From assembly GCA_947631705.1 (NCBI GenBank), contig CANRMJ010000005.1, positions 1 to 59,436 of the forward strand: a DNA stretch of 59,436 nt, given 5' to 3'. The position numbers and the translations under genes were made by a program. How positions within the stretch are numbered: position 1 is the first letter of the stretch; each line of letters opens with the position of its first letter. The notes below the pieces were generated by a model. That model did not search any database and was not told the origin of the DNA. It worked only from the letters and a program-made list of their open reading frames with translations. This document shows positions 1 to 59,436 of this stretch, in pieces. Source of the stretch: an uncultured Clostridia bacterium (lineage in GTDB: Bacteria; Bacillota; Clostridia; Oscillospirales; Acutalibacteraceae).

Positions 1-1
1 T

Positions 2-526
2 ATAGAAACGCCATGCCCGAAATGCGCCGGCAAAGGCAAAGTAAGGCGCAAAAACCGAATAGAGGTGAATATTCCCGCCGGTATCGACAACGGGCAGATT
101 TATACCATCCGCGGGAACGGTGATACCGGCTTAAACGGAGGCCCCTCAGGCGATCTTAAAATTGCCATCGGCATAAAGCCGCACAAGTATTTTGAAAGAG
201 AAGGCTTTAACGTTTGGTACAATAAGCACGTTTCATTCGTTCAGGCAACTTTGGGCTCCGAGCTAAGGGTGCCCACTCTTGACGGCGACGTTAAATATAA
301 TATGCCGCCCGGAACGCAGCCAAATGAAGTGTTTAAGCTTAAAGGCAAAGGAATTGAAAGGCTCAACAGCTTTGGCAGAGGCGATCAGTATGTTAGAGTA
401 ATTGTTGATATACCCAAAGAGCTCACCCCCGAGCAGGCCGATCTTCTGAAAAAGTTTGATTCAAGCTATGTTCCGCCGAAAAATCAAGGCAAAGAAGGTT
501 TTTTTGACAAATTCAAAAAGAAATGA
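2..526 (+). CDS. dnaJ: DnaJ-type co-chaperone, C-terminal part (cut by window edge)
   Basis: This is the 3' end of a Hsp40/DnaJ-family gene; the start lies left of the window. The reading frame is open from base 2. It begins with the end of the zinc-binding region (CPKCAGKGK, a CxxCxGxG repeat) and continues into the substrate-binding C-terminal domains, with the family phrases VNIPAGIDNGQ, GDLKIAIGIKPH and PPGTQPNEVFKLKGKG. The protein ends in a Lys/Phe-rich tail (FFDKFKKK). DnaJ delivers unfolded clients to DnaK and stimulates its ATPase. The J domain cannot be seen, so a DnaJ paralogue remains possible. A hairpin terminator follows directly. Confidence 0.88.
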   Translation: METPCPKCAGKGKVRRKNRIEVNIPAGIDNGQIYTIRGNGDTGLNGGPSGDLKIAIGIKPHKYFEREGFNVWYNKHVSFVQATLGSELRVPTLDGDVKYNMPPGTQPNEVFKLKGKGIERLNSFGRGDQYVRVIVDIPKELTPEQADLLKKFDSSYVPPKNQGKEGFFDKFKKK

Positions 527-537
527 TATATAATATA

Positions 538-567
538 GGTGGCAAATATTTTGCCGCCTTATATTTT
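538..567 (+). terminator. Intrinsic terminator after dnaJ
   Basis: A 9-bp stem with one G-U pair (538-546 with 550-558, 3-nt loop) is followed by a T-rich tract at 559-567. It lies 12 bases after the dnaJ stop codon. Confidence 0.7.
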
Positions 568-629
568 TGACAATTCACCGCTGATCGGTATTGTAAAAAC
601 AACAAAATATTATCGAAAGGGATTTATTT

Positions 630-1850
630 ATGGCAAAAAACAGCCCGATTGTTGCCGTTGCAGGCACAGGCTATGTGGGACTTTCAAACGCGATTCTTCT
701 CTCTCAGCACAACAGAGTTTACGCCGTTGATATTATAAAGGAAAAAATCGAAATGATAAACAGGGGCGTTTCCCCTATTGCGGATACTGAAATATCCGAA
801 TACCTTTCAAACAGAAAATTAAATCTGACTGCCACAACAGATGCCGAAACCGCTTACAAAAACGCGGATTTCGTGATAATATCAACGCCGACTGACTATG
901 ACCCCGAAAAAAATTATTTCAACACTTCTTCGGTTGAATCGGTAATCAACCTTGTAGGCAGCATAAACCCTGACGCCGTTATGGTTATAAAATCAACTGT
1001 TCCCGTAGGTTATACAGAGAGTATAAGAAACCGCTATCCAAAAGCAAAAATCATTTTCAGCCCCGAATTTCTGCGCGAAGGCAGGGCGCTTTACGACAAT
1101 CTTTATCCAAGCAGAATTATAGTAGGTTATTCAGAGGAAAACAGCGAGCTTGAAAGCGCGGCTCACAGATTTGCCGAGCTGCTTCAACAGGGCGCAATTA
1201 AAGAAAATATACCCACCCTTTTTATGCGCCCAACCGAGGCGGAAGCCGTTAAGCTTTTTGCGAACACCTATCTTGCCCTAAGAGTCAGTTATTTCAACGA
1301 GCTTGACACTTATGCGGAAATACACGGACTTGATTCCAAGCAGATAATCGAGGGCATAGGGCTTGACCCGCGAATCGGCACACATTACAACAATCCCTCA
1401 TTCGGCTACGGAGGTTACTGCCTGCCAAAAGACACAAAGCAGCTTTTGGCAAATTATAAAAACGTGCCCGAAAAGCTGATAAAAGCAATTGTGGAAACAA
1501 ACGACACGCGCAAAGATTATATAGCGCACCGCGTGCTTGAAATTGCGGGACACAGCAAGGAAACTCCCGCAACCATCGGAGTTTACAGACTTACAATGAA
1601 AGCCGATTCCGATAATTTTCGTCAAAGTTCTATACAGGGAGTTATTGAAAGAATCAAAAATGCGGGTGCAAAAATTGTTATATACGAACCCACACTTAAA
1701 GATACCGGAGATTTTTGCGGCAATCAAATTATCGGGAGTCTTGAGGAATTTAAAGAAATATCAAAAATTATAATCGCAAACAGAATGAGCGGTGAGCTGC
1801 GCGATGTAAGTGAAAAAATCTACACACGCGATATCTACGGCAGAGATTAA
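630..1850 (+). CDS. ugd: Nucleotide-sugar dehydrogenase (UDP-glucose 6-dehydrogenase type)
   Basis: This 406-aa cytoplasmic enzyme probably oxidises UDP-glucose to UDP-glucuronate with two NAD+, feeding surface polysaccharide synthesis. The N-terminal Rossmann motif is [14 protein letters not shown] (GxGxxG, residues about 8-21). The catalytic-cysteine segment [15 protein letters not shown] lies at about residues 255-269, and the central helix region [17 protein letters not shown] is typical of the family. Length matches the short bacterial Ugd group (about 390-410 aa). An AAAGGGAT ribosome site sits 8-10 bases before the ATG. The gene stands alone between the dnaJ terminator and a DUF5662 gene. 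Substrate could also be another UDP sugar such as UDP-ManNAc; the motifs do not decide this. Confidence 0.88.
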
Positions 1851-1888
1851 TCATATTCACTTTCGGGAGGAACACAACACACAAAATT

Positions 1889-2410
1889 ATGAACAAGGCT
1901 TTTTCACACTTTAAAACAATCACGCGCCACCGTCATCAGGTAATGCGCAACTGCATCAAGGCGGGAGTTCCTTTTCAAGGATTTATGCACGATTTGTCAA
2001 AATACTCGCCTGTTGAATTTTTGAACGGGGCAAAATACTATGCCGGCACACGTTCTCCAAACGAGCTTGAACGTGAGGACAAAGGTTATTCGGAAGCGTG
2101 GATGCACCACAAGGGCAGAAACCGCCATCATTATGAATACTGGACAGACTACAACCCAAATACAAAAAAGATTGAGCCCGTTGAAATGCCGCTTAAATAC
2201 GTTAAGGAAATGTTTTGCGACCGTGTGGCGGCAAGCAAAATATATCAAGGCAAGAATTATACAGAGGCTCATCCCCTTCAATATTTTCAAAACGCCAAAA
2301 GCAGAATAGTTATACATCCTAAAACGGCGCAGCTTTTGGAATCTCTGCTCGTTATGCTGAAAGAAAAGGGAGAAAAGGAAACTTTTAAATACATCAGAAA
2401 ATTGAAATAA
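1889..2410 (+). CDS. DUF5662 family protein
   Basis: A 173-aa soluble protein of unknown function, resembling the DUF5662 family of Firmicutes and phages. The N-terminal half is histidine-rich, with TRHRHQVMRNCIKAGV, FMHDLSKYSPVEF and EAWMHHKGRNRHHYEYW, so a metal-binding helical fold of HD type is conceivable (inference only). The C-terminal half is basic. The best ribosome site (GGGAGGAA) is about 17 bases before the ATG, longer than usual; no in-frame ATG lies nearer. The gene is probably co-transcribed with the upstream dehydrogenase (38-base gap). Its last codons carry the -35 box of the next gene. Confidence 0.72.
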   Translation: MNKAFSHFKTITRHRHQVMRNCIKAGVPFQGFMHDLSKYSPVEFLNGAKYYAGTRSPNELEREDKGYSEAWMHHKGRNRHHYEYWTDYNPNTKKIEPVEMPLKYVKEMFCDRVAASKIYQGKNYTEAHPLQYFQNAKSRIVIHPKTAQLLESLLVMLKEKGEKETFKYIRKLK

Positions 2411-2430
2411 GTATATAATTGTGATATAAT
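2402..2430 (+). promoter_or_regulatory. Sigma-A promoter of lipoprotein gene
   Basis: TTGAAA (2402-2407), a 17-base spacer and TATAAT (2425-2430), with TG in the extended -10 position. The -35 box overlaps the final codons and stop of the preceding gene. The lipoprotein ATG lies 30 bases downstream. Confidence 0.75.
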
Positions 2431-2459
2431 GCAATTAGTCTAAAAATGATGGTGATTAT

Positions 2460-2927
2460 ATGAAGAAAAAAATATTATTAGCCATTTTTGTTTTGGTTGT
2501 TATTTGCTCTCTTTATGCGTGTACGGCTGCAAAAAACGGTGCGGATGATGAAAGCACGGCGCCCGTAAATGCCGAAGGCACCTCGTATGCGGCGGACGCA
2601 TCTGATTCATCGTCTTCCGCCGAAAACAAAACCGAGCAAAACAATAATTCCTCCCCCACCGACGGTTCCGGCAAATCATCCACAACAAAAAAGCGTTTCA
2701 GCACAGACAAAAGCAACCGGCAAGACGCCGATTCCGCGGACAATAACGTTCCTTTTGAAAACAACGCATCAGAAAAAAAGTCAACAACTAAAAAACCGTC
2801 TTTGAGCACAACAGAAAAAAAGCCCTCAACAGGCACCACGGCAAAAAACAACGATGAAACATCTTCCACGGCAAAGCCGAATGAACCTGCAACAGACAAA
2901 GACGGCTGGATAACTAAATGGTATTAA
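2460..2927 (+). CDS. Low-complexity Ser/Thr/Lys-rich lipoprotein
   Basis: This 155-aa protein starts with a basic and hydrophobic signal segment (MKKKILLAIFVLVVI) followed by a lipobox-like LYAC, giving Cys-21 as the likely lipidated residue. The rest is low-complexity sequence rich in Ser, Thr, Lys, Asn and Asp, with repeated STTKK and STT phrases, and no recognisable domain. It ends in DGWITKWY. It is probably a membrane-anchored, disordered surface protein or stalk. Function is unknown. It has its own promoter (2402-2430), an SD-like GGTGAT and a terminator overlapping its stop codon, so it is monocistronic. Confidence 0.7.
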   Translation: MKKKILLAIFVLVVICSLYACTAAKNGADDESTAPVNAEGTSYAADASDSSSSAENKTEQNNNSSPTDGSGKSSTTKKRFSTDKSNRQDADSADNNVPFENNASEKKSTTKKPSLSTTEKKPSTGTTAKNNDETSSTAKPNEPATDKDGWITKWY

Positions 2928-2928
2928 A

Positions 2929-2957
2929 AAAGACGGACTGAAAGTCAGTCCGTCTTT
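2929..2957. terminator. Bidirectional intrinsic terminator
   Basis: A perfect GC-rich hairpin (AGACGGACTG at 2931-2940 with its complement at 2946-2955, 5-base loop) flanked by A and T tracts. It serves the lipoprotein gene (+) and the DUF3048 gene (-), which converge here. Confidence 0.85.
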
Positions 2958-2974
2958 ATAATAATATTATCGTT

Positions 2975-4315
2975 TTATTCCACTGTTACGCTGCCCTGAT
3001 GATTTGAGGAGGCAAGGCATATCCAGCTTTTTCCGGGATTCAGTTTCAGCTCGGCGCCGTTCATATCCTTAAATGAAAGAATACCGTTATTTACACTCCA
3101 TTCAAAATCAACAACAGAGCCGCAGGAAATAAGTTGACCCTTTCCGCTTGACAAATCATAGTTAAGATAAGTTTCGGATTTTCCTGAGCCTTTATAATTA
3201 TGCTTAACAATATATGTTGAATCGGCAAACATCACAATAACGTTTGTAAAACGAACCTCGGTTTTATAATCGTTTTCATTAACATACTGCTTGTCCTCTG
3301 CGTTATATGTAAGATTGTGCGTTCTCGTGCTTGAAGAGATTTTAACTCCTACCGTGTTGCATGGAGTTGACGAAACGGGCACAACCTCCTCGTTAAATTC
3401 AAACTGAGAAAAACTGCTTTTATCAAGCTCCGTTCTGTAATTCTTATTTTCTATCGCGCCTATCAGTTTTTCCCCAAGCAAAACGGCATTATGCGGGCTC
3501 TTTCTGTCGCTTGTGCGCTTGAAACACGAGGAAACGGTCATTCCGTCTATATCATCAACATTATCAGCAGAAATCGTTTCATAGCCGCCTATATAATCCC
3601 CTTTGCTGTGACTTCCGCCATAGTGAATATACAGCGAGTCAAACAATTCCGAAAATTTAACATAGCTTGGTCTCGCGGAGCGAACGGGTCCCATCATTTC
3701 GGGAAGATTTGTCATATCGGAATAAAACCATAGCATACGCGTTTCTCCGCCTTCAACCTCTCCCTCAACAATAATATCGGGAGTGTTGATATTATACTGT
3801 GGTCTTGCGGCAGACGAATTTTCAACAACAACGGCAATCGGCCGCTTTCCTACTGCGTTTTCGTTATAATCGGGTTCACCCGTAAGAGGATTCCTAATAA
3901 TAACAGGCGCGGCGGTGGTTGTTGTGGTTGTGGTTACAGTTGTGGTTGTAGGCTCCTCCTTTTCGTAAAAGAAACCGAAATAAACACCGCAAACAGCGGC
4001 TATAAGCACAACCGCCGCAACTATTCCTATAATAATCTTTTTTCTTGAATTCGTTAACATATTGCCACCGTTATCCGCATAATCATCACTGTAATTATCC
4101 TGCCAATCGCCAAAGGAAATATCTTTGGATTCCGATTCAAACACAGAAGTGCTTGATGATTCCGTATCGGGCAGAGGCGCCTCTGTTTCCAGAGCAGCGG
4201 GCTCCGTAACAGGCTCGCTTTCCTGCGGAATTTTTGAAGAATTTTCATTGCCGTCTTCTTTTCCGTCTTTAATTTCCTTTAAAATTTTTTCAATTTCTTC
4301 ATCTTTATTACTCAT
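2975..4315 (-). CDS. DUF3048 domain membrane-anchored protein (YerB-like)
   Basis: 446 aa. The first roughly 90 residues are acidic and probably cytoplasmic. One membrane helix follows (KKIIIGIVAAVVLIAAVCGV, about 92-111), then a Thr-rich linker (TTTTVTTTTTTTAAP). The extracellular DUF3048 domain contains NAVGKRPIAVVVENS, NTPDIIVEGEVEGG, TRMLWFYSD, GPVRSARPSYVKFSE and YIHYGGSHSKGDYIGG. DUF3048 proteins are secreted or lipid-anchored in Firmicutes, and their biochemical role is not established. The cytoplasmic tail plus single helix is less usual than the lipoprotein form. The start is supported by AAGGAG 9 bases upstream. The gene is divergent from the next one. Confidence 0.82.
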   Translation of the reverse strand: MSNKDEEIEKILKEIKDGKEDGNENSSKIPQESEPVTEPAALETEAPLPDTESSSTSVFESESKDISFGDWQDNYSDDYADNGGNMLTNSRKKIIIGIVAAVVLIAAVCGVYFGFFYEKEEPTTTTVTTTTTTTAAPVIIRNPLTGEPDYNENAVGKRPIAVVVENSSAARPQYNINTPDIIVEGEVEGGETRMLWFYSDMTNLPEMMGPVRSARPSYVKFSELFDSLYIHYGGSHSKGDYIGGYETISADNVDDIDGMTVSSCFKRTSDRKSPHNAVLLGEKLIGAIENKNYRTELDKSSFSQFEFNEEVVPVSSTPCNTVGVKISSSTRTHNLTYNAEDKQYVNENDYKTEVRFTNVIVMFADSTYIVKHNYKGSGKSETYLNYDLSSGKGQLISCGSVVDFEWSVNNGILSFKDMNGAELKLNPGKSWICLASSNHQGSVTVE

Positions 4316-4381
4316 AACAAATTCTCCTTTAAAAATATTTTATCATATATCAACGATAAATGCACTATTTTTTTTAAATAT

Positions 4382-4410
4382 TTGATTTAATATGCATAAT
4401 GTAGTAAAAT
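4382..4410 (+). promoter_or_regulatory. Promoter for gene at 4431
   Basis: TTGATT (4382-4387), a 17-base spacer and TAAAAT (4405-4410). Transcription would begin close to the ribosome site of the gene at 4431. Confidence 0.6.
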
Positions 4411-4430
4411 AACTAACGGGAAGTGAAAAT

Positions 4431-5054
4431 ATGGCAAAAAGCATTCCGGTTATAATTACAAACACAAATATACTTATTTATGATAAATCGGCGGAGGAAT
4501 TCAAGGCTTTCACGCTGCCGGGCGTTTCAAGCCAGCCCAATATTCCGTTTTACCATTCATTCGCAAAAAAAATTGCCGAAAGCCAGCACTATTTTAAGGA
4601 ATTTGTTAAATCTCTCTATCCGGGCAAAACCTCAAAAAACATACTTGCTATAGTTGTTCCTGATGACACAAGCGCTCTTGAAAGCATTTTCATAAATGAA
4701 TTTTTTATAAATTCCGGAGCCTGCAAGGCAGTTGCGCAAATAACCATGGGGCAAGCGATTTCAAAGCAGATTCCCGCCTATATTTCAATTTCAAAATCAA
4801 GCCGAAACGTTGTTTTGCAGTATATTAAAAGCAACGAGATTCAGGCGTGCCGCTATTACGACTGCAACGATTACGATGTTCAGCGTATAATGGAAGACGC
4901 TCAACGCCTGCATATAGACATTGAATACAAAGACACTCCTATATTTATAAACAATTTTAATCTTAATATGAATGATTTCTTTGAAATGGGAGAAATAATA
5001 ACGCCAAAACTTTTTATGGATAAAATTGCCGCAATCGACGTTGAAAAAATTTAA
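4431..5054 (+). CDS. Unknown 207-aa protein, possibly a degenerate actin-fold domain
   Basis: No family is recognised with certainty. The middle section (NILAIVVPDDTSALESIFIN, then EFFINSGACKAVAQITMGQA and IPAYISISKSSRNVVLQYI, about residues 69-133) follows the order of MreB/DnaK-type proteins: a VxVP strand, a helix with Glu, a GA turn, a helix and a beta hairpin. The DxGGGT phosphate loop expected after this is absent. The protein has no signal peptide or membrane helix, so it should be cytoplasmic. Its SD GGGAAGTGA is good. The gene has its own promoter and ends in a terminator that also carries the ribosome site of the next gene. The actin-like reading is an inference from pattern only. 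Confidence 0.55.
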   Translation: MAKSIPVIITNTNILIYDKSAEEFKAFTLPGVSSQPNIPFYHSFAKKIAESQHYFKEFVKSLYPGKTSKNILAIVVPDDTSALESIFINEFFINSGACKAVAQITMGQAISKQIPAYISISKSSRNVVLQYIKSNEIQACRYYDCNDYDVQRIMEDAQRLHIDIEYKDTPIFINNFNLNMNDFFEMGEIITPKLFMDKIAAIDVEKI

Positions 5055-5063
5055 ATTGGTATA

Positions 5064-5105
5064 AAAAAATCACCTCTGCTCAAAATATGAGAGAGGTGAT
5101 TTTTT
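5064..5105 (+). terminator. Terminator hairpin containing the next gene's SD
   Basis: A perfect 14-bp inverted repeat (5064-5077 with 5092-5105) is extended by four inner pairs (ctca/tgag), leaving one bulged base. The right arm contains AGAGGTGA followed by six T and then the ATG at 5106. The structure is a textbook terminator for the upstream gene, yet its 3' arm is the SD of the following gene. Confidence 0.8.
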
Positions 5106-5291
5106 ATGAGCAGCGATAAAAACAAACACAAAAAAGAGGTTAAAAACGGTAAAAAGATTATTGACCTGACATCTTACATCAGTCCCGATATGGTTCAGAG
5201 CGACACAAACGGAAGTTATACAGGAATGACGGCAGACACGTTTTATAACGACGAATACGAGGTGCCTGTTCAAGACGCAGATGATCTGTAA
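5106..5291 (+). CDS. Small hydrophilic protein, 61 aa
   Basis: A short soluble protein with a Lys-rich N-terminus (MSSDKNKHKKEVKNGKK) and an acidic C-terminus ending VQDADDL. It contains no Cys and no membrane segment. It has an ideal SD (GAGAGGTGAT), but this lies in the 3' arm of a stable hairpin (5064-5105), so translation or transcription into the gene may be conditional. A strong terminator follows at 5338. Function is unknown. The balanced codon use, the SD and the terminator make a real gene likely. Confidence 0.65.
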   Translation: MSSDKNKHKKEVKNGKKIIDLTSYISPDMVQSDTNGSYTGMTADTFYNDEYEVPVQDADDL

Positions 5292-5337
5292 CAATTGAAA
5301 GGATGTACGGGCATTGCCCTCAATTAAATATATAGCT

Positions 5338-5366
5338 TTACCGCCGCGCTGACAGCGCGGCGGTAA
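5338..5366. terminator. Bidirectional terminator, 13-bp GC stem
   Basis: TTACCGCCGCGCT (5338-5350) pairs perfectly with 5354-5366 around a 3-base loop, with a T-rich tract after it. It sits between the convergent small gene (+) and membrane protein gene (-). Confidence 0.85.
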
Positions 5367-5372
5367 GAACTT

Positions 5373-6890
5373 TTATTTAAATCTGTTAATATATTCTTCG
5401 TAGCTGATAAATTTAAAGCTCATTTCATCGGGATTTCCGTTGTTGAAAGCTCTTGAATATTTTACTCCAATACTTTTGTTAGGATTGTGCAGCCAGCTTT
5501 CATACGGAAGATTGATGATTTCAATTTCCGTCCTGCCTTCTTCAAGCTGCTGATTTATATATTCCATTCTGGCACTGTTTACCTTTGATATAACCACATA
5601 GTGATGTACATTCACCGCCGCGGCAATCACGGTAAACAGGATCGCCGATATGATTATTGCCTGTCGCAGATGCAAAGAAAGTCCGTTTAACGTCTTTTTC
5701 ATCAGAAAGATAAACATGGCGCTGAAAAGAGCATAAGAAATAAGCAAGCATCGCCCTCCGACAGGATAAACCACTATCAGCTCGCATACAGACAGCACGC
5801 CCAAAACAAACACGGCGGCGCTGACTGCGACCGTTTTCTTTTCATACAATTTCCACACTGCGATAACAGATGATATAATAAAAATCCCGAATGCGAGAGC
5901 CGCAAAAAGTGAAAACCATGTGTTGCTTAAGTATCCTTTATACGTATATGCAAGCTCTGTAAAAACAGGAACGGGAGCAACAAACAACAGACCCGCGCAC
6001 AAAAGTATTCTGCCTTTTTGCGTTAATTTTTCTCTCTTATAGAAAATCTTTATCAATAAGATAACGGCAAGCATTATCCACAGTACATACATACTGCAAA
6101 CGAGTGTTGAAAGATCAATAACATTCCCTAGAAACAACTCAGGGAGTGAATATCTTCCATCTGCTATTGATCCTCTGTATTCATCCATCTTATCGGCAAC
6201 ACCAAGCAGCTTAGGTGCAAAAAACATTACAGCACATCCGAAAACGGACGATACCGCCCAAGATACGGCAGGCGCTTTCTTATACTTTTTATACAAAACA
6301 AATATCAAAACCAAAACGGCAGCAATCGTGTTGATTAATGTGCTGTTTTCCGAATGGAGCTGCTGGCATATTCCGAGAGGTATCAAGGCGAATGACGCGG
6401 CAAGCCCGTTGGAATTTTGCTTTTTATAATAACATTTGAGAATCACAAGCGATAAAAGCAGCAATACAACAGGCGGAAAATAATTATAGAACCCGTGCAC
6501 CCAAACTACCGCCTCACGAAAAACATATCTTGACATACCGAATGTGAGCGCCGCGGAAAAAATCAGCGCTCTTTTGCGGTATTTATCGGCAAGCACAGCA
6601 AGAAGAATAATAAAAAGAAATATATAGATGCTGCGAGCGGCAAAGTTAAGATAAAATCTGTTTGTAAGATACTCACCCAAAAAGTTCCCTATAAACCGAC
6701 CGTTTCCGAAATAGACCGACAGATTAAGTAATTCGGCAGCACCCTTTGTGCCGACAGTATAATAATCGTCCGATGTATTCACGAAAAAGCGGCACATAAA
6801 AACGGTTGCCGCCGCAATAAGTAAAGTTAAAAAATAAGTTGCCTTTTTTGAATAAACAGCACTTTTAATCTTACCGTCAATAACGCTCAT
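5373..6890 (-). CDS. Polytopic membrane protein (DUF6056-like)
   Basis: About 505 aa with roughly a dozen hydrophobic segments. The N-terminal region has phrases such as NTSDDYYTVGTKG, YFGNGRFIGNFLGEYL and RYVFREAVVWVHGFYNYFPP, resembling polytopic DUF6056/glucosyltransferase-like proteins. An acidic-aromatic loop after the first helix is what GT-C-type glycosyltransferases show, but no confirmed catalytic motif is visible. A soluble tail of about 50 residues ends the protein. The start is placed at the ATG ending at 6890: GGGG lies just upstream, and the longer open frame to 7013 would run through leader repeats and begin at the predicted transcription start. Likely role: envelope polysaccharide assembly (inference). 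Confidence 0.72.
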   Translation of the reverse strand: MSVIDGKIKSAVYSKKATYFLTLLIAAATVFMCRFFVNTSDDYYTVGTKGAAELLNLSVYFGNGRFIGNFLGEYLTNRFYLNFAARSIYIFLFIILLAVLADKYRKRALIFSAALTFGMSRYVFREAVVWVHGFYNYFPPVVLLLLSLVILKCYYKKQNSNGLAASFALIPLGICQQLHSENSTLINTIAAVLVLIFVLYKKYKKAPAVSWAVSSVFGCAVMFFAPKLLGVADKMDEYRGSIADGRYSLPELFLGNVIDLSTLVCSMYVLWIMLAVILLIKIFYKREKLTQKGRILLCAGLLFVAPVPVFTELAYTYKGYLSNTWFSLFAALAFGIFIISSVIAVWKLYEKKTVAVSAAVFVLGVLSVCELIVVYPVGGRCLLISYALFSAMFIFLMKKTLNGLSLHLRQAIIISAILFTVIAAAVNVHHYVVISKVNSARMEYINQQLEEGRTEIEIINLPYESWLHNPNKSIGVKYSRAFNNGNPDEMSFKFISYEEYINRFK

Positions 6891-6906
6891 CTGTTTCCCC
6901 TTTTCT

Positions 6907-7000
6907 TTAAGCAACGGAGAGTTGGACACAATAAGTTTAACTCTTCGTTGCTTAAGCAACGGAGAATCGAACGCAATAGGTTTAACTCTTCGTTGCTTAA
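6907..7000. repeat. Two 45-bp palindromic direct repeats in a leader
   Basis: Two tandem units of 45 bp (6907-6951, 6952-6996) plus the first bases of a third. Each unit starts TTAAGCAACGGAGA and ends CTCTTCGTTG-C, so each is an inverted repeat with arms of about 17 bases. Copies differ at several inner positions. They lie between the promoter (7022-7050) and the ATG at 6890 and would form two hairpins in the mRNA leader. Confidence 0.8.
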
Positions 7001-7021
7001 GCACAAAAATCATTTTGCACT

Positions 7022-7050
7022 ATTATAAACGCTCCGTTTAGTTTTTTCAA
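7022..7050 (-). promoter_or_regulatory. Promoter of the polytopic membrane protein gene
   Basis: On the minus strand TTGAAA (7050-7045), a 17-base spacer and TATAAT (7027-7022). The predicted start near 7015 gives a leader of about 125 nt that contains the 45-bp repeats. Confidence 0.75.
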
Positions 7051-7108
7051 CAGATTTGCATAATTTTCTTATCATTTTGTTTATATAATAAAACAAAGGG
7101 GTGATATT

Positions 7109-7444
7109 GTGTATGAAGAAGGCAAGCTTTCGGTCGAAATAGGTAAAAGAATTTTTGAGAGAAGAAAGCAAATGGGAATTACGCAGGAAAGGCTTTCCGA
7201 AATCGCAGACACCACACCTCAGGCAATATCAAACTACGAGCGCGGCGAACGTGAACTAAAAGCGGGTGTGATTATAAAAATTGCCGAAGGACTAAACGTT
7301 ACTGCCGATTATCTGCTGACTGGAAAATCAGATTTTCTTTTTTCACACTTCAAAACGGACGAAATATCAGAAAGAGATTTTAATACAATAAACGATATAA
7401 TTGAAAAATGCTTGGATCTTGCAAAAGGCGAAAAAGAAAACTAA
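7109..7444 (+). CDS. XRE-family transcriptional regulator
   Basis: A 111-aa protein with an N-terminal Cro/C1 helix-turn-helix: IGKRIFERRKQMGITQERLS, then TPQAISNYERGERE, and EGLNVTADYLLTG (residues about 9-70). A short acidic C-terminal part (ISERDFNTINDIIEKCLDLA) could dimerise. The start is GTG with AAAGGGGTGAT just upstream. A TATAAT at 7084-7089 is a probable -10 box. It is divergent from the membrane protein gene, with both promoters in a spacer of about 95 bases, so it may regulate that neighbour or itself (inference). A strong terminator follows. Confidence 0.85.
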   Translation: MYEEGKLSVEIGKRIFERRKQMGITQERLSEIADTTPQAISNYERGERELKAGVIIKIAEGLNVTADYLLTGKSDFLFSHFKTDEISERDFNTINDIIEKCLDLAKGEKEN

Positions 7445-7469
7445 TATAAAAAACTTATTGATATAATGA

Positions 7470-7516
7470 AACACGGCGCAGTCGGAGAAATATTCCAACT
7501 GCGCCGTGTTATTTAA
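7470..7516 (+). terminator. Terminator of the XRE gene
   Basis: AACACGGCGCAGT (7470-7482) pairs with 7498-7510; the loop can form further pairs. A T-rich run follows. Confidence 0.85.
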
Positions 7517-7520
7517 GTTT

Positions 7521-7600
7521 TTTCAGCGAACGAGGGCAATGCCCGAACATCAATATTTGTTTCCCGCCGCCTATAGAGGCGGGAAATACCTTTTCAAATA
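7521..7600. repeat. Copy of dispersed palindromic repeat family
   Basis: Contains the block CGAGGGCAATGCCCGAACAT and, after an internal deletion, the block GCCGCCTATAGAGGCGGG followed by CTTTTCAAATATT. The same blocks occur in the tandem array at 53542-53831 and, in part, at 48616-48657. Confidence 0.7.
7560..7586 (-). terminator. Hairpin after the HAD gene (within repeat copy)
   Basis: TTTCCCGCC (7560-7568) pairs with GGCGGGAAA (7578-7586). It lies 15 bases after the HAD stop codon on the minus strand. The T tract is poor, so termination efficiency is uncertain. Confidence 0.45.
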
Positions 7601-8263
7601 TTATATAAATTTTAAAACATCGTAAATATCTTCTATTATCGGAACATCGGGACGGAGCTCTTCGCCCTTAAACCAGCCCCAATTCATGCGAATTGCTTTC
7701 ATTCCCGCCGAAAGCGCGCCTTTTATATCGTTTAAAGGGTGATCGCCGACATAAACACATTCATCAACGGCAATTCCGAGCTTTTCGGCGGCATAAACAA
7801 ATATTTCGGGTTCGGGCTTTGCAAAAGGCAAATCCCCCGAAACAACAAGTATATCGCAATACGGCATAAGACCGCTCTGCTCCATCTTTTTATGCTGGAG
7901 AACCGACGGACCGTTTGTAATAACGCCCGTCTTAACTCCGCGGAGGCGAAGTTCCTTTAAAAGAGGTACCGACCCTTTGAAAATAACGTTAAAATAGCCG
8001 AACTGTGTGTCATAATGATTTGCAAGCTCGCTTTTTGACGGGGCGTTTTTCCAATTCCACATATCAATAAGCCCCTGATACCACTCCTCACGGTTTACAT
8101 ATCCGCCGTTTCCTGTGTCTACCATATCTTTTTTTCTTTTTATTTTTTCATTTTCGGGCAAGTCAGGCAGGTATTTTTCCATAAATGCGTCCATATATTT
8201 TTCAAACGCCGCCGTTCTGTCCTGAAGAGTTTCATCAAAATCAAATAATACTGCTTTTGTCAT
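7601..8263 (-). CDS. HAD-family hydrolase (YjjG/PGP-like)
   Basis: A 220-aa cytoplasmic phosphatase of the haloacid dehalogenase superfamily. All four motifs are visible: DFDETLQD (motif I, Asp nucleophile near residue 8), VITNGPS (motif II), KPEPEIF (motif III Lys) and VGDHPLNDIKGA (motif IV). The helical cap lies between motifs I and II, as in subfamily I enzymes. Substrate is not predictable; non-canonical nucleotides or small sugar phosphates are typical. Its ATG lies inside the last codons of the upstream ribF gene (23-base overlap), so it is the last gene of the rimP operon and translationally coupled. Confidence 0.85.
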   Translation of the reverse strand: MTKAVLFDFDETLQDRTAAFEKYMDAFMEKYLPDLPENEKIKRKKDMVDTGNGGYVNREEWYQGLIDMWNWKNAPSKSELANHYDTQFGYFNVIFKGSVPLLKELRLRGVKTGVITNGPSVLQHKKMEQSGLMPYCDILVVSGDLPFAKPEPEIFVYAAEKLGIAVDECVYVGDHPLNDIKGALSAGMKAIRMNWGWFKGEELRPDVPIIEDIYDVLKFI

Positions 8264-9056
8264 AATTAAGCTGCTCTTTTAACTCGTTTATGTCTTTAAA
8301 TGTTTTTTCCGGTCTGAGATAATCAATCAGTTCAACAGTTACCGTTTTTCCGTATAAATCTCCGCTGAAATCAAATATATGCGTTTCGGAAAGCGGCTTT
8401 TCAACCTTCCATGTGGGGCGCAGACCTATATTTGTGAATGATTTATATGTTTTTCCGTCAACGGTTGTAAGGCTCTCGTAAACACCGTATTTCGGCACTA
8501 TAAGCCCATCGGGGAAATTCTGATTTATGGTCGGGAATCCTATAGTCCTTCCACGGCGATCGCCCTCCACAACCTCAGCCTCAAATGTATAATTATAACC
8601 CAGCATTTCGTTTGCGGAAGTTATTCTGCCCTCTCCAACCGCTAATCTGATACGGCTTGAGCTTATCGGCAGATTTTCAAATTCCTGCGCCTCAAGAATG
8701 CGAACCCAGACGTCTCTTTTTGCAAGATAACGCCTTAAATCCATTGCCGACCACTTTGCGTCCTTTCCGAAACGGAAGTTAAAACCGCAGAGCAGCAGCT
8801 CCGCGTGAAGCTCGCCAAGCAGGATCTTTTCAATAAATTCCTCGCCGGAAAGATTTTTTATTTTATTGAAATCAGCAAAAATAACATTGGGATAACGTTT
8901 TATAAACAGGCTTTTCTGGAGCAGAGAAAATCTGTTGTTCACACAGTAAATAATAACGTTTTCGGCGCCGGTAACAACCGTTTTGTGGGCAAGATGCATA
9001 CCGTCAAAGCCGCCCAATGCAACCGCTATTCTGTTTTTGTATTCTTCATTCGCCAT
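8241..9056 (-). CDS. ribF: Riboflavin kinase / FAD synthetase
   Basis: A 271-aa bifunctional enzyme converting riboflavin to FMN and then FAD. The N-terminal adenylyltransferase part carries VALGGFDGMHLAHKTVV (a GxFDGxHxxH variant) and ISSSRIRLAVGEG. The C-terminal kinase part carries VVEGDRRGRTIGFPTINQ, VPKYGVYES, FTNIGLRPTW and ETHIFDFSGDLYGK. It is about 35-40 residues shorter than typical RibF, mostly in the N-terminal part, but key residues remain. It starts 3 bases after the truB stop and overlaps the HAD gene. The truB-ribF order is common in Firmicutes. Confidence 0.9.
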   Translation of the reverse strand: MANEEYKNRIAVALGGFDGMHLAHKTVVTGAENVIIYCVNNRFSLLQKSLFIKRYPNVIFADFNKIKNLSGEEFIEKILLGELHAELLLCGFNFRFGKDAKWSAMDLRRYLAKRDVWVRILEAQEFENLPISSSRIRLAVGEGRITSANEMLGYNYTFEAEVVEGDRRGRTIGFPTINQNFPDGLIVPKYGVYESLTTVDGKTYKSFTNIGLRPTWKVEKPLSETHIFDFSGDLYGKTVTVELIDYLRPEKTFKDINELKEQLNYDKSSII

Positions 9057-9059
9057 AAT

Positions 9060-9950
9060 CTATCTTTCTGTAAAAACCCGTTTAACTCTCATCTCGCCGT
9101 TTACGGCCTGACCGAGCCCGAGAAATGCTCCGATCGGGTCATACACGCGATAGATTTCATTTTCAGTAACGGCGCTTTTAATTCTGCACAAATCAAGTGC
9201 GCCGCCGTTTTTAAAGCGCAGGCTCTGGGCACCGCTTACGCTTATTTTATCGTATGCCGCAAGGGCTAAATCAGTTGGCAATAAAATATCGCAAAAACCG
9301 ATATTTTCATCTTTTCTTCTCTGCAATTCTTCAAAAGAAACAGTGTCTTTCAGCGAAAAACCCGCCGCTGCGGTTCGCTCAAGCGCGGTCATAACGGCAC
9401 CGCAGCCGAGAAGTTTTCCCAAATCGTCTATAATAGTCCTTATATATGTACCCTTAGAGCACAGCACCTCTATTGTGTATTCGCCGTTTTCCTCATATAC
9501 AAGCTCAATTCGCCTTATTTCTGCCGTTCTCTCTTTGCGTTCAACCTCTATACCTTTGCGTGCCAATTCATAAAGCCGCTTTCCGTTTACGGAAACAGCG
9601 GAATACATTGGCGGGATCTGCTTTATTTCCCCTCGAAAGTTATTGAGCGCGTTTAAAACATCTTTATAAGACGCGAAAACTTCATATTCTGCTGTTACAT
9701 TTCCCGTTATATCAAGAGTATCCGTTGTTTTACCGAGAATAAAAGACGCGCGGTACTCCTTATCGGATTCCGAAAAATAATCAAGAAATTTTGTTGCGCC
9801 GCCGAGCATGATCGGCAGGACGCCCGTTGCCATCGGATCAAGCGTTCCCATGTGCCCGCACTTTTTTTCGCCTGTGATTCCGCGAAGTTTTGCGCACGCT
9901 CCGAAAGAAGTTATGCCCTTTGGCTTGTTTATACAAATTATGCCTGTCAT
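9060..9950 (-). CDS. truB: tRNA pseudouridine(55) synthase
   Basis: A 296-aa enzyme making pseudouridine 55 in the T loop of tRNAs. MTGIICINKPKGITSF is the standard N-terminus. The catalytic motif is GHMGTLDPMATGVLP, with Asp-38 as nucleophile. KEYRASFILGKTTDTLDITG and SKGTYIRTIIDDLG follow at expected positions. The C-terminal domain is PUA-like and shortened. Its ATG overlaps the nrnA stop by 4 bases, implying coupling. Confidence 0.94.
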   Translation of the reverse strand: MTGIICINKPKGITSFGACAKLRGITGEKKCGHMGTLDPMATGVLPIMLGGATKFLDYFSESDKEYRASFILGKTTDTLDITGNVTAEYEVFASYKDVLNALNNFRGEIKQIPPMYSAVSVNGKRLYELARKGIEVERKERTAEIRRIELVYEENGEYTIEVLCSKGTYIRTIIDDLGKLLGCGAVMTALERTAAAGFSLKDTVSFEELQRRKDENIGFCDILLPTDLALAAYDKISVSGAQSLRFKNGGALDLCRIKSAVTENEIYRVYDPIGAFLGLGQAVNGEMRVKRVFTER

Positions 9951-10900
9951 TTAAGTATTTCTCCGCACTTTTCAACAAGGCGATTTTTCGCTTCCTCAAC
10001 AGAGCAGTTCAATCTGCACGCGGCAGCCTGCGCGTGTCCGCCTCCTCCGAATGATTTCGCAAAATCGGAGGCGTTTATCTTTTCAAATGTGCGAATAGAG
10101 GCTTTGCAGGTTCCGTCGGGCTTTTCACGGATAGTTATTCCTATCTCAACGCCCTCAATTTGGCGCGTAAGCGGCGCAAGCGCCTCTGTTTCCTGCTCGT
10201 TTGAGCCTGTTTTTGCATACATTTCCTGAGTTACCGTGATTATTGCGACCCTGTCGCCGCAGTAAAATTTCATTCCGTCTAACGCAAGTCTTTCAAGATG
10301 CGCGTATGTCTTTGTTTTTGTTTCAAACATAATGCGGTTGATACTGCCGTTATCAGCACCAAGCTCCATTAAATCCGCGGCAATGCGATATGTTGACGGA
10401 GTTGCAGAGGCATAGCGAAAGCAGCCTGTGTCTGTTGAGATTCCCGTGTAAAGGCAGTCCGCAATGTCCTTATCTATTTCAACTCCGAGTTCGCAAATCA
10501 CTCTGTAAACGATCTCACAAGCGGCTGCCGTTTCCTCAAGCAAGAGATATTCCGCGTATTCGGTGTTCGTGCCGTGATGATCTATGCACAGATTTATTTT
10601 GCCGCCGTAGCTCTCCGCAAGGCTGCCCAAAAGATTTTCTGTTGCAACATCAACCGAAACAATATATTCTTCTTTAAAGTTATCGTCATTCAAACCGTTT
10701 TGCATATAGGCGTATTTTGGCGGAACATTATCGGCATTTATAACTCTTGCTCTTTTGCCGCATTTCTGCAAAGCGCGGCAAAGCCCAAATCCGCAGCCCA
10801 AAGTATCGCCGTCCGGGTGGGCATGAGTTAAAATAAGAATATTATTGTGCTCTCTTAAAAGAGCGGCGCATTTCTTAATATCAATCCTCATTTGTTGCAT
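9947..10900 (-). CDS. nrnA: DHH-family nanoRNase / pAp phosphatase
   Basis: A 317-aa phosphodiesterase of the DHH/DHHA1 family that degrades short RNA oligomers and dephosphorylates 3'-phosphoadenosine 5'-phosphate. Motifs: LTHAHPDGDTLGCG (residues about 25-37), VSVDVAT, CIDHHGTN (the DHH motif), STDTGCFRY, and the DHHA1 glycine motif FGGGGHAQAAAC near the C-terminus. No membrane or GGDEF part is present, so this is the short cytoplasmic NrnA form and not GdpP. Its start overlaps the rbfA end by 20 bases, as is usual in Firmicutes. Confidence 0.92.
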   Translation of the reverse strand: MQQMRIDIKKCAALLREHNNILILTHAHPDGDTLGCGFGLCRALQKCGKRARVINADNVPPKYAYMQNGLNDDNFKEEYIVSVDVATENLLGSLAESYGGKINLCIDHHGTNTEYAEYLLLEETAAACEIVYRVICELGVEIDKDIADCLYTGISTDTGCFRYASATPSTYRIAADLMELGADNGSINRIMFETKTKTYAHLERLALDGMKFYCGDRVAIITVTQEMYAKTGSNEQETEALAPLTRQIEGVEIGITIREKPDGTCKASIRTFEKINASDFAKSFGGGGHAQAAACRLNCSVEEAKNRLVEKCGEILK

Positions 10901-11231
10901 CCTTCAGTTTTTTAATAACTCCCATACCTTTTTCAATTGAATCATCGGCTATAAAGGTAAGCTCGGGAGCCTTTCTTAAATGGAGATTATTGCCGAGCGC
11001 GCGGCGGATATATCCCTGCGCAGATGCAAGCCCGCTGCACGCTGTTTTGGCTGTTTCAATTCCGTCTATAGCGCTCACATAAACCTTCGCATAGCTTAAA
11101 TCACCGGACACCTTAACGCTTACAACAGTCAGCATTTTCCCCGCTACGCGCGGGTCTTTAAGCTCACGCATAAGAGATATGATCTCGCGCTTGATATCCT
11201 CTGAAATTCTGTCTGTATGAAATCCTGCCAT
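10881..11231 (-). CDS. rbfA: 30S ribosome-binding factor A
   Basis: A 116-aa KH-type protein that binds immature 30S subunits and helps 16S rRNA 5'-end maturation. Recognisable phrases: RISEDIKREIISLMRELKDP, TVVSVKVSGDLSYAKVYVS, and the C-terminal LGNNLHLRKAPELTFIADDS with IEKGMGVIKKL. Length is normal. It follows infB after 2 bases and overlaps nrnA. Confidence 0.94.
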   Translation of the reverse strand: MAGFHTDRISEDIKREIISLMRELKDPRVAGKMLTVVSVKVSGDLSYAKVYVSAIDGIETAKTACSGLASAQGYIRRALGNNLHLRKAPELTFIADDSIEKGMGVIKKLKDATNED

Positions 11232-11233
11232 TT

Positions 11234-13606
11234 TTAATCCCTGTATTCCTCAACAATATAACATTCAAATATGTCTCCTGCTTTGATATCATCCCAGTTT
11301 TCGAGAGAAATACCGCATTCGTAGCCGGAGGACACCTCTTTGACGTCATCCTTAAATCTTTTAAGATTCTTTATATCAGTATCGGCAAGCTGTTTTCCGT
11401 CTCTCACAACGCGAACCTTGCCGTTTCTTTTAACAGTGCCGCTCGTAACAAGCGAACCGGCGATTGTGCCTACGCTTGAAAGGGTGTAAACCTCGCGCAC
11501 CTCAACGGTTCCCGTGTCAACATCTCTGTACTTAACGGAACGCATACCTCTCATTGCGGATTCAATATCCTCTATCAAATCGTAAATAACGTCATACCGT
11601 TTGATTTCTATACCGTCGCGAGCCGCATTATCCGCCGCGTCCTGCTCAACGCCTTGCGCAAACGCAACTATAATGGCGTTAGACGCGTTGGCGAGCATAA
11701 CGTCTGAATCGTTAACAGCGCCAACGGCACCGTGAATAATTTTAACCCTTACCTCATCGTTTTCAATTTTGAGGAGCGACTGCTTTACCGCCTCAACAGA
11801 GCCTTGAACGTCTGCCTTTATAATAATATTGAGTTCCTTGAGAGAGCCTTCTTCAAGAGTGGAGAAAAGCGTGTCAAGCGTAACCTTCTGATAAAGCTTG
11901 AATTCTTCCTCTTTAGCGGCGTTCTTTCTCTGCTCAACAAGTTCCCTTGCAAGACGCTCATCTGAAACGGCGTTAAACTCGTCGCCGCTCATGGGAGCCG
12001 TATCAAGACCCATAATTTCAACGGGAACCGACGGACCCGCATTCTCTAACTTGTTGCCTCTATAATCCGCCATTGCGCGCACTCTGCCTACCGCCGTGCC
12101 GGCAACAACATAATCGCCTAAATGAAGAGTGCCGTTTTGAACAAGGAATGTTGCAACAGGACCTCTGCCCTTATCTATCTTAGCCTCAATAATAACGCCC
12201 TTTGCCGATCTGTCGGGATTGGCTTTAAGTTCGGACATTTCGGAAACGAGCAGAATGGTTTCGAGCAATTTGTCAATTCCCATCTTAGTTTTGGCAGAAA
12301 CGGGCACACATATTACATCTCCGCCCCATTCCTCAGGAACAAGATTATATTCCGTGAGCTGCTCCATAACTCTTGTCGGATTCGCGCCCTCTTTATCCAT
12401 TTTGTTTATTGCAACGATTATTTCTATTCCCGCCGCTTTTGCGTGATTAATAGCCTCAACAGTCTGCGGCATGATACCGTCGTCTGCGGCAACAACCAAC
12501 ACGGCAACGTCTGTTGCCATAGCGCCGCGGGCACGCATTGCCGTAAACGCGGCGTGACCGGGAGTATCAAGAAACGTGATTTTCTGATTGTTTATCTCAA
12601 CCTGATACGCGCCTATGGCCTGCGTGATTCCGCCCGCCTCCGTAGACGTTACATCAGTATCCCGAATCGCGTCAAGAATAGAGGTTTTACCGTGATCAAC
12701 GTGACCCATTACGCATACAACGGGAGGACGAGTAACGGCGTTTTCATCGTCTTCAAGTTCTTCCTCTATAATTCTGTCCTCAATCGTAACTTCAACTTTC
12801 TTTTCAATAGCGGCGCCAAGCTCCGTAGCAACTATTTCCGCCGTGTCAAAATCAATAACTTCATTAACTGTTGCCATAACGCCGAGAGACATCAGCTTTT
12901 TGATTACCTCTGTTGCCGTCATACGAAGAAGAGCCGAAAGCTCTCCAACCGTGATTTCATCGGGAACCTGAATTTTAATCTGCTGTTTTTTCCTCTGCTC
13001 GGCAATTCTGGCAAGACGCTGCTGCTCGGTTTCTTTCTTGGAACGTGCGTGAATGCCTTGCGGCTTTTTCTTTCTGTATTGCTTTGATTTTTGGTTGAGC
13101 TTTTGCTTTTTCTGATAATCGCCCATAGAAGACGCCGGAGCGATATCCTCGTATTTCTGATTGTATTTTTCAAGATCAATATTGTTAAAACGAGTATCTA
13201 TTCGGCGAGCCTCGCCCTTAGTGCGTGCCTGCGGCGTTTGATTTGCCTTTTTCTTCGCCTTTTCCTCGGCACGCTTTGCCGCCTGCTCCGCCATCTGAAG
13301 AATAGCCGCCTGGCTCTCGCGTTTTTTATCCTTTTCGGTGAGCGCTTTTTTAGCAGCCGGCTTTTTCTTTTCTTCATTTTTTTCCTTTTTGGGTTTGGGT
13401 TTCACGGTGTTAAAATAAGCGTCAAAACTTTTAACGCTGTTATCAAGTGTTATTTTATCAAAAAGAATATTGAGTTCATCTTCTTCAAGCACGGTGCCCG
13501 CCTTTTTCGGCGTGCCGCCGCAGTATTCGCTAAGTATTTCGATAATTTCCTTGTTGGTTTTTCCGAAATCCTTTGCAACATCGGAAACTTTAACCTTTAT
13601 TACCAT
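11234..13606 (-). CDS. infB: Translation initiation factor IF-2
   Basis: A 790-aa GTPase that brings fMet-tRNA to the 30S subunit. It has an N-terminal IF2N domain (about 1-55), a long Lys/Ala/Arg-rich linker with predicted coiled coil (about 70-210), a second IF2N-like segment ([22 protein letters not shown]), and the G domain with GHVDHGKTS (301-309), DTPGHAAF and NKMDKEG. Domains II-IV continue to the C-terminus ([18 protein letters not shown]). AGGAGGAATTC lies before the ATG. Long, charged N-terminal regions are normal and variable in this family. Confidence 0.96.
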
Positions 13607-13630
13607 ATATCGAATTCCTCCTGACTCAGT

Positions 13631-13948
13631 TTATGATTTGCTTTCCAAAATTGAAATTATTTTTTTACAAAAATTTTCGTCGTTTACGGTTATAACGCCT
13701 GCCTTGTAACCGCAGGCATAATGGATTTGTGAAATGGTGATTTCGGGCACAAACACGGGAATATCTATGTTGTGCTTTTTATTCAGCACCTCAAATTCAC
13801 GTTTCAACCTTTCGGATGTATCGGAGGCAAAAATAAGCATTTTTGCCTTTTTGCCGACAACGGCTCCAACCGCGGCATCGTGACCCATAGACAATTTCCC
13901 CGCCCTGCGTGCAAGTCCGAGAAAAGAAAACAGCTTATTCGTTTCCAT
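13631..13948 (-). CDS. ylxQ: L7Ae/L30e-family RNA-binding protein (YlxQ)
   Basis: A 105-aa protein of the ribosomal L7Ae/L30e/S12e family. METNKLFSFLGLARRAGKLS is the usual N-terminus, which is why the ATG ending at 13948 is chosen over longer in-frame starts. MGHDAAVGAVVGKKAKMLIF and SDTSERLKREFE follow. Family members bind kink-turn RNA, although the target of YlxQ is not settled. It overlaps the ylxR end by 14 bases and lies 24 bases before infB, the conserved order in Firmicutes. Confidence 0.88.
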   Translation of the reverse strand: METNKLFSFLGLARRAGKLSMGHDAAVGAVVGKKAKMLIFASDTSERLKREFEVLNKKHNIDIPVFVPEITISQIHYACGYKAGVITVNDENFCKKIISILESKS

Positions 13949-14207
13949 CTGCAATCTCTTCTTCCATCTTTTCATAAATATCATCTTCAATTTTCATTGA
14001 AAACGCACGTTCGAGCGCTTTTTTCTTTCTTGCTTTTTTAAGGCACTCAACATTACGGCAGATATATGCCCCGCGCCCGTTTTTCTTTCCCGTTAAATCA
14101 AGGCTTATTTCACCCTCGGGGCTTTTGACCACCCTAACGAGCGAGCGCTTATCAAACATCTCTCCGCAGCCTGTGCACATCCGCTTTATCTCGCGTTTTG
14201 CTTTCAT
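13935..14207 (-). CDS. rnpM: YlxR / RnpM family RNA-binding protein (DUF448)
   Basis: A 90-aa basic protein. RMCTGCGEMFDKRSLVRVV and GRGAYICRNVECLKKARKKK are the defining motifs of YlxR (DUF448), which has been linked to modulation of RNase P and to nucleoid or transcription effects in other Firmicutes. The three Cys of the CxGC and YIC motifs are present. The C-terminal tail is acidic and overlaps the start of ylxQ. The gene sits between nusA and ylxQ as expected. Confidence 0.9.
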   Translation of the reverse strand: MKAKREIKRMCTGCGEMFDKRSLVRVVKSPEGEISLDLTGKKNGRGAYICRNVECLKKARKKKALERAFSMKIEDDIYEKMEEEIADGNE

Positions 14208-14226
14208 TTCGCATCACCAAAATCAA

Positions 14227-15288
14227 TTATTGCTGAACCGTGCCCTCATAAAAGCCCGATTCCGGCTTAATATCTATCTTCCATCCCGTGAGTCTTGCGG
14301 CAAGACGCACATTTTGACCTTTATTTCCGATTGCAAGGCTGAGCTGCGAATCGGGAACGGTTGCGCGGCAGGATTTTGCCGATTCATCAAGAATTTCAAC
14401 TCCGCACACGTCCGAAGGCGCAAGTGACGCCGCTATAAATTCGGAAACGTCTTCGCTGAAATCAACAATATCTATTTTTTCGCCGCCGAGAGCGTCAACA
14501 ATATTTGAAACTCTCTGACCCCTCGGACCTATGCACGCGCCAACTGCGTCAACATCGTCATCCTTACTGAAAACGGCGATTTTTGTTCTTGAACCGGCCT
14601 CGCGCGCAACAGATTTGATTTCGATAGTTCCGTCAAAAATTTCGGGAACCTCCGTTTCAAACAAACGTCTGACAAGTCCGGGATGCGTGCGTGAAATCAT
14701 AATTTTGGGGCCCTTAGTGCCGTCTTTAACATCTACCACAAATATTTTAATTGAATCTCCCTCTGTAAGAACTTCGCCCGGAACCTGCTCGGTTTTCGGC
14801 AAAACGGCTATTGCTTTTCCGATTTCAACGGTAGCGTTGCCCGTAATCGGATCAACACGGCTGATTTTTGCCGTAACAAGCTCCTGATTTTTGCTTTGGA
14901 ATTCGGCAAGCTGCATCCCGCGCTCCGCCTCGCGTATGCCCTGGCGAATAACATGCTTTGCGGTTTGGGCAACAATTCTGCCCAAATCCTTTGTTTTTAT
15001 CGGAATATCAATTGTTTTCCCGATTTTTGCCGATTTACGGATTTTCTGCGCTTCCTCAAGCGTCAGATCCGTATCCTTGTCCTCAACCGTTTCAACAACA
15101 TTTTTGCGGACATAAACCTTGATTTTTTCCTTTTCGGGGTCTATATCGCAGTGAACTATATCCTTGCCGTTGAAATCGTGCTTAGCGGCAACAATAATCG
15201 CTCCCGCGATTTTCTCATAAAGATATTCGGAAGAAATCCCCTTTTCTTCCTCAAGCATTTTTACTGCTTCAAAAAATTCCTTGCTCAT
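14227..15288 (-). CDS. nusA: Transcription termination/antitermination factor NusA
   Basis: A 353-aa protein binding RNA polymerase and RNA. MSKEFFEAVKMLEEEKGISS begins the NTD; an S1 domain covers about residues 125-200 (ELVTAKISRVDPITGNATVE, SRTHPGLVRRLFE); KH1 and KH2 follow (VDAVGACIGPRGQRVSNIVD; DSQLSLAIGNKGQNVRLAAR; WKIDI). The acidic C-terminal repeats of proteobacterial NusA are absent, as normal for Firmicutes. The ATG at 15288 has GGTTGATAGG upstream; a longer frame to 15318 lacks family similarity. The preceding 136-base gap holds hairpins. Confidence 0.94.
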   Translation of the reverse strand: MSKEFFEAVKMLEEEKGISSEYLYEKIAGAIIVAAKHDFNGKDIVHCDIDPEKEKIKVYVRKNVVETVEDKDTDLTLEEAQKIRKSAKIGKTIDIPIKTKDLGRIVAQTAKHVIRQGIREAERGMQLAEFQSKNQELVTAKISRVDPITGNATVEIGKAIAVLPKTEQVPGEVLTEGDSIKIFVVDVKDGTKGPKIMISRTHPGLVRRLFETEVPEIFDGTIEIKSVAREAGSRTKIAVFSKDDDVDAVGACIGPRGQRVSNIVDALGGEKIDIVDFSEDVSEFIAASLAPSDVCGVEILDESAKSCRATVPDSQLSLAIGNKGQNVRLAARLTGWKIDIKPESGFYEGTVQQ

Positions 15289-15424
15289 TTTTCCTATCAA
15301 CCTTTCTTTGCCCCGCAAGCAAAATCCCGCTTGCTTTGGTTTAATTTAATCAGGGCTGAAAGCCCGTAACTCATTGCCCTGCCTGCTAAAAAGCTGCCGC
15401 AGAGGCGGACGATCTTTTGCCCGG
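15289..15424. other. rimP-nusA spacer with several hairpins
   Basis: A 136-base intercistronic gap in an otherwise tightly packed operon. On the plus strand it shows the inverted repeats GGGCTGAAAGCCC, GCAAGCAAAATCCCGCTTGC and GCCGCAGAGGCGG, the last followed by CGATCTTTTGCCC. The order and wording resemble a degraded copy of the dispersed repeat family found at 7521, 48616 and 53542. No coding potential was seen. Confidence 0.5.
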
Positions 15425-15913
15425 TTATAATTCCTTTTTAAAACTTTCCGCGTCAAAATCGTCCAGCTTAACATAAGAAGTTTCTTTTTTATTAACTGTA
15501 ATTTCCCTGCCGTCGCGCAGCTTGAGCGTTATCTCGCCGTTTTCATAGGCTTTAAGTATTCCGCCGAAATCCCTGACGTTGTCTATCGGGCGGATCGTTC
15601 TAAGCATAACGGGATAACCCAAATATTTTTCAAAGTGCCTTTCCTTTTTTAACTCCCTTTCAACTCCGGGAGAGGACACTTCAAGCATATAGCTCTGCGA
15701 TATCGGGTCAGCGTCGTCGAGCGGTTTTGTTACGGCATGAGTCAAATCAACGCAATCGTCTATTGAAACGCCGCCGTCCTTATCAATGAAAATCCTTAAA
15801 TACCAATCCGTACCCTCTTTTGAAAATGTAATATCCCACAATTCAAGAGAAAGCGACTCGGCAATCGGCTTAACGATTTCCTCCACTCGCGCGACAGTAT
15901 TTTTGCCCGCCAT
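15425..15913 (-). CDS. rimP: Ribosome maturation factor RimP
   Basis: A 162-aa protein needed for 30S maturation. MAGKNTVARVEEIVKPIAES is the N-terminus; LELWDITFSKEGTDWYLRIF, DGGVSIDDCVDLTHAVTKPL and YMLEVSSPGVERELKK are diagnostic. The C-terminal SH3-like domain has FGGILKAYENGEITLKL. The ATG at 15913 is preferred; a longer frame to 15967 would run through the UUCG leader hairpin. AGGAGG lies 11 bases upstream of the ATG, a slightly long spacing. It is the first gene of the operon. Confidence 0.93.
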   Translation of the reverse strand: MAGKNTVARVEEIVKPIAESLSLELWDITFSKEGTDWYLRIFIDKDGGVSIDDCVDLTHAVTKPLDDADPISQSYMLEVSSPGVERELKKERHFEKYLGYPVMLRTIRPIDNVRDFGGILKAYENGEITLKLRDGREITVNKKETSYVKLDDFDAESFKKEL

Positions 15914-15941
15914 AAAAACAAAAACCTCCTCACAATGATAA

Positions 15942-15965
15942 GAGAGCGGTTCGAAAACCACTCTC
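15942..15965 (-). promoter_or_regulatory. UUCG-capped hairpin in the rimP leader
   Basis: On the minus strand GAGAGTGGTT, loop TTCG and AACCGCTCTC form a 10-bp stem with one G-U pair, about 28 bases before the rimP ATG. The plus strand would have a C-A mismatch, so the structure is built for the minus-strand RNA. Confidence 0.6.
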
Positions 15966-15991
15966 ACTTTCTCATATTGCTTACGCTGTAT

Positions 15992-16020
15992 AATATAATA
16001 TATAAATTATTTTTTGTCAA
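15992..16020 (-). promoter_or_regulatory. Promoter of the rimP-nusA-infB operon
   Basis: TTGACA (16020-16015), a 17-base AT-rich spacer and TATATT (15997-15992) on the minus strand. The predicted start gives a leader of about 70 nt carrying the UUCG hairpin. Confidence 0.75.
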
Positions 16021-16025
16021 GGGAT

Positions 16026-17930
16026 TTATTTATAAATCTTGTAAATATTTCCCTCAAAAGCTCGCAGTTCTTCGGCAACATCGCCCTTTGTTGAAAGAAT
16101 AAGCTCTGCGTTTTCATCAACAGCGGGTCTTTTTACCGCCTTTTTGCCAAGATTGAGCTCTATATAATACTTTTCGTTCTCATACTCTCTGTAATAGCAA
16201 AATACGGGCGGTTTAAGACCCTCAACCTCAACAAATTCACCGTAAACAAGGGCGGGAGTGCTTTTTCTGAGAGCTATCGCTTTTTTATAGAAATTCAGCA
16301 CGCTGTCTTCCCTCTCAGCCTCATCGGCGGCATTGTAACGCCTGTAATCCGATGCTATTCTGAGCCACGGCTTGCCGGTTGTGAATCCCGCGTTTTCTGT
16401 ATCGCTCCAATGGAAAGGACTTCTTGCGTTATCTCTCGTTCCTGTTTTGGCGCGTTTGAACGCCTTTTCTTCTTTCCATCCCTTTTCAACAAGCTCTTTA
16501 TATGTGTTGACCGCCTCAACATCGTTCAATTCATCGGCAGACGCAAAATCAACATTGCCCATTGAAAGCTCCTGTCCCTGATAGATATACGGAACACCGC
16601 GCAGCGTCATTTCAATAAGAGCGCAGATTTTTGAAATGTCCTCCCGCCATGCTCCCGTTTTGTCTACCTTTGAAACAATTCGCGGATTATCGTGATTTTC
16701 AAAGAAAACGGCAGGCCAACAATGATTTGTGTATTGCGTTTGAAATCTTGCAAATTCCCTCATCACTTTATAAAGGTCATAATCATATGTATCGTAGCTC
16801 GTGTGCCCATGATTTACAAGGAAATCAAAATTGAAAACCGTGTCCAGCTCACCGCGGAAATCAGCGGTAAGCATTTTATCCATTTCAATTCCCGCTCCGC
16901 CGCATTCACCCACCGTGTAAACATCATAATTTCCAAATGTTTTTTCACGCATTTCTTTTAGATATTCGTGCAGCCTCGGACCGTAAAAATAAAATTCCGC
17001 GCCCTTATAGCCTGTCAGCATTCCGAGAAAAGCGTTTGCATCGGGCAAATCGTGATTTTTGCTGATAAAGTTTATAACATCCATTCTGAAGCCGTCTATG
17101 CCCTTATCAAGCCACCAGTTCATCATTTCATAAACGCTGTTGCGCACTTTCTCATTTTCCCAGTTCAAATCCATTTGCTTTTTTGAAAACAGATGCATAG
17201 CCCACTGATTGAGATTTTCATAATAATTCCACGCAGGGCCTTTAAACAGAGAAAGCCAGTTGTTTGGCGGCGTAATTCCCGCGTCCGGCGCGTCACGCCA
17301 AATATAATAATCGTGATAGGGATTATCCTTTGATTTCTGCGCTTCTTTAAACCACTCGTGCTCATCACTTGTGTGGTTTACAACCAAATCAACAATAAGC
17401 TTCATACCGCGCTTGTGGATTTCGTTGAGCAAAGTATCAAAATCCTCCATAGTGCCGAATTCAGCCATAATCTTTTTGTAATCGCGGATATCGTAGCCGT
17501 TATCGTCATTCGGAGAATCATAAAACGGAGAGCACCAGATCGCCGTAACTCCCAAATCACTAAGATAATCAAGTTTTTGGGTAATGCCGTTCAAATCGCC
17601 GATACCGTCCCCGTTACTGTCGTAAAACGAACGCGGGTAAATCTGATAAATAACAGCCTCTTTCCACCATTTTTTGGTAAGGGTTCCTTTATCGCTTATT
17701 ATTTCTCCCTTTTCAAGATTCAGCATATCGCAAATATTATTTACGGTTTGCTTATCAATAAGACCGAAGGAAAGAGAATTCAGCATTTTAAGCTTTGCCT
17801 TCCCGATAAAACTGTTTTCTATAAGAGAAGAAGGCAGATGGAGCGCAAGCATTAGCTTTTCAAGCATATCTTTTGCCATAGGATTCTGCGATGCGTCTTT
17901 AAAAGTTGTATCAGGCGTTATTTTAATCAT
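16026..17930 (-). CDS. GH13 alpha-glucosidase with N-terminal extension
   Basis: 634 aa, cytoplasmic. The GH13 catalytic core starts near residue 88 (WWKEAVIYQIYPRSFYDSNG). Motifs: DLVVNH (region I, about 181-186), GFRMDVINF with nucleophile Asp-284, VGECGG with acid/base Glu-342 and ENHDNPR with Asp-414. Composition fits oligo-1,6-glucosidase or alpha-glucosidase (GH13_31-like). No signal peptide, so it acts on imported oligosaccharides. The first 80 or so residues are an extra helical module (TFKDASQNPMAKDMLEKLML; GKAKLKMLNSLSFG) not present in standard enzymes. A GPH-family transporter gene lies 1.7 kb away and may supply its substrate (inference). Confidence 0.9.
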   Translation of the reverse strand: MIKITPDTTFKDASQNPMAKDMLEKLMLALHLPSSLIENSFIGKAKLKMLNSLSFGLIDKQTVNNICDMLNLEKGEIISDKGTLTKKWWKEAVIYQIYPRSFYDSNGDGIGDLNGITQKLDYLSDLGVTAIWCSPFYDSPNDDNGYDIRDYKKIMAEFGTMEDFDTLLNEIHKRGMKLIVDLVVNHTSDEHEWFKEAQKSKDNPYHDYYIWRDAPDAGITPPNNWLSLFKGPAWNYYENLNQWAMHLFSKKQMDLNWENEKVRNSVYEMMNWWLDKGIDGFRMDVINFISKNHDLPDANAFLGMLTGYKGAEFYFYGPRLHEYLKEMREKTFGNYDVYTVGECGGAGIEMDKMLTADFRGELDTVFNFDFLVNHGHTSYDTYDYDLYKVMREFARFQTQYTNHCWPAVFFENHDNPRIVSKVDKTGAWREDISKICALIEMTLRGVPYIYQGQELSMGNVDFASADELNDVEAVNTYKELVEKGWKEEKAFKRAKTGTRDNARSPFHWSDTENAGFTTGKPWLRIASDYRRYNAADEAEREDSVLNFYKKAIALRKSTPALVYGEFVEVEGLKPPVFCYYREYENEKYYIELNLGKKAVKRPAVDENAELILSTKGDVAEELRAFEGNIYKIYK

Positions 17931-17987
17931 AATTTATCCTTTCCTTTCCGACATTTTATTCCCAAGAAAGATAATACAACATTTTTC

Positions 17988-18024
17988 AAAAAAAAGCAAA
18001 TCCGCACAGCCGTAACCGTGCGGA
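17988..18024 (-). terminator. Terminator of the FAD/Rieske oxidoreductase gene
   Basis: TCCGCAC (18001-18007) pairs with GTGCGGA (18018-18024), and the minus-strand transcript then runs into a T-rich stretch (A tract at 17988-17995). Confidence 0.75.
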
Positions 18025-18029
18025 AAAAA

Positions 18030-19466
18030 TCAGTTGAGCAAAATTGACAAGTGTTGGGCGGGATTGTCAATCAGAGCGCCCCTGTAATCATATCTTGAAC
18101 CGTGGCACGGGCAATCCCACGTTTTTGTGCTGTTGTTCCAGTTGAGCGTACATTTAAGGTGGGGGCATTTCAGTGAAACAACGTAAAGTCTGCCGTTTTC
18201 ATCTCTGTAAGCTCCGGCTTTTTTGCCTTTGTATCTTATAACGGCGGCGCTTGAATTTTTAACGTCTTTTTCTGTCAGAGAAGTAATTTTAAGATGCTTT
18301 GCAAAGCCCTTAACCGTCTCCGCGGTATTTACGCAAGCGTTGCCCGCACTTGCAAAAACACTGAGACGCGACGGTGAAAACACGTTGAAATCCTCACTGT
18401 ATTTTCCTATGATCATATCCGAAACAATATTCGCACCCGCCATAGAAGTTGTCATTCCCCACTTGCAAAAGCCCGTTAACACAAACATATTCGGCGCGGC
18501 GGAAGAAAAGCGACCGATATAAGGAATACTGTCAAGCGTTATGCAGTCCTGCGCCGACCAGCGTGAGTTAACCTCAAAGCCCTTAAACAGCCTTTTGCCC
18601 GCCTGCTCAAGAGTTTTAAACGGGTCTTTATCATTCGGGCAGCCTGCCCTGTGCGCTCCGCCGCCGAGCAAAAGCTGATTTTCGTAGGAGCGTACAGACA
18701 GCCCACCGTCGGCGTCTATATACATCCCGTTGAGTTCTTTATCGTATTCGGAGGACACAACATAACTTCTCTCTTGGCTCATTCTCATAAAATACATTCC
18801 CGGAAAATTTACAAAAGGATAGTGGCAGGCGAGAACGATATTCTGAGCAGTAACAGCGCCTCGGTTTGTGTAAACCACATTGTCAACTATTTTCGTTGCC
18901 TGTGTGTGCTCATAAATATTAAGCTCATCCGCTATCGCACACAGGAACTCAAGCGGATTAAATTCAGCCTGATTGTCAAACACAAGCGCTGCCCGAACAG
19001 AGAACGGCAGCTCCGTTTTGGTGGTTAATCGGCACGGAATGCCCACTTTCTGAGCCGCCGCGCCCTCTTTATATATAGTTTTGTCGTCGCCGAGCGTATA
19101 GAGATAGGCGCTTTTTCTTTTAAAATGGCATGATATGCCCTTTTCGTTTATTATCTCCTCGTAATCATCTATCGCTTTTTGGTTCAGCGCCGCATACTGC
19201 CTTGCCGCCGCCTCGCCGTAATAATTTAGAATTTTGCTGTATATAACACCGTGTTGGCTCGTTATTTTAGCGGTGGTGTTTTTTGTTTGCCCGCTGCAAA
19301 CAGTGTTTGCCTCTATAACAGCAGTTTCTATTCCCTTTTGTTTCAATCTGTAAGCTGTGAGCAACCCTGCTATTCCCGCTCCGATAACAACGGTGTTTAC
19401 CGATATATCACCCTTCAACGGTTCACGTTTTTTGAACGAAACACTTTTACTCCAAACGGATTCCAT
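18030..19466 (-). CDS. FAD-dependent oxidoreductase with C-terminal Rieske domain
   Basis: 478 aa. The N-terminal DAO-type flavin domain starts with VVIGAGIAGLLTAYRLKQKG; a second FAD contact is FVLTGFCKWGMTTSMAGANI. The last 70 or so residues form a Rieske [2Fe-2S] domain with CPH (CxH) and CPCH (CxxH), all four ligands present. Proteins of this DadA/Rieske fusion type occur widely in Firmicutes; their substrate is generally not known. GGGAGG lies 7 bases before the ATG at 19466. It reads divergently from the sugar transporter gene. No signal peptide is present, so it is cytoplasmic. Confidence 0.85.
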   Translation of the reverse strand: MESVWSKSVSFKKREPLKGDISVNTVVIGAGIAGLLTAYRLKQKGIETAVIEANTVCSGQTKNTTAKITSQHGVIYSKILNYYGEAAARQYAALNQKAIDDYEEIINEKGISCHFKRKSAYLYTLGDDKTIYKEGAAAQKVGIPCRLTTKTELPFSVRAALVFDNQAEFNPLEFLCAIADELNIYEHTQATKIVDNVVYTNRGAVTAQNIVLACHYPFVNFPGMYFMRMSQERSYVVSSEYDKELNGMYIDADGGLSVRSYENQLLLGGGAHRAGCPNDKDPFKTLEQAGKRLFKGFEVNSRWSAQDCITLDSIPYIGRFSSAAPNMFVLTGFCKWGMTTSMAGANIVSDMIIGKYSEDFNVFSPSRLSVFASAGNACVNTAETVKGFAKHLKITSLTEKDVKNSSAAVIRYKGKKAGAYRDENGRLYVVSLKCPHLKCTLNWNNSTKTWDCPCHGSRYDYRGALIDNPAQHLSILLN

Positions 19467-19554
19467 AGAAACCTCCCGAATATTTATAAAAATAGACTGT
19501 CCGTAATTATATTTGACCAAAATACACGCTTTAAATCACATAAATAATTACCTG

Positions 19555-19583
19555 TTGAAAATTTTTACAAAATAATTTATAAT
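19555..19583 (+). promoter_or_regulatory. Promoter of the GPH transporter gene
   Basis: TTGAAA (19555-19560), a 17-base spacer and a perfect TATAAT (19578-19583). On the opposite strand an ATTATA at 19506-19511 is a possible -10 box for the divergent oxidoreductase. Confidence 0.78.
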
Positions 19584-19624
19584 GTAAAAAGCAGAACCGT
19601 TATTAAATTTTAAGGGGTAAAATT

Positions 19625-21094
19625 ATGGAGAAATATGTTCCTAAAAAGGAATGGATGGCATATGCGGTAGGCGCCCTCGGGCAGGGAATGATTTACGCCA
19701 TCATGAGTTCCTACATATCGGATTTTTATTTAAGCGTTTTAAAGCTCGCTCCGATTTTTGTTTTGCTGCTTATGCTGCTCGCAAGAATTTGGGACGCGGT
19801 AAACGACCCGATGATGGGTTATATTGCCGACAGAAGCAACTTCAAAAACGGCAAAATGCGCCCTTATATCATTTTTACTCCTATCCCGATTGCGATTTTA
19901 ACCATTCTTCTTTTTTATGCACCTGATTTATCGGGCTGGCAAATTCTTGTTTACGCTGCTGTTACTTATGTTGCCTGGGGTATGACCTACACAGCGTCAG
20001 ACGTGCCTTTTTGGGGACTTCCCAATCTCATGACGCCCAATCCCGACGAGCGGGGCGATATAATAAGCAAGGGAAAAACGGCAAACGGAGTAGGCTCGGC
20101 TATACCTATGGCAATCTTTATGCTGCTTGGATTTATTTTGCCGAAATTCAATCTTGCGGGCACGGAGCTTGAAAAAACAAAATATATGACGATTGCTCTT
20201 ATCAGCGCAATTCTCGGAAATATTCTCTTTGTAAGGGTTTACTTCAAGGCGAAAGAACGCGTTAACATTCCCATTCCGCCTAAAAAAGCAAAAGGCGAAC
20301 CCGGAGCGTTAAAGCTGATTCTAACCTGTAAGCCGCTTGTTTTAACTGCTCTTATGGGTATACTCTCCTCCGCAAGATATATGTATCAGGCGGGAGCTGT
20401 TCACGTTGCAAGATACAGCTTTTATATCGGCAAAGATTTAACGGGTCTTAACGCCGCTGAAAAAGAGGCTGCCCTGCAATCAAACATCAGCCTTGTTTCA
20501 ACCGTTTTTTCGGTTGCCACCGCAATAGGTATGTTCGGCACAATGCTGATTATGCCGCTCCTTTTCAAAAAATTCAATTACAAACAAATTATAATCGCAA
20601 GCTCCGTTCTTGGTTTCGCCTCGTCGCTTGCAATTTGGTTTATAGGATATGAGCATTTCTGGGTGTGCGTTCCGTTCCTTGCCCTTTCCTGTGTGCCATG
20701 CGGCGCAATCAATATATGCATCAACGCCATGGTGGGCGACTGCCTCGACTATATGGAGTGGAAAACGGGAAAAAGGCTCACGGGTATGGGCAGCGCGGTT
20801 CAGAGCTTTGTTGCAAAACTCGGCAACGCGATTTCAACCTCGTTTATAGTTTTGATGTATATAATAGTCAATCTTGACGTTGCAAGCATCAACGCAAGCG
20901 TAACCGCAAATCCGCTTGAAATGAGCGAAACAATAAGAACGGGTATGTTCAGCCTTGTTTCACTGATTCCGGGAATATCCCTTCTTGTAAGCACAATTCC
21001 AGTATTTTTCTACGATTTGGTGGGCGAAAAGAAAAAGAAAATCACCAAAGAGCTTGAGGAGCAGAGAAAAGAAAAAGGTATAGTGATTTCCTAA
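19625..21094 (+). CDS. GPH-family (MFS) sugar:cation symporter
   Basis: 489 aa with about 12 hydrophobic segments. The N-terminus (YAVGALGQGMIYAIMSSYIS) and the loop LARIWDAVNDPMMGYIADRS followed by GKMRPYIIFTPIP are the signature of the glycoside-pentoside-hexuronide family. A second conserved region is MVGDCLDYMEWKTGKRLTGM. The protein ends in a charged cytoplasmic tail (EKKKKITKELEEQRKEK). It probably imports an oligosaccharide or glycoside with Na+ or H+; substrate is not determined. AAGGGG precedes the ATG. It is monocistronic, with its own promoter and terminator. Confidence 0.88.
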   Translation: MEKYVPKKEWMAYAVGALGQGMIYAIMSSYISDFYLSVLKLAPIFVLLLMLLARIWDAVNDPMMGYIADRSNFKNGKMRPYIIFTPIPIAILTILLFYAPDLSGWQILVYAAVTYVAWGMTYTASDVPFWGLPNLMTPNPDERGDIISKGKTANGVGSAIPMAIFMLLGFILPKFNLAGTELEKTKYMTIALISAILGNILFVRVYFKAKERVNIPIPPKKAKGEPGALKLILTCKPLVLTALMGILSSARYMYQAGAVHVARYSFYIGKDLTGLNAAEKEAALQSNISLVSTVFSVATAIGMFGTMLIMPLLFKKFNYKQIIIASSVLGFASSLAIWFIGYEHFWVCVPFLALSCVPCGAINICINAMVGDCLDYMEWKTGKRLTGMGSAVQSFVAKLGNAISTSFIVLMYIIVNLDVASINASVTANPLEMSETIRTGMFSLVSLIPGISLLVSTIPVFFYDLVGEKKKKITKELEEQRKEKGIVIS

Positions 21095-21111
21095 GAGCCG
21101 CAAATATAGCT

Positions 21112-21146
21112 AAAAGCCACTTGAATTCAATGTTCAAGTGGCTTTT
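21112..21146. terminator. Bidirectional terminator after the transporter gene
   Basis: AAAAGCCACTTGAA (21112-21125) pairs with 21133-21146 around a 7-base loop, flanked by A and T tracts. The remaining 126 bases to the next gene contain no ORF with a ribosome site. Confidence 0.82.
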
Positions 21147-21272
21147 AATGTTTTCACCTTTTAACAACTCCACCGTACCTTTGTACGCCTGCTAAATGCC
21201 GAAAGGCGAATTCAGTTCCGTTTCTCAAAGTACGTCGGCTGTTTTATTATTTGCCGCAATAAATAAAACCAT

Positions 21273-22010
21273 TCAATTATACGATAACGCGTGATATTCC
21301 TCAAGGCACAAATCGTTTTTCATAATTTCCTCGGCTGCTTTTTTGCCCACATAGCGGTAATGCCACGGTTCAAAATCAATTTTTGTTATTTCCGTTTTGT
21401 CCTCAGGATAACGAAGAATAAAACCGTATTCCCAGCAGTGCTCCATCATCCAAAGCTGGCAATCGGAATTCAGCTGGCTTTCATCAAGATTTTGATTTTC
21501 AACCGTTACAATATCAAGAGCAAGTCCCGATTGATGCTCGCTCGTGCCGGGATACGCAACCCACATTGCCGCCTGAGCAACCGCCTCATCATGTGAATAT
21601 CCCTCTTTTTTATATTTTTCAACCTTTTTGTTGAAAAGAGAGGTTTGCTTTTCATTTGTCCTGTAAGATGAGCAAATCAGCGGATGAAAACCGAGTTTTT
21701 TAGCGTCGTTCAGCATATTGAGCAAATCGTTATACGCGTGCCTGTCTACTTTTTGACCGTTTGGCAAATCAACTAAATCGGGTTTCCATTCGTTCGGAAT
21801 CGGGTTCTCTGTATTAACAAGAAATTCAACCTCGCTATAAACGCGCTCCGTAGTTTCCGTTTCGGATTCGGTAACGGTTAAATCAGATGTTTCATATGGC
21901 AGAAAAGCCTCATCTTTGCCCATTTTCAAAATCGAAGAACCAAACACCGCTGAAAACACCGTAACGGACACCATAATAATCAATATTGTTTTTACAGCTT
22001 TATTTTTCAT
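21273..22010 (-). CDS. M15B D-alanyl-D-alanine carboxypeptidase (VanY-like)
   Basis: 245 aa. One N-terminal membrane/signal segment (VKTILIIMVSVTVFSAVFGS) leaves the catalytic domain outside. Metal and catalytic motifs of VanY/LdcB peptidases are present: LICSSYRTNEKQTSLF, YPGTSEHQSGLALDIV (His and Asp ligands) and FEPWHYRYVG (catalytic Glu region and His ligand). It trims D-Ala or other terminal residues from peptidoglycan stems. No vancomycin-resistance genes surround it, so a housekeeping wall role is likely. Confidence 0.9.
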   Translation of the reverse strand: MKNKAVKTILIIMVSVTVFSAVFGSSILKMGKDEAFLPYETSDLTVTESETETTERVYSEVEFLVNTENPIPNEWKPDLVDLPNGQKVDRHAYNDLLNMLNDAKKLGFHPLICSSYRTNEKQTSLFNKKVEKYKKEGYSHDEAVAQAAMWVAYPGTSEHQSGLALDIVTVENQNLDESQLNSDCQLWMMEHCWEYGFILRYPEDKTEITKIDFEPWHYRYVGKKAAEEIMKNDLCLEEYHALSYN

Positions 22011-22097
22011 TTTGCACAGCCCGAAAAAGTATTTATAATCTTATTATAATGCTTTTTTCCGATTATTGCGGAATAGCCTGAATAATTAACATTAATT

Positions 22098-23165
22098 TTA
22101 CATTTTTCGCTGATTTTTCTGTAATTTATCAATTAATCGGTTTAATCCGTCAGTTAAAAGTGATAATATTTCCGCGCTTATTATTGTTGCCGCAATAAAT
22201 ATAACCGTCTTAAAAACCAAGTTCATATCCGTTCCGTAAACGTTAAACGTATTCACTCCTCCCATACAGAACAAGCCGTGAACTAAATAAATATAATAGG
22301 ATTTTTTATCAAGGTAATTCATAGCTTTAGTGCTCATAATCCTGTTAAAAAATGAAGGCAGCACCTTGCTGAGCCAGAAAAACATATAAAAAATCCAAAA
22401 GCCTAAAACAGCATGGCTTATTGAGACATAAGCGGAATAAACAGCACCGTGCGACAATTTTGACCGTATAATGATACGAAATACCTGTATTATGATTGTA
22501 GCAAAGCTAAACAGCACAACCGTTTTGAAATTTGTGCTGCTCGCCTTGAATTCCAGAACCGCAGCTAAATATCCGGTAATAAATACCGCAAAATAGCCTA
22601 ATGCTATTATCCCTGTCATATTTATCAATATCGTTAAAAGATATATACCCCCCCCCGCGAGAATTATGGAGGTATACTTTTTATTTTTTGACTTATCCAT
22701 ATATTTTCCCCGAACCTTTTGAAGCACGGGAATCAGAAGATAGCACAGCATTATGATTGTTGCAAACCATAACGGACCCAAATTGGTAATTTCCGTAATA
22801 AATTTACTGAAAAAGCTCCAGTTTAAGAACAGCAATCCCTGAAGATTAAAAAGATATGCAAATACGGTAACAACATCGGTTTTGTGACCCATACAGTATA
22901 ATATTATTATGTCTATAGCAGCTATAAGCGATACCGGCACAACAAGCTTTTTAATTCTACCAAAATACCACTTTTTATAATTTCCCACCGTCTTGTTACC
23001 GTACAAAAACCCGGAAATAAGCAGAAAAACCTGAACTCCCACATTAAAAACTTCCGAAAGATGCTGATATCCCGGTATAAACGGATAAAAATTAATAACG
23101 TGACACAACACAATAAAAGTCATACTAAAAATTCGTAGCGCAGAAATTGTATAATCTTTTTTCAT
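22098..23165 (-). CDS. Membrane acyltransferase (acyltransferase 3 family)
   Basis: 355 aa, about ten membrane helices. The family's N-terminal part is clear: ISALRIFSMTFIVLCHVINF (with the conserved His), VGVQVFLLISGFLYGN and IKKLVVPVSLIAAIDI. Such enzymes O-acetylate surface polysaccharide or peptidoglycan-linked sugars. GAGGAGG lies 8-9 bases before the ATG. The coding strand has a run of nine G at 22656-22648, giving Gly-Gly-Gly near residues 171-173 in a transmembrane segment; slippage would truncate the protein in mid-membrane. It lies downstream of the tRNA terminator. Confidence 0.85.
   Translation of the reverse strand: MKKDYTISALRIFSMTFIVLCHVINFYPFIPGYQHLSEVFNVGVQVFLLISGFLYGNKTVGNYKKWYFGRIKKLVVPVSLIAAIDIIILYCMGHKTDVVTVFAYLFNLQGLLFLNWSFFSKFITEITNLGPLWFATIIMLCYLLIPVLQKVRGKYMDKSKNKKYTSIILAGGGIYLLTILINMTGIIALGYFAVFITGYLAAVLEFKASSTNFKTVVLFSFATIIIQVFRIIIRSKLSHGAVYSAYVSISHAVLGFWIFYMFFWLSKVLPSFFNRIMSTKAMNYLDKKSYYIYLVHGLFCMGGVNTFNVYGTDMNLVFKTVIFIAATIISAEILSLLTDGLNRLIDKLQKNQRKM
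22648..22656. repeat. C9/G9 homopolymer in acyltransferase gene
   Basis: Nine consecutive C on the plus strand (G on the coding strand). The present length keeps the frame open. Confidence 0.9.
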
Positions 23166-23250
23166 AAAATTTCCTCCTCAAAACACTTTGAATCAAACCG
23201 CATTTCAGTCTGCCCTGCTCGTATAAACTTCGCCGATTTAATTTTTAAAT

Positions 23251-23299
23251 AAAAAAATCACACAGCATAAAACATTTCAAAGAAACTTAAGCTGTGTGA
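23251..23299 (-). terminator. Terminator of the tRNA-Thr/tRNA-Tyr transcript
   Basis: TCACACAGC (23258-23266) pairs with GCTGTGTGA (23291-23299); the minus-strand transcript then has seven U (A tract 23251-23257). Confidence 0.88.
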
Positions 23300-23302
23300 C
23301 TG

Positions 23303-23387
<85 letters not shown>

Positions 23388-23413
23388 ATATATAAACTTT
23401 AAAGCAACTAAAT

Positions 23414-23489
23414 TGGAGCTGGTGAACGGACTCGAACCCCTGACCTGCTGATTACAAATCAGCTGCTCTACCAACTGAGCTACACCAGC
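23414..23489 (-). tRNA. tRNA-Thr (anticodon TGT)
   Basis: 73 nt plus encoded CCA (23416-23414). The acceptor stem GCTGGTG pairs with CACCAGC. The anticodon TGT is at 23456-23454 in the loop TTTGTAA, flanked by GCTGA/TCAGC. The T stem AGGGG/CCGTT contains a G-G mismatch and a G-U pair. Confidence 0.96.
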
Positions 23490-23507
23490 ATTTCTCAATG
23501 CCACAAT

Positions 23508-23536
23508 AATATATCATAATTAAAATATATAGTCAA
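23508..23536 (-). promoter_or_regulatory. Promoter of the tRNA operon
   Basis: TTGACT (23536-23531), a 17-base spacer ending in an extended TGA, and TATATT (23513-23508) on the minus strand, 19 bases before the tRNA-Thr 5' end. Confidence 0.82.
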
Positions 23537-23600
23537 GACTTTTTTTAAATTTTACTGGCGATTTATAAATATGCACATATAATAATCAGAGGTGATTTAT

Positions 23601-25421
23601 ATGTGCGGAATTGCAGGAATATTATCAAAGAACATAGATTTAAGAGAAAGGCACACTCTTATAGAAAATATAAGCAAAAGCCTTAAAATGAGAGGACCGG
23701 ACGGCAGAGGAGAATTTATAAAGCCATATGCTGCGCTTATCCATCGCCGCCTTTCGGTCATAGATCCCGAAAACGGCTCCCAGCCGATGAGATTCGGAAA
23801 ATACACGATAGTTTATAACGGCGAAATCTATAATACGGATGAAATACGAAACGAGTTGAAATCATTTGGATATTCATTTAACACTCATTGCGACACAGAG
23901 GTTATATTAAAGGCATACCACAAATGGAAAGAAAAATCCTGTGAAAAACTAAACGGCATTTTTGCCTATGCCATATGGGATGATGAGGAAAAAGAATTAT
24001 TTATGTGCCGCGACAGAATAGGCGTTAAACCTCTTTATTACGCGGAAAAAGACGGAATTTTCGCATTCGCGAGCCGAATAAAGAGTTTACTTCTTATTCC
24101 CGAAATCACCACCGACGTTGATGAAAACGGACTTAACGAGATATTTATGCTCGGTCCTGCTAAAACTATCGGGACTGCCGTTTTCAGAGATATAAAGGAA
24201 CTGCCTCCCGCAACCTATATGATTTACAATTCAGATTCGACCGAAATCAAGGAATACTGGCGCCTTGAGGCAAGGGAGCATACCGACGGCGTTGACGATA
24301 CAATTGAAAAAACGCGTTTTCTTGTTCGTGACGCTATTGAACGTCAGCTTGTTTCCGATGTTCCGCTATGCACGTTTCTGAGCGGCGGTCTTGATTCCTC
24401 TGTAATAAGCAGGGTTGCGAGTGATTATTACAGAGAAAACGGCGCCGTGCTTGACACATACTCTGTTGATTACACCGACAACGACAAGTATTTTAAAAAA
24501 AGCCTTTTCCAGCCAAACAAAGACAGCGATTATATAGATCTTATCTCCTCATATATCGGCAGCCGCCACAGAAACATAGTGCTTGACAACAAGGATGTTG
24601 CTCACGCGCTTATTGACAGCACGCTTGCAAGAAATCTGCCGGGATTTACAGACGTTGATTCCTCGCTTCTTCTGTTTTGCAAGGCAGTAAAAGAGGGGCA
24701 CACCGTTGCGCTTTCGGGCGAGTGTGCCGATGAGATATTCGGAGGATATCCGTGGTATCACAACAAAGACATTCTTTTTGAGGAAACCTTTCCGTGGAGC
24801 CGTTCAACTGATGTTCGCAGCAGTATTCTGAAAAAGGGTTTTTTGCCTAACGGAGAAGAATATGCCCACGCGCGCTATCTTGAAACAGTTGCAAAAGCCT
24901 CCTGCCTTGACAGTGACACCAAAACAGAAAAACGTATGCGTGAAATGTTTCGCCTCAATCTTGATTGGTTTATGCAAACCCTCCTCGTTCGCAAGGATGT
25001 TATGAGTATGGAAAGCTCGCTTGAAGTGCGCGTGCCGTTTTGCGATTACAGAATTGTTGAATACGCCTATAATATGCCTTGGGAAATAAAGTCGCTCGAC
25101 GGCAGAGAAAAGGGCGTTTTGCGAAAGGCGTTTGAAAACGAATTGCCGTATGTTATAACGTGGCGGAAAAAGAGCCCTTACCCAAAAACGCACAATCCCG
25201 TTTACTTTGAGGAAGTGTGCAAAATGACGGAAGAAGTGCTTAAAGATAAGACCTCTCCTCTTGTTGAAATGCTGAACGTTAAGAAAATTGAGGAGCTTAT
25301 GGAAAATCCCGACGCACTCGACGCTCCTTGGTATGGGCAGCTTATGCGCGGCCCGCAGGTGCTTGCATATATTGTTCAAATATACTGGTGGATTAAAGAT
25401 AACAACGTGAATTTTGTTTAA
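23601..25421 (+). CDS. asnB: Asparagine synthase (glutamine-hydrolysing)
   Basis: 606 aa. The mature N-terminus must be Cys-2 (MCGIAGIL), the glutaminase nucleophile, so the ATG at 23601 is chosen although the frame is open to 23592. AGAGGTGA lies 7 bases upstream. The glutaminase domain carries IHRRLSVIDPENGSQPM and VYNGEIYN; the synthetase domain carries the PP-loop FLSGGLDSSVI and LSGECADEIFGGYPW. It makes Asn from Asp, ATP and Gln. Some AsnB homologues amidate cell-wall or peptide substrates, but this length and motif set fit the biosynthetic type. Confidence 0.93.
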   Translation: MCGIAGILSKNIDLRERHTLIENISKSLKMRGPDGRGEFIKPYAALIHRRLSVIDPENGSQPMRFGKYTIVYNGEIYNTDEIRNELKSFGYSFNTHCDTEVILKAYHKWKEKSCEKLNGIFAYAIWDDEEKELFMCRDRIGVKPLYYAEKDGIFAFASRIKSLLLIPEITTDVDENGLNEIFMLGPAKTIGTAVFRDIKELPPATYMIYNSDSTEIKEYWRLEAREHTDGVDDTIEKTRFLVRDAIERQLVSDVPLCTFLSGGLDSSVISRVASDYYRENGAVLDTYSVDYTDNDKYFKKSLFQPNKDSDYIDLISSYIGSRHRNIVLDNKDVAHALIDSTLARNLPGFTDVDSSLLLFCKAVKEGHTVALSGECADEIFGGYPWYHNKDILFEETFPWSRSTDVRSSILKKGFLPNGEEYAHARYLETVAKASCLDSDTKTEKRMREMFRLNLDWFMQTLLVRKDVMSMESSLEVRVPFCDYRIVEYAYNMPWEIKSLDGREKGVLRKAFENELPYVITWRKKSPYPKTHNPVYFEEVCKMTEEVLKDKTSPLVEMLNVKKIEELMENPDALDAPWYGQLMRGPQVLAYIVQIYWWIKDNNVNFV

Positions 25422-25548
25422 GCAACAAAGGGGCTGCCCGTTTTTGTTACTCTTACCGCCTCGGAAAGAGCCCTGATTCTGTCTTTTTCTTTATCGCCCA
25501 CGCAAAGAGCAATTTATGCCTTTTCATTCTTTTTAATTCAACTTTCAT
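25418..25548 (-). pseudogene. Possible small gene interrupted by a one-base frameshift
   Basis: Facing asnB on the minus strand. From the ATG at 25548 (preceded by GGGGGT) the frame reads MKVELKRMKRHK and runs to a stop at 25453. In the adjacent frame, from about 25513 to a stop at 25418, the sequence reads ALCVGDKEKDRIRALSEAV and on to TGSPFVA, which looks more like real protein. Adding one A at the CATAAATTGC junction would join both into one 43-aa reading frame. Family unknown. Short length makes this tentative. Confidence 0.3.
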
Positions 25549-25568
25549 ACAATACCCCCATTTCAAAC

Positions 25569-25605
25569 AAAAAAGCCTCTGATAAACTTTGCGTTCATCA
25601 GAGGC
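25569..25605 (-). terminator. Terminator of the small ORF at 25623
   Basis: GCCTCTGAT (25575-25583) pairs with ATCAGAGGC (25597-25605); the minus-strand RNA ends in six U. Confidence 0.85.
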
Positions 25606-25622
25606 ATAATTTTAAAATCGCT

Positions 25623-25721
25623 CTATGATTTCAAATCTCGCAAATGAATGAACGCCGAATAAGCCCATGCGTAAAACATGGGATAATCATAATCGTTCAT
25701 TACCGCGTTTAATCTAATCAT
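25623..25721 (-). CDS. Free-standing small ORF, 32 aa
   Basis: Reads MIRLNAVMNDYDYPMFYAWA at the start and ends SAFIHLRDLKS. The ORF has its own TTGACA-N17-TAGCAT promoter (25778-25750), an AAAAGGA ribosome site 9 bases before the ATG, and a terminator 18 bases after the stop, so it is a complete monocistronic unit. It is rich in aromatic residues and has no clear membrane helix. It shares this exact build and a C-terminal RDL segment with the ORF at 36508. Function unknown; a leader peptide, toxin or small RNA with an incidental ORF are alternatives. Confidence 0.55.
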   Translation of the reverse strand: MIRLNAVMNDYDYPMFYAWAYSAFIHLRDLKS

Positions 25722-25749
25722 AGTCTATTTTCCTTTTGGCTTTTTTTCA

Positions 25750-25778
25750 ATGCTAACACAGCAGCGGTTATCTGTCAA
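25750..25778 (-). promoter_or_regulatory. Promoter of small ORF 25623
   Basis: TTGACA (25778-25773), a 17-base spacer and TAGCAT (25755-25750). The -35 box begins only a few bases after the rlmH stop codon. Confidence 0.72.
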
Positions 25779-25781
25779 GCG

Positions 25782-26261
25782 TTATTTGTGGTATTTTAAG
25801 TTGTTGGAAATTGAAAAGGCGCGGTAAATCTGTTCCAAAAGTACCATTCGGGCAAGCTGATGCGGCAGAGTGAGCCTGCCGAAGGAGAGCTTTGCATCAG
25901 CGAGCGCTTTAACCTCGCAGGAAAGACCGAAGGAACCGCCTATAATGAATGTGACCGATGAATAATTCAAACTGATTTTTTCAAGTTCAGCCGAAAATTC
26001 AGGTGAAGTAAATTCCTTTCCCTCAATGCAGAGCGGAATAACGCAGCTGCCTTTCGGTACGGCGTCAATGATGCGCCTGCCCTCTTTAAACAAAACATTT
26101 TTAATTTGAGCGTCGGACGGATTGTCGCCAATGCGTTCCTCTGAAATTTCAATCACTTTAATCTTTGAAAAAGAGGATATGCGTTTTAAATATTCGGCGC
26201 ACCCATCGCGCAAATACTGTTCTTTCAGTCTGCCCACACAAATCACGGTTACGCTTATCAT
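25782..26261 (-). CDS. rlmH: 23S rRNA (pseudouridine1915-N3)-methyltransferase
   Basis: 159 aa, the standard size for this SPOUT-class enzyme. Motifs: VICVGRLKEQYLRDGCAEYL, KGSCVIPLCIEGKEFTSPEF, FIIGGSFGLS and the C-terminal LPHQLARMVLLEQIYRAFSI with NLKYHK. It methylates pseudouridine 1915 in helix 69 of 70S ribosomes. Its ATG overlaps the walJ-type stop by 4 bases (ATGA), so the two are translationally coupled. Confidence 0.95.
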   Translation of the reverse strand: MISVTVICVGRLKEQYLRDGCAEYLKRISSFSKIKVIEISEERIGDNPSDAQIKNVLFKEGRRIIDAVPKGSCVIPLCIEGKEFTSPEFSAELEKISLNYSSVTFIIGGSFGLSCEVKALADAKLSFGRLTLPHQLARMVLLEQIYRAFSISNNLKYHK

Positions 26262-27046
26262 AAAACAATCAGTCCCCCGTCATTTTCGGGCTTTGAAACA
26301 CAGAGCCTGTAATCAACATTTTCCTTCGCCCCTATTTCGCTCAGCGCGTTAACCGCCGTTTGCCGTGCTATTTCGGGCACGTTGTTTTCTCTGCTTAAAT
26401 GAGAGAGCACAAAGCGCGTTGTGCCTCCCTGCAACAGTTCTTTTGCGAATTCACCCGCCGCGAAATTTGAAAGGTGCCCTTTCGCGGAAAGAATCCTCTT
26501 TTTCAGATGATAAGGATACGGCCCGTTTTCAAGCATTGAGATTTCATGATTTGATTCAAGAAAAATCAAATCAGTTCCGGCAAGCGTGATTTTTGCGTCG
26601 TCGGTAATATATCCCGTGTCGGTGCAAACAGAAATTTTCCGCCCGTCCGGCATTGTGAATTTATATCCTACGCAAGCGGAGGAATCGTGGGAATTTTCAA
26701 ATGTTTCGGCGATTATTCCGTTAAAATCAAGCACCTTGTTTATCTCGTATGACTTAACGGTGTTATTTGCCGTTCCCGTGAATCGGAGTTCCTCCAAAAC
26801 AGCCGGCGCGGCAAAAACGGGAATCTTATATCTTGACGCAAACACACGCACTCCCGCAATATGGTCGTAATGCTCATGGGTTACAAAAACAGCCTTTATG
26901 CTTTCGGGCGCAACCCCTATTCGGCTGAGAGCACAGCTGCATCTTTTTGCCGAAACGCCGATATCAACAAGTATGCCGCCGCTGCCGCCGCCTATGTATA
27001 TTGAATTACCGCTGCTGCCGGAAAACAGCTGACACACCTTAGACAT
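26258..27046 (-). CDS. walJ: MBL-fold hydrolase (YycJ/WalJ type)
   Basis: 262 aa with the metallo-beta-lactamase fold. MSKVCQLFSGSSGNSIYIGG starts the protein (ATG at 27046 with GAGGAG upstream). Metal motifs: VTHEHYDHIAGV, an Asp in VCTDTGYI and the histidine in LESNHE; HLSRENN lies near the end. Family members are 5'-3' DNA exonucleases associated with the WalRK wall-control system, but no walRK genes are in the window. It is co-transcribed with rlmH. Confidence 0.87.
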   Translation of the reverse strand: MSKVCQLFSGSSGNSIYIGGGSGGILVDIGVSAKRCSCALSRIGVAPESIKAVFVTHEHYDHIAGVRVFASRYKIPVFAAPAVLEELRFTGTANNTVKSYEINKVLDFNGIIAETFENSHDSSACVGYKFTMPDGRKISVCTDTGYITDDAKITLAGTDLIFLESNHEISMLENGPYPYHLKKRILSAKGHLSNFAAGEFAKELLQGGTTRFVLSHLSRENNVPEIARQTAVNALSEIGAKENVDYRLCVSKPENDGGLIVL

Positions 27047-27073
27047 ACAGTTACTCCTCTTCTGTGTTATTCC

Positions 27074-27101
27074 AAAAAACAAGGGTGACAGAGTCACCCT
27101 T
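27074..27101 (-). terminator. Terminator of murA
   Basis: AAGGGTGA (27081-27088) pairs with TCACCCTT (27094-27101); the minus-strand RNA ends in a U tract. Confidence 0.85.
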
Positions 27102-27132
27102 AAAATATCTTTTTCTTTTGAGCGGTTAGAAT

Positions 27133-28419
27133 TTATCCTGCGTTTGCCGCCTTTTCCGTCTCTTCAATCTCAATTCGCCTTATTTGTGCTCCGAGCGCCG
27201 TAAACTTTGAAACAACGTCTTCATAGCCTCGGTCTATATACTGGATATCTTCTATAATGGTTTCGCCGTTTGCGATAAGCCCCGCTATTATCATTGCGGC
27301 GCCCGCGCGCAAATCGGTTGCCTTAACCTTAACGCCCGTAAGCTCCTCTACTCCGTCAATAACGGCGAGCTTGCCGTCCACCTGAATATTGGCGCCCATT
27401 CGTGAAAGCTGACCCACATACTGAAAGCGGTTATCCCAAACAGATTCCGAAAGAATTGAGGTGCCGTGCGCAACCGAGAGCAAAACAGCCATTTGCGGCT
27501 GCATATCTGTTGGAAATCCCGGATGAGGCATGGTTTTTACGTTGCATTTGTTAAGCTGCTTAAAACGCGTAACACGCACAGCGTCATCATATTCAATAAT
27601 TTCGGCTCCCGCCTCAATCAACTTTGCGCTGATGGATTCAAGGTGCTTTGGAATAACGTTTTTAACAAGAACATCTCCGCCGCAGGCAGCCGCGGCAACC
27701 ATATAAGTGCCCGCTTCAATCTGATCGGGAATAATTGAATAAGTGCAGCCGTGCAGCTTTTCAACACCGCGGATTTTAATAACGTCTGTGCCGGCGCCCC
27801 TAACATCCGCACCCATTGAATTCAGAAAGTTTGCAACGTCTACTATATGAGGCTCTTTTGCGGCATTCTCTATAACGGTGAGCCCTCTCGCGAGAACCGC
27901 CGCAAGCATAACGTTTATAGTTGCTCCTACAGAAACAACATCCATATAAATTGATGAACCGACTAACTTTTCCGCCTTTGCGCAAACCATTCCGTTTATA
28001 ACGTTAACGTCTGCGCCGAGCATTTCAAATCCCTTAACGTGCTGATCTATAGGACGAACGCCGAAATCACATCCGCCCGGCATTGCAACCTCGGAATTTT
28101 TAAATCTGCCGAGCATTGCCCCTATAAGATAATAACTTGCCCTGAAATGTGAGGTCAATTCATAAGGAACGCTTTTGTTTTTCAGATTCCTTGAATCAAT
28201 TTCAATTGTATCGGAATTTATCATCTTAATGGATGCGCCCATACAATCAAGAATTTTGATGATGAGCGAAACATCGGAAATTTTGGGTATGTTTTCTATT
28301 CTGACAACATCGTTTGCAAGAATAGCCGCCGGAATAATGGCAACCGCCGCATTTTTGGCGCCACTGATGCTAACCTCGCCGAACAGCTCCTTGCCGCCTG
28401 TTATAACAAAGTTTTCCAA
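27133..28419 (-). CDS. murA: UDP-GlcNAc 1-carboxyvinyltransferase
   Basis: 428 aa. MurA transfers enolpyruvate from PEP to UDP-GlcNAc, the first committed step of peptidoglycan synthesis. SGAKNAAVAIIPAAIL holds the conserved Lys-22/Asn; the catalytic loop is MPGGCDFGVRPIDQHV with Cys-117, the residue alkylated by fosfomycin. C-terminal TDLRAGAAMIIAGL is typical. The start codon is TTG, preceded by GAGGT at good spacing. A TATAAT with extended TG (28502-28497) is a likely -10 box. It is followed by a terminator. Confidence 0.95.
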   Translation of the reverse strand: MENFVITGGKELFGEVSISGAKNAAVAIIPAAILANDVVRIENIPKISDVSLIIKILDCMGASIKMINSDTIEIDSRNLKNKSVPYELTSHFRASYYLIGAMLGRFKNSEVAMPGGCDFGVRPIDQHVKGFEMLGADVNVINGMVCAKAEKLVGSSIYMDVVSVGATINVMLAAVLARGLTVIENAAKEPHIVDVANFLNSMGADVRGAGTDVIKIRGVEKLHGCTYSIIPDQIEAGTYMVAAAACGGDVLVKNVIPKHLESISAKLIEAGAEIIEYDDAVRVTRFKQLNKCNVKTMPHPGFPTDMQPQMAVLLSVAHGTSILSESVWDNRFQYVGQLSRMGANIQVDGKLAVIDGVEELTGVKVKATDLRAGAAMIIAGLIANGETIIEDIQYIDRGYEDVVSKFTALGAQIRRIEIEETEKAANAG

Positions 28420-28875
28420 ATCTGTTACCTCTTAACTAATATATATAAAGAATTAAAAATCAACCTTAAATTTCAATTCAAATTCACTTATTTTGTATTA
28501 TATCAAAGCCCGCTGTAAAAATAAAGCCCTTTTAATATTTCGAAACTCTTTTGTAACCTTTGATTTTGTCGAAAAACAACAATATATATGGTAAATATTG
28601 TGTTTTTATAGCTAAATAGCGGAATAAAAATTTTTTTTAAAAAATTTTTGATAGCCTTAATTTACAAAGATTACAAAAGAATTACAGTGAATTTTTCGCA
28701 CATAAGTTTGATTTTTAACGTCTTTTTTTATTTTCTTCATATCTATTATTAGTGAAAAAAGATTGCATTATTACAACAGTGCGAAAAGGAATTTTAAAAA
28801 TTTTTTTAAAAAAAGCAGCGCGCGAAAAAATTAATTTTCCGCGCGTTACATTTATCGGGAATCAACAATTTTTAG
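28420..28875. other. 456-base AT-rich spacer
   Basis: No ORF with a ribosome site was found. It holds the likely murA promoter on the minus strand (-10 at 28502-28497), very AT-rich stretches with long A and T runs around 28630 and 28800, and the terminator of the metallophosphoesterase gene (28801-28845). Nothing else is recognised in it. Confidence 0.6.
28801..28845 (-). terminator. Terminator of the metallophosphoesterase gene
   Basis: CGCGCG (28819-28824) pairs with CGCGCG (28840-28845), extended by A/T pairs inside. The minus-strand RNA then reaches a run of seven U. Confidence 0.75.
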
Positions 28876-30243
28876 TTAAATCGTTGCGTGCTGGTTGTTT
28901 ATTTCTCCGCCCGTTAAAACATAGTCGACGGCCTCTTCAAGCTGTTTTCCCAAATTATCGTTCCTTATAAATTTTGACGCTGCCGAAACAGGCGCCATAA
29001 CAAGTTTGTAATATGCACTGCCGCTCTCTTTCGGGTTCATTGCGCCGTCAAAAACAGACAGAAACACTTCGTTTATAAATTCTTTCAGCGGTTTATACCG
29101 AAACTGCCGCGCGTCCTCTTTTGTTACTCCCTTGGCAAGTCCTAAAAATTTAAGCATCCTGTAAACGTCGTAGGCGAGCATTGTGTCAAGCTTGTGCAGC
29201 ACCGGCTTTGCTATGATCCAAAGCGGTCCGAATTTTTTTCCGTCAAGCTGAAGAGCCGTCAGCCTTTCCTCAAAATCCTCCTTTGTTTTGCACTCAAGAA
29301 GTCTGTTAACAATGGCTGTTGAATGTTTTGCGAGAAACGGAAGAGCGTCGATTTCTCTGCCGCCGATAACAATGGTATTAAGGTGATCCACATCATATGT
29401 CAGCGTGTTGTTTTCGTTTACGGTAACATTTACAATCGGTGCGGGATAGCCGCATAGAGAGCCCACGTTTACCTCTGTTATAGTGTTGCCTTTTTCGCTT
29501 GTAAATCTGTCTGTGGCCTGAATATGGCTATGACCGACAAACATATATTTCAGCCCAGCATCGGCAAGCCGTGAGGCAACGTATTCCCTGTTTGCAACGC
29601 AAGTTCCGGCGTTAAACAGCGCCGATATATGCGGAATAAGCAAGTGATGCTCAATGCCTATCATAAGGCAGCCGTCTTTTTCTGCGTTTTTAATCTGTTT
29701 TTCAATCCACTGCCAGCAGCTCTCCGTAAAACCCGCGTGGTCGTTTTCATTCTTATCATCGTTCAGGCATAAAACGCGTACTTTTTCCGAAAGCTGAACA
29801 GTGTAGCAAACGGTGCCTATTTTAGTGATAAATTTATCTATAGCCTGCTCGGGTCCGAAATCCTTGTAGAACTCAGGAAGATCCTCACTTTTCATAACCT
29901 CAACGTCATTGAAAACCGCATCGCCGGAAAAGCGCCTTGGATTTTCGTCACAGCACCAATCGTGAGTGGCTGTGATTATGTAAACAGGTTTACTTTTTTT
30001 AAGTTCATAGAGCTTTTCGCGAAATTCAAAGTGCGAAACCATCTCGCCGTCATTTGAAACATCTCCCAAAATAAACACGGCGTCTGTATCGCTTTTCGCG
30101 ATCTGCGCAAAAGCGGAATCAATTATTTCGCCCGTTTCGCCGAGGCATTTCTGGTCTGAGCCCGAGCGCAGCTCATAAGCCTTTCCCGTTGTGCCGAGTG
30201 TTTTTGAATAATGATGAGTATCTGCAATAAATGTTATCTTCAT
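28876..30243 (-). CDS. Calcineurin-like metallophosphoesterase
   Basis: 455 aa. Metal-site motifs are visible: FIADTHHYSK (DxH), FILGDVSNDGE (GDxxxD), ITATHDWC (variant of GNHD), IGIEHHLLIP and FVGHSHIQA (GHxH). The last 150 or so residues have no assigned motif. No signal peptide is seen, so it is probably cytoplasmic. The target of this phosphatase/phosphodiesterase is unknown. GGAGG precedes the ATG. It lies 27 bases after the D-Ala-D-Ala carboxypeptidase gene and is probably in the same transcript. Confidence 0.82.
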   Translation of the reverse strand: MKITFIADTHHYSKTLGTTGKAYELRSGSDQKCLGETGEIIDSAFAQIAKSDTDAVFILGDVSNDGEMVSHFEFREKLYELKKSKPVYIITATHDWCCDENPRRFSGDAVFNDVEVMKSEDLPEFYKDFGPEQAIDKFITKIGTVCYTVQLSEKVRVLCLNDDKNENDHAGFTESCWQWIEKQIKNAEKDGCLMIGIEHHLLIPHISALFNAGTCVANREYVASRLADAGLKYMFVGHSHIQATDRFTSEKGNTITEVNVGSLCGYPAPIVNVTVNENNTLTYDVDHLNTIVIGGREIDALPFLAKHSTAIVNRLLECKTKEDFEERLTALQLDGKKFGPLWIIAKPVLHKLDTMLAYDVYRMLKFLGLAKGVTKEDARQFRYKPLKEFINEVFLSVFDGAMNPKESGSAYYKLVMAPVSAASKFIRNDNLGKQLEEAVDYVLTGGEINNQHATI

Positions 30244-30270
30244 AAATCCTCCATAAAAGACAGCCTGTTT

Positions 30271-31635
30271 CTATCTTATTTCCGGCGGAATATCATCTTC
30301 ACCGTAACTTTCACGGTAAGCATTATCGCGCCGTTTTTTCTTTTCTTTTCCCTTTTTAACGCTGTTGTAAACAAGCACAAGGTAAACTATAACAAAAAGC
30401 ACCAGTGCGCAGATTACTATTCTCACTATTGTGAGCGAAAGAAAATGCTTTACGGCGTTTATAACGGTTAGAAATGTTGAAAGCTCAACATCCTGCGCCG
30501 CCGCCAAATCAACCTCCGCTATGATTTCTCCGCCGTAAATAACATTTGCCTTTGCAACTATATCGCCCTTTTTAACGGGTGCGGAAATTTTTTCCGGCTT
30601 ATCCTTCGTTTCTATTATAACCGTTGATTTATCAAAGCTGGACATCACTATCGTTGTTATTCTTTTATCTGCCACAAGCTGAACCGAATCGGCATTTTTT
30701 CCGTTTTCAACGGCAACCTCTGAAATTATTTCTCCCTCGTCAACAACCGTGCTGAATTTCAGACTGTTGAACGCCCATTTAAAGAGTGACGCTGCGTCTA
30801 TAAAAGAGCATTTTTCATCATAACCGTCTTTATTGTAATCAATTACGGGGGCTCCCATTACAACGGCAAGATAATTATATCCGTCCTTGCTGCCCTTCGT
30901 TACAACGCAGTAGCCCGCTTGACTTGTTGAACCCGTTTTAATGCCAACAGCATATTTATAATAATACGATTTATAATTTGATCTGAGCATTAAATTTGTA
31001 TGATAATAATTCATTCCGTTGTATTCATACTGGACGGTAGACGCAATTTTCATAAAAGTGTCGTTTTTAACAGCGTCAAGCGATATTTTTGTCATATCCG
31101 CCGCAGTTGTGTATTCGTTGTCGTCATGAAGACCGTCGGGATTCACAAAGTTTGTGGACGTGCAGCCGAGCGATGAGGCATATTCATTCATCATCTTAAC
31201 GAAATTATCGCGCGTTCCTCCAACATATTCAGAAAGCACCTCTGCCGCATCGCAGGCGGAATGGACAAGCGTTAAATAAAGAAGCTGCTCAACGGTAAGC
31301 ACATCGCCCACCTTGAGCCCCGCTATCTGCGCGCCCGTTCCGAGCAGCACATCATGCGACGACTGTGACACGGTTGTTGTTTCAGACAAATCAGCCACAT
31401 TATTAAGCGTTACCATTGCCGTAACGATTTTGGTGAGCGACGCGGGATACATAACTTTATCGGGATTTTTCTGCGCCACTATCGGGTTTGATTCATCGTC
31501 TAAATTAACAAGTATGTAGGCTTCCGAATACAGCTCAACATCGGGCGTATAAACTGCCGCCTTTGCAGAAAACGGGGCAAATAAAACAGATAATATAATA
31601 AACACGGATAAAATAATACCGCAGCTTTTTTTCAT
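30271..31635 (-). CDS. D-alanyl-D-alanine carboxypeptidase (PBP5/DacF-like, S11)
   Basis: 454 aa from the ATG at 31635 (AAAGGTG upstream; a TTG 21 bases earlier is less likely). A signal segment (IILSVFIILSVLFAPFSAKA) is followed by the transpeptidase-like domain: YPASLTK with Ser-66 and Lys-69, then GIKTGSTSQAG (KTG 233-235). The SxN motif reads SAC (126-128), with Cys in place of the usual Asn. A membrane helix near residues 400-420 and a basic tail (KKGKEKKKRRD) anchor the C-terminus. It trims pentapeptide stems in the wall. Confidence 0.9.
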   Translation of the reverse strand: MKKSCGIILSVFIILSVLFAPFSAKAAVYTPDVELYSEAYILVNLDDESNPIVAQKNPDKVMYPASLTKIVTAMVTLNNVADLSETTTVSQSSHDVLLGTGAQIAGLKVGDVLTVEQLLYLTLVHSACDAAEVLSEYVGGTRDNFVKMMNEYASSLGCTSTNFVNPDGLHDDNEYTTAADMTKISLDAVKNDTFMKIASTVQYEYNGMNYYHTNLMLRSNYKSYYYKYAVGIKTGSTSQAGYCVVTKGSKDGYNYLAVVMGAPVIDYNKDGYDEKCSFIDAASLFKWAFNSLKFSTVVDEGEIISEVAVENGKNADSVQLVADKRITTIVMSSFDKSTVIIETKDKPEKISAPVKKGDIVAKANVIYGGEIIAEVDLAAAQDVELSTFLTVINAVKHFLSLTIVRIVICALVLFVIVYLVLVYNSVKKGKEKKKRRDNAYRESYGEDDIPPEIR

Positions 31636-31689
31636 AGAACTTGACACCTTTTGCAATAAAATATATTATATTAACAGTTTAACATTTTT

Positions 31690-31711
31690 ATTACACGTTT
31701 AAAAGTGTAAT
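31690..31711. promoter_or_regulatory. Inverted repeat between divergent genes
   Basis: ATTACAC (31690-31696) and GTGTAAT (31705-31711), 8-base spacer, in the 97-base gap between the carboxypeptidase (-) and phosphoesterase (+) genes. It could be an operator; there is no T run making it a terminator. Confidence 0.35.
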
Positions 31712-31732
31712 TTTAAAAATTTGGTGAAAAAT

Positions 31733-32410
31733 ATGATTTTTATTACAGGAGACACGCACGGAGACATTTCTTTTTTTAAAAATCCCGCTTTAAAACGGCT
31801 CGGAGAAAAGGATTATCTGATAATCTGCGGCGACTTTGGATTTTTATGGAATCCTAAAGACCCGAAGGAGCAAAAAAATCTTGAACTGCTTAAAAGCAAA
31901 AAATACACCGTCTGCTTTGTTGACGGCGCTCACGAAAATTTTGATATGTTGAATTCTTATACGCCTTACAGATGGAAAGGCGGCAACGCTCATAAGATTG
32001 CAGACAACATTTTTCACCTTATGCGCGGAGAAATTTTCACTCTTGAAAACAAAACCTTTTTTGTTATGGGCGGCGGCGAGAGCGACGACCGTGATATGAG
32101 AGAAAAAGGCGTTTCGTGGTGGGAAGAGGAAATGCCTAACGAGGAAGAAATAAAAACGGCGGGTGAAAATCTGAAAGCCGCCGAATACCGCGTTAATTAT
32201 ATTCTAACCTACGAGGCTCCCGCCATTGCAAAAGACTTTTTAAAGCTGCACACAAACAGCGCCGTTCAGCTAACGCCGCTCAACACTTATTTGCAGGAGC
32301 TTATGAAAGACGTTGATTATTATCACTGGTATTTCGGTTCGCTGCACACCGACCTTGAAATAAGCAAGAAAATGACCGCTGTGTTCAACAGGATTCTTGA
32401 GGTAAAATAG
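31733..32410 (+). CDS. Calcineurin-like metallophosphoesterase (short)
   Basis: 225 aa starting MIFITGDTHGDISFF, with GGTGA 5 bases before the ATG at 31733. Metal motifs: GDTHGD, ICGDFGFLW and DGAHENFDML (in place of GNHE), followed by FFVMGGGESDD and TYEAP. The final metal motif is HWYFGSLHTD, resembling GHxH. This compact form is common in Clostridia, often annotated only as phosphoesterase. It is probably co-transcribed with the HD protein 7 bases later and the GT2 gene. Confidence 0.8.
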   Translation: MIFITGDTHGDISFFKNPALKRLGEKDYLIICGDFGFLWNPKDPKEQKNLELLKSKKYTVCFVDGAHENFDMLNSYTPYRWKGGNAHKIADNIFHLMRGEIFTLENKTFFVMGGGESDDRDMREKGVSWWEEEMPNEEEIKTAGENLKAAEYRVNYILTYEAPAIAKDFLKLHTNSAVQLTPLNTYLQELMKDVDYYHWYFGSLHTDLEISKKMTAVFNRILEVK

Positions 32411-32417
32411 GGGAAAT

Positions 32418-33050
32418 ATGGCTGATTATGAAATGAGCGAAAGGCTCGCAAAACAGATAGATTTTATCAGGGAAGCGGATAAGGAAAAATATATTAAGCG
32501 CAGAACGCTTGTTGCGAACGCCGAAAGATATGAAAACGATTCGGAACACGCCTGGCATATGGCGCTCATGGCGATCTTGCTTTCGGAATATTCAAACGAA
32601 AAAATAGACGTTTTAAAAACGGTGACTATGATTCTTATTCACGACATCGTTGAAATTGATTCGGGAGATACATACGCCTATGACGAGGAAGGCAAAAAGA
32701 CCCAGCATGAACGCGAGCTTAAAGCGGCAAACAGACTGTTCAACATTTTGCCTGAGGATCAGGCGAAAAAGCTATACGGTTTATGGATGGAATTTGAGGA
32801 AAATAAAACTCCCGAGGCGCGCTTTGCACATTCTATGGACAATGTTCAGCCAACAATCTTAAACGACGCCACAAACGGAATTGTTTGGCGAAACAACAAT
32901 ATAAAACTCAGTCAGGTGATAAAAAGAAACAGCATAACAGAGCTCGGTTCGCATACCTTGTGGGATTTTCAGTTAAAATCGCTTATAATGCCGAACGTTG
33001 AAAAGGGAAATATTGCGGACGACAGAAGTTTTAAGGAGAAAAACGAATGA
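32418..33050 (+). CDS. HD-domain phosphohydrolase (YfbR/HDDC2-like)
   Basis: 210 aa. RTLVANAERYENDSEHAWHM, ILIHDIVEIDSGDTYAYDE and FAHSMDNVQPTI give the H...HD...D metal set of HD-domain 5'-nucleotidases such as YfbR and HDDC2, which dephosphorylate deoxynucleoside monophosphates. No membrane segment. The stop overlaps the next ATG (ATGA), coupling it to the glycosyltransferase. Confidence 0.85.
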   Translation: MADYEMSERLAKQIDFIREADKEKYIKRRTLVANAERYENDSEHAWHMALMAILLSEYSNEKIDVLKTVTMILIHDIVEIDSGDTYAYDEEGKKTQHERELKAANRLFNILPEDQAKKLYGLWMEFEENKTPEARFAHSMDNVQPTILNDATNGIVWRNNNIKLSQVIKRNSITELGSHTLWDFQLKSLIMPNVEKGNIADDRSFKEKNE

Positions 33051-34027
33051 TAAGCGTTATTATACCGGTGCATAACACAGAGAAATTTCTGCCGCGATGC
33101 CTTAATTCCGTTTTAAACGGCACATACCGCGATTTGGAAATTCTTTTAATTGAAAACGGCTCCTCGGATAATTCTTTAAACGTCTGCAATGAATACGCGG
33201 CTGAACACAACAATATTAAAGTATATACCGCAGAAAAAACAGGCGTGGCGCACGCAAGGAATTTAGGACTTCGCAACGCCTCGGGTGAATACATTTCATT
33301 TATTGATTCAGATGATTACATAAGTCCCTATATGTATGAGGCGCTTATGAACTGCATTCTCAAAAACGGAGCTGATATGGCATTTTGCGAATGTGAAACA
33401 GGAAACAAAAACGAATTTGATTTTAATTTCCCTCAAGAAAATTGTGACAGAATAATTTCTTTCAACGAATATTGTTATAATCTTTATGTTAGAGAAGAAG
33501 TGAAATATTCATTTGTTACAAATAAGCTTTATAAACGAAATCTTTTAAACAAGATTCAATTTAATGAAAATATTTCTTACGCTGAGGACAGAAACTTTAT
33601 TATTCAATATATTTCCCGTTGCGAAAAAATAGTTCATCTTCCTGACAAACATTACTATTACTTCAGAGGAAACGCTCAATCAATCTGCAATTCTTCGGAT
33701 ATGAACACAAGGATAGATCAGCTTCGCGCCCTTCAATATGACTATGAATTTTCCAAAGGCTTAACAACAGACCCCCCCCCGCTGTTTCTTTGCGAGTTTA
33801 TTGCGATTTGTATGCTTAGAACGGCTGACTTTAGGCTAAAGCAGGCGCGCGGAGGTTTCGACGGCAAGAATCACCCCGAACTTGTTGAAAAAATTAAACC
33901 TTTTGTGCGCAAATCTTTTTGCAATGTATTAAAAGCGAAACACATAAGCAAAAAAGATAAATTAATCTCTTTAACAAACCACTGCTTTCCGTCATTTTTT
34001 AATCTTATATATAAAATAATCAGATAG
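33047..34027 (+). CDS. GT2-family glycosyltransferase
   Basis: 326 aa. A GT-A fold N-terminal domain starts MISVIIPVHNTEKFLPRCLN; DLEILLIENGSSDNS and YISFIDSDDYISP (DxD-type metal motif) follow, then SYAEDRNFIIQYI. No membrane helix. It probably adds a sugar to a surface glycan or lipid carrier. A run of nine C (33772-33780) encodes Pro-Pro-Pro near residues 243-245, after the catalytic domain; slippage would replace the C-terminal 80 or so residues. It is coupled to the upstream HD gene by a 4-base overlap, and a terminator follows. Confidence 0.87.
   Translation: MISVIIPVHNTEKFLPRCLNSVLNGTYRDLEILLIENGSSDNSLNVCNEYAAEHNNIKVYTAEKTGVAHARNLGLRNASGEYISFIDSDDYISPYMYEALMNCILKNGADMAFCECETGNKNEFDFNFPQENCDRIISFNEYCYNLYVREEVKYSFVTNKLYKRNLLNKIQFNENISYAEDRNFIIQYISRCEKIVHLPDKHYYYFRGNAQSICNSSDMNTRIDQLRALQYDYEFSKGLTTDPPPLFLCEFIAICMLRTADFRLKQARGGFDGKNHPELVEKIKPFVRKSFCNVLKAKHISKKDKLISLTNHCFPSFFNLIYKIIR
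33772..33780. repeat. C9 homopolymer in glycosyltransferase gene
   Basis: Nine consecutive C in the coding strand, in frame at this length. Confidence 0.9.
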
Positions 34028-34032
34028 CGCAT

Positions 34033-34072
34033 AAAATCCGCCGAATAACTTTGATGTTATTCGGCGGATTTT
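34033..34072. terminator. Bidirectional terminator, 17-bp stem
   Basis: AAAATCCGCCGAATAAC (34033-34049) pairs perfectly with 34056-34072. It lies between the convergent GT2 and phosphorylase genes and overlaps the latter's stop codon. Confidence 0.9.
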
Positions 34073-34826
34073 ATATTTTAAAAGCAAAATTAATACATTT
34101 GGCAAAAAATTCTTTTCTTAAATTCGGAGGCATTCTCCATTGCCATTTTTCATCGCCCTCATTAAGAGGATGCTTATCGGAGGCTATGAGAATTGAAACA
34201 ACATTTAAATTTAAAATTTTTCCGACGCTGAAAAGCGCTGACGTTTCCATATCAATACCGACAGCCCCTTTTTTTCGCCACAAATCTTCTTTAATAAATG
34301 TTTGCCGATAAACGGCGTCTGTTGAAACTATATGAAACGATTTTGAATTAGGTATGTTGCCGAGAGCAAGCCGGAACAAATCGGAATGCGGTTTTGAACA
34401 TTCAATATCGCTGTAATAATGGAGCGACGTTCCCTCTTCAACAAAAGCCAAATCGGGAACTATTATATCTCCTGTATCAACTTTTTCAGAAAACACGCCG
34501 CACATTCCCACAGAAATTACGTTTTTCACACCGAGTTCGGCAAGGGTTTCAAGAGTGTCCGCTGCCTGCGGAGCGCCCCGTCCCCCGTCAAGAAAGCATA
34601 TATCTCTATCGGCAAAACGGTATATCGGGCATGACGCAAGAAAACGCGGAAATTTATCGTCATATTTCAAAACCTTATAATTATCGTTAACAAATTCAAC
34701 TCCTCCGTGCATAAAAAACGACACGGCAGTATGCGGCAAATCAATTAAAAAGGCTCTGTGACAGCTGTTTATATGCTCTCTTGCTGTGATTACGGCTTTG
34801 GAATCATCATTTTTTAATTTCCACAT
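34071..34826 (-). CDS. Nucleoside phosphorylase (PNP/UDP family)
   Basis: 251 aa. The PNP_UDP_1 fold is indicated by NVISVGMCGVFSEKVDTGDI, SFHIVSTDAVYR and the substrate-binding GIDMETSALFSVG with Glu-Thr. It cleaves a nucleoside with phosphate; uridine and purine specificity cannot be separated here. The ATG at 34826 is preceded by GGGAGGAG at ideal spacing; a longer frame to 34853 is less likely. It ends a group with a broken HAD gene, a GNAT gene and a HAD gene. Confidence 0.83.
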   Translation of the reverse strand: MWKLKNDDSKAVITAREHINSCHRAFLIDLPHTAVSFFMHGGVEFVNDNYKVLKYDDKFPRFLASCPIYRFADRDICFLDGGRGAPQAADTLETLAELGVKNVISVGMCGVFSEKVDTGDIIVPDLAFVEEGTSLHYYSDIECSKPHSDLFRLALGNIPNSKSFHIVSTDAVYRQTFIKEDLWRKKGAVGIDMETSALFSVGKILNLNVVSILIASDKHPLNEGDEKWQWRMPPNLRKEFFAKCINFAFKI

Positions 34827-34857
34827 AAGATTTTCTCCTCCCGATAAGTACATTTTA

Positions 34858-35103
34858 TTACGATTTTATCAACCGTTTATCAAAAAATTCAAATAAACCG
34901 AGCTTATATAAAATATCTCTCAATTCGGGATAATTGTTAGACAAAACAACATTTATAAAGCCGTAAGCCATATGCTTTCGTATGTCCTCAAAACAAATTT
35001 TTGTACCGCTGTCTGTATCCTTTAAAGCTTTATAAACACTGCCGCTCCAAAGAGGATTTGAATAAACAAGCGTTCCGTCAAAATCCCAAAAAACAACTTT
35101 CAT
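34858..35103 (-). pseudogene. HAD hydrolase remnant with internal deletion
   Basis: 81 aa. The start MKVVFWDFDGTLV is an intact HAD motif I. The sequence then jumps, after only about 35 further residues, to INVVLSNNYPELRDILYKLG with LFEFFDK, the usual motif II region, and stops at RLIKS before motifs III and IV. Most of the cap and the whole C-terminal half are missing, so the product cannot be an active phosphatase. An ATG and the first codons survive. It is most likely a decaying gene; a regulatory stump is a less likely alternative. Confidence 0.7.
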
Positions 35104-35125
35104 ATTTTCACCCTTAAATAAAGAA

Positions 35126-35584
35126 TCACACCGACTTTTTCAGCATTTTAAAGTATTCTCCGTATTCATCCCTGCATTTTTTGAAAACCTTAAAACCGAA
35201 TTTTTCATATAAGTATATTGCACGGCTGTTTCCGCAATCGACCCCGAGAGATATTTCCGAATAGCCGCGCTCTTTTGCCTTATTAATTAAAAACTCAGTA
35301 AGCTTGCTGCCGATACCATTGTTTCTGTATTCTTTTTTAACAATCAAACGAGAGAGATAGCAGCGTATTCCGTCTATCGTGTAATCGCTGTCGTCGCTTT
35401 TCGTTACGAGATCGACCTCGCCGATGAATTTGCCGTTTATTTTATAAATATAGACTGTTCTGCTGCCAGCGATTATCTGTTTTATAAAATCTTGTGTAAA
35501 CGGGCATTTTTTCATATTCCAGATATTATTGCAATTTTGATATTCGTCTATTCCTATTTGTTCTATTATAAAGTTGTTAATCAT
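35126..35584 (-). CDS. GNAT N-acetyltransferase
   Basis: 152 aa from the ATG at 35584 (GAGGG upstream; the frame is open to 35644). The acetyl-CoA-binding region is clear: YLSRLIVKKEYRNNGIGSKL (Q/RxxGxG/A variant), then NSRAIYLYEKFGFKVFKK. The acceptor is unknown. It lies 66 bases after the HAD phosphatase gene and just before the HAD remnant on the same strand. Confidence 0.83.
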   Translation of the reverse strand: MINNFIIEQIGIDEYQNCNNIWNMKKCPFTQDFIKQIIAGSRTVYIYKINGKFIGEVDLVTKSDDSDYTIDGIRCYLSRLIVKKEYRNNGIGSKLTEFLINKAKERGYSEISLGVDCGNSRAIYLYEKFGFKVFKKCRDEYGEYFKMLKKSV

Positions 35585-35650
35585 AGCTTTCCCTCTGTAT
35601 TTTAATATTGCTTTTTTATAGTAACAGCGCAGAATCAAATTCATTATTCT

Positions 35651-36304
35651 TTAAATTCCATAATTGTTTTTTAGATATATCCTGAAAAGCGATAAATGAT
35701 TAAATTTCGCAAACAGCTTTTTGTCGGTGTCTGTATCGCCCTGCCATAAATCGGGAATCATAACGGTTTTGCAGCCCGCGTTATAAGCCGATATTATGCC
35801 GTTTTTTGAATCTTCAAGAGCAAAGCAGTTTTGCGGATTTTCTCCTAAAAGGCGGCACGCCTCAAGATATATTTCGGGACTCGGCTTTGATTGCCGAACC
35901 ATCTCGCCGCTCACTATAACGTCAAAAGAATCTTCAATTCCCGCGCTTTTCAGATTAAAAAGCACTCTGTCTCTGCCCGTTGACGAGGCAACTGCCGTTT
36001 TGTATGCATTGCTTTTTAAATAATCAAGCAGCTCATAAAGACCTTTTTTGACGGGAACGGTATTAGCCGCAAAGTACGAATTTCTGTATTCACGGCAAAG
36101 CATATTGAATTTTTCATCGTCATAATTCCCAAACTCGGCGTGCATCAGCTTTTCAGCCTCATCTGCCCTTATACCGAGCGTTTTATAAACCATATAGCCC
36201 GCTTTGCCTATTCCGAGCTTTTCGCCCGCATAGTCCCAAGTTTTTATGCAAAGCCTTTCGGTGTCAAACATAACTCCGTCCATATCAAAAACGATTGCAT
36301 TCAT
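35651..36304 (-). CDS. HAD-superfamily phosphatase (beta-PGM-like)
   Basis: 217 aa. Motif I is VFDMDGVMFDTE; motif II VASSTGRDRV; motif III SKPSPEIY; motif IV ALEDSKNGIISAYNAG. The cap between motifs I and II is helical, as in beta-phosphoglucomutase and related sugar phosphatases. Substrate unknown. GGGTGA lies before the ATG, overlapping the stop of an upstream GNAT remnant. Confidence 0.86.
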   Translation of the reverse strand: MNAIVFDMDGVMFDTERLCIKTWDYAGEKLGIGKAGYMVYKTLGIRADEAEKLMHAEFGNYDDEKFNMLCREYRNSYFAANTVPVKKGLYELLDYLKSNAYKTAVASSTGRDRVLFNLKSAGIEDSFDVIVSGEMVRQSKPSPEIYLEACRLLGENPQNCFALEDSKNGIISAYNAGCKTVMIPDLWQGDTDTDKKLFAKFNHLSLFRIYLKNNYGI

Positions 36305-36311
36305 AACGATT

Positions 36312-36434
36312 TCACCCTAAATCTATCCAATATCTTTGTATAATGTCTCCGTCGTTTTCAATTTCATTTTCGAGAATTCCGCCGTTTTTGATAATGCTTT
36401 TTGCCGAGCCGATGTTTTGGTTTGTTTTCGCAAA
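36312..36434 (-). pseudogene. C-terminal fragment of a GNAT acetyltransferase
   Basis: Open frame of about 40 codons without a start, reading FAKTNQNIGSAKSIIKNGG, then ILENEIENDGDIIQRYWIDL before a TGA. This is the usual end of one Firmicutes GNAT group (N-x-x-S near a Gly-Gly, ending RYWI). An in-frame stop (36435-36437) and lack of the acetyl-CoA loop show it is a remnant. Confidence 0.6.
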
Positions 36435-36472
36435 TTAATCAAAATATTTCAGGCTCTCCGCCGCATATATAA

Positions 36473-36503
36473 AAGCCGCTGATGATATGCTCATCAACGG
36501 CTT
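36473..36503 (-). terminator. Terminator of small ORF 36508
   Basis: A 13-bp stem with one G-U pair (36473-36485 with 36491-36503) followed on the minus strand by a U-rich tract. It starts 4 bases after the stop codon. Confidence 0.82.
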
Positions 36504-36507
36504 AAAG

Positions 36508-36627
36508 CTATTGCAGACTTCTCGGGAGCAAATCCCGCATATCCGTAAACGAGCATAACATATTAATTCTATGATCGCGGAGCATAGAATTGTTTCGTCT
36601 GTTAAGTTTACGGCTGATATTAAACAT
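36508..36627 (-). CDS. Free-standing small ORF, 39 aa
   Basis: Starts MFNISRKLNRRNNSMLRDHR and ends CSFTDMRDLLPRSLQ; strongly basic with many Arg and Asn. It has its own TTGACA-N17-TATCAT promoter (36684-36656), AGGAAGGA 8 bases before the ATG and a terminator right after the stop. The same build is seen for the 32-aa ORF at 25623, which also has an RDL segment near its end. No family is recognised. It may be a small functional peptide, a toxin, or a stable RNA with an incidental ORF. Confidence 0.55.
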   Translation of the reverse strand: MFNISRKLNRRNNSMLRDHRINMLCSFTDMRDLLPRSLQ

Positions 36628-36655
36628 TTTCTTTTTCCTTCCTATTGACAGAGAT

Positions 36656-36684
36656 ATGATAACAAAAGAGGATTTATTTGTCAA
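36656..36684 (-). promoter_or_regulatory. Promoter of small ORF 36508
   Basis: TTGACA (36684-36679), a 17-base spacer and TATCAT (36661-36656), only a few bases after the stop codon of the upstream iron alcohol dehydrogenase gene. Confidence 0.78.
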
Positions 36685-36693
36685 CCTGTTGGC

Positions 36694-37785
36694 TTACGGT
36701 ATTTTGAAAACTCTTTTATAGATTTCATAAACATCTTCGCTTTTGAGAACCGTGGGGTTATTCATCAGTCTTGACGGGTTTACGCTCTTAACAAATTCCT
36801 TAATCTTTTCTTCATCGGCTTTCGGAGAGTAAAGCTCAAATTCGTTGACAAGCTCTCTGAAAATCCGCGCGCCGTCATTTGCGTTTTTTCCTCCGAGCAA
36901 AACGCCGATTTTATCAAGAGTTTCCAAAACATATGCTCTGCCGCGGCTGTCGTTTACACTTTCGTTGTGCTCGTTCATATAATCCCAGATTTCGGCAAGA
37001 TTAACGGCTACGGAATGACCGTGCGCCGTGCCGCAATTAATCGTGATATTGTAGCACATGGCGTGAGCGGATGTTGTTGAAGTGATATTGATTGCCTTTC
37101 CCGCCCAGTAAGACGCCATCATCATCTTTTTGTTTGCGGAAGTCTCGTTCGCAATATAACCGTTTTTGCTCTGTGTGAAAAGGCGGATAGCCCTTTCGGC
37201 ATATTCCTTGCTTTCATCGTTGCTTTTTACATTCCAAAAGCTTTCTATCGCGTGGCACAGCGCGTCCATACAGGTGCATCTGCGCTGATAGGGAGGAACG
37301 GTTTTTAAAAACGATTCGTCAAGTATAATGTAATCGGGCAAAAAGCCGTCGTGCGAAACAGAATGCTTTTCGTTTGAGTTTACATAGAATATAGCATATC
37401 TCGTTGCCTCAGACCCTGTCCCCGAAGTTGTGGGAATGGCAAGAAATTCTATATCGTTATCCTCCATAGGCTCAAAAAGCGCCGTTTCGGCATTATTAGT
37501 TACAAGCAGCTTTATCATTTTGGCGGAATCAAGCGGCGAACCTCCGCCCGCTCCTATAAGAAAATCACAGCCGTTTTTCTTAAAAAGCTCCGCTGCTGAA
37601 ATCATATCCTCAAATTTGGGATTCGGTCTGATTTTATCCCAAACAGTTAAATCAAAATTATCTTGCAGGTATTTAAACGCATCTGTTTTTTTAAAGCTCG
37701 CACCGCAGCAAAGAAAAGGTCTCTTAAAGCAAGAGACCTCTTTTAAAGCGCTTAAATTCTCAAGAATCACGCCCTTAGTCCGCAT
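36694..37785 (-). CDS. Iron-containing alcohol dehydrogenase
   Basis: About 363 aa. The NAD-binding part has IGAGGGSPLDSAKMI and IPTTSGTGSEATRYAIF. Metal ligands are the Asp before this region plus CMDALCHAIESFW, STTSAHAMCYNI and GTAHGHSVAVNL, all family III histidines. It reduces an aldehyde or oxidises an alcohol; substrate unknown. The start is uncertain: ATG 37785 overlaps the iolB-like end by 11 bases, ATG 37812 by 38, and neither has a good SD, pointing to coupled translation. Pairing with an IolB homologue suggests sugar-acid or polyol catabolism. Confidence 0.85.
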   Translation of the reverse strand: MRTKGVILENLSALKEVSCFKRPFLCCGASFKKTDAFKYLQDNFDLTVWDKIRPNPKFEDMISAAELFKKNGCDFLIGAGGGSPLDSAKMIKLLVTNNAETALFEPMEDNDIEFLAIPTTSGTGSEATRYAIFYVNSNEKHSVSHDGFLPDYIILDESFLKTVPPYQRRCTCMDALCHAIESFWNVKSNDESKEYAERAIRLFTQSKNGYIANETSANKKMMMASYWAGKAINITSTTSAHAMCYNITINCGTAHGHSVAVNLAEIWDYMNEHNESVNDSRGRAYVLETLDKIGVLLGGKNANDGARIFRELVNEFELYSPKADEEKIKEFVKSVNPSRLMNNPTVLKSEDVYEIYKRVFKIP

Positions 37786-38548
37786 TGGCAAGCCACTCGT
37801 ATTCGGGAACATAAATTCTTGTTTTATCCCACGGATCGCCGTCTAAATGGCGAATAAGCCAAACATAATACATTTCATAGCCGGGGGCGGTAACCTGTTG
37901 ATGAGCGTTTCCGCCGCGGATGCAAAGGCAGCTTCCGTTTTCGGTTTTATACGGCGTGTTCCCCTCAAAGCCGGCGCCGAAGCCCTCAGGATGATCAAAT
38001 TGATAGTAATAAAGCTCCGGCTGTGGGTGATGATGCGGAGGGTAAGAAGACCATTTTCCGGGCTGATTAAACACCTCGCCCATTACCATATTTGAATAGG
38101 GCGCATTGTCTAAATCAAACATTGTGGAAACGATTCTGTGCCCCGCGCCGTTCCACTGACCCTTGCCGAATTCCTGATAAAGGCAGTTTTCGGGATTATA
38201 AAACACAGGCTCCCACGTTTTTTCGTTATCTGTTTGCTGAACAATAACCTCTGAATTTTCAAGCGCCGTAACGCTTGCCTTTATCTGTTTGGGAAAATGA
38301 ACCGCATAAGGCTTTTTTTCAAACGGATTTTTGCGCGTGCAATTTTCATCTATCTTATCCGCTACTTTAAAATTAACACTGCCCGAGAGAAGCAGCACCG
38401 CACATTCGTTTTTCTCTTCAAAAATTTCAAGCGTTTCGCCCTTTGCGAGTTTTTTCACATAAATATCCATAAGCATTTCGGAATTAACTCCGTTCATCTC
38501 GCAAAGAATTTTCTTCCCGTTTTCATCATACTCGGGTTTAAATAACAT
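37775..38548 (-). CDS. iolB: 5-deoxy-glucuronate isomerase family protein (IolB/KduI)
   Basis: 257 aa cupin-type protein. GQWNGAGHRIVSTMFDLDNA, WSSYPPHHHPQPELYYYQFD and GFGAGFEGNTPYKTE match IolB; the HHHP and Glu-Leu-Tyr-Tyr segment provide metal ligands. In myo-inositol breakdown IolB converts 5-deoxy-glucuronate to 2-deoxy-5-keto-gluconate. No other inositol genes are in the window, so this copy may serve another sugar acid with the adjacent alcohol dehydrogenase (inference). It overlaps that gene. Confidence 0.84.
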   Translation of the reverse strand: MLFKPEYDENGKKILCEMNGVNSEMLMDIYVKKLAKGETLEIFEEKNECAVLLLSGSVNFKVADKIDENCTRKNPFEKKPYAVHFPKQIKASVTALENSEVIVQQTDNEKTWEPVFYNPENCLYQEFGKGQWNGAGHRIVSTMFDLDNAPYSNMVMGEVFNQPGKWSSYPPHHHPQPELYYYQFDHPEGFGAGFEGNTPYKTENGSCLCIRGGNAHQQVTAPGYEMYYVWLIRHLDGDPWDKTRIYVPEYEWLANAD

Positions 38549-38552
38549 AAAA

Positions 38553-39488
38553 CTACTCTCCTAAAACTTCTTTTTCAATAAATGAAAGAATGTCCGCATA
38601 AACTTCCTCTTTATTGATTTCGTTTAAAATTTCATGGCGGCATTCGGGATATAATTTAAGCTGAGCCTTTGAATGACCGCTCTGAACGAGCTTTGAATAA
38701 ACCTCTTTGAGCCCTTTTCCGTAATTGCCCACAGGATCCATCTCTCCGCTGATAACAAGAATCGGAATATCAGCGGGCACGTTTCTGTACCAATCGTCGC
38801 TGTTTGCTCTGATATTCAGCTTTACAAGATCATTCATGCCCTGAACGGTGAAAAGAAAGCCGCAATATTCATCCGCAATATATTTATCAACGTGCTCAAT
38901 ATCGCGTGTAAGCCAGTCAAACGGCGTTCGCTTTTCAAATTTATTATTGTAAGCGCCGAAGGTCAGCTTGTCGAGAAACTTCGACTTACTTGTTGACCCA
39001 GACAGCTTTGCCAGCAACGAAGAGAGCTTATCTCCTATTCCGGCGGCGGGATTCGTTCCTCCCGTGCCCATATAAATGGCGGCGTCAAATCCCGCGTTCT
39101 TATAATCCGCGGTAAAGCAGCGAACCACAAACGAGCCCATAGAATGACCCATCACTGTGATTTTTTTATCGGGATACGCAAATTTCGCTCTTTCAAACGT
39201 GGTTTTAAAATCCTCAATGATTCCCTTGTAGCCGTCTTTCTCTCCAAAATGACCTGTAAGATTTTTATCACTGTTTGATTTTCCGTGATTCGCCATATCG
39301 TGCATAAAAACAGCAAAGCCCTTTGAAGTTAAAAACTCAAAGAAATCGTGATACCGTTCCTTGTGCTCTGCCATTCCGTGGTGAACCGCAACAACAGCCT
39401 TAACATCGCCGTTATCGGGAGTATATTCACAGCCGTGGATATCGCAAACGCCTGTTGCGGATCTAAAGCCGTATTCGCTTATTTTCAT
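38553..39488 (-). CDS. Alpha/beta hydrolase (monoacylglycerol lipase-like)
   Basis: 311 aa, no signal peptide. HHGMAEHKERY is the oxyanion region, GHSMGSFVVRCF the nucleophile elbow with Ser, VISGEMDPVGNYG the catalytic Asp region, and CRHEILNE the His. This is the serine hydrolase (Hydrolase_4) group including monoacylglycerol lipases and lysophospholipases. GAGGG precedes the ATG. It is transcribed ahead of the iolB pair with only 4 bases between, so the three may form one operon. Confidence 0.87.
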   Translation of the reverse strand: MKISEYGFRSATGVCDIHGCEYTPDNGDVKAVVAVHHGMAEHKERYHDFFEFLTSKGFAVFMHDMANHGKSNSDKNLTGHFGEKDGYKGIIEDFKTTFERAKFAYPDKKITVMGHSMGSFVVRCFTADYKNAGFDAAIYMGTGGTNPAAGIGDKLSSLLAKLSGSTSKSKFLDKLTFGAYNNKFEKRTPFDWLTRDIEHVDKYIADEYCGFLFTVQGMNDLVKLNIRANSDDWYRNVPADIPILVISGEMDPVGNYGKGLKEVYSKLVQSGHSKAQLKLYPECRHEILNEINKEEVYADILSFIEKEVLGE

Positions 39489-39509
39489 AGAAACACCCTC
39501 TGAAGAATT

Positions 39510-39935
39510 CTATTCTTCTGCTGATTCCTCAACTATATCCGCCGTGCAGTGCGGGCACTTTGTTGCGTCAATATCAATTTCGCTCTTGCAAAACGGGCAG
39601 ATTTTCGTTGCGGGAGCAGCAGGCTCCTCCGCTTTTTTTGTGAGGCTCATCATCTTATTAACCGCTTTAACTATACAGAAGATAATAAAGGCCATAATTA
39701 AAAAGTTGATTATTGCAGAGATGAAAGCGCCGTAGTCTATGTAATTATCGCCCACAAGATGAATTTTGCCCTGAATTTCGGAGCCGCCTATGCAGTTTAT
39801 AAGCGGTTTAATTATGTTGTCCGTGAGGGAGGTTACAATTGATGAAAACGCACCGCCGATAATAACGCCGACTGCTAAGTCGAGCACATTGCCCTTAGAA
39901 ATGAACTCTTTGAACTCTGAAAAAAACTTTTTCAT
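39510..39935 (-). CDS. mscL: Large-conductance mechanosensitive channel with zinc-ribbon tail
   Basis: 141 aa from the ATG at 39935 (GAGGTTG upstream). MKKFFSEFKEFISKGNVLDL, AVGVIIGGAFSSIVTSL and the second helix FISAIINFLIMAFIIFCIVK identify MscL, which opens under membrane tension. The C-terminus carries an extra zinc ribbon: CPFC, then 12 residues, and CPHC. The normal RKxEE-type end is replaced by KKAEEPAAPATK before the ribbon. The cytoplasmic ribbon is uncommon compared with E. coli MscL. Confidence 0.9.
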   Translation of the reverse strand: MKKFFSEFKEFISKGNVLDLAVGVIIGGAFSSIVTSLTDNIIKPLINCIGGSEIQGKIHLVGDNYIDYGAFISAIINFLIMAFIIFCIVKAVNKMMSLTKKAEEPAAPATKICPFCKSEIDIDATKCPHCTADIVEESAEE

Positions 39936-40036
39936 TTTTACAACCTCTTTCTTTATAAAAATCCTTTTCTTTATTTTACCATATATCATCTCTGAAATCA
40001 AACAGATAAATATATTTTTGCCAAGCGGATGAATTC

Positions 40037-40858
40037 TCAGAGCAGAGCCCTGTAAATATCACCTTTTTTATAGGGTGTTTGAGAGGCAATTTCTCTTGCC
40101 GCTCTGTTTATGCTCATTCCGCCGTCAACGAGCGATTTTGCCATATGAACGGCGTCATCAAGAGTTATTTTTTCACTCTCGCTCTTCTTTTTTCCCTCAA
40201 TAACAAGCACTATTTCGCCTTTAAGCTGATTTTCCGCAAAGCGCTCGCTTGCCTCCTCAAGAGTTGTGTTTATAACCTCCTCGTGAATCTTGGTGATTTC
40301 ACGAACTATCGCAAGCCTTCTGTTTCCGAGCGCTGAATACAAATCTTTAAGAGTGTTTGAAAGCTTGTGCGGAGCCTCATAAAAAATAATCGTTCTCTTT
40401 TCATCTTTAATTTCTTCAAGATGTTCAAAGCGCGATTTTTTTGATACGCTCAAAAAGCCCTCAAATGTGAATCTGCCCGTCTCCATTCCCGAAATCGCAA
40501 GGGCAGTCGCAAAAGCGGTTGGCCCGGGAACCGCTGCAATATTAATACCCTCTTCCCTGCACTGTTTCACAAGCTCCTCGCCGGGATCCGAGATAGCCGG
40601 CATACCGGCGTCTGTAACAAGCGCGCAGCTTTCTCCGTTTATAAGACGGCGGCAGATGATTTCTCCCCGCTCTCTTTTGTTGTGTTCAAAATAGCTTACC
40701 GTTTCTTTTTTTATACCGAAGTGATTGAGCAGCTTTTGCGTTACACGCGTGTCTTCCGCCGCTATAAAATCAACATCTTCAAGCGTTTTAACCGCACGCG
40801 GGGAAAAATCGGAAAGATTCCCTATCGGCGTGCCTACAACATACAATGTTCCTGTCAT
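40037..40858 (-). CDS. rsmI: 16S rRNA (cytidine1402-2'-O)-methyltransferase
   Basis: 273 aa tetrapyrrole-methylase-fold enzyme. TLYVVGTPIGNLSDFSPRAV, FIAAEDTRVTQKLLNHF, ALVTDAGMPAISDPGEELV and VPGPTAFATALAISG are diagnostic. It 2'-O-methylates C1402 in the 30S P site. Its ATG overlaps the trmN6 stop by 4 bases. Confidence 0.95.
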   Translation of the reverse strand: MTGTLYVVGTPIGNLSDFSPRAVKTLEDVDFIAAEDTRVTQKLLNHFGIKKETVSYFEHNKRERGEIICRRLINGESCALVTDAGMPAISDPGEELVKQCREEGINIAAVPGPTAFATALAISGMETGRFTFEGFLSVSKKSRFEHLEEIKDEKRTIIFYEAPHKLSNTLKDLYSALGNRRLAIVREITKIHEEVINTTLEEASERFAENQLKGEIVLVIEGKKKSESEKITLDDAVHMAKSLVDGGMSINRAAREIASQTPYKKGDIYRALL

Positions 40859-41586
40859 TTATCATACCCATCGGCATAAGAGCCGTATATTTTTATCATT
40901 TCGTCTGAAAATTTCCCGTTATCATCCTTAATAACAAGAGTCGGTTCAACGCGTAAAAACGGCTTTGCGCACTTTTTTCCCTCAGCGAGAAATAAAAACG
41001 GCTGCCCGCCCGCCTTGTCCGCAACAAAGCGCAGCCTTTTCGGCTCCAGGGAATAACCGCGCATCAAAGAAAGCACATCAACAAGCCTTTCGGGTCTGTG
41101 GCAAAGGCAGAATCTGCCGCCGAATTTCAAAAGATACGCCGCCGCCTTAACAGTGTCCTCTATATTGCAGCAGATCTCGTGGCGCGCGATACGTTGGCTT
41201 TCATTCGGCGATTCCCGACCGGTATTCAGCGGCTTATAAGGCGGATTCATCGTTACAAGCGTAAATGAACCCGCGGCAAATTTTTTGCCAACCTCCCTCA
41301 AATCACAGAGATGAGGTATCAGCCGTTTTTCAAAACCGTTTCTGCTTATGCTGCTTTTAACCTGCTCGTAAGCGTTTTGCTGAATATCAAGGCAATGCAC
41401 GGTTTCGGGATAATCGTTTCTGAGCCACAAAAGGGGAATGATTCCGCAGCCTGTACCCATATCCATCGCGGCCTCGCGCGGCGAAGGCTTTGCGAAATCC
41501 GCAAGCAGCAGCGCGTCTGTGCCAAACGTGTGTTCGTCACTCACGGCAATATAAACTTTATCCGATAAGCGTTCAAATGTGTTCAT
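40855..41586 (-). CDS. trmN6: tRNA1(Val) (adenine37-N6)-methyltransferase-like
   Basis: 243 aa class I SAM methyltransferase. FGTDALLLADFA, MDMGTGCGIIPLLWL (motif I) and TLVTMNPPYKPLNTG (NPPY, the adenine-N6 motif) are as in YfiC/YabB. It lies directly upstream of rsmI, the standard Firmicutes order. The exact tRNA target in this host is not proven. Confidence 0.9.
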   Translation of the reverse strand: MNTFERLSDKVYIAVSDEHTFGTDALLLADFAKPSPREAAMDMGTGCGIIPLLWLRNDYPETVHCLDIQQNAYEQVKSSISRNGFEKRLIPHLCDLREVGKKFAAGSFTLVTMNPPYKPLNTGRESPNESQRIARHEICCNIEDTVKAAAYLLKFGGRFCLCHRPERLVDVLSLMRGYSLEPKRLRFVADKAGGQPFLFLAEGKKCAKPFLRVEPTLVIKDDNGKFSDEMIKIYGSYADGYDK

Positions 41587-41618
41587 AATAGTTTACTTTC
41601 GGCTTCAGAGCGCCGCTT

Positions 41619-43436
41619 TTATTCATCGTCGGAAGAGAGCTTTAATACAGCCATAAACGCTTCCTGCGGCACTTCAACAGAGCCGAAGCTGCGCATACGC
41701 TTTTTGCCCTCTTTCTGCTTTTCAAGCAGTTTTTTCTTTCTTGTAACATCACCGCCGTAGCATTTGGCGAGAACGTCCTTGCGAAGTGCCTTAACGGTTT
41801 CGCGCGCGATAACCTTGCCGCCGATCGCAACCTGGATCGGAATTTCAAACAGATGGCGCGGAATATGTTCCTTCAGCTTTTCCGCAATGCGTCTTGCCCT
41901 CGGATATGCTTTGTCGGCGTGTATAATAAACGAAAGCGCGTCTATAAGATCGCCGTTGAGTAAAACATCCACCTTAACGAGCTTGCTCTGCCTGTAATCC
42001 GAAATCTCATAATCGAATGAGGCATAGCCCCTCGTGCGCGATTTGAGAGCGTCAAAGAAATCGTATATTATCTCATTAAGCGGCAGCTCGTAATTTATAT
42101 CAACTCTTTCGGGCGTTATATAATTCATCGTTTTAAAAACGCCGCGTCTGTCTTGGCACATATCCATAATAGTGCCCACAAATTCGCTCGGCGCGTAAAT
42201 ATGCGCGTTGCAAAACGGCTCTTCGCAAAAATCAATATCGGCGGGGTCGGGATAATTTGTGGGATTATCTATTTCAACCGTTTCTCCGCTTGTAAGATGG
42301 ATTTTATAAACTACGCTCGGAACGGTTGTAACAAGATCCAGATCATATTCCCTTTCAAGCCTCTCCTGAATGATTTCAAGATGCAAAAGCCCAAGGAAAC
42401 CGCATCGGAATCCAAAGCCCAAGGCTCCCGAGGTTTCAGGCTCGTATGAAAGAGACGCATCATTAAGACGCAGCTTTTCAAGCGCGTCTCTCAATGCCTC
42501 GTAATCGGCGCCGTCTGCGGGGTAAATTCCGCAAAACACCATTGGATTAACCTTTCTGTATCCGGGAAGCGGCTTTTCCGCCGGATTAGAAACAAGGGTC
42601 ACTGTGTCGCCCACATGCGCATCGTGGACGGTTTTTATTGAGGCTGTTATATAACCCACCTCGCCGGCTGTGAGCTCCGCAGCCTTTTCCATTGATGAGG
42701 CACGCATATAACCCACCTCAACAACGTTGAATTCCGCCCCGGTGGACATCATTCGCATCATTTCGCCCGCTTTGATTTTGCCCTCCATAACGCGCACGTA
42801 AACTATTACGCCTCGGTAGGGATCATAAACAGAATCAAAAATCAGCGCTTTGAGCGGTTTATCGTCGTCGCCTTCAGGCGGGCGTATCTCATTCACAATG
42901 TATTCCAGCACTTCGCTCACGTTTTCGCCCGTCTTGGCGGAAACACGTGGAGCGTCAAGGCATGGTATCCCGATAATATCCTCCACTTCCTCGGCAACTC
43001 TTTCGGGCTCTGCCGCCGGCAAATCTATTTTATTTATAACGGGAAGAATATCAAGATCATGATCAAGAGCAAGATAAGTGTTTGCAAGAGTCTGCGCCTC
43101 AACTCCCTGCGACGCGTCAACAATAAGAATAGCGCCCTCGCACGCCGCAAGCGAACGCGAAACTTCATAGTTAAAATCAACGTGACCCGGTGTGTCTATA
43201 AGATTAAACACGTATTCCTCGCCGTTTTTTGCGGTGTAATCAAGTTTAACGGCGTGCGCCTTTATAGTTATTCCGCGCTCGCGCTCCAAGTCCATATCAT
43301 CAAGCATCTGCTCCTGCATATCTCTTTTTTCAACAGAATCGGTCAGCTCCAGCAGCCTGTCTGCAAGAGTCGATTTTCCGTGGTCTATATGGGCAATTAT
43401 AGAAAAATTTCGTATGTTTTCTTTTTTTATAGACAA
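41619..43436 (-). CDS. lepA: Elongation factor 4 (back-translocase LepA)
   Basis: 605 aa GTPase. P-loop AHIDHGKS (15-22), [10 protein letters not shown] (switch I), DTPGHVDF (switch II), INKIDLP; C-terminal CTD with [20 protein letters not shown] and [20 protein letters not shown], specific to LepA and not EF-G. It acts on stalled or mis-translocated ribosomes. The next gene downstream starts 32 bases later. Confidence 0.96.
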
Positions 43437-43457
43437 TTCGCCTGTCCTCCGCGAAAA

Positions 43458-44585
43458 TTATTTTTTCTCCAATTCGTTAATTGTTTTTATTTCCGCCGCT
43501 GTTTTCTTGGAATTAGCGGCGCCTCTGAAAAGCCTTATAACATAAAAAATCGGCAGCAGATACGGCCTTTTTTCAAGCGTTCTGTAATCCGCGATCATCT
43601 TTTTTTTGCTTGGGAAAAGACGGCTTAAAATATACTTTCTTTTGGCATTTTCAAACGAACCGCTGCCCGCAAGCTTTTCAATATCTTTTGTAAGCCTTAT
43701 CTGCCCGCTGCCGTATATTCCGAAATTCATATAAGCCTCAAGCATTTTTTCTTCGCTTTCGTCAAGCTCTTTTTCTTCAAAAATCTTAAATGCAAGTTCC
43801 CTTGATTTTCTCTCGTATTCCGCAATTGAGTATTCTTCAAAACGCTTTAAAATATATTCCCAATCAAGAGAGCCGCCCTCTTTTTTAAGAAAAACGTAAT
43901 TGTCCGCAAGGAAACGAATTCCGCAGCCCGCCGTTGAAAAATGCTTATACATATGGCAAACGGAATAAATATAGACATCGTTTAAATCCATATGATAAAG
44001 ACAAGGATTTTCGGAGTCACGGTGCGCGCGATCCCAAATTCCGTCAAAACGCGGGCAGAAATCATGTTCGCTGAAAAAAAGCTCTCTGTGAAATTCAAAG
44101 GTGCAGTGCGGCGGCTTAAAAAAGTCGTCTGAATTTTCACCTGTCGCAACCGATTTATAGCCGCGTTTCTTCATAATCCCAAAAAGCTCATCGCGCTTTT
44201 CGGCGTCAAACAAAATATCGTTATCACTCATTTGGCGCATTGATTCTTTGGGATAATAATTCTTTAAAATCAAGCCTTTGAGCGGCATAAAATGTATGCC
44301 CTCGGCAGTCAGAGCCGCAAAGATTTTCTCGCGTTCGTTATTCACCGTAATCATTCTTGTGATTTCGGAAAGGTTATAGCTGCGCCAGCTTTCCCTGTCT
44401 TTTTCCGAAACACAGTCCATATCCTTGATAAGCGGAAACACAATATTATAAACCTGATGCTTTTTTGCAAGCGCAAGCAGCAGGGAAAAATCTATTTCCT
44501 CTCTTGCGTTTTTCGGCGTTTTTTCGTTTAAAGCACAGGCAAGAAGATGAATAAGATAATTAACTTCTTTGTTTGAATAATTCAT
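43458..44585 (-). CDS. Nucleotidyltransferase family protein (NTP_transf_5-like)
   Basis: 375 aa. The central phrase FMPLKGLILKNYYPKESMRQ followed by MSDNDILFD (Gly-Ser-like plus DxD metal site) fits the NTP_transf_5 family. The C-terminal part is helical. Members are often found beside peptide-modification or capsule loci, and their substrates are unknown. Here it follows a PqqD-like gene by 40 bases on the same strand and precedes lepA, so it is likely co-transcribed with both. Confidence 0.78.
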   Translation of the reverse strand: MNYSNKEVNYLIHLLACALNEKTPKNAREEIDFSLLLALAKKHQVYNIVFPLIKDMDCVSEKDRESWRSYNLSEITRMITVNNEREKIFAALTAEGIHFMPLKGLILKNYYPKESMRQMSDNDILFDAEKRDELFGIMKKRGYKSVATGENSDDFFKPPHCTFEFHRELFFSEHDFCPRFDGIWDRAHRDSENPCLYHMDLNDVYIYSVCHMYKHFSTAGCGIRFLADNYVFLKKEGGSLDWEYILKRFEEYSIAEYERKSRELAFKIFEEKELDESEEKMLEAYMNFGIYGSGQIRLTKDIEKLAGSGSFENAKRKYILSRLFPSKKKMIADYRTLEKRPYLLPIFYVIRLFRGAANSKKTAAEIKTINELEKK

Positions 44586-44625
44586 AATAAATTCCGTCTC
44601 CAGCTTTCAGAGCAAATAAAAATCG

Positions 44626-44889
44626 CTACTCAAGAATCCCCATATCGGAAATTTTGCTTATTATTTCCTTAACATCGGCTCTGATTTCTTCCTCCGAAGC
44701 GTCGTATTTTTCAAGCATGGCGCTTACAATGCTGTCCTCCGTCTGCTCGGTTTTAAGCAGATTGAAAATAAACGCAGCCGTGGAATTGTTGTTTATAATA
44801 CCGTTAAAGCTTTTGGTGAGCTTGCCCGTGGCAATGGCAAAATCCCTGCCGTCTATATTCCCCGTAACGATCTCGTCTTTAAGTTTCAT
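44626..44889 (-). CDS. PqqD-like peptide chaperone
   Basis: 87 aa. The composition and layout (NIDGRDFAIATGKLTKSFNG, then NNNSTAAFIFNLLKTEQTED and SEEEIRADVKEIISKISDMG) match the PqqD family, small winged proteins that bind leader peptides (RRE) for radical SAM and lasso-peptide enzymes. No precursor peptide, radical SAM enzyme or transporter was found nearby. AGAAGGG precedes the ATG and a strong promoter lies upstream. Confidence 0.75.
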   Translation of the reverse strand: MKLKDEIVTGNIDGRDFAIATGKLTKSFNGIINNNSTAAFIFNLLKTEQTEDSIVSAMLEKYDASEEEIRADVKEIISKISDMGILE

Positions 44890-44957
44890 AACAGAGCCCT
44901 TCTTTATATAATTAAAATAGTCTAATAAAAAATATTTTTATACTTTTTCGGTTTTTT

Positions 44958-44986
44958 ATTCTATCACAATATACTTAAAAAATCAA
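44958..44986 (-). promoter_or_regulatory. Promoter of the pqqD-like / lepA transcript
   Basis: TTGATT (44986-44981), a 17-base spacer with extended TGA, and TAGAAT (44963-44958) on the minus strand. Confidence 0.72.
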
Positions 44987-45000
44987 TGCCGCATACTCAA

Positions 45001-45038
45001 CGAAAAACGCCCGTCAAATACAAGACAGGCGTTTTTCG
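45001..45038 (-). terminator. Terminator of the polytopic membrane protein gene
   Basis: A 15-bp stem (45001-45015 with 45024-45038) with one G-U pair in minus-strand RNA, containing a U-rich 3' arm. It starts at the stop codon of the gene. Confidence 0.82.
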
Positions 45039-46667
45039 TCAATATTCAATTATAGGTTCGCTGATTCTGTAAATATAGCGCTTTTCCGTTGAGCCAAAAT
45101 CGAATTCCTTTTCAAGTGTCAAGGTACTCATAAGCTTATCAACATATTCCCGTGAAGCCGCTCTTTCAAGATAGTCAAACGTCCAGTTTGAAAACATAAC
45201 ACAGGAATTTTCGCTGTTCTGTTCCCATATATCAGTCGGTTTTAAATATTCAATAGCCGTCATTAATTCTTCGTTTTGCACAGCATCTAAATTAAATCTT
45301 ACAGTGCCCGACTTTATTTTTTCATCAGAGTAAACGGCAACGGTAGGAGACGTATTGTAATCAACATAAACATATTCAATTCCCTGTTCTTCAAGATATT
45401 GCTCGACATTTTCATAAAATGCGTTTTTCGCTTCGTATTCGGAAAAAACAGGATAAAAGTTACATATGTAATTTAACACACTGAAAGCACATAAGGCAAG
45501 CAGTGCCGTTTTAAAGAATTTGTGCTTAATATTGGCGGTGAGATACATCCACGAGAACGCGGACAAAACATACCAAACAAAGAAATACAGCGGTCTTACC
45601 CTCATCAGAAACACGCCTACTCCGCCAACACAAATAATGCTCAAAGCGACAAAAATTATTATGCTTGCGAGCCAACCGTTGTCTTTTTTCTTAAATATAA
45701 TAATGATTGCAGCGAAAACTCCGCAGAAAAGAAAAACAGCAAACACAAAAAGAGGATACCATTTTACTCCTCTTAAAACAAAATCCAATCCCGAAATTGA
45801 CAAAAAAGAGCTTAAAGTGCCTTTAAAATTATTGAATAAATTGCTCGGATTTGTTTCAAGCCTAATCGGATCAATAAGCAGATTGCTTTTAATATTAAGA
45901 ACTTTTATTAAAATCATACCGCAAAGATTTGCGGCAAATGCCGAAACAGCAAAATAAAGAGCCTTGTTTTTTTCAAACACAAAACGCAGATTTTTCTTTT
46001 TGGCAATCACTCCGATTGCGGAAAAGCCCTCCATAATCAGCAGAGGTATATTAAGTATAAGCATTTCACGGGGAGAATGCATTCCAAGTGAAAAATTAAG
46101 CAGTAATACTATTATACAAATTGCAAACGAACAGGGTTTTTTAAATTTGCAGCGAAGATAAACGCCGAGAGTAAGCAGAATTCCTATCAGATAGCACGAA
46201 TAATAACTCGCCATTGTGTAAAGGCACTGGAACCCACATATGTAGCCTGCGGCACTGCTCCCCAGTAACCCCCCCCCGAGAATCATAAGCGCTCCCGTGA
46301 AGAAACCGCTCTTTTTAAAAATCGGGAAAATACAATATACAAACGAAACAATAATAAATACCGTCATAAGGCAGGAGGCTATTGCCATTGATATAAAGCC
46401 ATTGTGACATATACCGTAAATTATGGATGCCAAAACGGGTGTTGCAACAATATAATACTGATTTCCGAAAATCCAGTTTTCGGGAAAAAAGGTTTTCTGT
46501 TCGCTCATTAGCTCTGCAACATACATATCGGAATACATATCAAAAACATACCACGGCTTCGCGTGAAAATTAAGCCAAAGGATACTTATTAAATAGATTA
46601 TTGTAATTCCGATCATCAAGATTTCTATCTTTCGAAGTGTTTTTAACTTTGCGGCTAATTTATTCAT
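45039..46667 (-). CDS. Polytopic membrane protein, probable envelope glycan enzyme
   Basis: 542 aa with about twelve hydrophobic segments and a C-terminal soluble part of about 120 residues. After the first helix comes an extracytoplasmic acidic loop (YVFDMYSDMYVAELMSEQKT), the place where GT-C glycosyltransferases keep catalytic Asp residues; a further loop has LGMHSPREML. The exact family is not recognised. The coding strand contains nine consecutive G (46277-46269) giving Gly-Gly-Gly at residues 131-133 in a membrane segment. GAGGAACG precedes the ATG. It has its own promoter and terminator. Confidence 0.7.
   Translation of the reverse strand: MNKLAAKLKTLRKIEILMIGITIIYLISILWLNFHAKPWYVFDMYSDMYVAELMSEQKTFFPENWIFGNQYYIVATPVLASIIYGICHNGFISMAIASCLMTVFIIVSFVYCIFPIFKKSGFFTGALMILGGGLLGSSAAGYICGFQCLYTMASYYSCYLIGILLTLGVYLRCKFKKPCSFAICIIVLLLNFSLGMHSPREMLILNIPLLIMEGFSAIGVIAKKKNLRFVFEKNKALYFAVSAFAANLCGMILIKVLNIKSNLLIDPIRLETNPSNLFNNFKGTLSSFLSISGLDFVLRGVKWYPLFVFAVFLFCGVFAAIIIIFKKKDNGWLASIIIFVALSIICVGGVGVFLMRVRPLYFFVWYVLSAFSWMYLTANIKHKFFKTALLALCAFSVLNYICNFYPVFSEYEAKNAFYENVEQYLEEQGIEYVYVDYNTSPTVAVYSDEKIKSGTVRFNLDAVQNEELMTAIEYLKPTDIWEQNSENSCVMFSNWTFDYLERAASREYVDKLMSTLTLEKEFDFGSTEKRYIYRISEPIIEY
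46269..46277. repeat. C9/G9 homopolymer in membrane protein gene
   Basis: Nine consecutive C on the plus strand, in frame at this length. Confidence 0.9.
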
Positions 46668-46720
46668 CTGCGTTCCTCTTGTAAATAGATCATATTTTAG
46701 TTGTAACTTGAATTTTTATG

Positions 46721-46749
46721 ATATTAACATACGCTTTCAATAAAGTCAA
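46721..46749 (-). promoter_or_regulatory. Promoter of the membrane protein gene at 45039
   Basis: TTGACT (46749-46744), a 17-base spacer and TAATAT (46726-46721) on the minus strand, with the ATG about 55 bases downstream. Confidence 0.7.
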
Positions 46750-46799
46750 TAAAAAACATTAATTATCAATATCCAGTGGTTTGTTATAATACCAATTAC

Positions 46800-47018
46800 A
46801 TAATCACGGTCATTGCCTTGCCGCTGCTCATATCATCACCGCTCAGCAATTCTTCAAACCAATTCTGACAGGGTATCCCTTTTGCACACACTATGCCAAC
46901 AGGGGCGGGCAACTGCCGGCGGCAGTCATACCGCGAGCCGACCGAGGCGGCAGCCAAAACCGAAAGACGGGCATTACCGTTTCATACGTAGTAATATAAT
47001 TTTCGCGCTGCACACAAT
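46800..47018 (-). pseudogene. GC-richer gene remnant, identity unknown
   Basis: On the minus strand an open frame without start reads SVGSRYDCRRQLPAPVGIVC, then AKGIPCQNWFEELLSGDDMS and ends MTVIM at a TAA near 46799. Base composition is richer in G and C than flanking DNA. It lacks a ribosome site and N-terminus, so it is probably the tail of a lost or imported gene. The other 130 or so bases of this spacer hold the promoter of the leftward membrane protein gene. Confidence 0.35.
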
Positions 47019-47285
47019 CTATTTTCTCGCCCATTTTATGCACTGTGCAATTCTGGCACCATGAGGCGTATCTCCCCGGTCAGGATCACAGGAATACTGC
47101 ATAAGAAGCTCACAGGGAACATCCGAGCATTCACCGCAATGCACGATGCCTTTGTTTTGACAACATACTGCAACGGGGCATTCGCCGTAAAACGGATGCC
47201 CGTTTGTTTCGATACAACCGCCGCAGCCGCAACTCTCCTTATATTCGCAACCAGTACAGTGCAGACCGCATCTTGAATCAACCAT
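47019..47285 (-). CDS. DUF3795 Cys-rich protein
   Basis: 88 aa with 14 Cys, including CGLHCTGCEYKESCGCGGC and HCGECSDVPCELL, the pattern of DUF3795 (zinc-binding-like small proteins of unknown role in anaerobes). GGGAGG precedes the ATG. The gene sits in a small accessory patch with gene fragments. Confidence 0.8.
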   Translation of the reverse strand: MVDSRCGLHCTGCEYKESCGCGGCIETNGHPFYGECPVAVCCQNKGIVHCGECSDVPCELLMQYSCDPDRGDTPHGARIAQCIKWARK

Positions 47286-47312
47286 ATGTATGACCTCCCG
47301 TTTTTTCTTTCA

Positions 47313-47393
47313 CTATATAACTTCAAATATGACAATGGTAATAACAAACAGAACTTCTTCTCTTATAAAGTTCTTCATAGCTTTGTCCTCCAT
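47313..47393 (-). pseudogene. Truncated 5' copy of the TIGR04076-type gene
   Basis: 26 codons reading MEDKAMKNFIREEVLFVITI then VIFEVI and a stop. The first 20 or so residues and about 50 bases of upstream DNA closely match the start of the gene at 48254-48550 (MENRAMKKFIRENVSFVITV). The rest of that gene is missing here. It is therefore a partial duplication placed just before DUF3795. Confidence 0.65.
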
Positions 47394-47441
47394 AGGCAAA
47401 ATAATTAGGATTTAATCATTTTAAAATACCTTAATGACTTT

Positions 47442-48017
47442 CTAATTTCTGCCTATTTCTGCAGCGGTTTCTTCAGTAAGCGGCATGAGCTTTTCTTTTC
47501 CACTCCAATCGAACGATGCGAGCTTTTCATATATTTCCATCTTATTCTCCGGCAACTGCTCACCTGTCGCCGAAAAGCCCATTGCTTCCCAAAACGGTCT
47601 TCCTGTAACCGGATCAGCGGTCAGATACATTTTATCCGCGCCGTCATTGATAAACAGCCGCTCCAGCCGCCGGAACATCTCCCGGCCATAACCTCTGCGG
47701 CGATACTCCGGTTTCACATAGAATTCCATAATGTAACCGTACCCCGGCTTAATGAAGCCTTTGTGATCCTCATGGTCGATTTTTCCGTAAAGGAAGCCGA
47801 TCAGTATCTCGCCGTCATAGCAAAGCTCCAGATGGCGGTCAAACGGTCCCTGCATGGATATGATACTTCTAATCCATTTTTGCAGGAAACCTTCCGGCAT
47901 CGGGTCGTGTCCATGGTCGTCCAATTCTTTGACATAAGCAACCATCATTTTTTCAAATACAGCACATTTTTCCTTGTTGTCAGAAGACAACTGCACATAC
48001 TTGATTTTGTTTTCCAT
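47442..48017 (-). CDS. GNAT N-acetyltransferase
   Basis: 191 aa from the ATG at 48017, which has a perfect GGAGGAAA site; the open frame continues upstream to 48128 without support. Acetyl-CoA motif: MEFYVKPEYRRRGYGREMFR, then VTGRPFWEAMGFSATGE. Acceptor unknown. It is framed by the truncated and full TIGR04076-type genes, as if inserted between duplicate ends. Confidence 0.84.
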   Translation of the reverse strand: MENKIKYVQLSSDNKEKCAVFEKMMVAYVKELDDHGHDPMPEGFLQKWIRSIISMQGPFDRHLELCYDGEILIGFLYGKIDHEDHKGFIKPGYGYIMEFYVKPEYRRRGYGREMFRRLERLFINDGADKMYLTADPVTGRPFWEAMGFSATGEQLPENKMEIYEKLASFDWSGKEKLMPLTEETAAEIGRN

Positions 48018-48253
48018 TTCTTTCCTCCAATGGTATATTCGGAGGGTTAAGAAACGTGAACCCTCCATACACGATTCTTTTTCATATGACATCACCCTTT
48101 CTTTTTTATATTTGTATAAATACACCAAAATTGATGCTGATACCTGTCTGCTAAAACTAATCTTATCATATTTTGAAGACTTTCTTCCCTTATTTTTGCC
48201 CTTTTAAGGTATGAGGGCAAGAGTAAAGCGGGCATTGGACTGCCGGGAATTAA

Positions 48254-48550
48254 CTATTTTCGTTTTGCCTCCAACTGAAAAATCACCACTCCATCAGGAC
48301 AACAAAAACGGATCATATTCTCTGTTTCTCCACCAAGATTTTTTAAATCACCGCCCGCTCGAACGGCTTCCATAATGGGAAACGCTTTAAGCATACACTT
48401 TTGGCAGAAATCCGTGGGGCAACCATATTCACAAACATATGTATCACCAATCTCGTGCCCGTTACGGCAGTCAATATAGCCCTCGTTATTCTTTTTCCCA
48501 TCTACAACGGTAATAACAAACGAAACATTTTCTCGTATAAATTTCTTCAT
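48254..48550 (-). CDS. TIGR04076 family protein
   Basis: 98 aa from the ATG at 48550. MKKFIRENVSFVITVVDGKK is followed by a Cys-containing core: CRNGHEIGDTYVCEYGCPTD, FCQKCMLKAFP and the end RFCCPDGVVIFQLEAK. Family members are small Cys-rich proteins of unknown function in anaerobes. GGAG lies upstream. An N-terminal duplicate exists at 47313-47393. Confidence 0.7.
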   Translation of the reverse strand: MKKFIRENVSFVITVVDGKKNNEGYIDCRNGHEIGDTYVCEYGCPTDFCQKCMLKAFPIMEAVRAGGDLKNLGGETENMIRFCCPDGVVIFQLEAKRK

Positions 48551-48615
48551 GGCTCTGTTCTCCATAGGCAAAATAATCAAAATTCAATAATTTTAAAGTG
48601 CCTCAATATCTCTCT

Positions 48616-48657
48616 GCCCGCCGCCTGCAAAGGCGGGGGACATCTTTTCAAATGTTA
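48616..48657. repeat. Short copy of the dispersed repeat family
   Basis: GCCCGCCGCCTGCAAAGGCG followed by GGGGACATCTTTTCAAATG matches one block of the tandem array at 53542-53831. It lies directly after the P-loop kinase gene stop (minus strand). Confidence 0.75.
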
Positions 48658-48667
48658 TTCCTCAATT

Positions 48668-49240
48668 CTATAATTTAAATTTATCTTTTATCATTTTGGC
48701 AACAGCCTTAGCTGATAAATTTGTATTATCTATTTTCATATAATTTTTATGTTTTATTTCACCATCTTCAGAATTTAATCTATACTTATCTGCACTATTT
48801 AATAATTCTTGTTCGCTCCACTCCGTATTTCTTTTAGTTGGTTTGTTTTGTAATCTGTTTTCTGTTTTATTTCTTAGAAGTCTTTCATTTAAATCAGCCT
48901 CTAACTCCACAATATATGTTTCTCCCCCATGTGTTTCAAATAAATCAAAAATACTTTTAATATAATCCCAATCTTCTTGCATATTAAAAGCCCATACATA
49001 TGTAAATATCAATCCATATTTATCGCTATTTGCAAATTTTTCAAATATTTGTTTTCTAAACAAGCTATTTAATTCTTTAAATTCTTTTGACTTATATTCA
49101 AATATTTTTAATAAAGGTTCTATTGTCATATGATTATAAAATAATTTTAAATCTGTTATTTTAGTCAATTCTTCCCCAACCGTCATTTTTCCAACTGCTT
49201 GCGGTCCGCATATTAATATAATCTTAGCCGTTTTAGTCAT
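48668..49240 (-). CDS. P-loop kinase-like protein
   Basis: About 190 aa. Walker A is ICGPQAVGKMTVGEELTK; a helical lid and a DxxxR-like segment (LEADLNERLLRNKTENRLQN) follow, as in small AAA/shikimate-kinase-like nucleotide kinases. The target is unknown. The gene is clearly more AT-rich than its neighbours and uses many A/T-ending codons, suggesting recent acquisition. The start is unclear: ATG 49240 has GGAG too close, and an in-frame TTG lies 6 bases upstream. Confidence 0.72.
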   Translation of the reverse strand: MTKTAKIILICGPQAVGKMTVGEELTKITDLKLFYNHMTIEPLLKIFEYKSKEFKELNSLFRKQIFEKFANSDKYGLIFTYVWAFNMQEDWDYIKSIFDLFETHGGETYIVELEADLNERLLRNKTENRLQNKPTKRNTEWSEQELLNSADKYRLNSEDGEIKHKNYMKIDNTNLSAKAVAKMIKDKFKL

Positions 49241-49335
49241 CTCCAATCATATTTTAAATATTTATTTGTAAATTCTTGTAATTAACAGATGAAATTATAT
49301 AGCATTAGAAAACGCAAAGAAACAACCAAAAATAT

Positions 49336-50709
49336 TCAAGAAAAGCTATAAAATCTAATTCTTGACATCAACACTACGCACTCAACATGTGGGGTGCGGG
49401 GGAACATATCAACTGCTTTGAGCCGTTCCACGGCAAACCCTTTTTCACCAAGGATTGCCAGATCGCGGGCAAGAGTTGCGCTGTCGCACGAAACATAAAT
49501 AATGCGCTCCGCTCCCATATTGTCTATAATATCTAAAAGCTCAGACGAGCAGCCCTTTCGCGGCGGGTCGAGAATTATCAAATCGGGCTTTAAGCCTTTT
49601 TTCGCAATCTCCGCCGCTCCTGCCGACGCGTCCGCACAAATAAACGACGCATTATCTATATTATTTAACGCCGCGTTTTCGCGTGCGTTTTCTATTGCAG
49701 ACGGAACAATTTCTATTCCGACAAGTTTTCTGCACTTATCAGCAAGCGTAAGTCCTATCGTGCCCGCTCCGCAATACAGATCAACTACCGTTTCCTTGCC
49801 TTTAAGATTTGCAAATTCCGAAACTGTTTTATACAGCTTTTCGCACTGATCATGATTTATCTGATAAAAGCTGTTGGGCGATATCGCGAAACGCCGACCC
49901 AAAAGGACATCAAATATTTTGTCGCTGCCCCAAATAGTTTCGGTTTTATCGCCGAGAATAACATTTGTGTTTTTCCTGTTTATGTTCAGCACAACACTTT
50001 TAAGATTATCAAACGCCCGCTGCAAAAGGGAAACAAGATAATCCTTATCGGGAATATCGTTTGCGTTTATAACGGCGCAAGCCATAATCTCGCCCGTGCC
50101 GAACGCTTTTCTGAAATATATATGCCTTAATATTCCTTTGCCTGTTTTTTCGTTAAAAGATGTTATATTATTCTTTTCCGCCCACAGTTTAAAAGCGTTA
50201 AGCCCCTTTTCAAACTCTTCGGGCTGCAACCGGCACGAAAGGCAGGGAATAAGTCTGTGACTTTTATACGCGTAAAATCCGGCGGTGAACTGAGAATTTT
50301 CAATATTTACGGGATACTGCGCCTTGTTGCGGTATCGGTCAATATTGTCGGCGCCTATAATTTCCTCAACCTCCGCGTCAATATGACCTATTCTTTTTAC
50401 CGCGTCCTGCACTCTGCTTTTTTTATATTTAAGCTCCTCATCATAGGTCATATTACGAAAAGAACAGCCGCCGCATCTTTCCGAAACGGGGCAATCGGAA
50501 TTGATTCTGCTCTTTGATGGCTCAAGAACATTATCAATAATTCCTATCGCGTAATTATTGGATACTTTTATTATATGAGCCGATATTTTATCTCCGGGAA
50601 CAGCGCCGCGCACAAACACAGCCATGCCGTTAAAACGCCCGAGAGCGCTGCCTTCAGACGTAACGGAGTCTATGCACAATTCAATTTTATAATTCTTTTT
50701 AAGAACCAC
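49336..50709 (-). CDS. rlmD: 23S rRNA (uracil-C5)-methyltransferase, RlmD/RumA family
   Basis: About 457 aa. The TRAM domain starts YKIELCIDSVTSEGSALGRF. The [4Fe-4S] ligands are CPVSERCGGC and a later Cys in CLSCRLQPE. The SAM domain has VVDLYCGAGTIGLTLA and DPPRKGC; the catalytic Cys is in YVSCDSATLARDL. The start is probably GTG at 50709 with GGTGA at 5 bases; the frame is open to 50835, but that part overlaps the ATPase terminator. The exact uridine (747, 1939 or other) cannot be told. Confidence 0.88.
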   Translation of the reverse strand: MVLKKNYKIELCIDSVTSEGSALGRFNGMAVFVRGAVPGDKISAHIIKVSNNYAIGIIDNVLEPSKSRINSDCPVSERCGGCSFRNMTYDEELKYKKSRVQDAVKRIGHIDAEVEEIIGADNIDRYRNKAQYPVNIENSQFTAGFYAYKSHRLIPCLSCRLQPEEFEKGLNAFKLWAEKNNITSFNEKTGKGILRHIYFRKAFGTGEIMACAVINANDIPDKDYLVSLLQRAFDNLKSVVLNINRKNTNVILGDKTETIWGSDKIFDVLLGRRFAISPNSFYQINHDQCEKLYKTVSEFANLKGKETVVDLYCGAGTIGLTLADKCRKLVGIEIVPSAIENARENAALNNIDNASFICADASAGAAEIAKKGLKPDLIILDPPRKGCSSELLDIIDNMGAERIIYVSCDSATLARDLAILGEKGFAVERLKAVDMFPRTPHVECVVLMSRIRFYSFS

Positions 50710-50763
50710 CCGAATCACCGATAATATAATATCATATATAATTTTAAATATAAAGAAAAATTT

Positions 50764-50791
50764 AAAAGCGGCTCTCCTTTCGGAAAGCCGC
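50764..50791 (-). terminator. Terminator of the P-type ATPase gene
   Basis: GCGGCT (50768-50773) pairs with AGCCGC (50786-50791), with inner CC/GG pairs, followed on the minus strand by UUUU. Confidence 0.75.
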
Positions 50792-50824
50792 AAAATAACA
50801 CAAAAAACGGTTTTAGCTGCCTTT

Positions 50825-53464
50825 TTATTTTTCAATTTTTCTTTGAATCAGTTTAATTATTTCAACAATAGGAATCACCGAAATCGCGAGCCCCACCGAA
50901 ACTGCATATTCCGCCGCTGAAATTGACGCAAAATCAAACGCGTTTGCAAGGAACGGAACATAGATAACAACTGTTGAAAGAATAAAGCTAAGAATCATTG
51001 CTCCCGTTAAATACTTATTGTGCCCCTTCATCATAAATATCGAATCGCGCCTTGAACGCATATTAAATGAGTGGAACACTTCAGACAAGGAAAGCGTAAG
51101 GAATGCCATAGTCATACCGTTTTGGTGTATAAGCTCCTCGCTGCCTGTTGCCATTCTCGTTCCGAGCACATATGCAACAAGCGTGAGAACTGTTATCATA
51201 ACGCCCTGCCACGCAACGTCTATTCCCATTCCGCCTGCAAAAATACCGTCTTTGCTGCTCCGCGGAGGTCTGCTCATTATGCTTCCCTCGCCTTTTTCCA
51301 TGCCGAGCGCAAGAGCAGGAAAGCTATCCGTTATAAGATTTATCCATAAAAGGTGAACAGGTTCGAGAACCGTAAGACCAAACAGAGTTGCAACAAAAAT
51401 CGTTAACACCTCGGAAAGGTTTGACGAGAGCAAAAACTGAATTGATTTGCGTATATTATCATAAATTCTTCTGCCCTCTTCAATTGCTGAAACTATCGTT
51501 GCAAAGTTATCGTCCGCAAGCACCATATCGGCAACGTTTTTCGTAACGTCTGTTCCCGTTATACCCATTCCGACTCCGATATCCGCATTTTTGATTGACG
51601 GCGCGTCGTTTACTCCGTCGCCCGTCATAGCTGTGACCATTCCTCTGCTGCGCCATGCGTTAACTATTCTAACCTTGTGCTCGGGCTGAACGCGCGCATA
51701 AACGCTGTATTTTTCAATATTTTGATTAAGTTCCTCATCAGACATTTTATTTAACTCGGCGCCTGTAATTGCCTCCGAATCGTCGCTTATAATGCCGAGC
51801 TGCTTTGCGATTGCCGCGGCGGTATCTTTATGGTCGCCCGTAATCATTATAGGTCTGATACCCGCGTTTCTGCATTCCGCTATAGCGTCTACAACCTCAG
51901 GTCTTACAGGATCTATCATACCGGCAAGACCGATATAACAAAGCTCTTTTTCAAGAAATTCCGCCTCTTCGCTTTCGGGGATTTCGGAATAAGATTTCAT
52001 AGCGACACAGAGAACTCTAAGCGCTCTGTCTGCCATTTCCTTGTTTTGATTGAGAATATCAGCTCTTATTTCATCGGTCATTTCCACTCTTTTGCCGTCT
52101 ATAAACGCCTGTGTGCAGCGCTCAAGAACAACATCGGGCGCGCCCTTTGTGTATTGCACATAACCTTTGCCCACAGATTCGTGAACTGTTGACATCATTT
52201 TGCGCATAGAATCAAACGGCGCCTCGGCAACGCGCGGAAATTCATTTTCAAGATCATATTTAGGCATATCAAGCTTTTTTGCCCATTCAACAAGCGCCGC
52301 CTCAGTCGGCTCGCCCTTAACAACGCCGTCTTCAAGTGTTGCATCCGAACAAAGAGCCATTGCCTGCGCGATAAGACTTTCATTTTCTCCCCTGTAATCA
52401 ACAACCGTCATTTTGTTTTGGGTGAGAGTGCCGGTTTTATCCGAGCATATAATCTGAGTGCAGCCAAGAGTTTCAACAGCCGTAAGTCTTCGTATAACGG
52501 CGTTGCGCTTACTCATTTTTGTTACACCGATTGAAAGAACGATCGTAACAACGGCTGCCAGACCCTCAGGTATCGCCGCAACGGCAAGCGAAACGGCAAC
52601 CATAAATGTGCCGAGCAGGCTGTCAAACGAGATTCCCACACCCGAAATCAAGCTGCGTATAACGTCAAGTGCGAAAATAAATACGCAAATTCCGAGTACG
52701 AGGAAAGACAGTACCTTTGAAAGCTGATTAAGCTTGATTTGCAGAGGAGTATCCCCCTCCTTGGAATCGTTGAGCGCGTCTGCGATTTTGCCCATTTCGG
52801 TATCCATTCCCGTGGCAACAACAACAGCCTTTCCGTGCCCGTAAACAACGTTTGAGCCCATATAGCACATATTTTTTCTGTCGCCGAGCGGAACATCATC
52901 TGAGCCTTCGGGATTTATGCGTTCGGAATGCTTGCTCACGGGCACCGATTCCCCGGTGAGAGCCGCCTCTTCAATCTTCATAGACGCGCTGGAAATAATT
53001 CGGCAATCCGCCGGAACGCTGTCTCCGGCTTCAAGAGAAATAATATCGCCGACAACTAAATCCTCGGAACGAATCGTTTCAAGCTTTCCGTCCCTTATAA
53101 CATGGCTCGTTGCGGCCGCAATCTCTTGGAGCGCCTCTATTGCCTTTTCCGCTTTTGATTCCTGATAAACGCCGAGAATCGAATTGAGAATTACAACAAA
53201 CATAATTATAATTACGTCTGAAGGGAATTCACTTTGATAAACGGATGTGATTGCCGAAACAACCGCCGCAACAATCAGTATGATTATCATGGGGTCTGCA
53301 AGCTGCGACAAAAAGCGGTGAATCAAGCTCTCTTTTTTAGCCTCTTTCAGCTTATTCTTGCCGTTTTTTTCAAGGCGCGAAGCCGCTTCAGCTGCCGACA
53401 GACCGTTTTCGCAAGTTTTGTTTTCATTCAAAACTTCCTCTGCGTTTCTTAGATACTCCTTCAT
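50825..53464 (-). CDS. P-type cation-transporting ATPase (P2A, Ca2+/Mn2+ type)
   Basis: 879 aa, about ten membrane helices. TGES at 170-173, PEGL in M4 at 299-302 (cation site), phosphorylated Asp-342 in CSDKTGTLT, and MTGDGVNDAPSIKNADIGVG (hinge). N-terminal cation ATPase domain is included. The sequence is of the SERCA/PMCA-like bacterial group that exports Ca2+ or Mn2+. A candidate Mn2+ riboswitch lies upstream on the same strand, which favours Mn2+ export. AGGGGG precedes the ATG. The 5' leader between riboswitch and gene holds a tandem repeat array. Confidence 0.92.
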   Translation of the reverse strand: MKEYLRNAEEVLNENKTCENGLSAAEAASRLEKNGKNKLKEAKKESLIHRFLSQLADPMIIILIVAAVVSAITSVYQSEFPSDVIIIMFVVILNSILGVYQESKAEKAIEALQEIAAATSHVIRDGKLETIRSEDLVVGDIISLEAGDSVPADCRIISSASMKIEEAALTGESVPVSKHSERINPEGSDDVPLGDRKNMCYMGSNVVYGHGKAVVVATGMDTEMGKIADALNDSKEGDTPLQIKLNQLSKVLSFLVLGICVFIFALDVIRSLISGVGISFDSLLGTFMVAVSLAVAAIPEGLAAVVTIVLSIGVTKMSKRNAVIRRLTAVETLGCTQIICSDKTGTLTQNKMTVVDYRGENESLIAQAMALCSDATLEDGVVKGEPTEAALVEWAKKLDMPKYDLENEFPRVAEAPFDSMRKMMSTVHESVGKGYVQYTKGAPDVVLERCTQAFIDGKRVEMTDEIRADILNQNKEMADRALRVLCVAMKSYSEIPESEEAEFLEKELCYIGLAGMIDPVRPEVVDAIAECRNAGIRPIMITGDHKDTAAAIAKQLGIISDDSEAITGAELNKMSDEELNQNIEKYSVYARVQPEHKVRIVNAWRSRGMVTAMTGDGVNDAPSIKNADIGVGMGITGTDVTKNVADMVLADDNFATIVSAIEEGRRIYDNIRKSIQFLLSSNLSEVLTIFVATLFGLTVLEPVHLLWINLITDSFPALALGMEKGEGSIMSRPPRSSKDGIFAGGMGIDVAWQGVMITVLTLVAYVLGTRMATGSEELIHQNGMTMAFLTLSLSEVFHSFNMRSRRDSIFMMKGHNKYLTGAMILSFILSTVVIYVPFLANAFDFASISAAEYAVSVGLAISVIPIVEIIKLIQRKIEK

Positions 53465-53541
53465 AAAATCCCCCTGTTTCTTTAAAAAAATCTATAATAT
53501 TTCGGTGCTTTGCTCACACTTAAAACGAAAGGTGAATATGT

Positions 53542-53831
53542 GCCTGCAAAGGCGGAAACATCTTTTCAAATGTTTAATCGAGGGCATCGCCCGAACATCA
53601 ACATTTGTTAAGGGCGCAGCCCGTTTCAGGGGGAGTTTATGGCTCCCGCTGAAAAAAGGTGTTTTCGCCGCCTGCAAAGGCGGAAACATCTTTTCAAATG
53701 TTTAATCGAGGGCATCGCCCGAACATCAACATTTGTTAAGGGCGCAGCCCGTTTCAGTGGGAGTTCATGACTCCCGCTGAAAAAAAGGTGTTTTCGCCGC
53801 CTATAGAGGCGGAAACATCTTTTCAAATGTT
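53542..53831. repeat. Tandem array of 128/129-bp structured repeat
   Basis: Two complete units (53542-53669, 53670-53798) and the first 33 bases of a third. Each unit contains several small palindromes: CCGCC/GGCGG, AAACAT/ATGTTT, GGGC/GCCC twice, and GGGAGT/ACTCCC. Between copies, differences in the last stem keep pairing (a GT pair in one, AT in the other) and loops vary (TGCAAA versus TATAGA). Blocks recur at 7521, 48616 and, degraded, at 15289. Confidence 0.88.
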
Positions 53832-53836
53832 ATAAA

Positions 53837-53875
53837 CAATAAAACTCGTATATAGTATTTCTACTACATACGAGT
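53837..53875 (-). terminator. Riboswitch terminator hairpin
   Basis: On the minus strand a 14-bp stem (53875-53862 with 53857-53844, one G-U pair) with a GAAA tetraloop is followed by UUUUAUU. Its 5' arm overlaps the 3' strand of the aptamer P1 stem (53874-53869), so the two structures exclude each other. Confidence 0.8.
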
Positions 53876-53956
53876 CTCATTCTTAAAAACTAAACCAGCC
53901 CTTATAGGACATGATGTTGACTTAGCTCGTGCAACGCACGGAATTACTCCCTCATA
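53869..53956 (-). ncRNA. Candidate yybP-ykoY (manganese) riboswitch aptamer
   Basis: Minus-strand RNA: P1 strand UAUGAG (53956-53951) pairs with CUCGUA (53874-53869). Next to it is GAGGGAGUA, like the conserved L1 GGGGAGUAG. A small stem CGUGC/GCACG follows, then a longer arm with CUAAGUCAACA and CUGGUUUAG, in the place of GUCGUCA and CGGCUUUG in known aptamers. A strong promoter lies upstream, a terminator shares the P1 strand, and the downstream gene is a P-type cation ATPase, a known partner. Mn2+ binding would stabilise P1 and block termination (ON switch). The call rests on pattern and context. Confidence 0.75.
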
Positions 53957-53965
53957 AGCTATTTT

Positions 53966-53994
53966 ATTATACCATAAACCGGAAAAACAGTCAA
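53966..53994 (-). promoter_or_regulatory. Promoter of riboswitch-ATPase transcript
   Basis: TTGACT (53994-53989), a 17-base spacer and TATAAT (53971-53966) preceded by an extended TGG. It drives minus-strand transcription through the riboswitch. Confidence 0.85.
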
Positions 53995-54022
53995 TTAATA
54001 TAATTAATAATTTACAGGATTT

Positions 54023-55240
54023 TTACTTTTTATCTATCTGTTTTGAATATTTTGCAAGATAAACCGTTCTCATAAGGAAACACTCCGCTTTTGGAACATA
54101 GTGGGGGCGGTTGAAAATATCAACGTCTATAACAGCGGCGCAGCCCTTATCCATAATAATTTCAAGAGCCTGCATATCGCCGTCATTATTGCCTGTAATA
54201 AGCGCGCCGTTGCCCTGAACAAGAACAGCGTTGCGGCTCACCGCCGCCTTTGCGATTTCTGTGGCGCAGAAATCAGTGTCTCCGTCTATCCACGGGCAGC
54301 ACTTAACATCAAGACCTACTATCTGAGCAAAATCATCTATCATTGGGAGCATTGTTTCACCCAAACAGGATACGGCAATAACATCGGGAGATGTGAGCTG
54401 CTTAATCATTGAGCAATCCTGTGTCAGATAAATCATTTTGTGAATCTTTGCACATTTCGGAGCAATGCCGTTGATTCCGAGCCCGGTTTCCATATCAACG
54501 TCTACCGATTCTCCGCCAACGGTAATCGTGAAAATATTTCCGTTTCTTACAGACGAGCCGAGATCGCAGATTTCATCGGGCATACTGCCTGCCGATTTTT
54601 TATTGAGAAAATAATTTCTCTTGCCGTCTTCGGAATATATTTTTTCCCATGAATGGCGAAGATAATTATCCTTGATAACCTTTTCGCAGCACTTTTCAAG
54701 AGCGTCCGCAATTTCAAAAGCCTGCTCGTATGTGTCGCCCATACAGAGTGCGCCGTGATGCATAAGCATAATGGCGCGGCAGCCGGGATTCATCATAATG
54801 CACATTTCCACTTTTTTGCGCAGAGAATTCGTGGTGGACATCGCATAATCCGCCGTGGGCACTTTATCTCCCAAAACGTCTTTAAACTCACTGTAAACAT
54901 TTCGGATTTCCATGCCCGTAATGCTTACGATTGTTGCAGCTTTCTGATGCGTGTGGATAACGAAATCAACTGTTGGGTGATGCCTGTACGCGGCTGCGTG
55001 AACGCCTTTTTCGGACGAAGGCTTTATATCTCCCTCGTATGAGCAATCCTCAATATTAACAACAACGATTTCCTCAGGTGTTAAATCCTCATATGCTCTG
55101 CCCGACGGAGTGATAACAAACTGAGTATCTGAAATACGCGCGGAAACATTGCCCCACGTGCGTGCAATAAGACCCGTTTCAACGAGCTTTTTTCCTGCCT
55201 CAACAACTAATTTCTTTGCTTCTTCAATTTCGTAAGCCAT
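54023..55240 (-). CDS. Class II aldolase/adducin protein with degenerate second domain
   Basis: 405 aa, roughly twice a normal class II aldolase. The first 195 residues keep active-site features: TWGNVSARI, VITPSGRAYEDL, KPSSEKGVH (catalytic Glu), VIHTHQKAATI (two His ligands) and LMHHGALCMGDT (third His). The second half, ending VQGNGALITGNNDGDMQALE, has the same order but lacks the metal-binding His residues. The enzyme should cleave a phosphorylated ketose or sugar-acid. It is second in the operon behind the aminotransferase; an intercistronic hairpin separates them. Substrate unknown. Confidence 0.8.
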   Translation of the reverse strand: MAYEIEEAKKLVVEAGKKLVETGLIARTWGNVSARISDTQFVITPSGRAYEDLTPEEIVVVNIEDCSYEGDIKPSSEKGVHAAAYRHHPTVDFVIHTHQKAATIVSITGMEIRNVYSEFKDVLGDKVPTADYAMSTTNSLRKKVEMCIMMNPGCRAIMLMHHGALCMGDTYEQAFEIADALEKCCEKVIKDNYLRHSWEKIYSEDGKRNYFLNKKSAGSMPDEICDLGSSVRNGNIFTITVGGESVDVDMETGLGINGIAPKCAKIHKMIYLTQDCSMIKQLTSPDVIAVSCLGETMLPMIDDFAQIVGLDVKCCPWIDGDTDFCATEIAKAAVSRNAVLVQGNGALITGNNDGDMQALEIIMDKGCAAVIDVDIFNRPHYVPKAECFLMRTVYLAKYSKQIDKK

Positions 55241-55276
55241 AATTTTCCCCCTATTACTTATCTGACAGTTGGATAA

Positions 55277-55296
55277 AGGGCGGCGTCAGCCGCCCT
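55277..55296 (-). promoter_or_regulatory. Intercistronic hairpin
   Basis: AGGGCGGC (55277-55284) pairs with GCCGCCCT (55289-55296), 4-base loop. On the minus strand it is followed by only UUUA, so it may act as an mRNA stabiliser or partial attenuator between aminotransferase and aldolase genes. Confidence 0.5.
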
Positions 55297-55307
55297 GTTT
55301 TGTTTAA

Positions 55308-56792
55308 TTATTCGCCGATTTTCTCGCACTGTGAAAGCACTCTGTCGAAACGGCGGATGCATTCGTCTATATCTTCCTCTGTGTATGCGCTTGATGTGTA
55401 AAGACGTGAGCCTGCAAGAGTTACAAGACCCTCTGCCATATAGGCGGCACCCATATACTGCATTTCCGTTTGGCGGATACCTGTTTCTTTAAGAGTGTGC
55501 GGAATTGTCCACGGTCTTTTCCAATCAACCTTGAAATGCATTGTTGCAACGGTATGAAGATGACAAACAGAACCGATATTATAGCAAACAAACGGAAGAT
55601 TGTATTTTTTGATTGATTCATTAATTCCCTTAACAAGGCGGTCTGCCATCTGACCGGCTTTTTGGCAGGCGTTTCTCTTTTCGATTTCGCAGATAACGGT
55701 ATAGCCCGCGCAGCATGAAATAGGAGTTGCCGCCATAGTGCCTCCGCACATAGCCTTGTGGATTTTCTTGCCCTCAGCCTTATCAAGACCGGCGCCGAGA
55801 TACTTCATAACCTCTCTGTGACCGCCGATTCCGCCCGCTCCGGGATAACCGCCGGCAATAATTTTTCCGAAGATTGTAATATCTGGATCTATTCCGTAGT
55901 AGCCCTGAGCGCCGGAAAGTCCGATACGGAAACCGCTAACAACCTCGTCGCAAACGAGAAGCGCGCCATACTTGCGGCAAAGCGCCTGAACACCCTTGGG
56001 GAAGTCCTTATCAACGGGACGTGTTGCCGATTCGGGTCCGATAGGCTCAATGAATACGGCTGCGGTGCCGCCGCGGAATTTATTGATTATAAGCTTTTTC
56101 TCAAGCGATTTAAGGTCGTTCGGGAAGAACTCCTGCGTGTGCTTGAATACGAACATCGGAACGCCGTGTGACTGAAGATTGAGTGTTCCGGGAACACGCA
56201 TACCCCACGCAAGCTGATCTGACCAGCCGTGATAAGCGCCGCCCATTTTTATAATGTTTTTATGACCCGTGGCAAGACGTGCAACACGAACAGCACACAT
56301 ACAAGCCTCTGTGCCCGAGCCGAGCATACGGAACATCTCAACAGACGGAACGCATTCTGAAATCTTCTTTGCGAGTTTATATTCATACGGATGGAAAAGA
56401 CCTGTTGAGGGACCGCAATCATCAAGAAGTTCCTTTACCTTTTCCTTTACAACATCATCGTTTGAACCAATGATTGTGGGGCCGCCGGCCTGAAGAAAGT
56501 CATAATACTCGTTTCCGTCAACGTCGTAAAGCCTATTTCCCTTTGCCTTAACCATAACGATCGGGAAAGGATAGTTAAAAGCAAGATTGTGCTGAACACC
56601 GCCGGGAATAATGTTTTTTGCCTCTTCAATCTGCTCTTTGGATTTTTTGCATTTCTTATCAAAATACTCTTCCTCATATTTTTTGAGGGCATCTCTGTTG
56701 ATAGAATAAATCGGCTTTTTAATAAGCGCGTCAAGCTGAGCAGTAAGTATTGTTGCGTCGGGATACTCTGAAATCGCGAATCTTGTATCCAT
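55308..56792 (-). CDS. Class III aminotransferase (glutamate-1-semialdehyde aminomutase-like)
   Basis: 494 aa PLP enzyme. Core: IIPGGVQHNLAFNYPFPIVM, FRMLGSGTEACMCAVRVARL, GGAYHGWSDQ, VCDEVVSGFRIGLSG (Asp contacting the pyridine N) and PDITIFGKIIAGGYPGAGGI (Schiff-base Lys). It has an N-terminal helical extension of about 60 residues. hem genes are absent here, so a catabolic transaminase or aminomutase on a sugar-derived aldehyde is more likely than haem synthesis. AAGGAGG precedes the ATG. It is the first gene of an operon with the aldolase, under a palindromic operator and divergent from tetR. Confidence 0.87.
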   Translation of the reverse strand: MDTRFAISEYPDATILTAQLDALIKKPIYSINRDALKKYEEEYFDKKCKKSKEQIEEAKNIIPGGVQHNLAFNYPFPIVMVKAKGNRLYDVDGNEYYDFLQAGGPTIIGSNDDVVKEKVKELLDDCGPSTGLFHPYEYKLAKKISECVPSVEMFRMLGSGTEACMCAVRVARLATGHKNIIKMGGAYHGWSDQLAWGMRVPGTLNLQSHGVPMFVFKHTQEFFPNDLKSLEKKLIINKFRGGTAAVFIEPIGPESATRPVDKDFPKGVQALCRKYGALLVCDEVVSGFRIGLSGAQGYYGIDPDITIFGKIIAGGYPGAGGIGGHREVMKYLGAGLDKAEGKKIHKAMCGGTMAATPISCCAGYTVICEIEKRNACQKAGQMADRLVKGINESIKKYNLPFVCYNIGSVCHLHTVATMHFKVDWKRPWTIPHTLKETGIRQTEMQYMGAAYMAEGLVTLAGSRLYTSSAYTEEDIDECIRRFDRVLSQCEKIGE

Positions 56793-56812
56793 ATAATTTC
56801 CTCCTTAATGTG

Positions 56813-56828
56813 GTGAGCCGCCGCTCAC
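56813..56828. promoter_or_regulatory. Palindrome upstream of the aminotransferase SD
   Basis: GTGAGC (56813-56818) and GCTCAC (56823-56828), 4-base spacer. It lies between the operator and the ribosome site and may be a second operator or an mRNA hairpin. Confidence 0.45.
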
Positions 56829-56838
56829 TTTTATATTG

Positions 56839-56856
56839 TGAGTGAGGATTCACTCA
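56839..56856. promoter_or_regulatory. Probable TetR operator
   Basis: TGAGTGA-GGAT-TCACTCA, a perfect 7-bp-arm palindrome, located at about +6 to +23 of the aminotransferase transcript and 200 bases upstream of tetR. The form fits TetR/AcrR-family operators. Confidence 0.7.
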
Positions 56857-56868
56857 AATTACACTTTA

Positions 56869-56896
56869 AGTATATCACTTTTAAACGATTTGTCAA
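56869..56896 (-). promoter_or_regulatory. Promoter of the aminotransferase-aldolase operon
   Basis: TTGACA (56896-56891), a 16-base spacer with extended TGA and TATACT (56874-56869) on the minus strand, just upstream of the palindromic operator. Confidence 0.75.
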
Positions 56897-57007
56897 ATCA
56901 ATAATTAATTTATTTTGTGAATTTCGCTCTTGATTATTGCAGTGAAAATAATTTTATGTTAGTATAATTGCAGTATATTTATTCTGCCGAAAGGGAATTT
57001 GTGCCAC

Positions 57008-57039
57008 TTGCACAAAAAGGATTTTCAGCGTTTGTGCAA
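57008..57039 (+). promoter_or_regulatory. Inverted repeat in the tetR leader
   Basis: TTGCACAAA (57008-57016) and TTTGTGCAA (57031-57039), 14-base spacer. A TATAAT at 56963-56968 is a likely -10 box upstream. The hairpin sits about 20 bases before the tetR ATG, which lacks a clear SD. It could be an operator or a translation-affecting hairpin. Confidence 0.5.
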
Positions 57040-57059
57040 AGCTACAAAATTGAAAAAAT

Positions 57060-57722
57060 ATGAGAAATTGTCACTATAAAGAGGCCTTTAACAGAATACC
57101 CGACGAACGCAAGGAACGCATACTTGAAGTGGGTATAGAGGAATTCTCCTCAAAGGGCTATGAAAACGCAAATATAAATATTATTGCGCAAAAAGCGGGA
57201 ATAAGCATAGGTCTTATGTATAAGTATTTTTCAACAAAAGAGGATTTATTTTTAACCTGTATTCAAAAAGGAATGAGTATCCTTGAAGATGCGCTTGAAG
57301 AAATTCTTGCAAGCCGTGATAAAATACTTGTAAAAGCGGAAAAACTCATTCGCGCAACGTGTGAGCTTTCAAGAAAAAATCAGAATTATATAAAGCTTTA
57401 TAACGAAGTTACCGCCGAAAAGGACAGCGCGAGGGCAACTGCTCTTGCACGCGAGATCGAAAGCCAGACGAGCAGAATATATATCACCTCTATTGCGCAG
57501 GCGCTTGCGAGCGGTGATGTTCGTCAGGATCTTGATCCCAGACTTTTTGCGTTTTTCTTCGATAATTTGCTTACAACCCTTCAATTTTCATTTTCCTGTG
57601 AATATTACAGGGAGAGGCTTAAAATTTATACGGGCGTAGACACAGACGGTCTTAACGACGATGAGATTGTAAAGCAGCTTTTAAAATTCATAGAATCTGC
57701 TTTTACTTTTGAAAAGAAATAA
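57060..57722 (+). CDS. TetR/AcrR-family regulator
   Basis: 220 aa. The N-terminal HTH is standard: RIPDERKERILEVGIEEFSS, then ININIIAQKAGISIGLMYKY and FSTKEDLFLTCI (residues about 10-65). The C-terminal ligand domain is helical and variable. No clear SD precedes the ATG, so expression is probably low. It is followed by the FGGY kinase after 17 bases and is divergent from the aminotransferase operon, whose promoter region has a TetR-type palindrome. It probably represses that operon until a pathway metabolite binds (inference). Confidence 0.87.
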   Translation: MRNCHYKEAFNRIPDERKERILEVGIEEFSSKGYENANINIIAQKAGISIGLMYKYFSTKEDLFLTCIQKGMSILEDALEEILASRDKILVKAEKLIRATCELSRKNQNYIKLYNEVTAEKDSARATALAREIESQTSRIYITSIAQALASGDVRQDLDPRLFAFFFDNLLTTLQFSFSCEYYRERLKIYTGVDTDGLNDDEIVKQLLKFIESAFTFEKK

Positions 57723-57739
57723 CAATCGGAGGACGAAAT

Positions 57740-59350
57740 ATGAAAAAATACGTAATCACCTATGATATAGGCACAACAGGTATTAAAACCTGCCTTATCG
57801 AAATTGAGAATGAAATGAAAATTCTCGGCTCGTCATCGCTTGGCTACGGGCTTTATGTTGATGACCAGGTTGGTGTAAAAGGCGGAGCTGAACAAAACGA
57901 GAACGAATGGTGGGAGGCAATGTGCGTTACCACAAAGGCGGTTTTTGAGAAAGTGCCGTACATAAAAAAAGAACAGATAGACGGTATTTCATTCTGCTCG
58001 CAGATGCAGGGACTTGTGCTTGTGGACAAAGAGGGCAATTGTGTGCGCCATCCTATGAGCTATATGGATCAGCGCGCACGCGAAGAACTGAAAAAAGGCA
58101 TTGCGCACGGCGTTCAGGTTGCGGGGGCAGAGGTTTCAAAGCTGCTGAAATATCTTATGTATACAGGAGCTGTCAGCTCATCGGTAAAAGACCCGATTTG
58201 GAAATACAAATGGGTTGAGGCTCACGAGCCGGAGGCCTTCAAAAGAGTGTATAAATGGCTTGATGTTAAGGAATATCTCATCTGCCGTGCCAGCGGCGAA
58301 TTTGTTATGACGGAGGACAGCGCTTTTGCCACCCTGCTTTACGACACGAGAAACGGTCATCAGGGCTGGTGCAAACCCATATGCGATATGGTAGGCGTTG
58401 ATATGAAACATCTGCCCGAAATTAAGAAATGCACCGAAAAGGTCGGCGAAGTAACCGAAAAGGCCGCTGAGGAGCTTGGCCTTGCCGCAGGGACGGCAGT
58501 GTTCGGAGGCGGCGGCGACGCGTCGCTGATCGGCGTTGGCGCGGGCGCGGTTTCGGTAACGGACACACATATTTACAGCGGCACCTCCGGCTGGGTCGGC
58601 ACTGTTGTTGACAAACAGGTTGTTGACGCCGGCGCAATGATGGCGGCAATTGTGGGAGCCGACCCCGGAAAATACAATTATTTCGGTGAACTTGAAACAT
58701 CAAACAAATGCGTTGAATGGGTAAAAAATCACCTTGCGTTAGATGATATTGGCGTTTATCTTCACGATAAAAACGTTGCGGACTCAATTGAAAATATAAA
58801 TATAAACCTCTATGATTATATGGAGGACGTTATAAGCGAAATTCCCGCCGGTTCAAACGGAACGATTTTCACTCCGTGGCTTCACGGAAACCGTTGCCCG
58901 TTTGAAGATCCGAACGCTGCCGGAATGTTCTTTAATATCAAAATAGAAACCGGCAAAACCGAAATGATAAGAGCTGTTGTTGAGGGCATTTGTTTTCATA
59001 TGAGATGGATGCTTGAGCGCCAGGAAAAGAAAATCAAAACCTCAAAATCAATCCGATTCTGCGGAGGCGGCGCGCTTGGCGGCGTGACCTGCCAAATTCT
59101 TTCGGATATTCTTCAGCGCGATATAGAAGTTGTGGAAAGTCCCCAGAATGTCGGTGCTGTGGGCGCCGCTGCCTGCATAGCGGTCGGACTTGGTATGATT
59201 CCGTCGCTTGAACACGTAAAATCTCTTATCCCCGCCAAAAAGCGCTATACCCCGAATAGGGAAAACAAAGCTGTTTACGACAGAAATTTTAAGGTTTTCT
59301 GTAATCTTTACAAATCCAACAAAGAGAATTTCGCAATTCTCAACGGCTGA
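57740..59350 (+). CDS. FGGY-family carbohydrate kinase
   Basis: 536 aa, xylulokinase-like. TYDIGTTGIKTCLIEIENE is the phosphate-1 loop; GISFCSQMQGLVLVDKEGNC and SYMDQRAREELKKG lie in the substrate domain; VFGGGGDASLIGVGAG and IRFCGGGALGGVTCQILSDI form the ATP domain (FGGY signature region). It phosphorylates a sugar, polyol or sugar acid; the neighbouring aldolase suggests a substrate cleaved after phosphorylation. GGAGG lies 9 bases before the ATG. It is co-transcribed with tetR and ends at a terminator. Confidence 0.88.
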   Translation: MKKYVITYDIGTTGIKTCLIEIENEMKILGSSSLGYGLYVDDQVGVKGGAEQNENEWWEAMCVTTKAVFEKVPYIKKEQIDGISFCSQMQGLVLVDKEGNCVRHPMSYMDQRAREELKKGIAHGVQVAGAEVSKLLKYLMYTGAVSSSVKDPIWKYKWVEAHEPEAFKRVYKWLDVKEYLICRASGEFVMTEDSAFATLLYDTRNGHQGWCKPICDMVGVDMKHLPEIKKCTEKVGEVTEKAAEELGLAAGTAVFGGGGDASLIGVGAGAVSVTDTHIYSGTSGWVGTVVDKQVVDAGAMMAAIVGADPGKYNYFGELETSNKCVEWVKNHLALDDIGVYLHDKNVADSIENININLYDYMEDVISEIPAGSNGTIFTPWLHGNRCPFEDPNAAGMFFNIKIETGKTEMIRAVVEGICFHMRWMLERQEKKIKTSKSIRFCGGGALGGVTCQILSDILQRDIEVVESPQNVGAVGAAACIAVGLGMIPSLEHVKSLIPAKKRYTPNRENKAVYDRNFKVFCNLYKSNKENFAILNG

Positions 59351-59395
59351 TAAAAACTTCAAAAAAGGCGCTGTAAAAAAACAGCCAAAGAAAAA

Positions 59396-59434
59396 ACCGG
59401 GATTCACGAAAAAGTGAGTCCCGGTAGTTTTTTG
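59396..59434 (+). terminator. Terminator of tetR-FGGY kinase transcript
   Basis: ACCGGGATTCAC (59396-59407) pairs with 59414-59425 (one G-U), followed by a T-rich run. Confidence 0.85.
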
Positions 59435-59436
59435 CC

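Follow-up and report, generated by a model that had tools for sequence, protein, structure and literature searches.

The nine-G tract at 22648..22656 of the window (the whole stretch of 59,436 nucleotides that was analysed) was found to be one of eleven long poly-G/C runs in its host genome. These runs are probably contingency loci, for which slipped-strand phase variation is the best explanation. During replication, a run would gain or lose a base by slipped-strand mispairing, and the resulting shift of frame would turn genes for an acyltransferase, a glycosyltransferase family 2 (GT2) protein, a LicD-like protein, a cytidylyltransferase and others off or on. A clonal population would then display several surface glycan forms, a diversity plausibly under phage or immune pressure. 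Both the mutation itself and the phenotype are what we infer here. If the slippage is confirmed, uncultured gut Clostridia join the bacteria with poly-G phase variation of surface glycans, and the glycan states of strains could be scored directly from metagenome reads.

Tracts of the window

The window was found to contain exactly three C/G runs of more than five bases, each of them nine long and each placed in an envelope or glycan gene, and no C/G run of six, seven or eight was present in it. Three runs of at least nine were thus observed against 0.09 expected under a first-order Markov model (Poisson P 1e-4). The initial annotation had placed a G9 on the coding strand of the acyltransferase gene and had named the GT2 and polytopic protein genes as carriers of the only other runs of at least seven; both statements were borne out.

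The first tract (22648..22656, minus strand; C9 on the plus strand) reads 5'-C-G9-TA-3' on the coding strand and covers residues 170-173 of an acyltransferase family 3 protein of 355 aa (22098..23165, minus strand), at the edge of the hydrophobic stretch SIILAGGGIYLLTILI. The gene is in frame (ON) and its match to Acyl_transf_3 (PF01757) is near full-length, from residue 6 to 330 and from profile position 3 to 321 of 326 (E 3.7e-27; 95.7 bits versus a cut-off of 31). It is an accessory gene, with a relative in 1 of 40 other genus genomes searched (E <= 0.001; 32% identity). As computed from the two alternative frames, in which stops come 3 and 46 codons past the tract, a change of tract length leads to a frameshift and a truncated product; the truncation near residue 172 that had been predicted holds for one of the two shifts.

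The second tract (33772..33780, plus strand; C on the coding strand) starts at residue 242 of the GT2 protein of 326 aa (33047..34027, plus strand), and the third (46269..46277, minus strand; G on the coding strand) starts at residue 131 of a polytopic membrane protein of 542 aa (45039..46667, minus strand). Both genes are in frame (ON). The polytopic protein was found without a Pfam match at E 0.001, and its mean hydropathy exceeds 1.6 in 68 of its 19-residue windows. All three tracts are placed in an A-C9-G context on the plus strand (22647..22657, 33771..33781 and 46268..46278) and inside ORFs; none of the three is of the sigma-70 promoter-spacer type, with the tract between -35 and -10 boxes. 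The best matches of the window's LepA in the plasmid collection were found in Ruminococcus albus (73.8%), Subdoligranulum, Monoglobus and Vescimonas, which fits the gut Clostridium host named earlier and indicates that the host most likely belongs to the Clostridia. When 7 kb of the window were compared with the plasmid collection, the best places covered 3% of the query.

Run lengths in the host genome

The host genome (2,036,715 bases in 129 contigs, completeness 92%) was found to contain 28 C/G runs of exactly six bases, five of seven, none of eight, nine of nine, two of ten and none longer, a bimodal distribution and not a decaying tail. The length of exactly nine given in the initial annotation therefore stands for the window and fails genome-wide, where the long runs are of nine or ten. 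The eleven runs of at least nine compare with 3.1 expected when the window's Markov model is scaled up (P 4e-4) and with 0.19 expected by extrapolation of the fall from 28 runs of six to 5 of seven (P 3e-16). In the genus comparison, none of the 36 other genomes exceeded two runs of at least nine, the length data representing one genome per species. Runs over about ten bases may be lost through assembly breaks, a loss which the available text of a meningococcal study reports for its data (PMC4235727).

Loss of mismatch repair was considered as a cause of the tracts and rejected on MutL, the one component covered by the test. All 32 genomes tested, including 14 of the 36 other genus genomes, contained a MutL match above the cut-off, and with MutL intact throughout these 32 no mutator background is evident, which counts against a switch.

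Genes containing the long runs

Ten of the eleven long runs were found inside genes, namely two Acyl_transf_3 genes, two GT2 genes, LicD, ATPgrasp_ST, an IspD/LicC-like cytidylyltransferase whose C-terminal part has no Pfam assignment, a PLP decarboxylase, DUF1796 and the polytopic protein. The eleventh lies 254 bp upstream of a 927-aa BspA-type leucine-rich-repeat protein. That every tract is a promoter spacer was rejected on this distribution. The PLP decarboxylase sits in a glycan cluster, with a sugar transferase, an epimerase, an ATP-grasp protein, a GT4 and a nucleotidyltransferase as neighbours; C6 contains one glycan cluster with two of the tracts, and C44 a different one with a further two.

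The enrichment in glycan genes suggested by the initial annotation holds genome-wide: a glycan or envelope Pfam match, by our own sorting of Pfam families, was found in 7 of the 10 genes with a run of at least nine versus 2 of the 15 six-base-run genes scanned (Fisher P 0.009). For this control, all 33 loci with six- or seven-base runs were read, and the scan covered the 17 of them with an ORF of at least 160 aa (such an ORF was lacking at 13 of the six-base runs). By their domains, the 15 six-base-run genes were mainly housekeeping genes, including GMP synthase, AIR-synthase/FGAR-amidotransferase, DnaX, ThiI, ParB, fatty-acid synthesis and aminotransferases; also among the 15 were a sugar transferase and a glycerophosphotransferase (envelope) and one DNA methylase. 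The two scanned seven-base loci were a GT4 gene and a second LicD gene (L303; contig C21, about 176), which contains an A-C7-G near its 3' end and is perhaps a shortened member of the same tract set.

Frame state of the tract genes

Seven of the ten coding tracts of the host genome were found in frame (ON) and three out of frame (OFF), yet open on both sides. The OFF loci C25:6479, C44:9135 and C99:2052 contained 198+101, 77+455 and 109+246 open codons, respectively, on either side of the tract. When the two pieces of the OFF cytidylyltransferase were searched apart, they matched successive parts of IspD (positions 3-54 and 66-220). The OFF DUF1796 and second GT2 genes contained a family match in the upstream piece and none at E 0.001 in the downstream piece, so that their OFF status is read from the open frames. 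Genes that are open except at a homopolymer would be, as expected, what switches caught in mixed states look like, and the slipped-strand phase variation of surface-glycan genes proposed in the initial annotation gains support both from this mixture of frames and from the gene-class enrichment.

The frame test in family f176 gave five ON and no OFF tracts, which counts against a switch. Elsewhere in the order, an OFF state was assigned to 8 of the 29 nine-base tracts that allowed a call; such calls are unreliable where the tract lies between neighbouring genes (L098, L106, L109 and L111 are noncoding), and the frame states relied on here are therefore those of the window genome.

Conserved bases flanking the tracts

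All eleven long runs of the host genome were found to read A-C(n)-G with C or A as the next base after the G; on the opposite strand this is 5'-C-G(n)-T-3'. Among 284 four-base runs in 160 kb of the same genome, A..G flanks were found at 34 and G..A flanks at 32, and against this background the probability of 11 A..G contexts out of 11 by chance is near 7e-11. The A..G context is not favoured in host-genome runs of five or fewer.

The flanks were searched in other genomes with the pattern ACCCCCCCCCG and with the same pattern reversed as a composition-matched control. For the order, with 393 genomes besides that of the host, the ratio of A-C9-G to reversed matches was 155:33, the 155 including a repeated sequence in G375 with eight matches, at least five of them with identical near flanks. 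For the rest of the class, with 279 genomes, it was 79:20, made up of 56:2 in the 11 genomes of family f176, which belongs to another order, and 23:18 in the remainder. For the phylum beyond the class, with 383 genomes, it was 85:85. The asymmetry of the order differed from that of the phylum sample with Fisher 8e-11 (155:33 versus 86:85, the phylum sample being taken here with its 14 order and class members). The flank signature, with C before and T(A) after the G run, occurs in parts of the class, and the sample from beyond the class lacks it. That the tracts result from chance or from faulty assembly is extremely improbable: the assembly is in 129 contigs and homopolymers are error-prone, but the runs exceed the models, are biased towards one class of genes, and have flanks that are directional against the composition-matched control, with no asymmetry outside the class.

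The context was also found beyond nine-base runs. Among 43 runs of exactly ten in 19 genomes, the flanks were A..G in 27, A..A in 6, T..G in 4 and G..A in none (P 5e-15 versus 12%); these genomes had themselves been picked for A-C9-G, the flanks of their ten-base runs not being preselected. Among the runs of at least nine from the 36-genome genus comparison (one or two per genome), 10 of 28 were A..G (P 0.001), so that the context is enriched in genus relatives and far from universal. In 120 tracts chosen as A..G, the wider consensus on the G strand contained an A/T-rich stretch at -7 to -10, followed by [GT]C, G9 and TA; on the C strand, T was found at -2 in 89 and C or A at +2 in 95. A stop-codon design, in which the TA after G9 would complete TAA or TAG, was rejected with A or G as the third base in just 53 of 120.

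When 154 tracts with 400-bp flanks were compared, 17 alignment rows were found between different loci (four noisy loci omitted). By these alignments the tract loci appear mostly unrelated in sequence, which implies that the context has arisen, or has been selected, many times. A search for tract-free orthologues of ten tract regions in 18 genomes of two genera gave no full-length one, the matches being of 28-102 bases.

Frame switching does not account for constant flanks, whose cause must lie in the way the tracts originate or are maintained. Slippage alone needs no C and T(A) at the two ends, which points either to context-dependent slippage or to a factor recognising C-G9-TA; the context may be due to either of them. 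The former, which would add to phase variation and not replace it, is possible and is put forward with some reserve. It would mean that the replicative polymerase and the repair of these bacteria slip or extend G runs preferentially with C before and T(A) after, without any special factor, and that only such runs grow to nine. It agrees with a context common to largely unrelated loci, with the absence of any A..G preference in short runs, and with the position of tracts at native-looking Gly motifs, such as what we take to be the DVGGGF motif of the PLP decarboxylase and the GGGTGIG motif of a short-chain dehydrogenase. Against it stands the genus comparison, in which the other 36 genomes lack more than two long runs though the 14 tested have MutL; moreover, we know of no slippage mechanism that demands a specific base on each side.

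Tracts in related genomes

Sixteen genomes of the order, picked for their many A-C9-G, were found to contain 54 ORFs that overlap a tract (simple calls, some with the tract antisense or at the very end). The commonest families in the tallies listed for them were Acyl_transf_3 (5), GT2 (4), CTP_transf_3 cytidylyltransferases (3) and short-chain dehydrogenases (3), followed further down by three DNA-methylase families (2, 2 and 1). By this tally the repertoire of tract genes in relatives looks like that of known phase-variable genes.

In seven loci of relatives (L046, L093, L109, L128, L159, L160 and L164), the G9 tract was found by eye between TTGACA and TATAAT, where slippage would alter the promoter spacing. 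Genes downstream of noncoding tracts contained a Pfam match in 7 of 10 cases, namely LRR_5 (L160 and the window genome's own), a lectin-like domain (L106), a sugar transferase (L163), a pilus ATPase (L097), a signal-peptidase-II-like protein (L159) and DUF5780 (L128), with L128, L159 and L160 being of the promoter-spacer type. Some tracts of relatives are intergenic without promoter boxes, which counts against a switch.

Several tracts of relatives were found close together or in repeated sequence. In G342, the stretch 72927-93639 of contig C2 contained ten tracts starting A-C(9-11) in 21 kb, with lengths of 9, 10 and 11 mixed; among the genes scanned there, four were three acyltransferases and a mannosyltransferase-like protein. 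Locus L171 contained a tract of 10 (3124-3133) and one of 9 (3863-3871) in adjacent ORFs, cytidylyltransferase-like by eye, which share the tract and about 75 bp beside it (85 bases, 96% identity). In G375 (L100-L104), the tract was found in the promoter-like sequence TTGACACC-G9-TATGTTATGAT, with identical near flanks at five places; this suggests a multicopy element, four of the five places being near contig ends.

The tract lengths of relatives bear on a further explanation, in which C-G9-TA is a fixed-length DNA site for the binding, recombination or replication activity of a protein in some Clostridia, its nine bases being kept, in genes only where codons allow, and not primarily a slippage switch. 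This is quite unlikely. It is favoured by flanks that are conserved whichever strand codes, and by G837 of family f176, in which all 8 runs of at least seven in 398 kb were exactly nine and A-C9-G; these contigs were picked for holding tracts, so the informative part is that they contained no other run of at least seven. Eight of the 19 A-C9-G-rich genomes were also without a run of exactly ten. Lengths vary, on the other hand, in G342 (nine, ten and eleven) and in G308 and G369 (nine and ten), and A..G runs of eight were found in L099, L136 and L154. In the window genome, ten of the eleven tracts are in genes, mainly glycan genes, three of them are out of frame and two of the tracts are of ten bases, all of which argues against a site of fixed length.

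Repeated elements, inverted arms and phages

Arms beside the tract are the other evidence that favours a fixed site. Of the 39 tracts fetched from family f176, 11 were found beside TTATACACA-like and/or GGATAAC arms, mostly as copies of a repeated intergenic element. The element, of roughly 85-100 bp and mostly intergenic, contained the TTATACACA-like arm, which we take to be DnaA-box-like, followed by a central C-G9-TA and the GGATAAC arm. Both arms were present in L339, L341, L343, L351, L353, L356, L358 and L361 and one arm in L342, L357 and L363; the copies were alike within and between genomes, and all contained nine G, the length selected by the search. In L072, L111 and L154, TGCACAA and TTGTGCA were seen by eye as inverted arms around the G tract.

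Sequences resembling CRISPR spacers, lying between repeated units in L066 (two places) and L151, were found by eye to contain A-C9/10-G with the wider motif. Spacer-like sequences with the motif would imply its presence on mobile elements; with the two patterns tried, no match to them was found in IMG/VR. A phage-borne motif was rejected on a weak signal, TATA-C9-GC being found in 19 viral stretches versus 9 for its reversal. The two near-identical IMG/VR contigs L186/L190 (also named L204/L205) contained C-G9-TA tracts, and in a phage gene on them AAATTTTGC-G9-TAC stands where homologues have a different sequence. This site read G9-T in one contig and G12 in the other; it lies at the end of both contigs and is therefore weak evidence.

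The dominance of nine in some genomes, the f176 elements and the spacer-like sequences holding the motif keep a site-specific role of the sequence under consideration. A sequence-directed switch system in some Clostridia is unlikely; in it, something acting in trans, be it a DNA-binding protein, a recombinase or a mutator, would recognise the A/T-rich stretch and the [GT]C-G9-TA after it and make, hold or slip the tract. If it were true, glycan, methylase and promoter sites that are unrelated to one another, repeated intergenic elements and phages would all have received the motif, and hypermutation would be targeted rather than incidental. The directional flank signature is a clue that sequence context or a factor may set the mutability of a tract, and it bears on the question of why only a minority of homopolymers turn into contingency loci.

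Comparison with known systems

Slipped-strand phase variation, the preferred explanation, has counterparts in several bacteria. Poly-G/C promoter-spacer switches operate at porA and opc of Neisseria, and the G9 tracts between TTGACA and TATAAT in relatives are like them; the three tracts of the window differ. Poly-G tracts of Campylobacter phages were reportedly described by Sorensen in 2021, and the IMG/VR contigs L190/L186 with C-G9-TA resemble them. Phase variation of phosphorylcholine and LPS in Haemophilus is of the lic type, and as in that system the repeat was found here in genes of the LicD family and for a LicC-like cytidylyltransferase. Haemophilus phase variation uses tetranucleotide repeats according to the available text of PMC2651432, unlike the mononucleotide G/C tracts found here. 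Phase variation of gut bacteria including Clostridioides is described in the accessible part of PMC11868660 as due to invertible promoters, a site-specific inversion and not a change of tract length as proposed here. In the largely open-access literature searched, no paper was found that deals with conserved flanks of such tracts or with gut Clostridia that phase-vary by poly-G/C.

The closest comparison is with Campylobacter, for which the available text of the PhasomeIt study (PMC6321876) gives poly-G/C tracts peaking at nine (53%) and ten (26%), with 77% in ORFs and 5% with C on the coding strand. Four of the ten coding tracts of the host genome contained C on the coding strand, unlike those 5%, and nine is more dominant in some of the genomes compared here (as in G837 and in the eight without a ten) than in Campylobacter, which speaks against switching (PMC6321876). 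The same text makes no mention of conserved flanking bases and does not contain the word consensus, whereas C-G(n)-T was found here at 11 of 11 tracts (PMC6321876). The likeness to Campylobacter drawn in the initial annotation is upheld by the lengths of the host genome, which centre on nine (9) and ten (2) and so match the peak given in that text, and common to both are the position of the tracts mostly within ORFs, several loci per genome and restriction-modification genes among them (PMC6321876).
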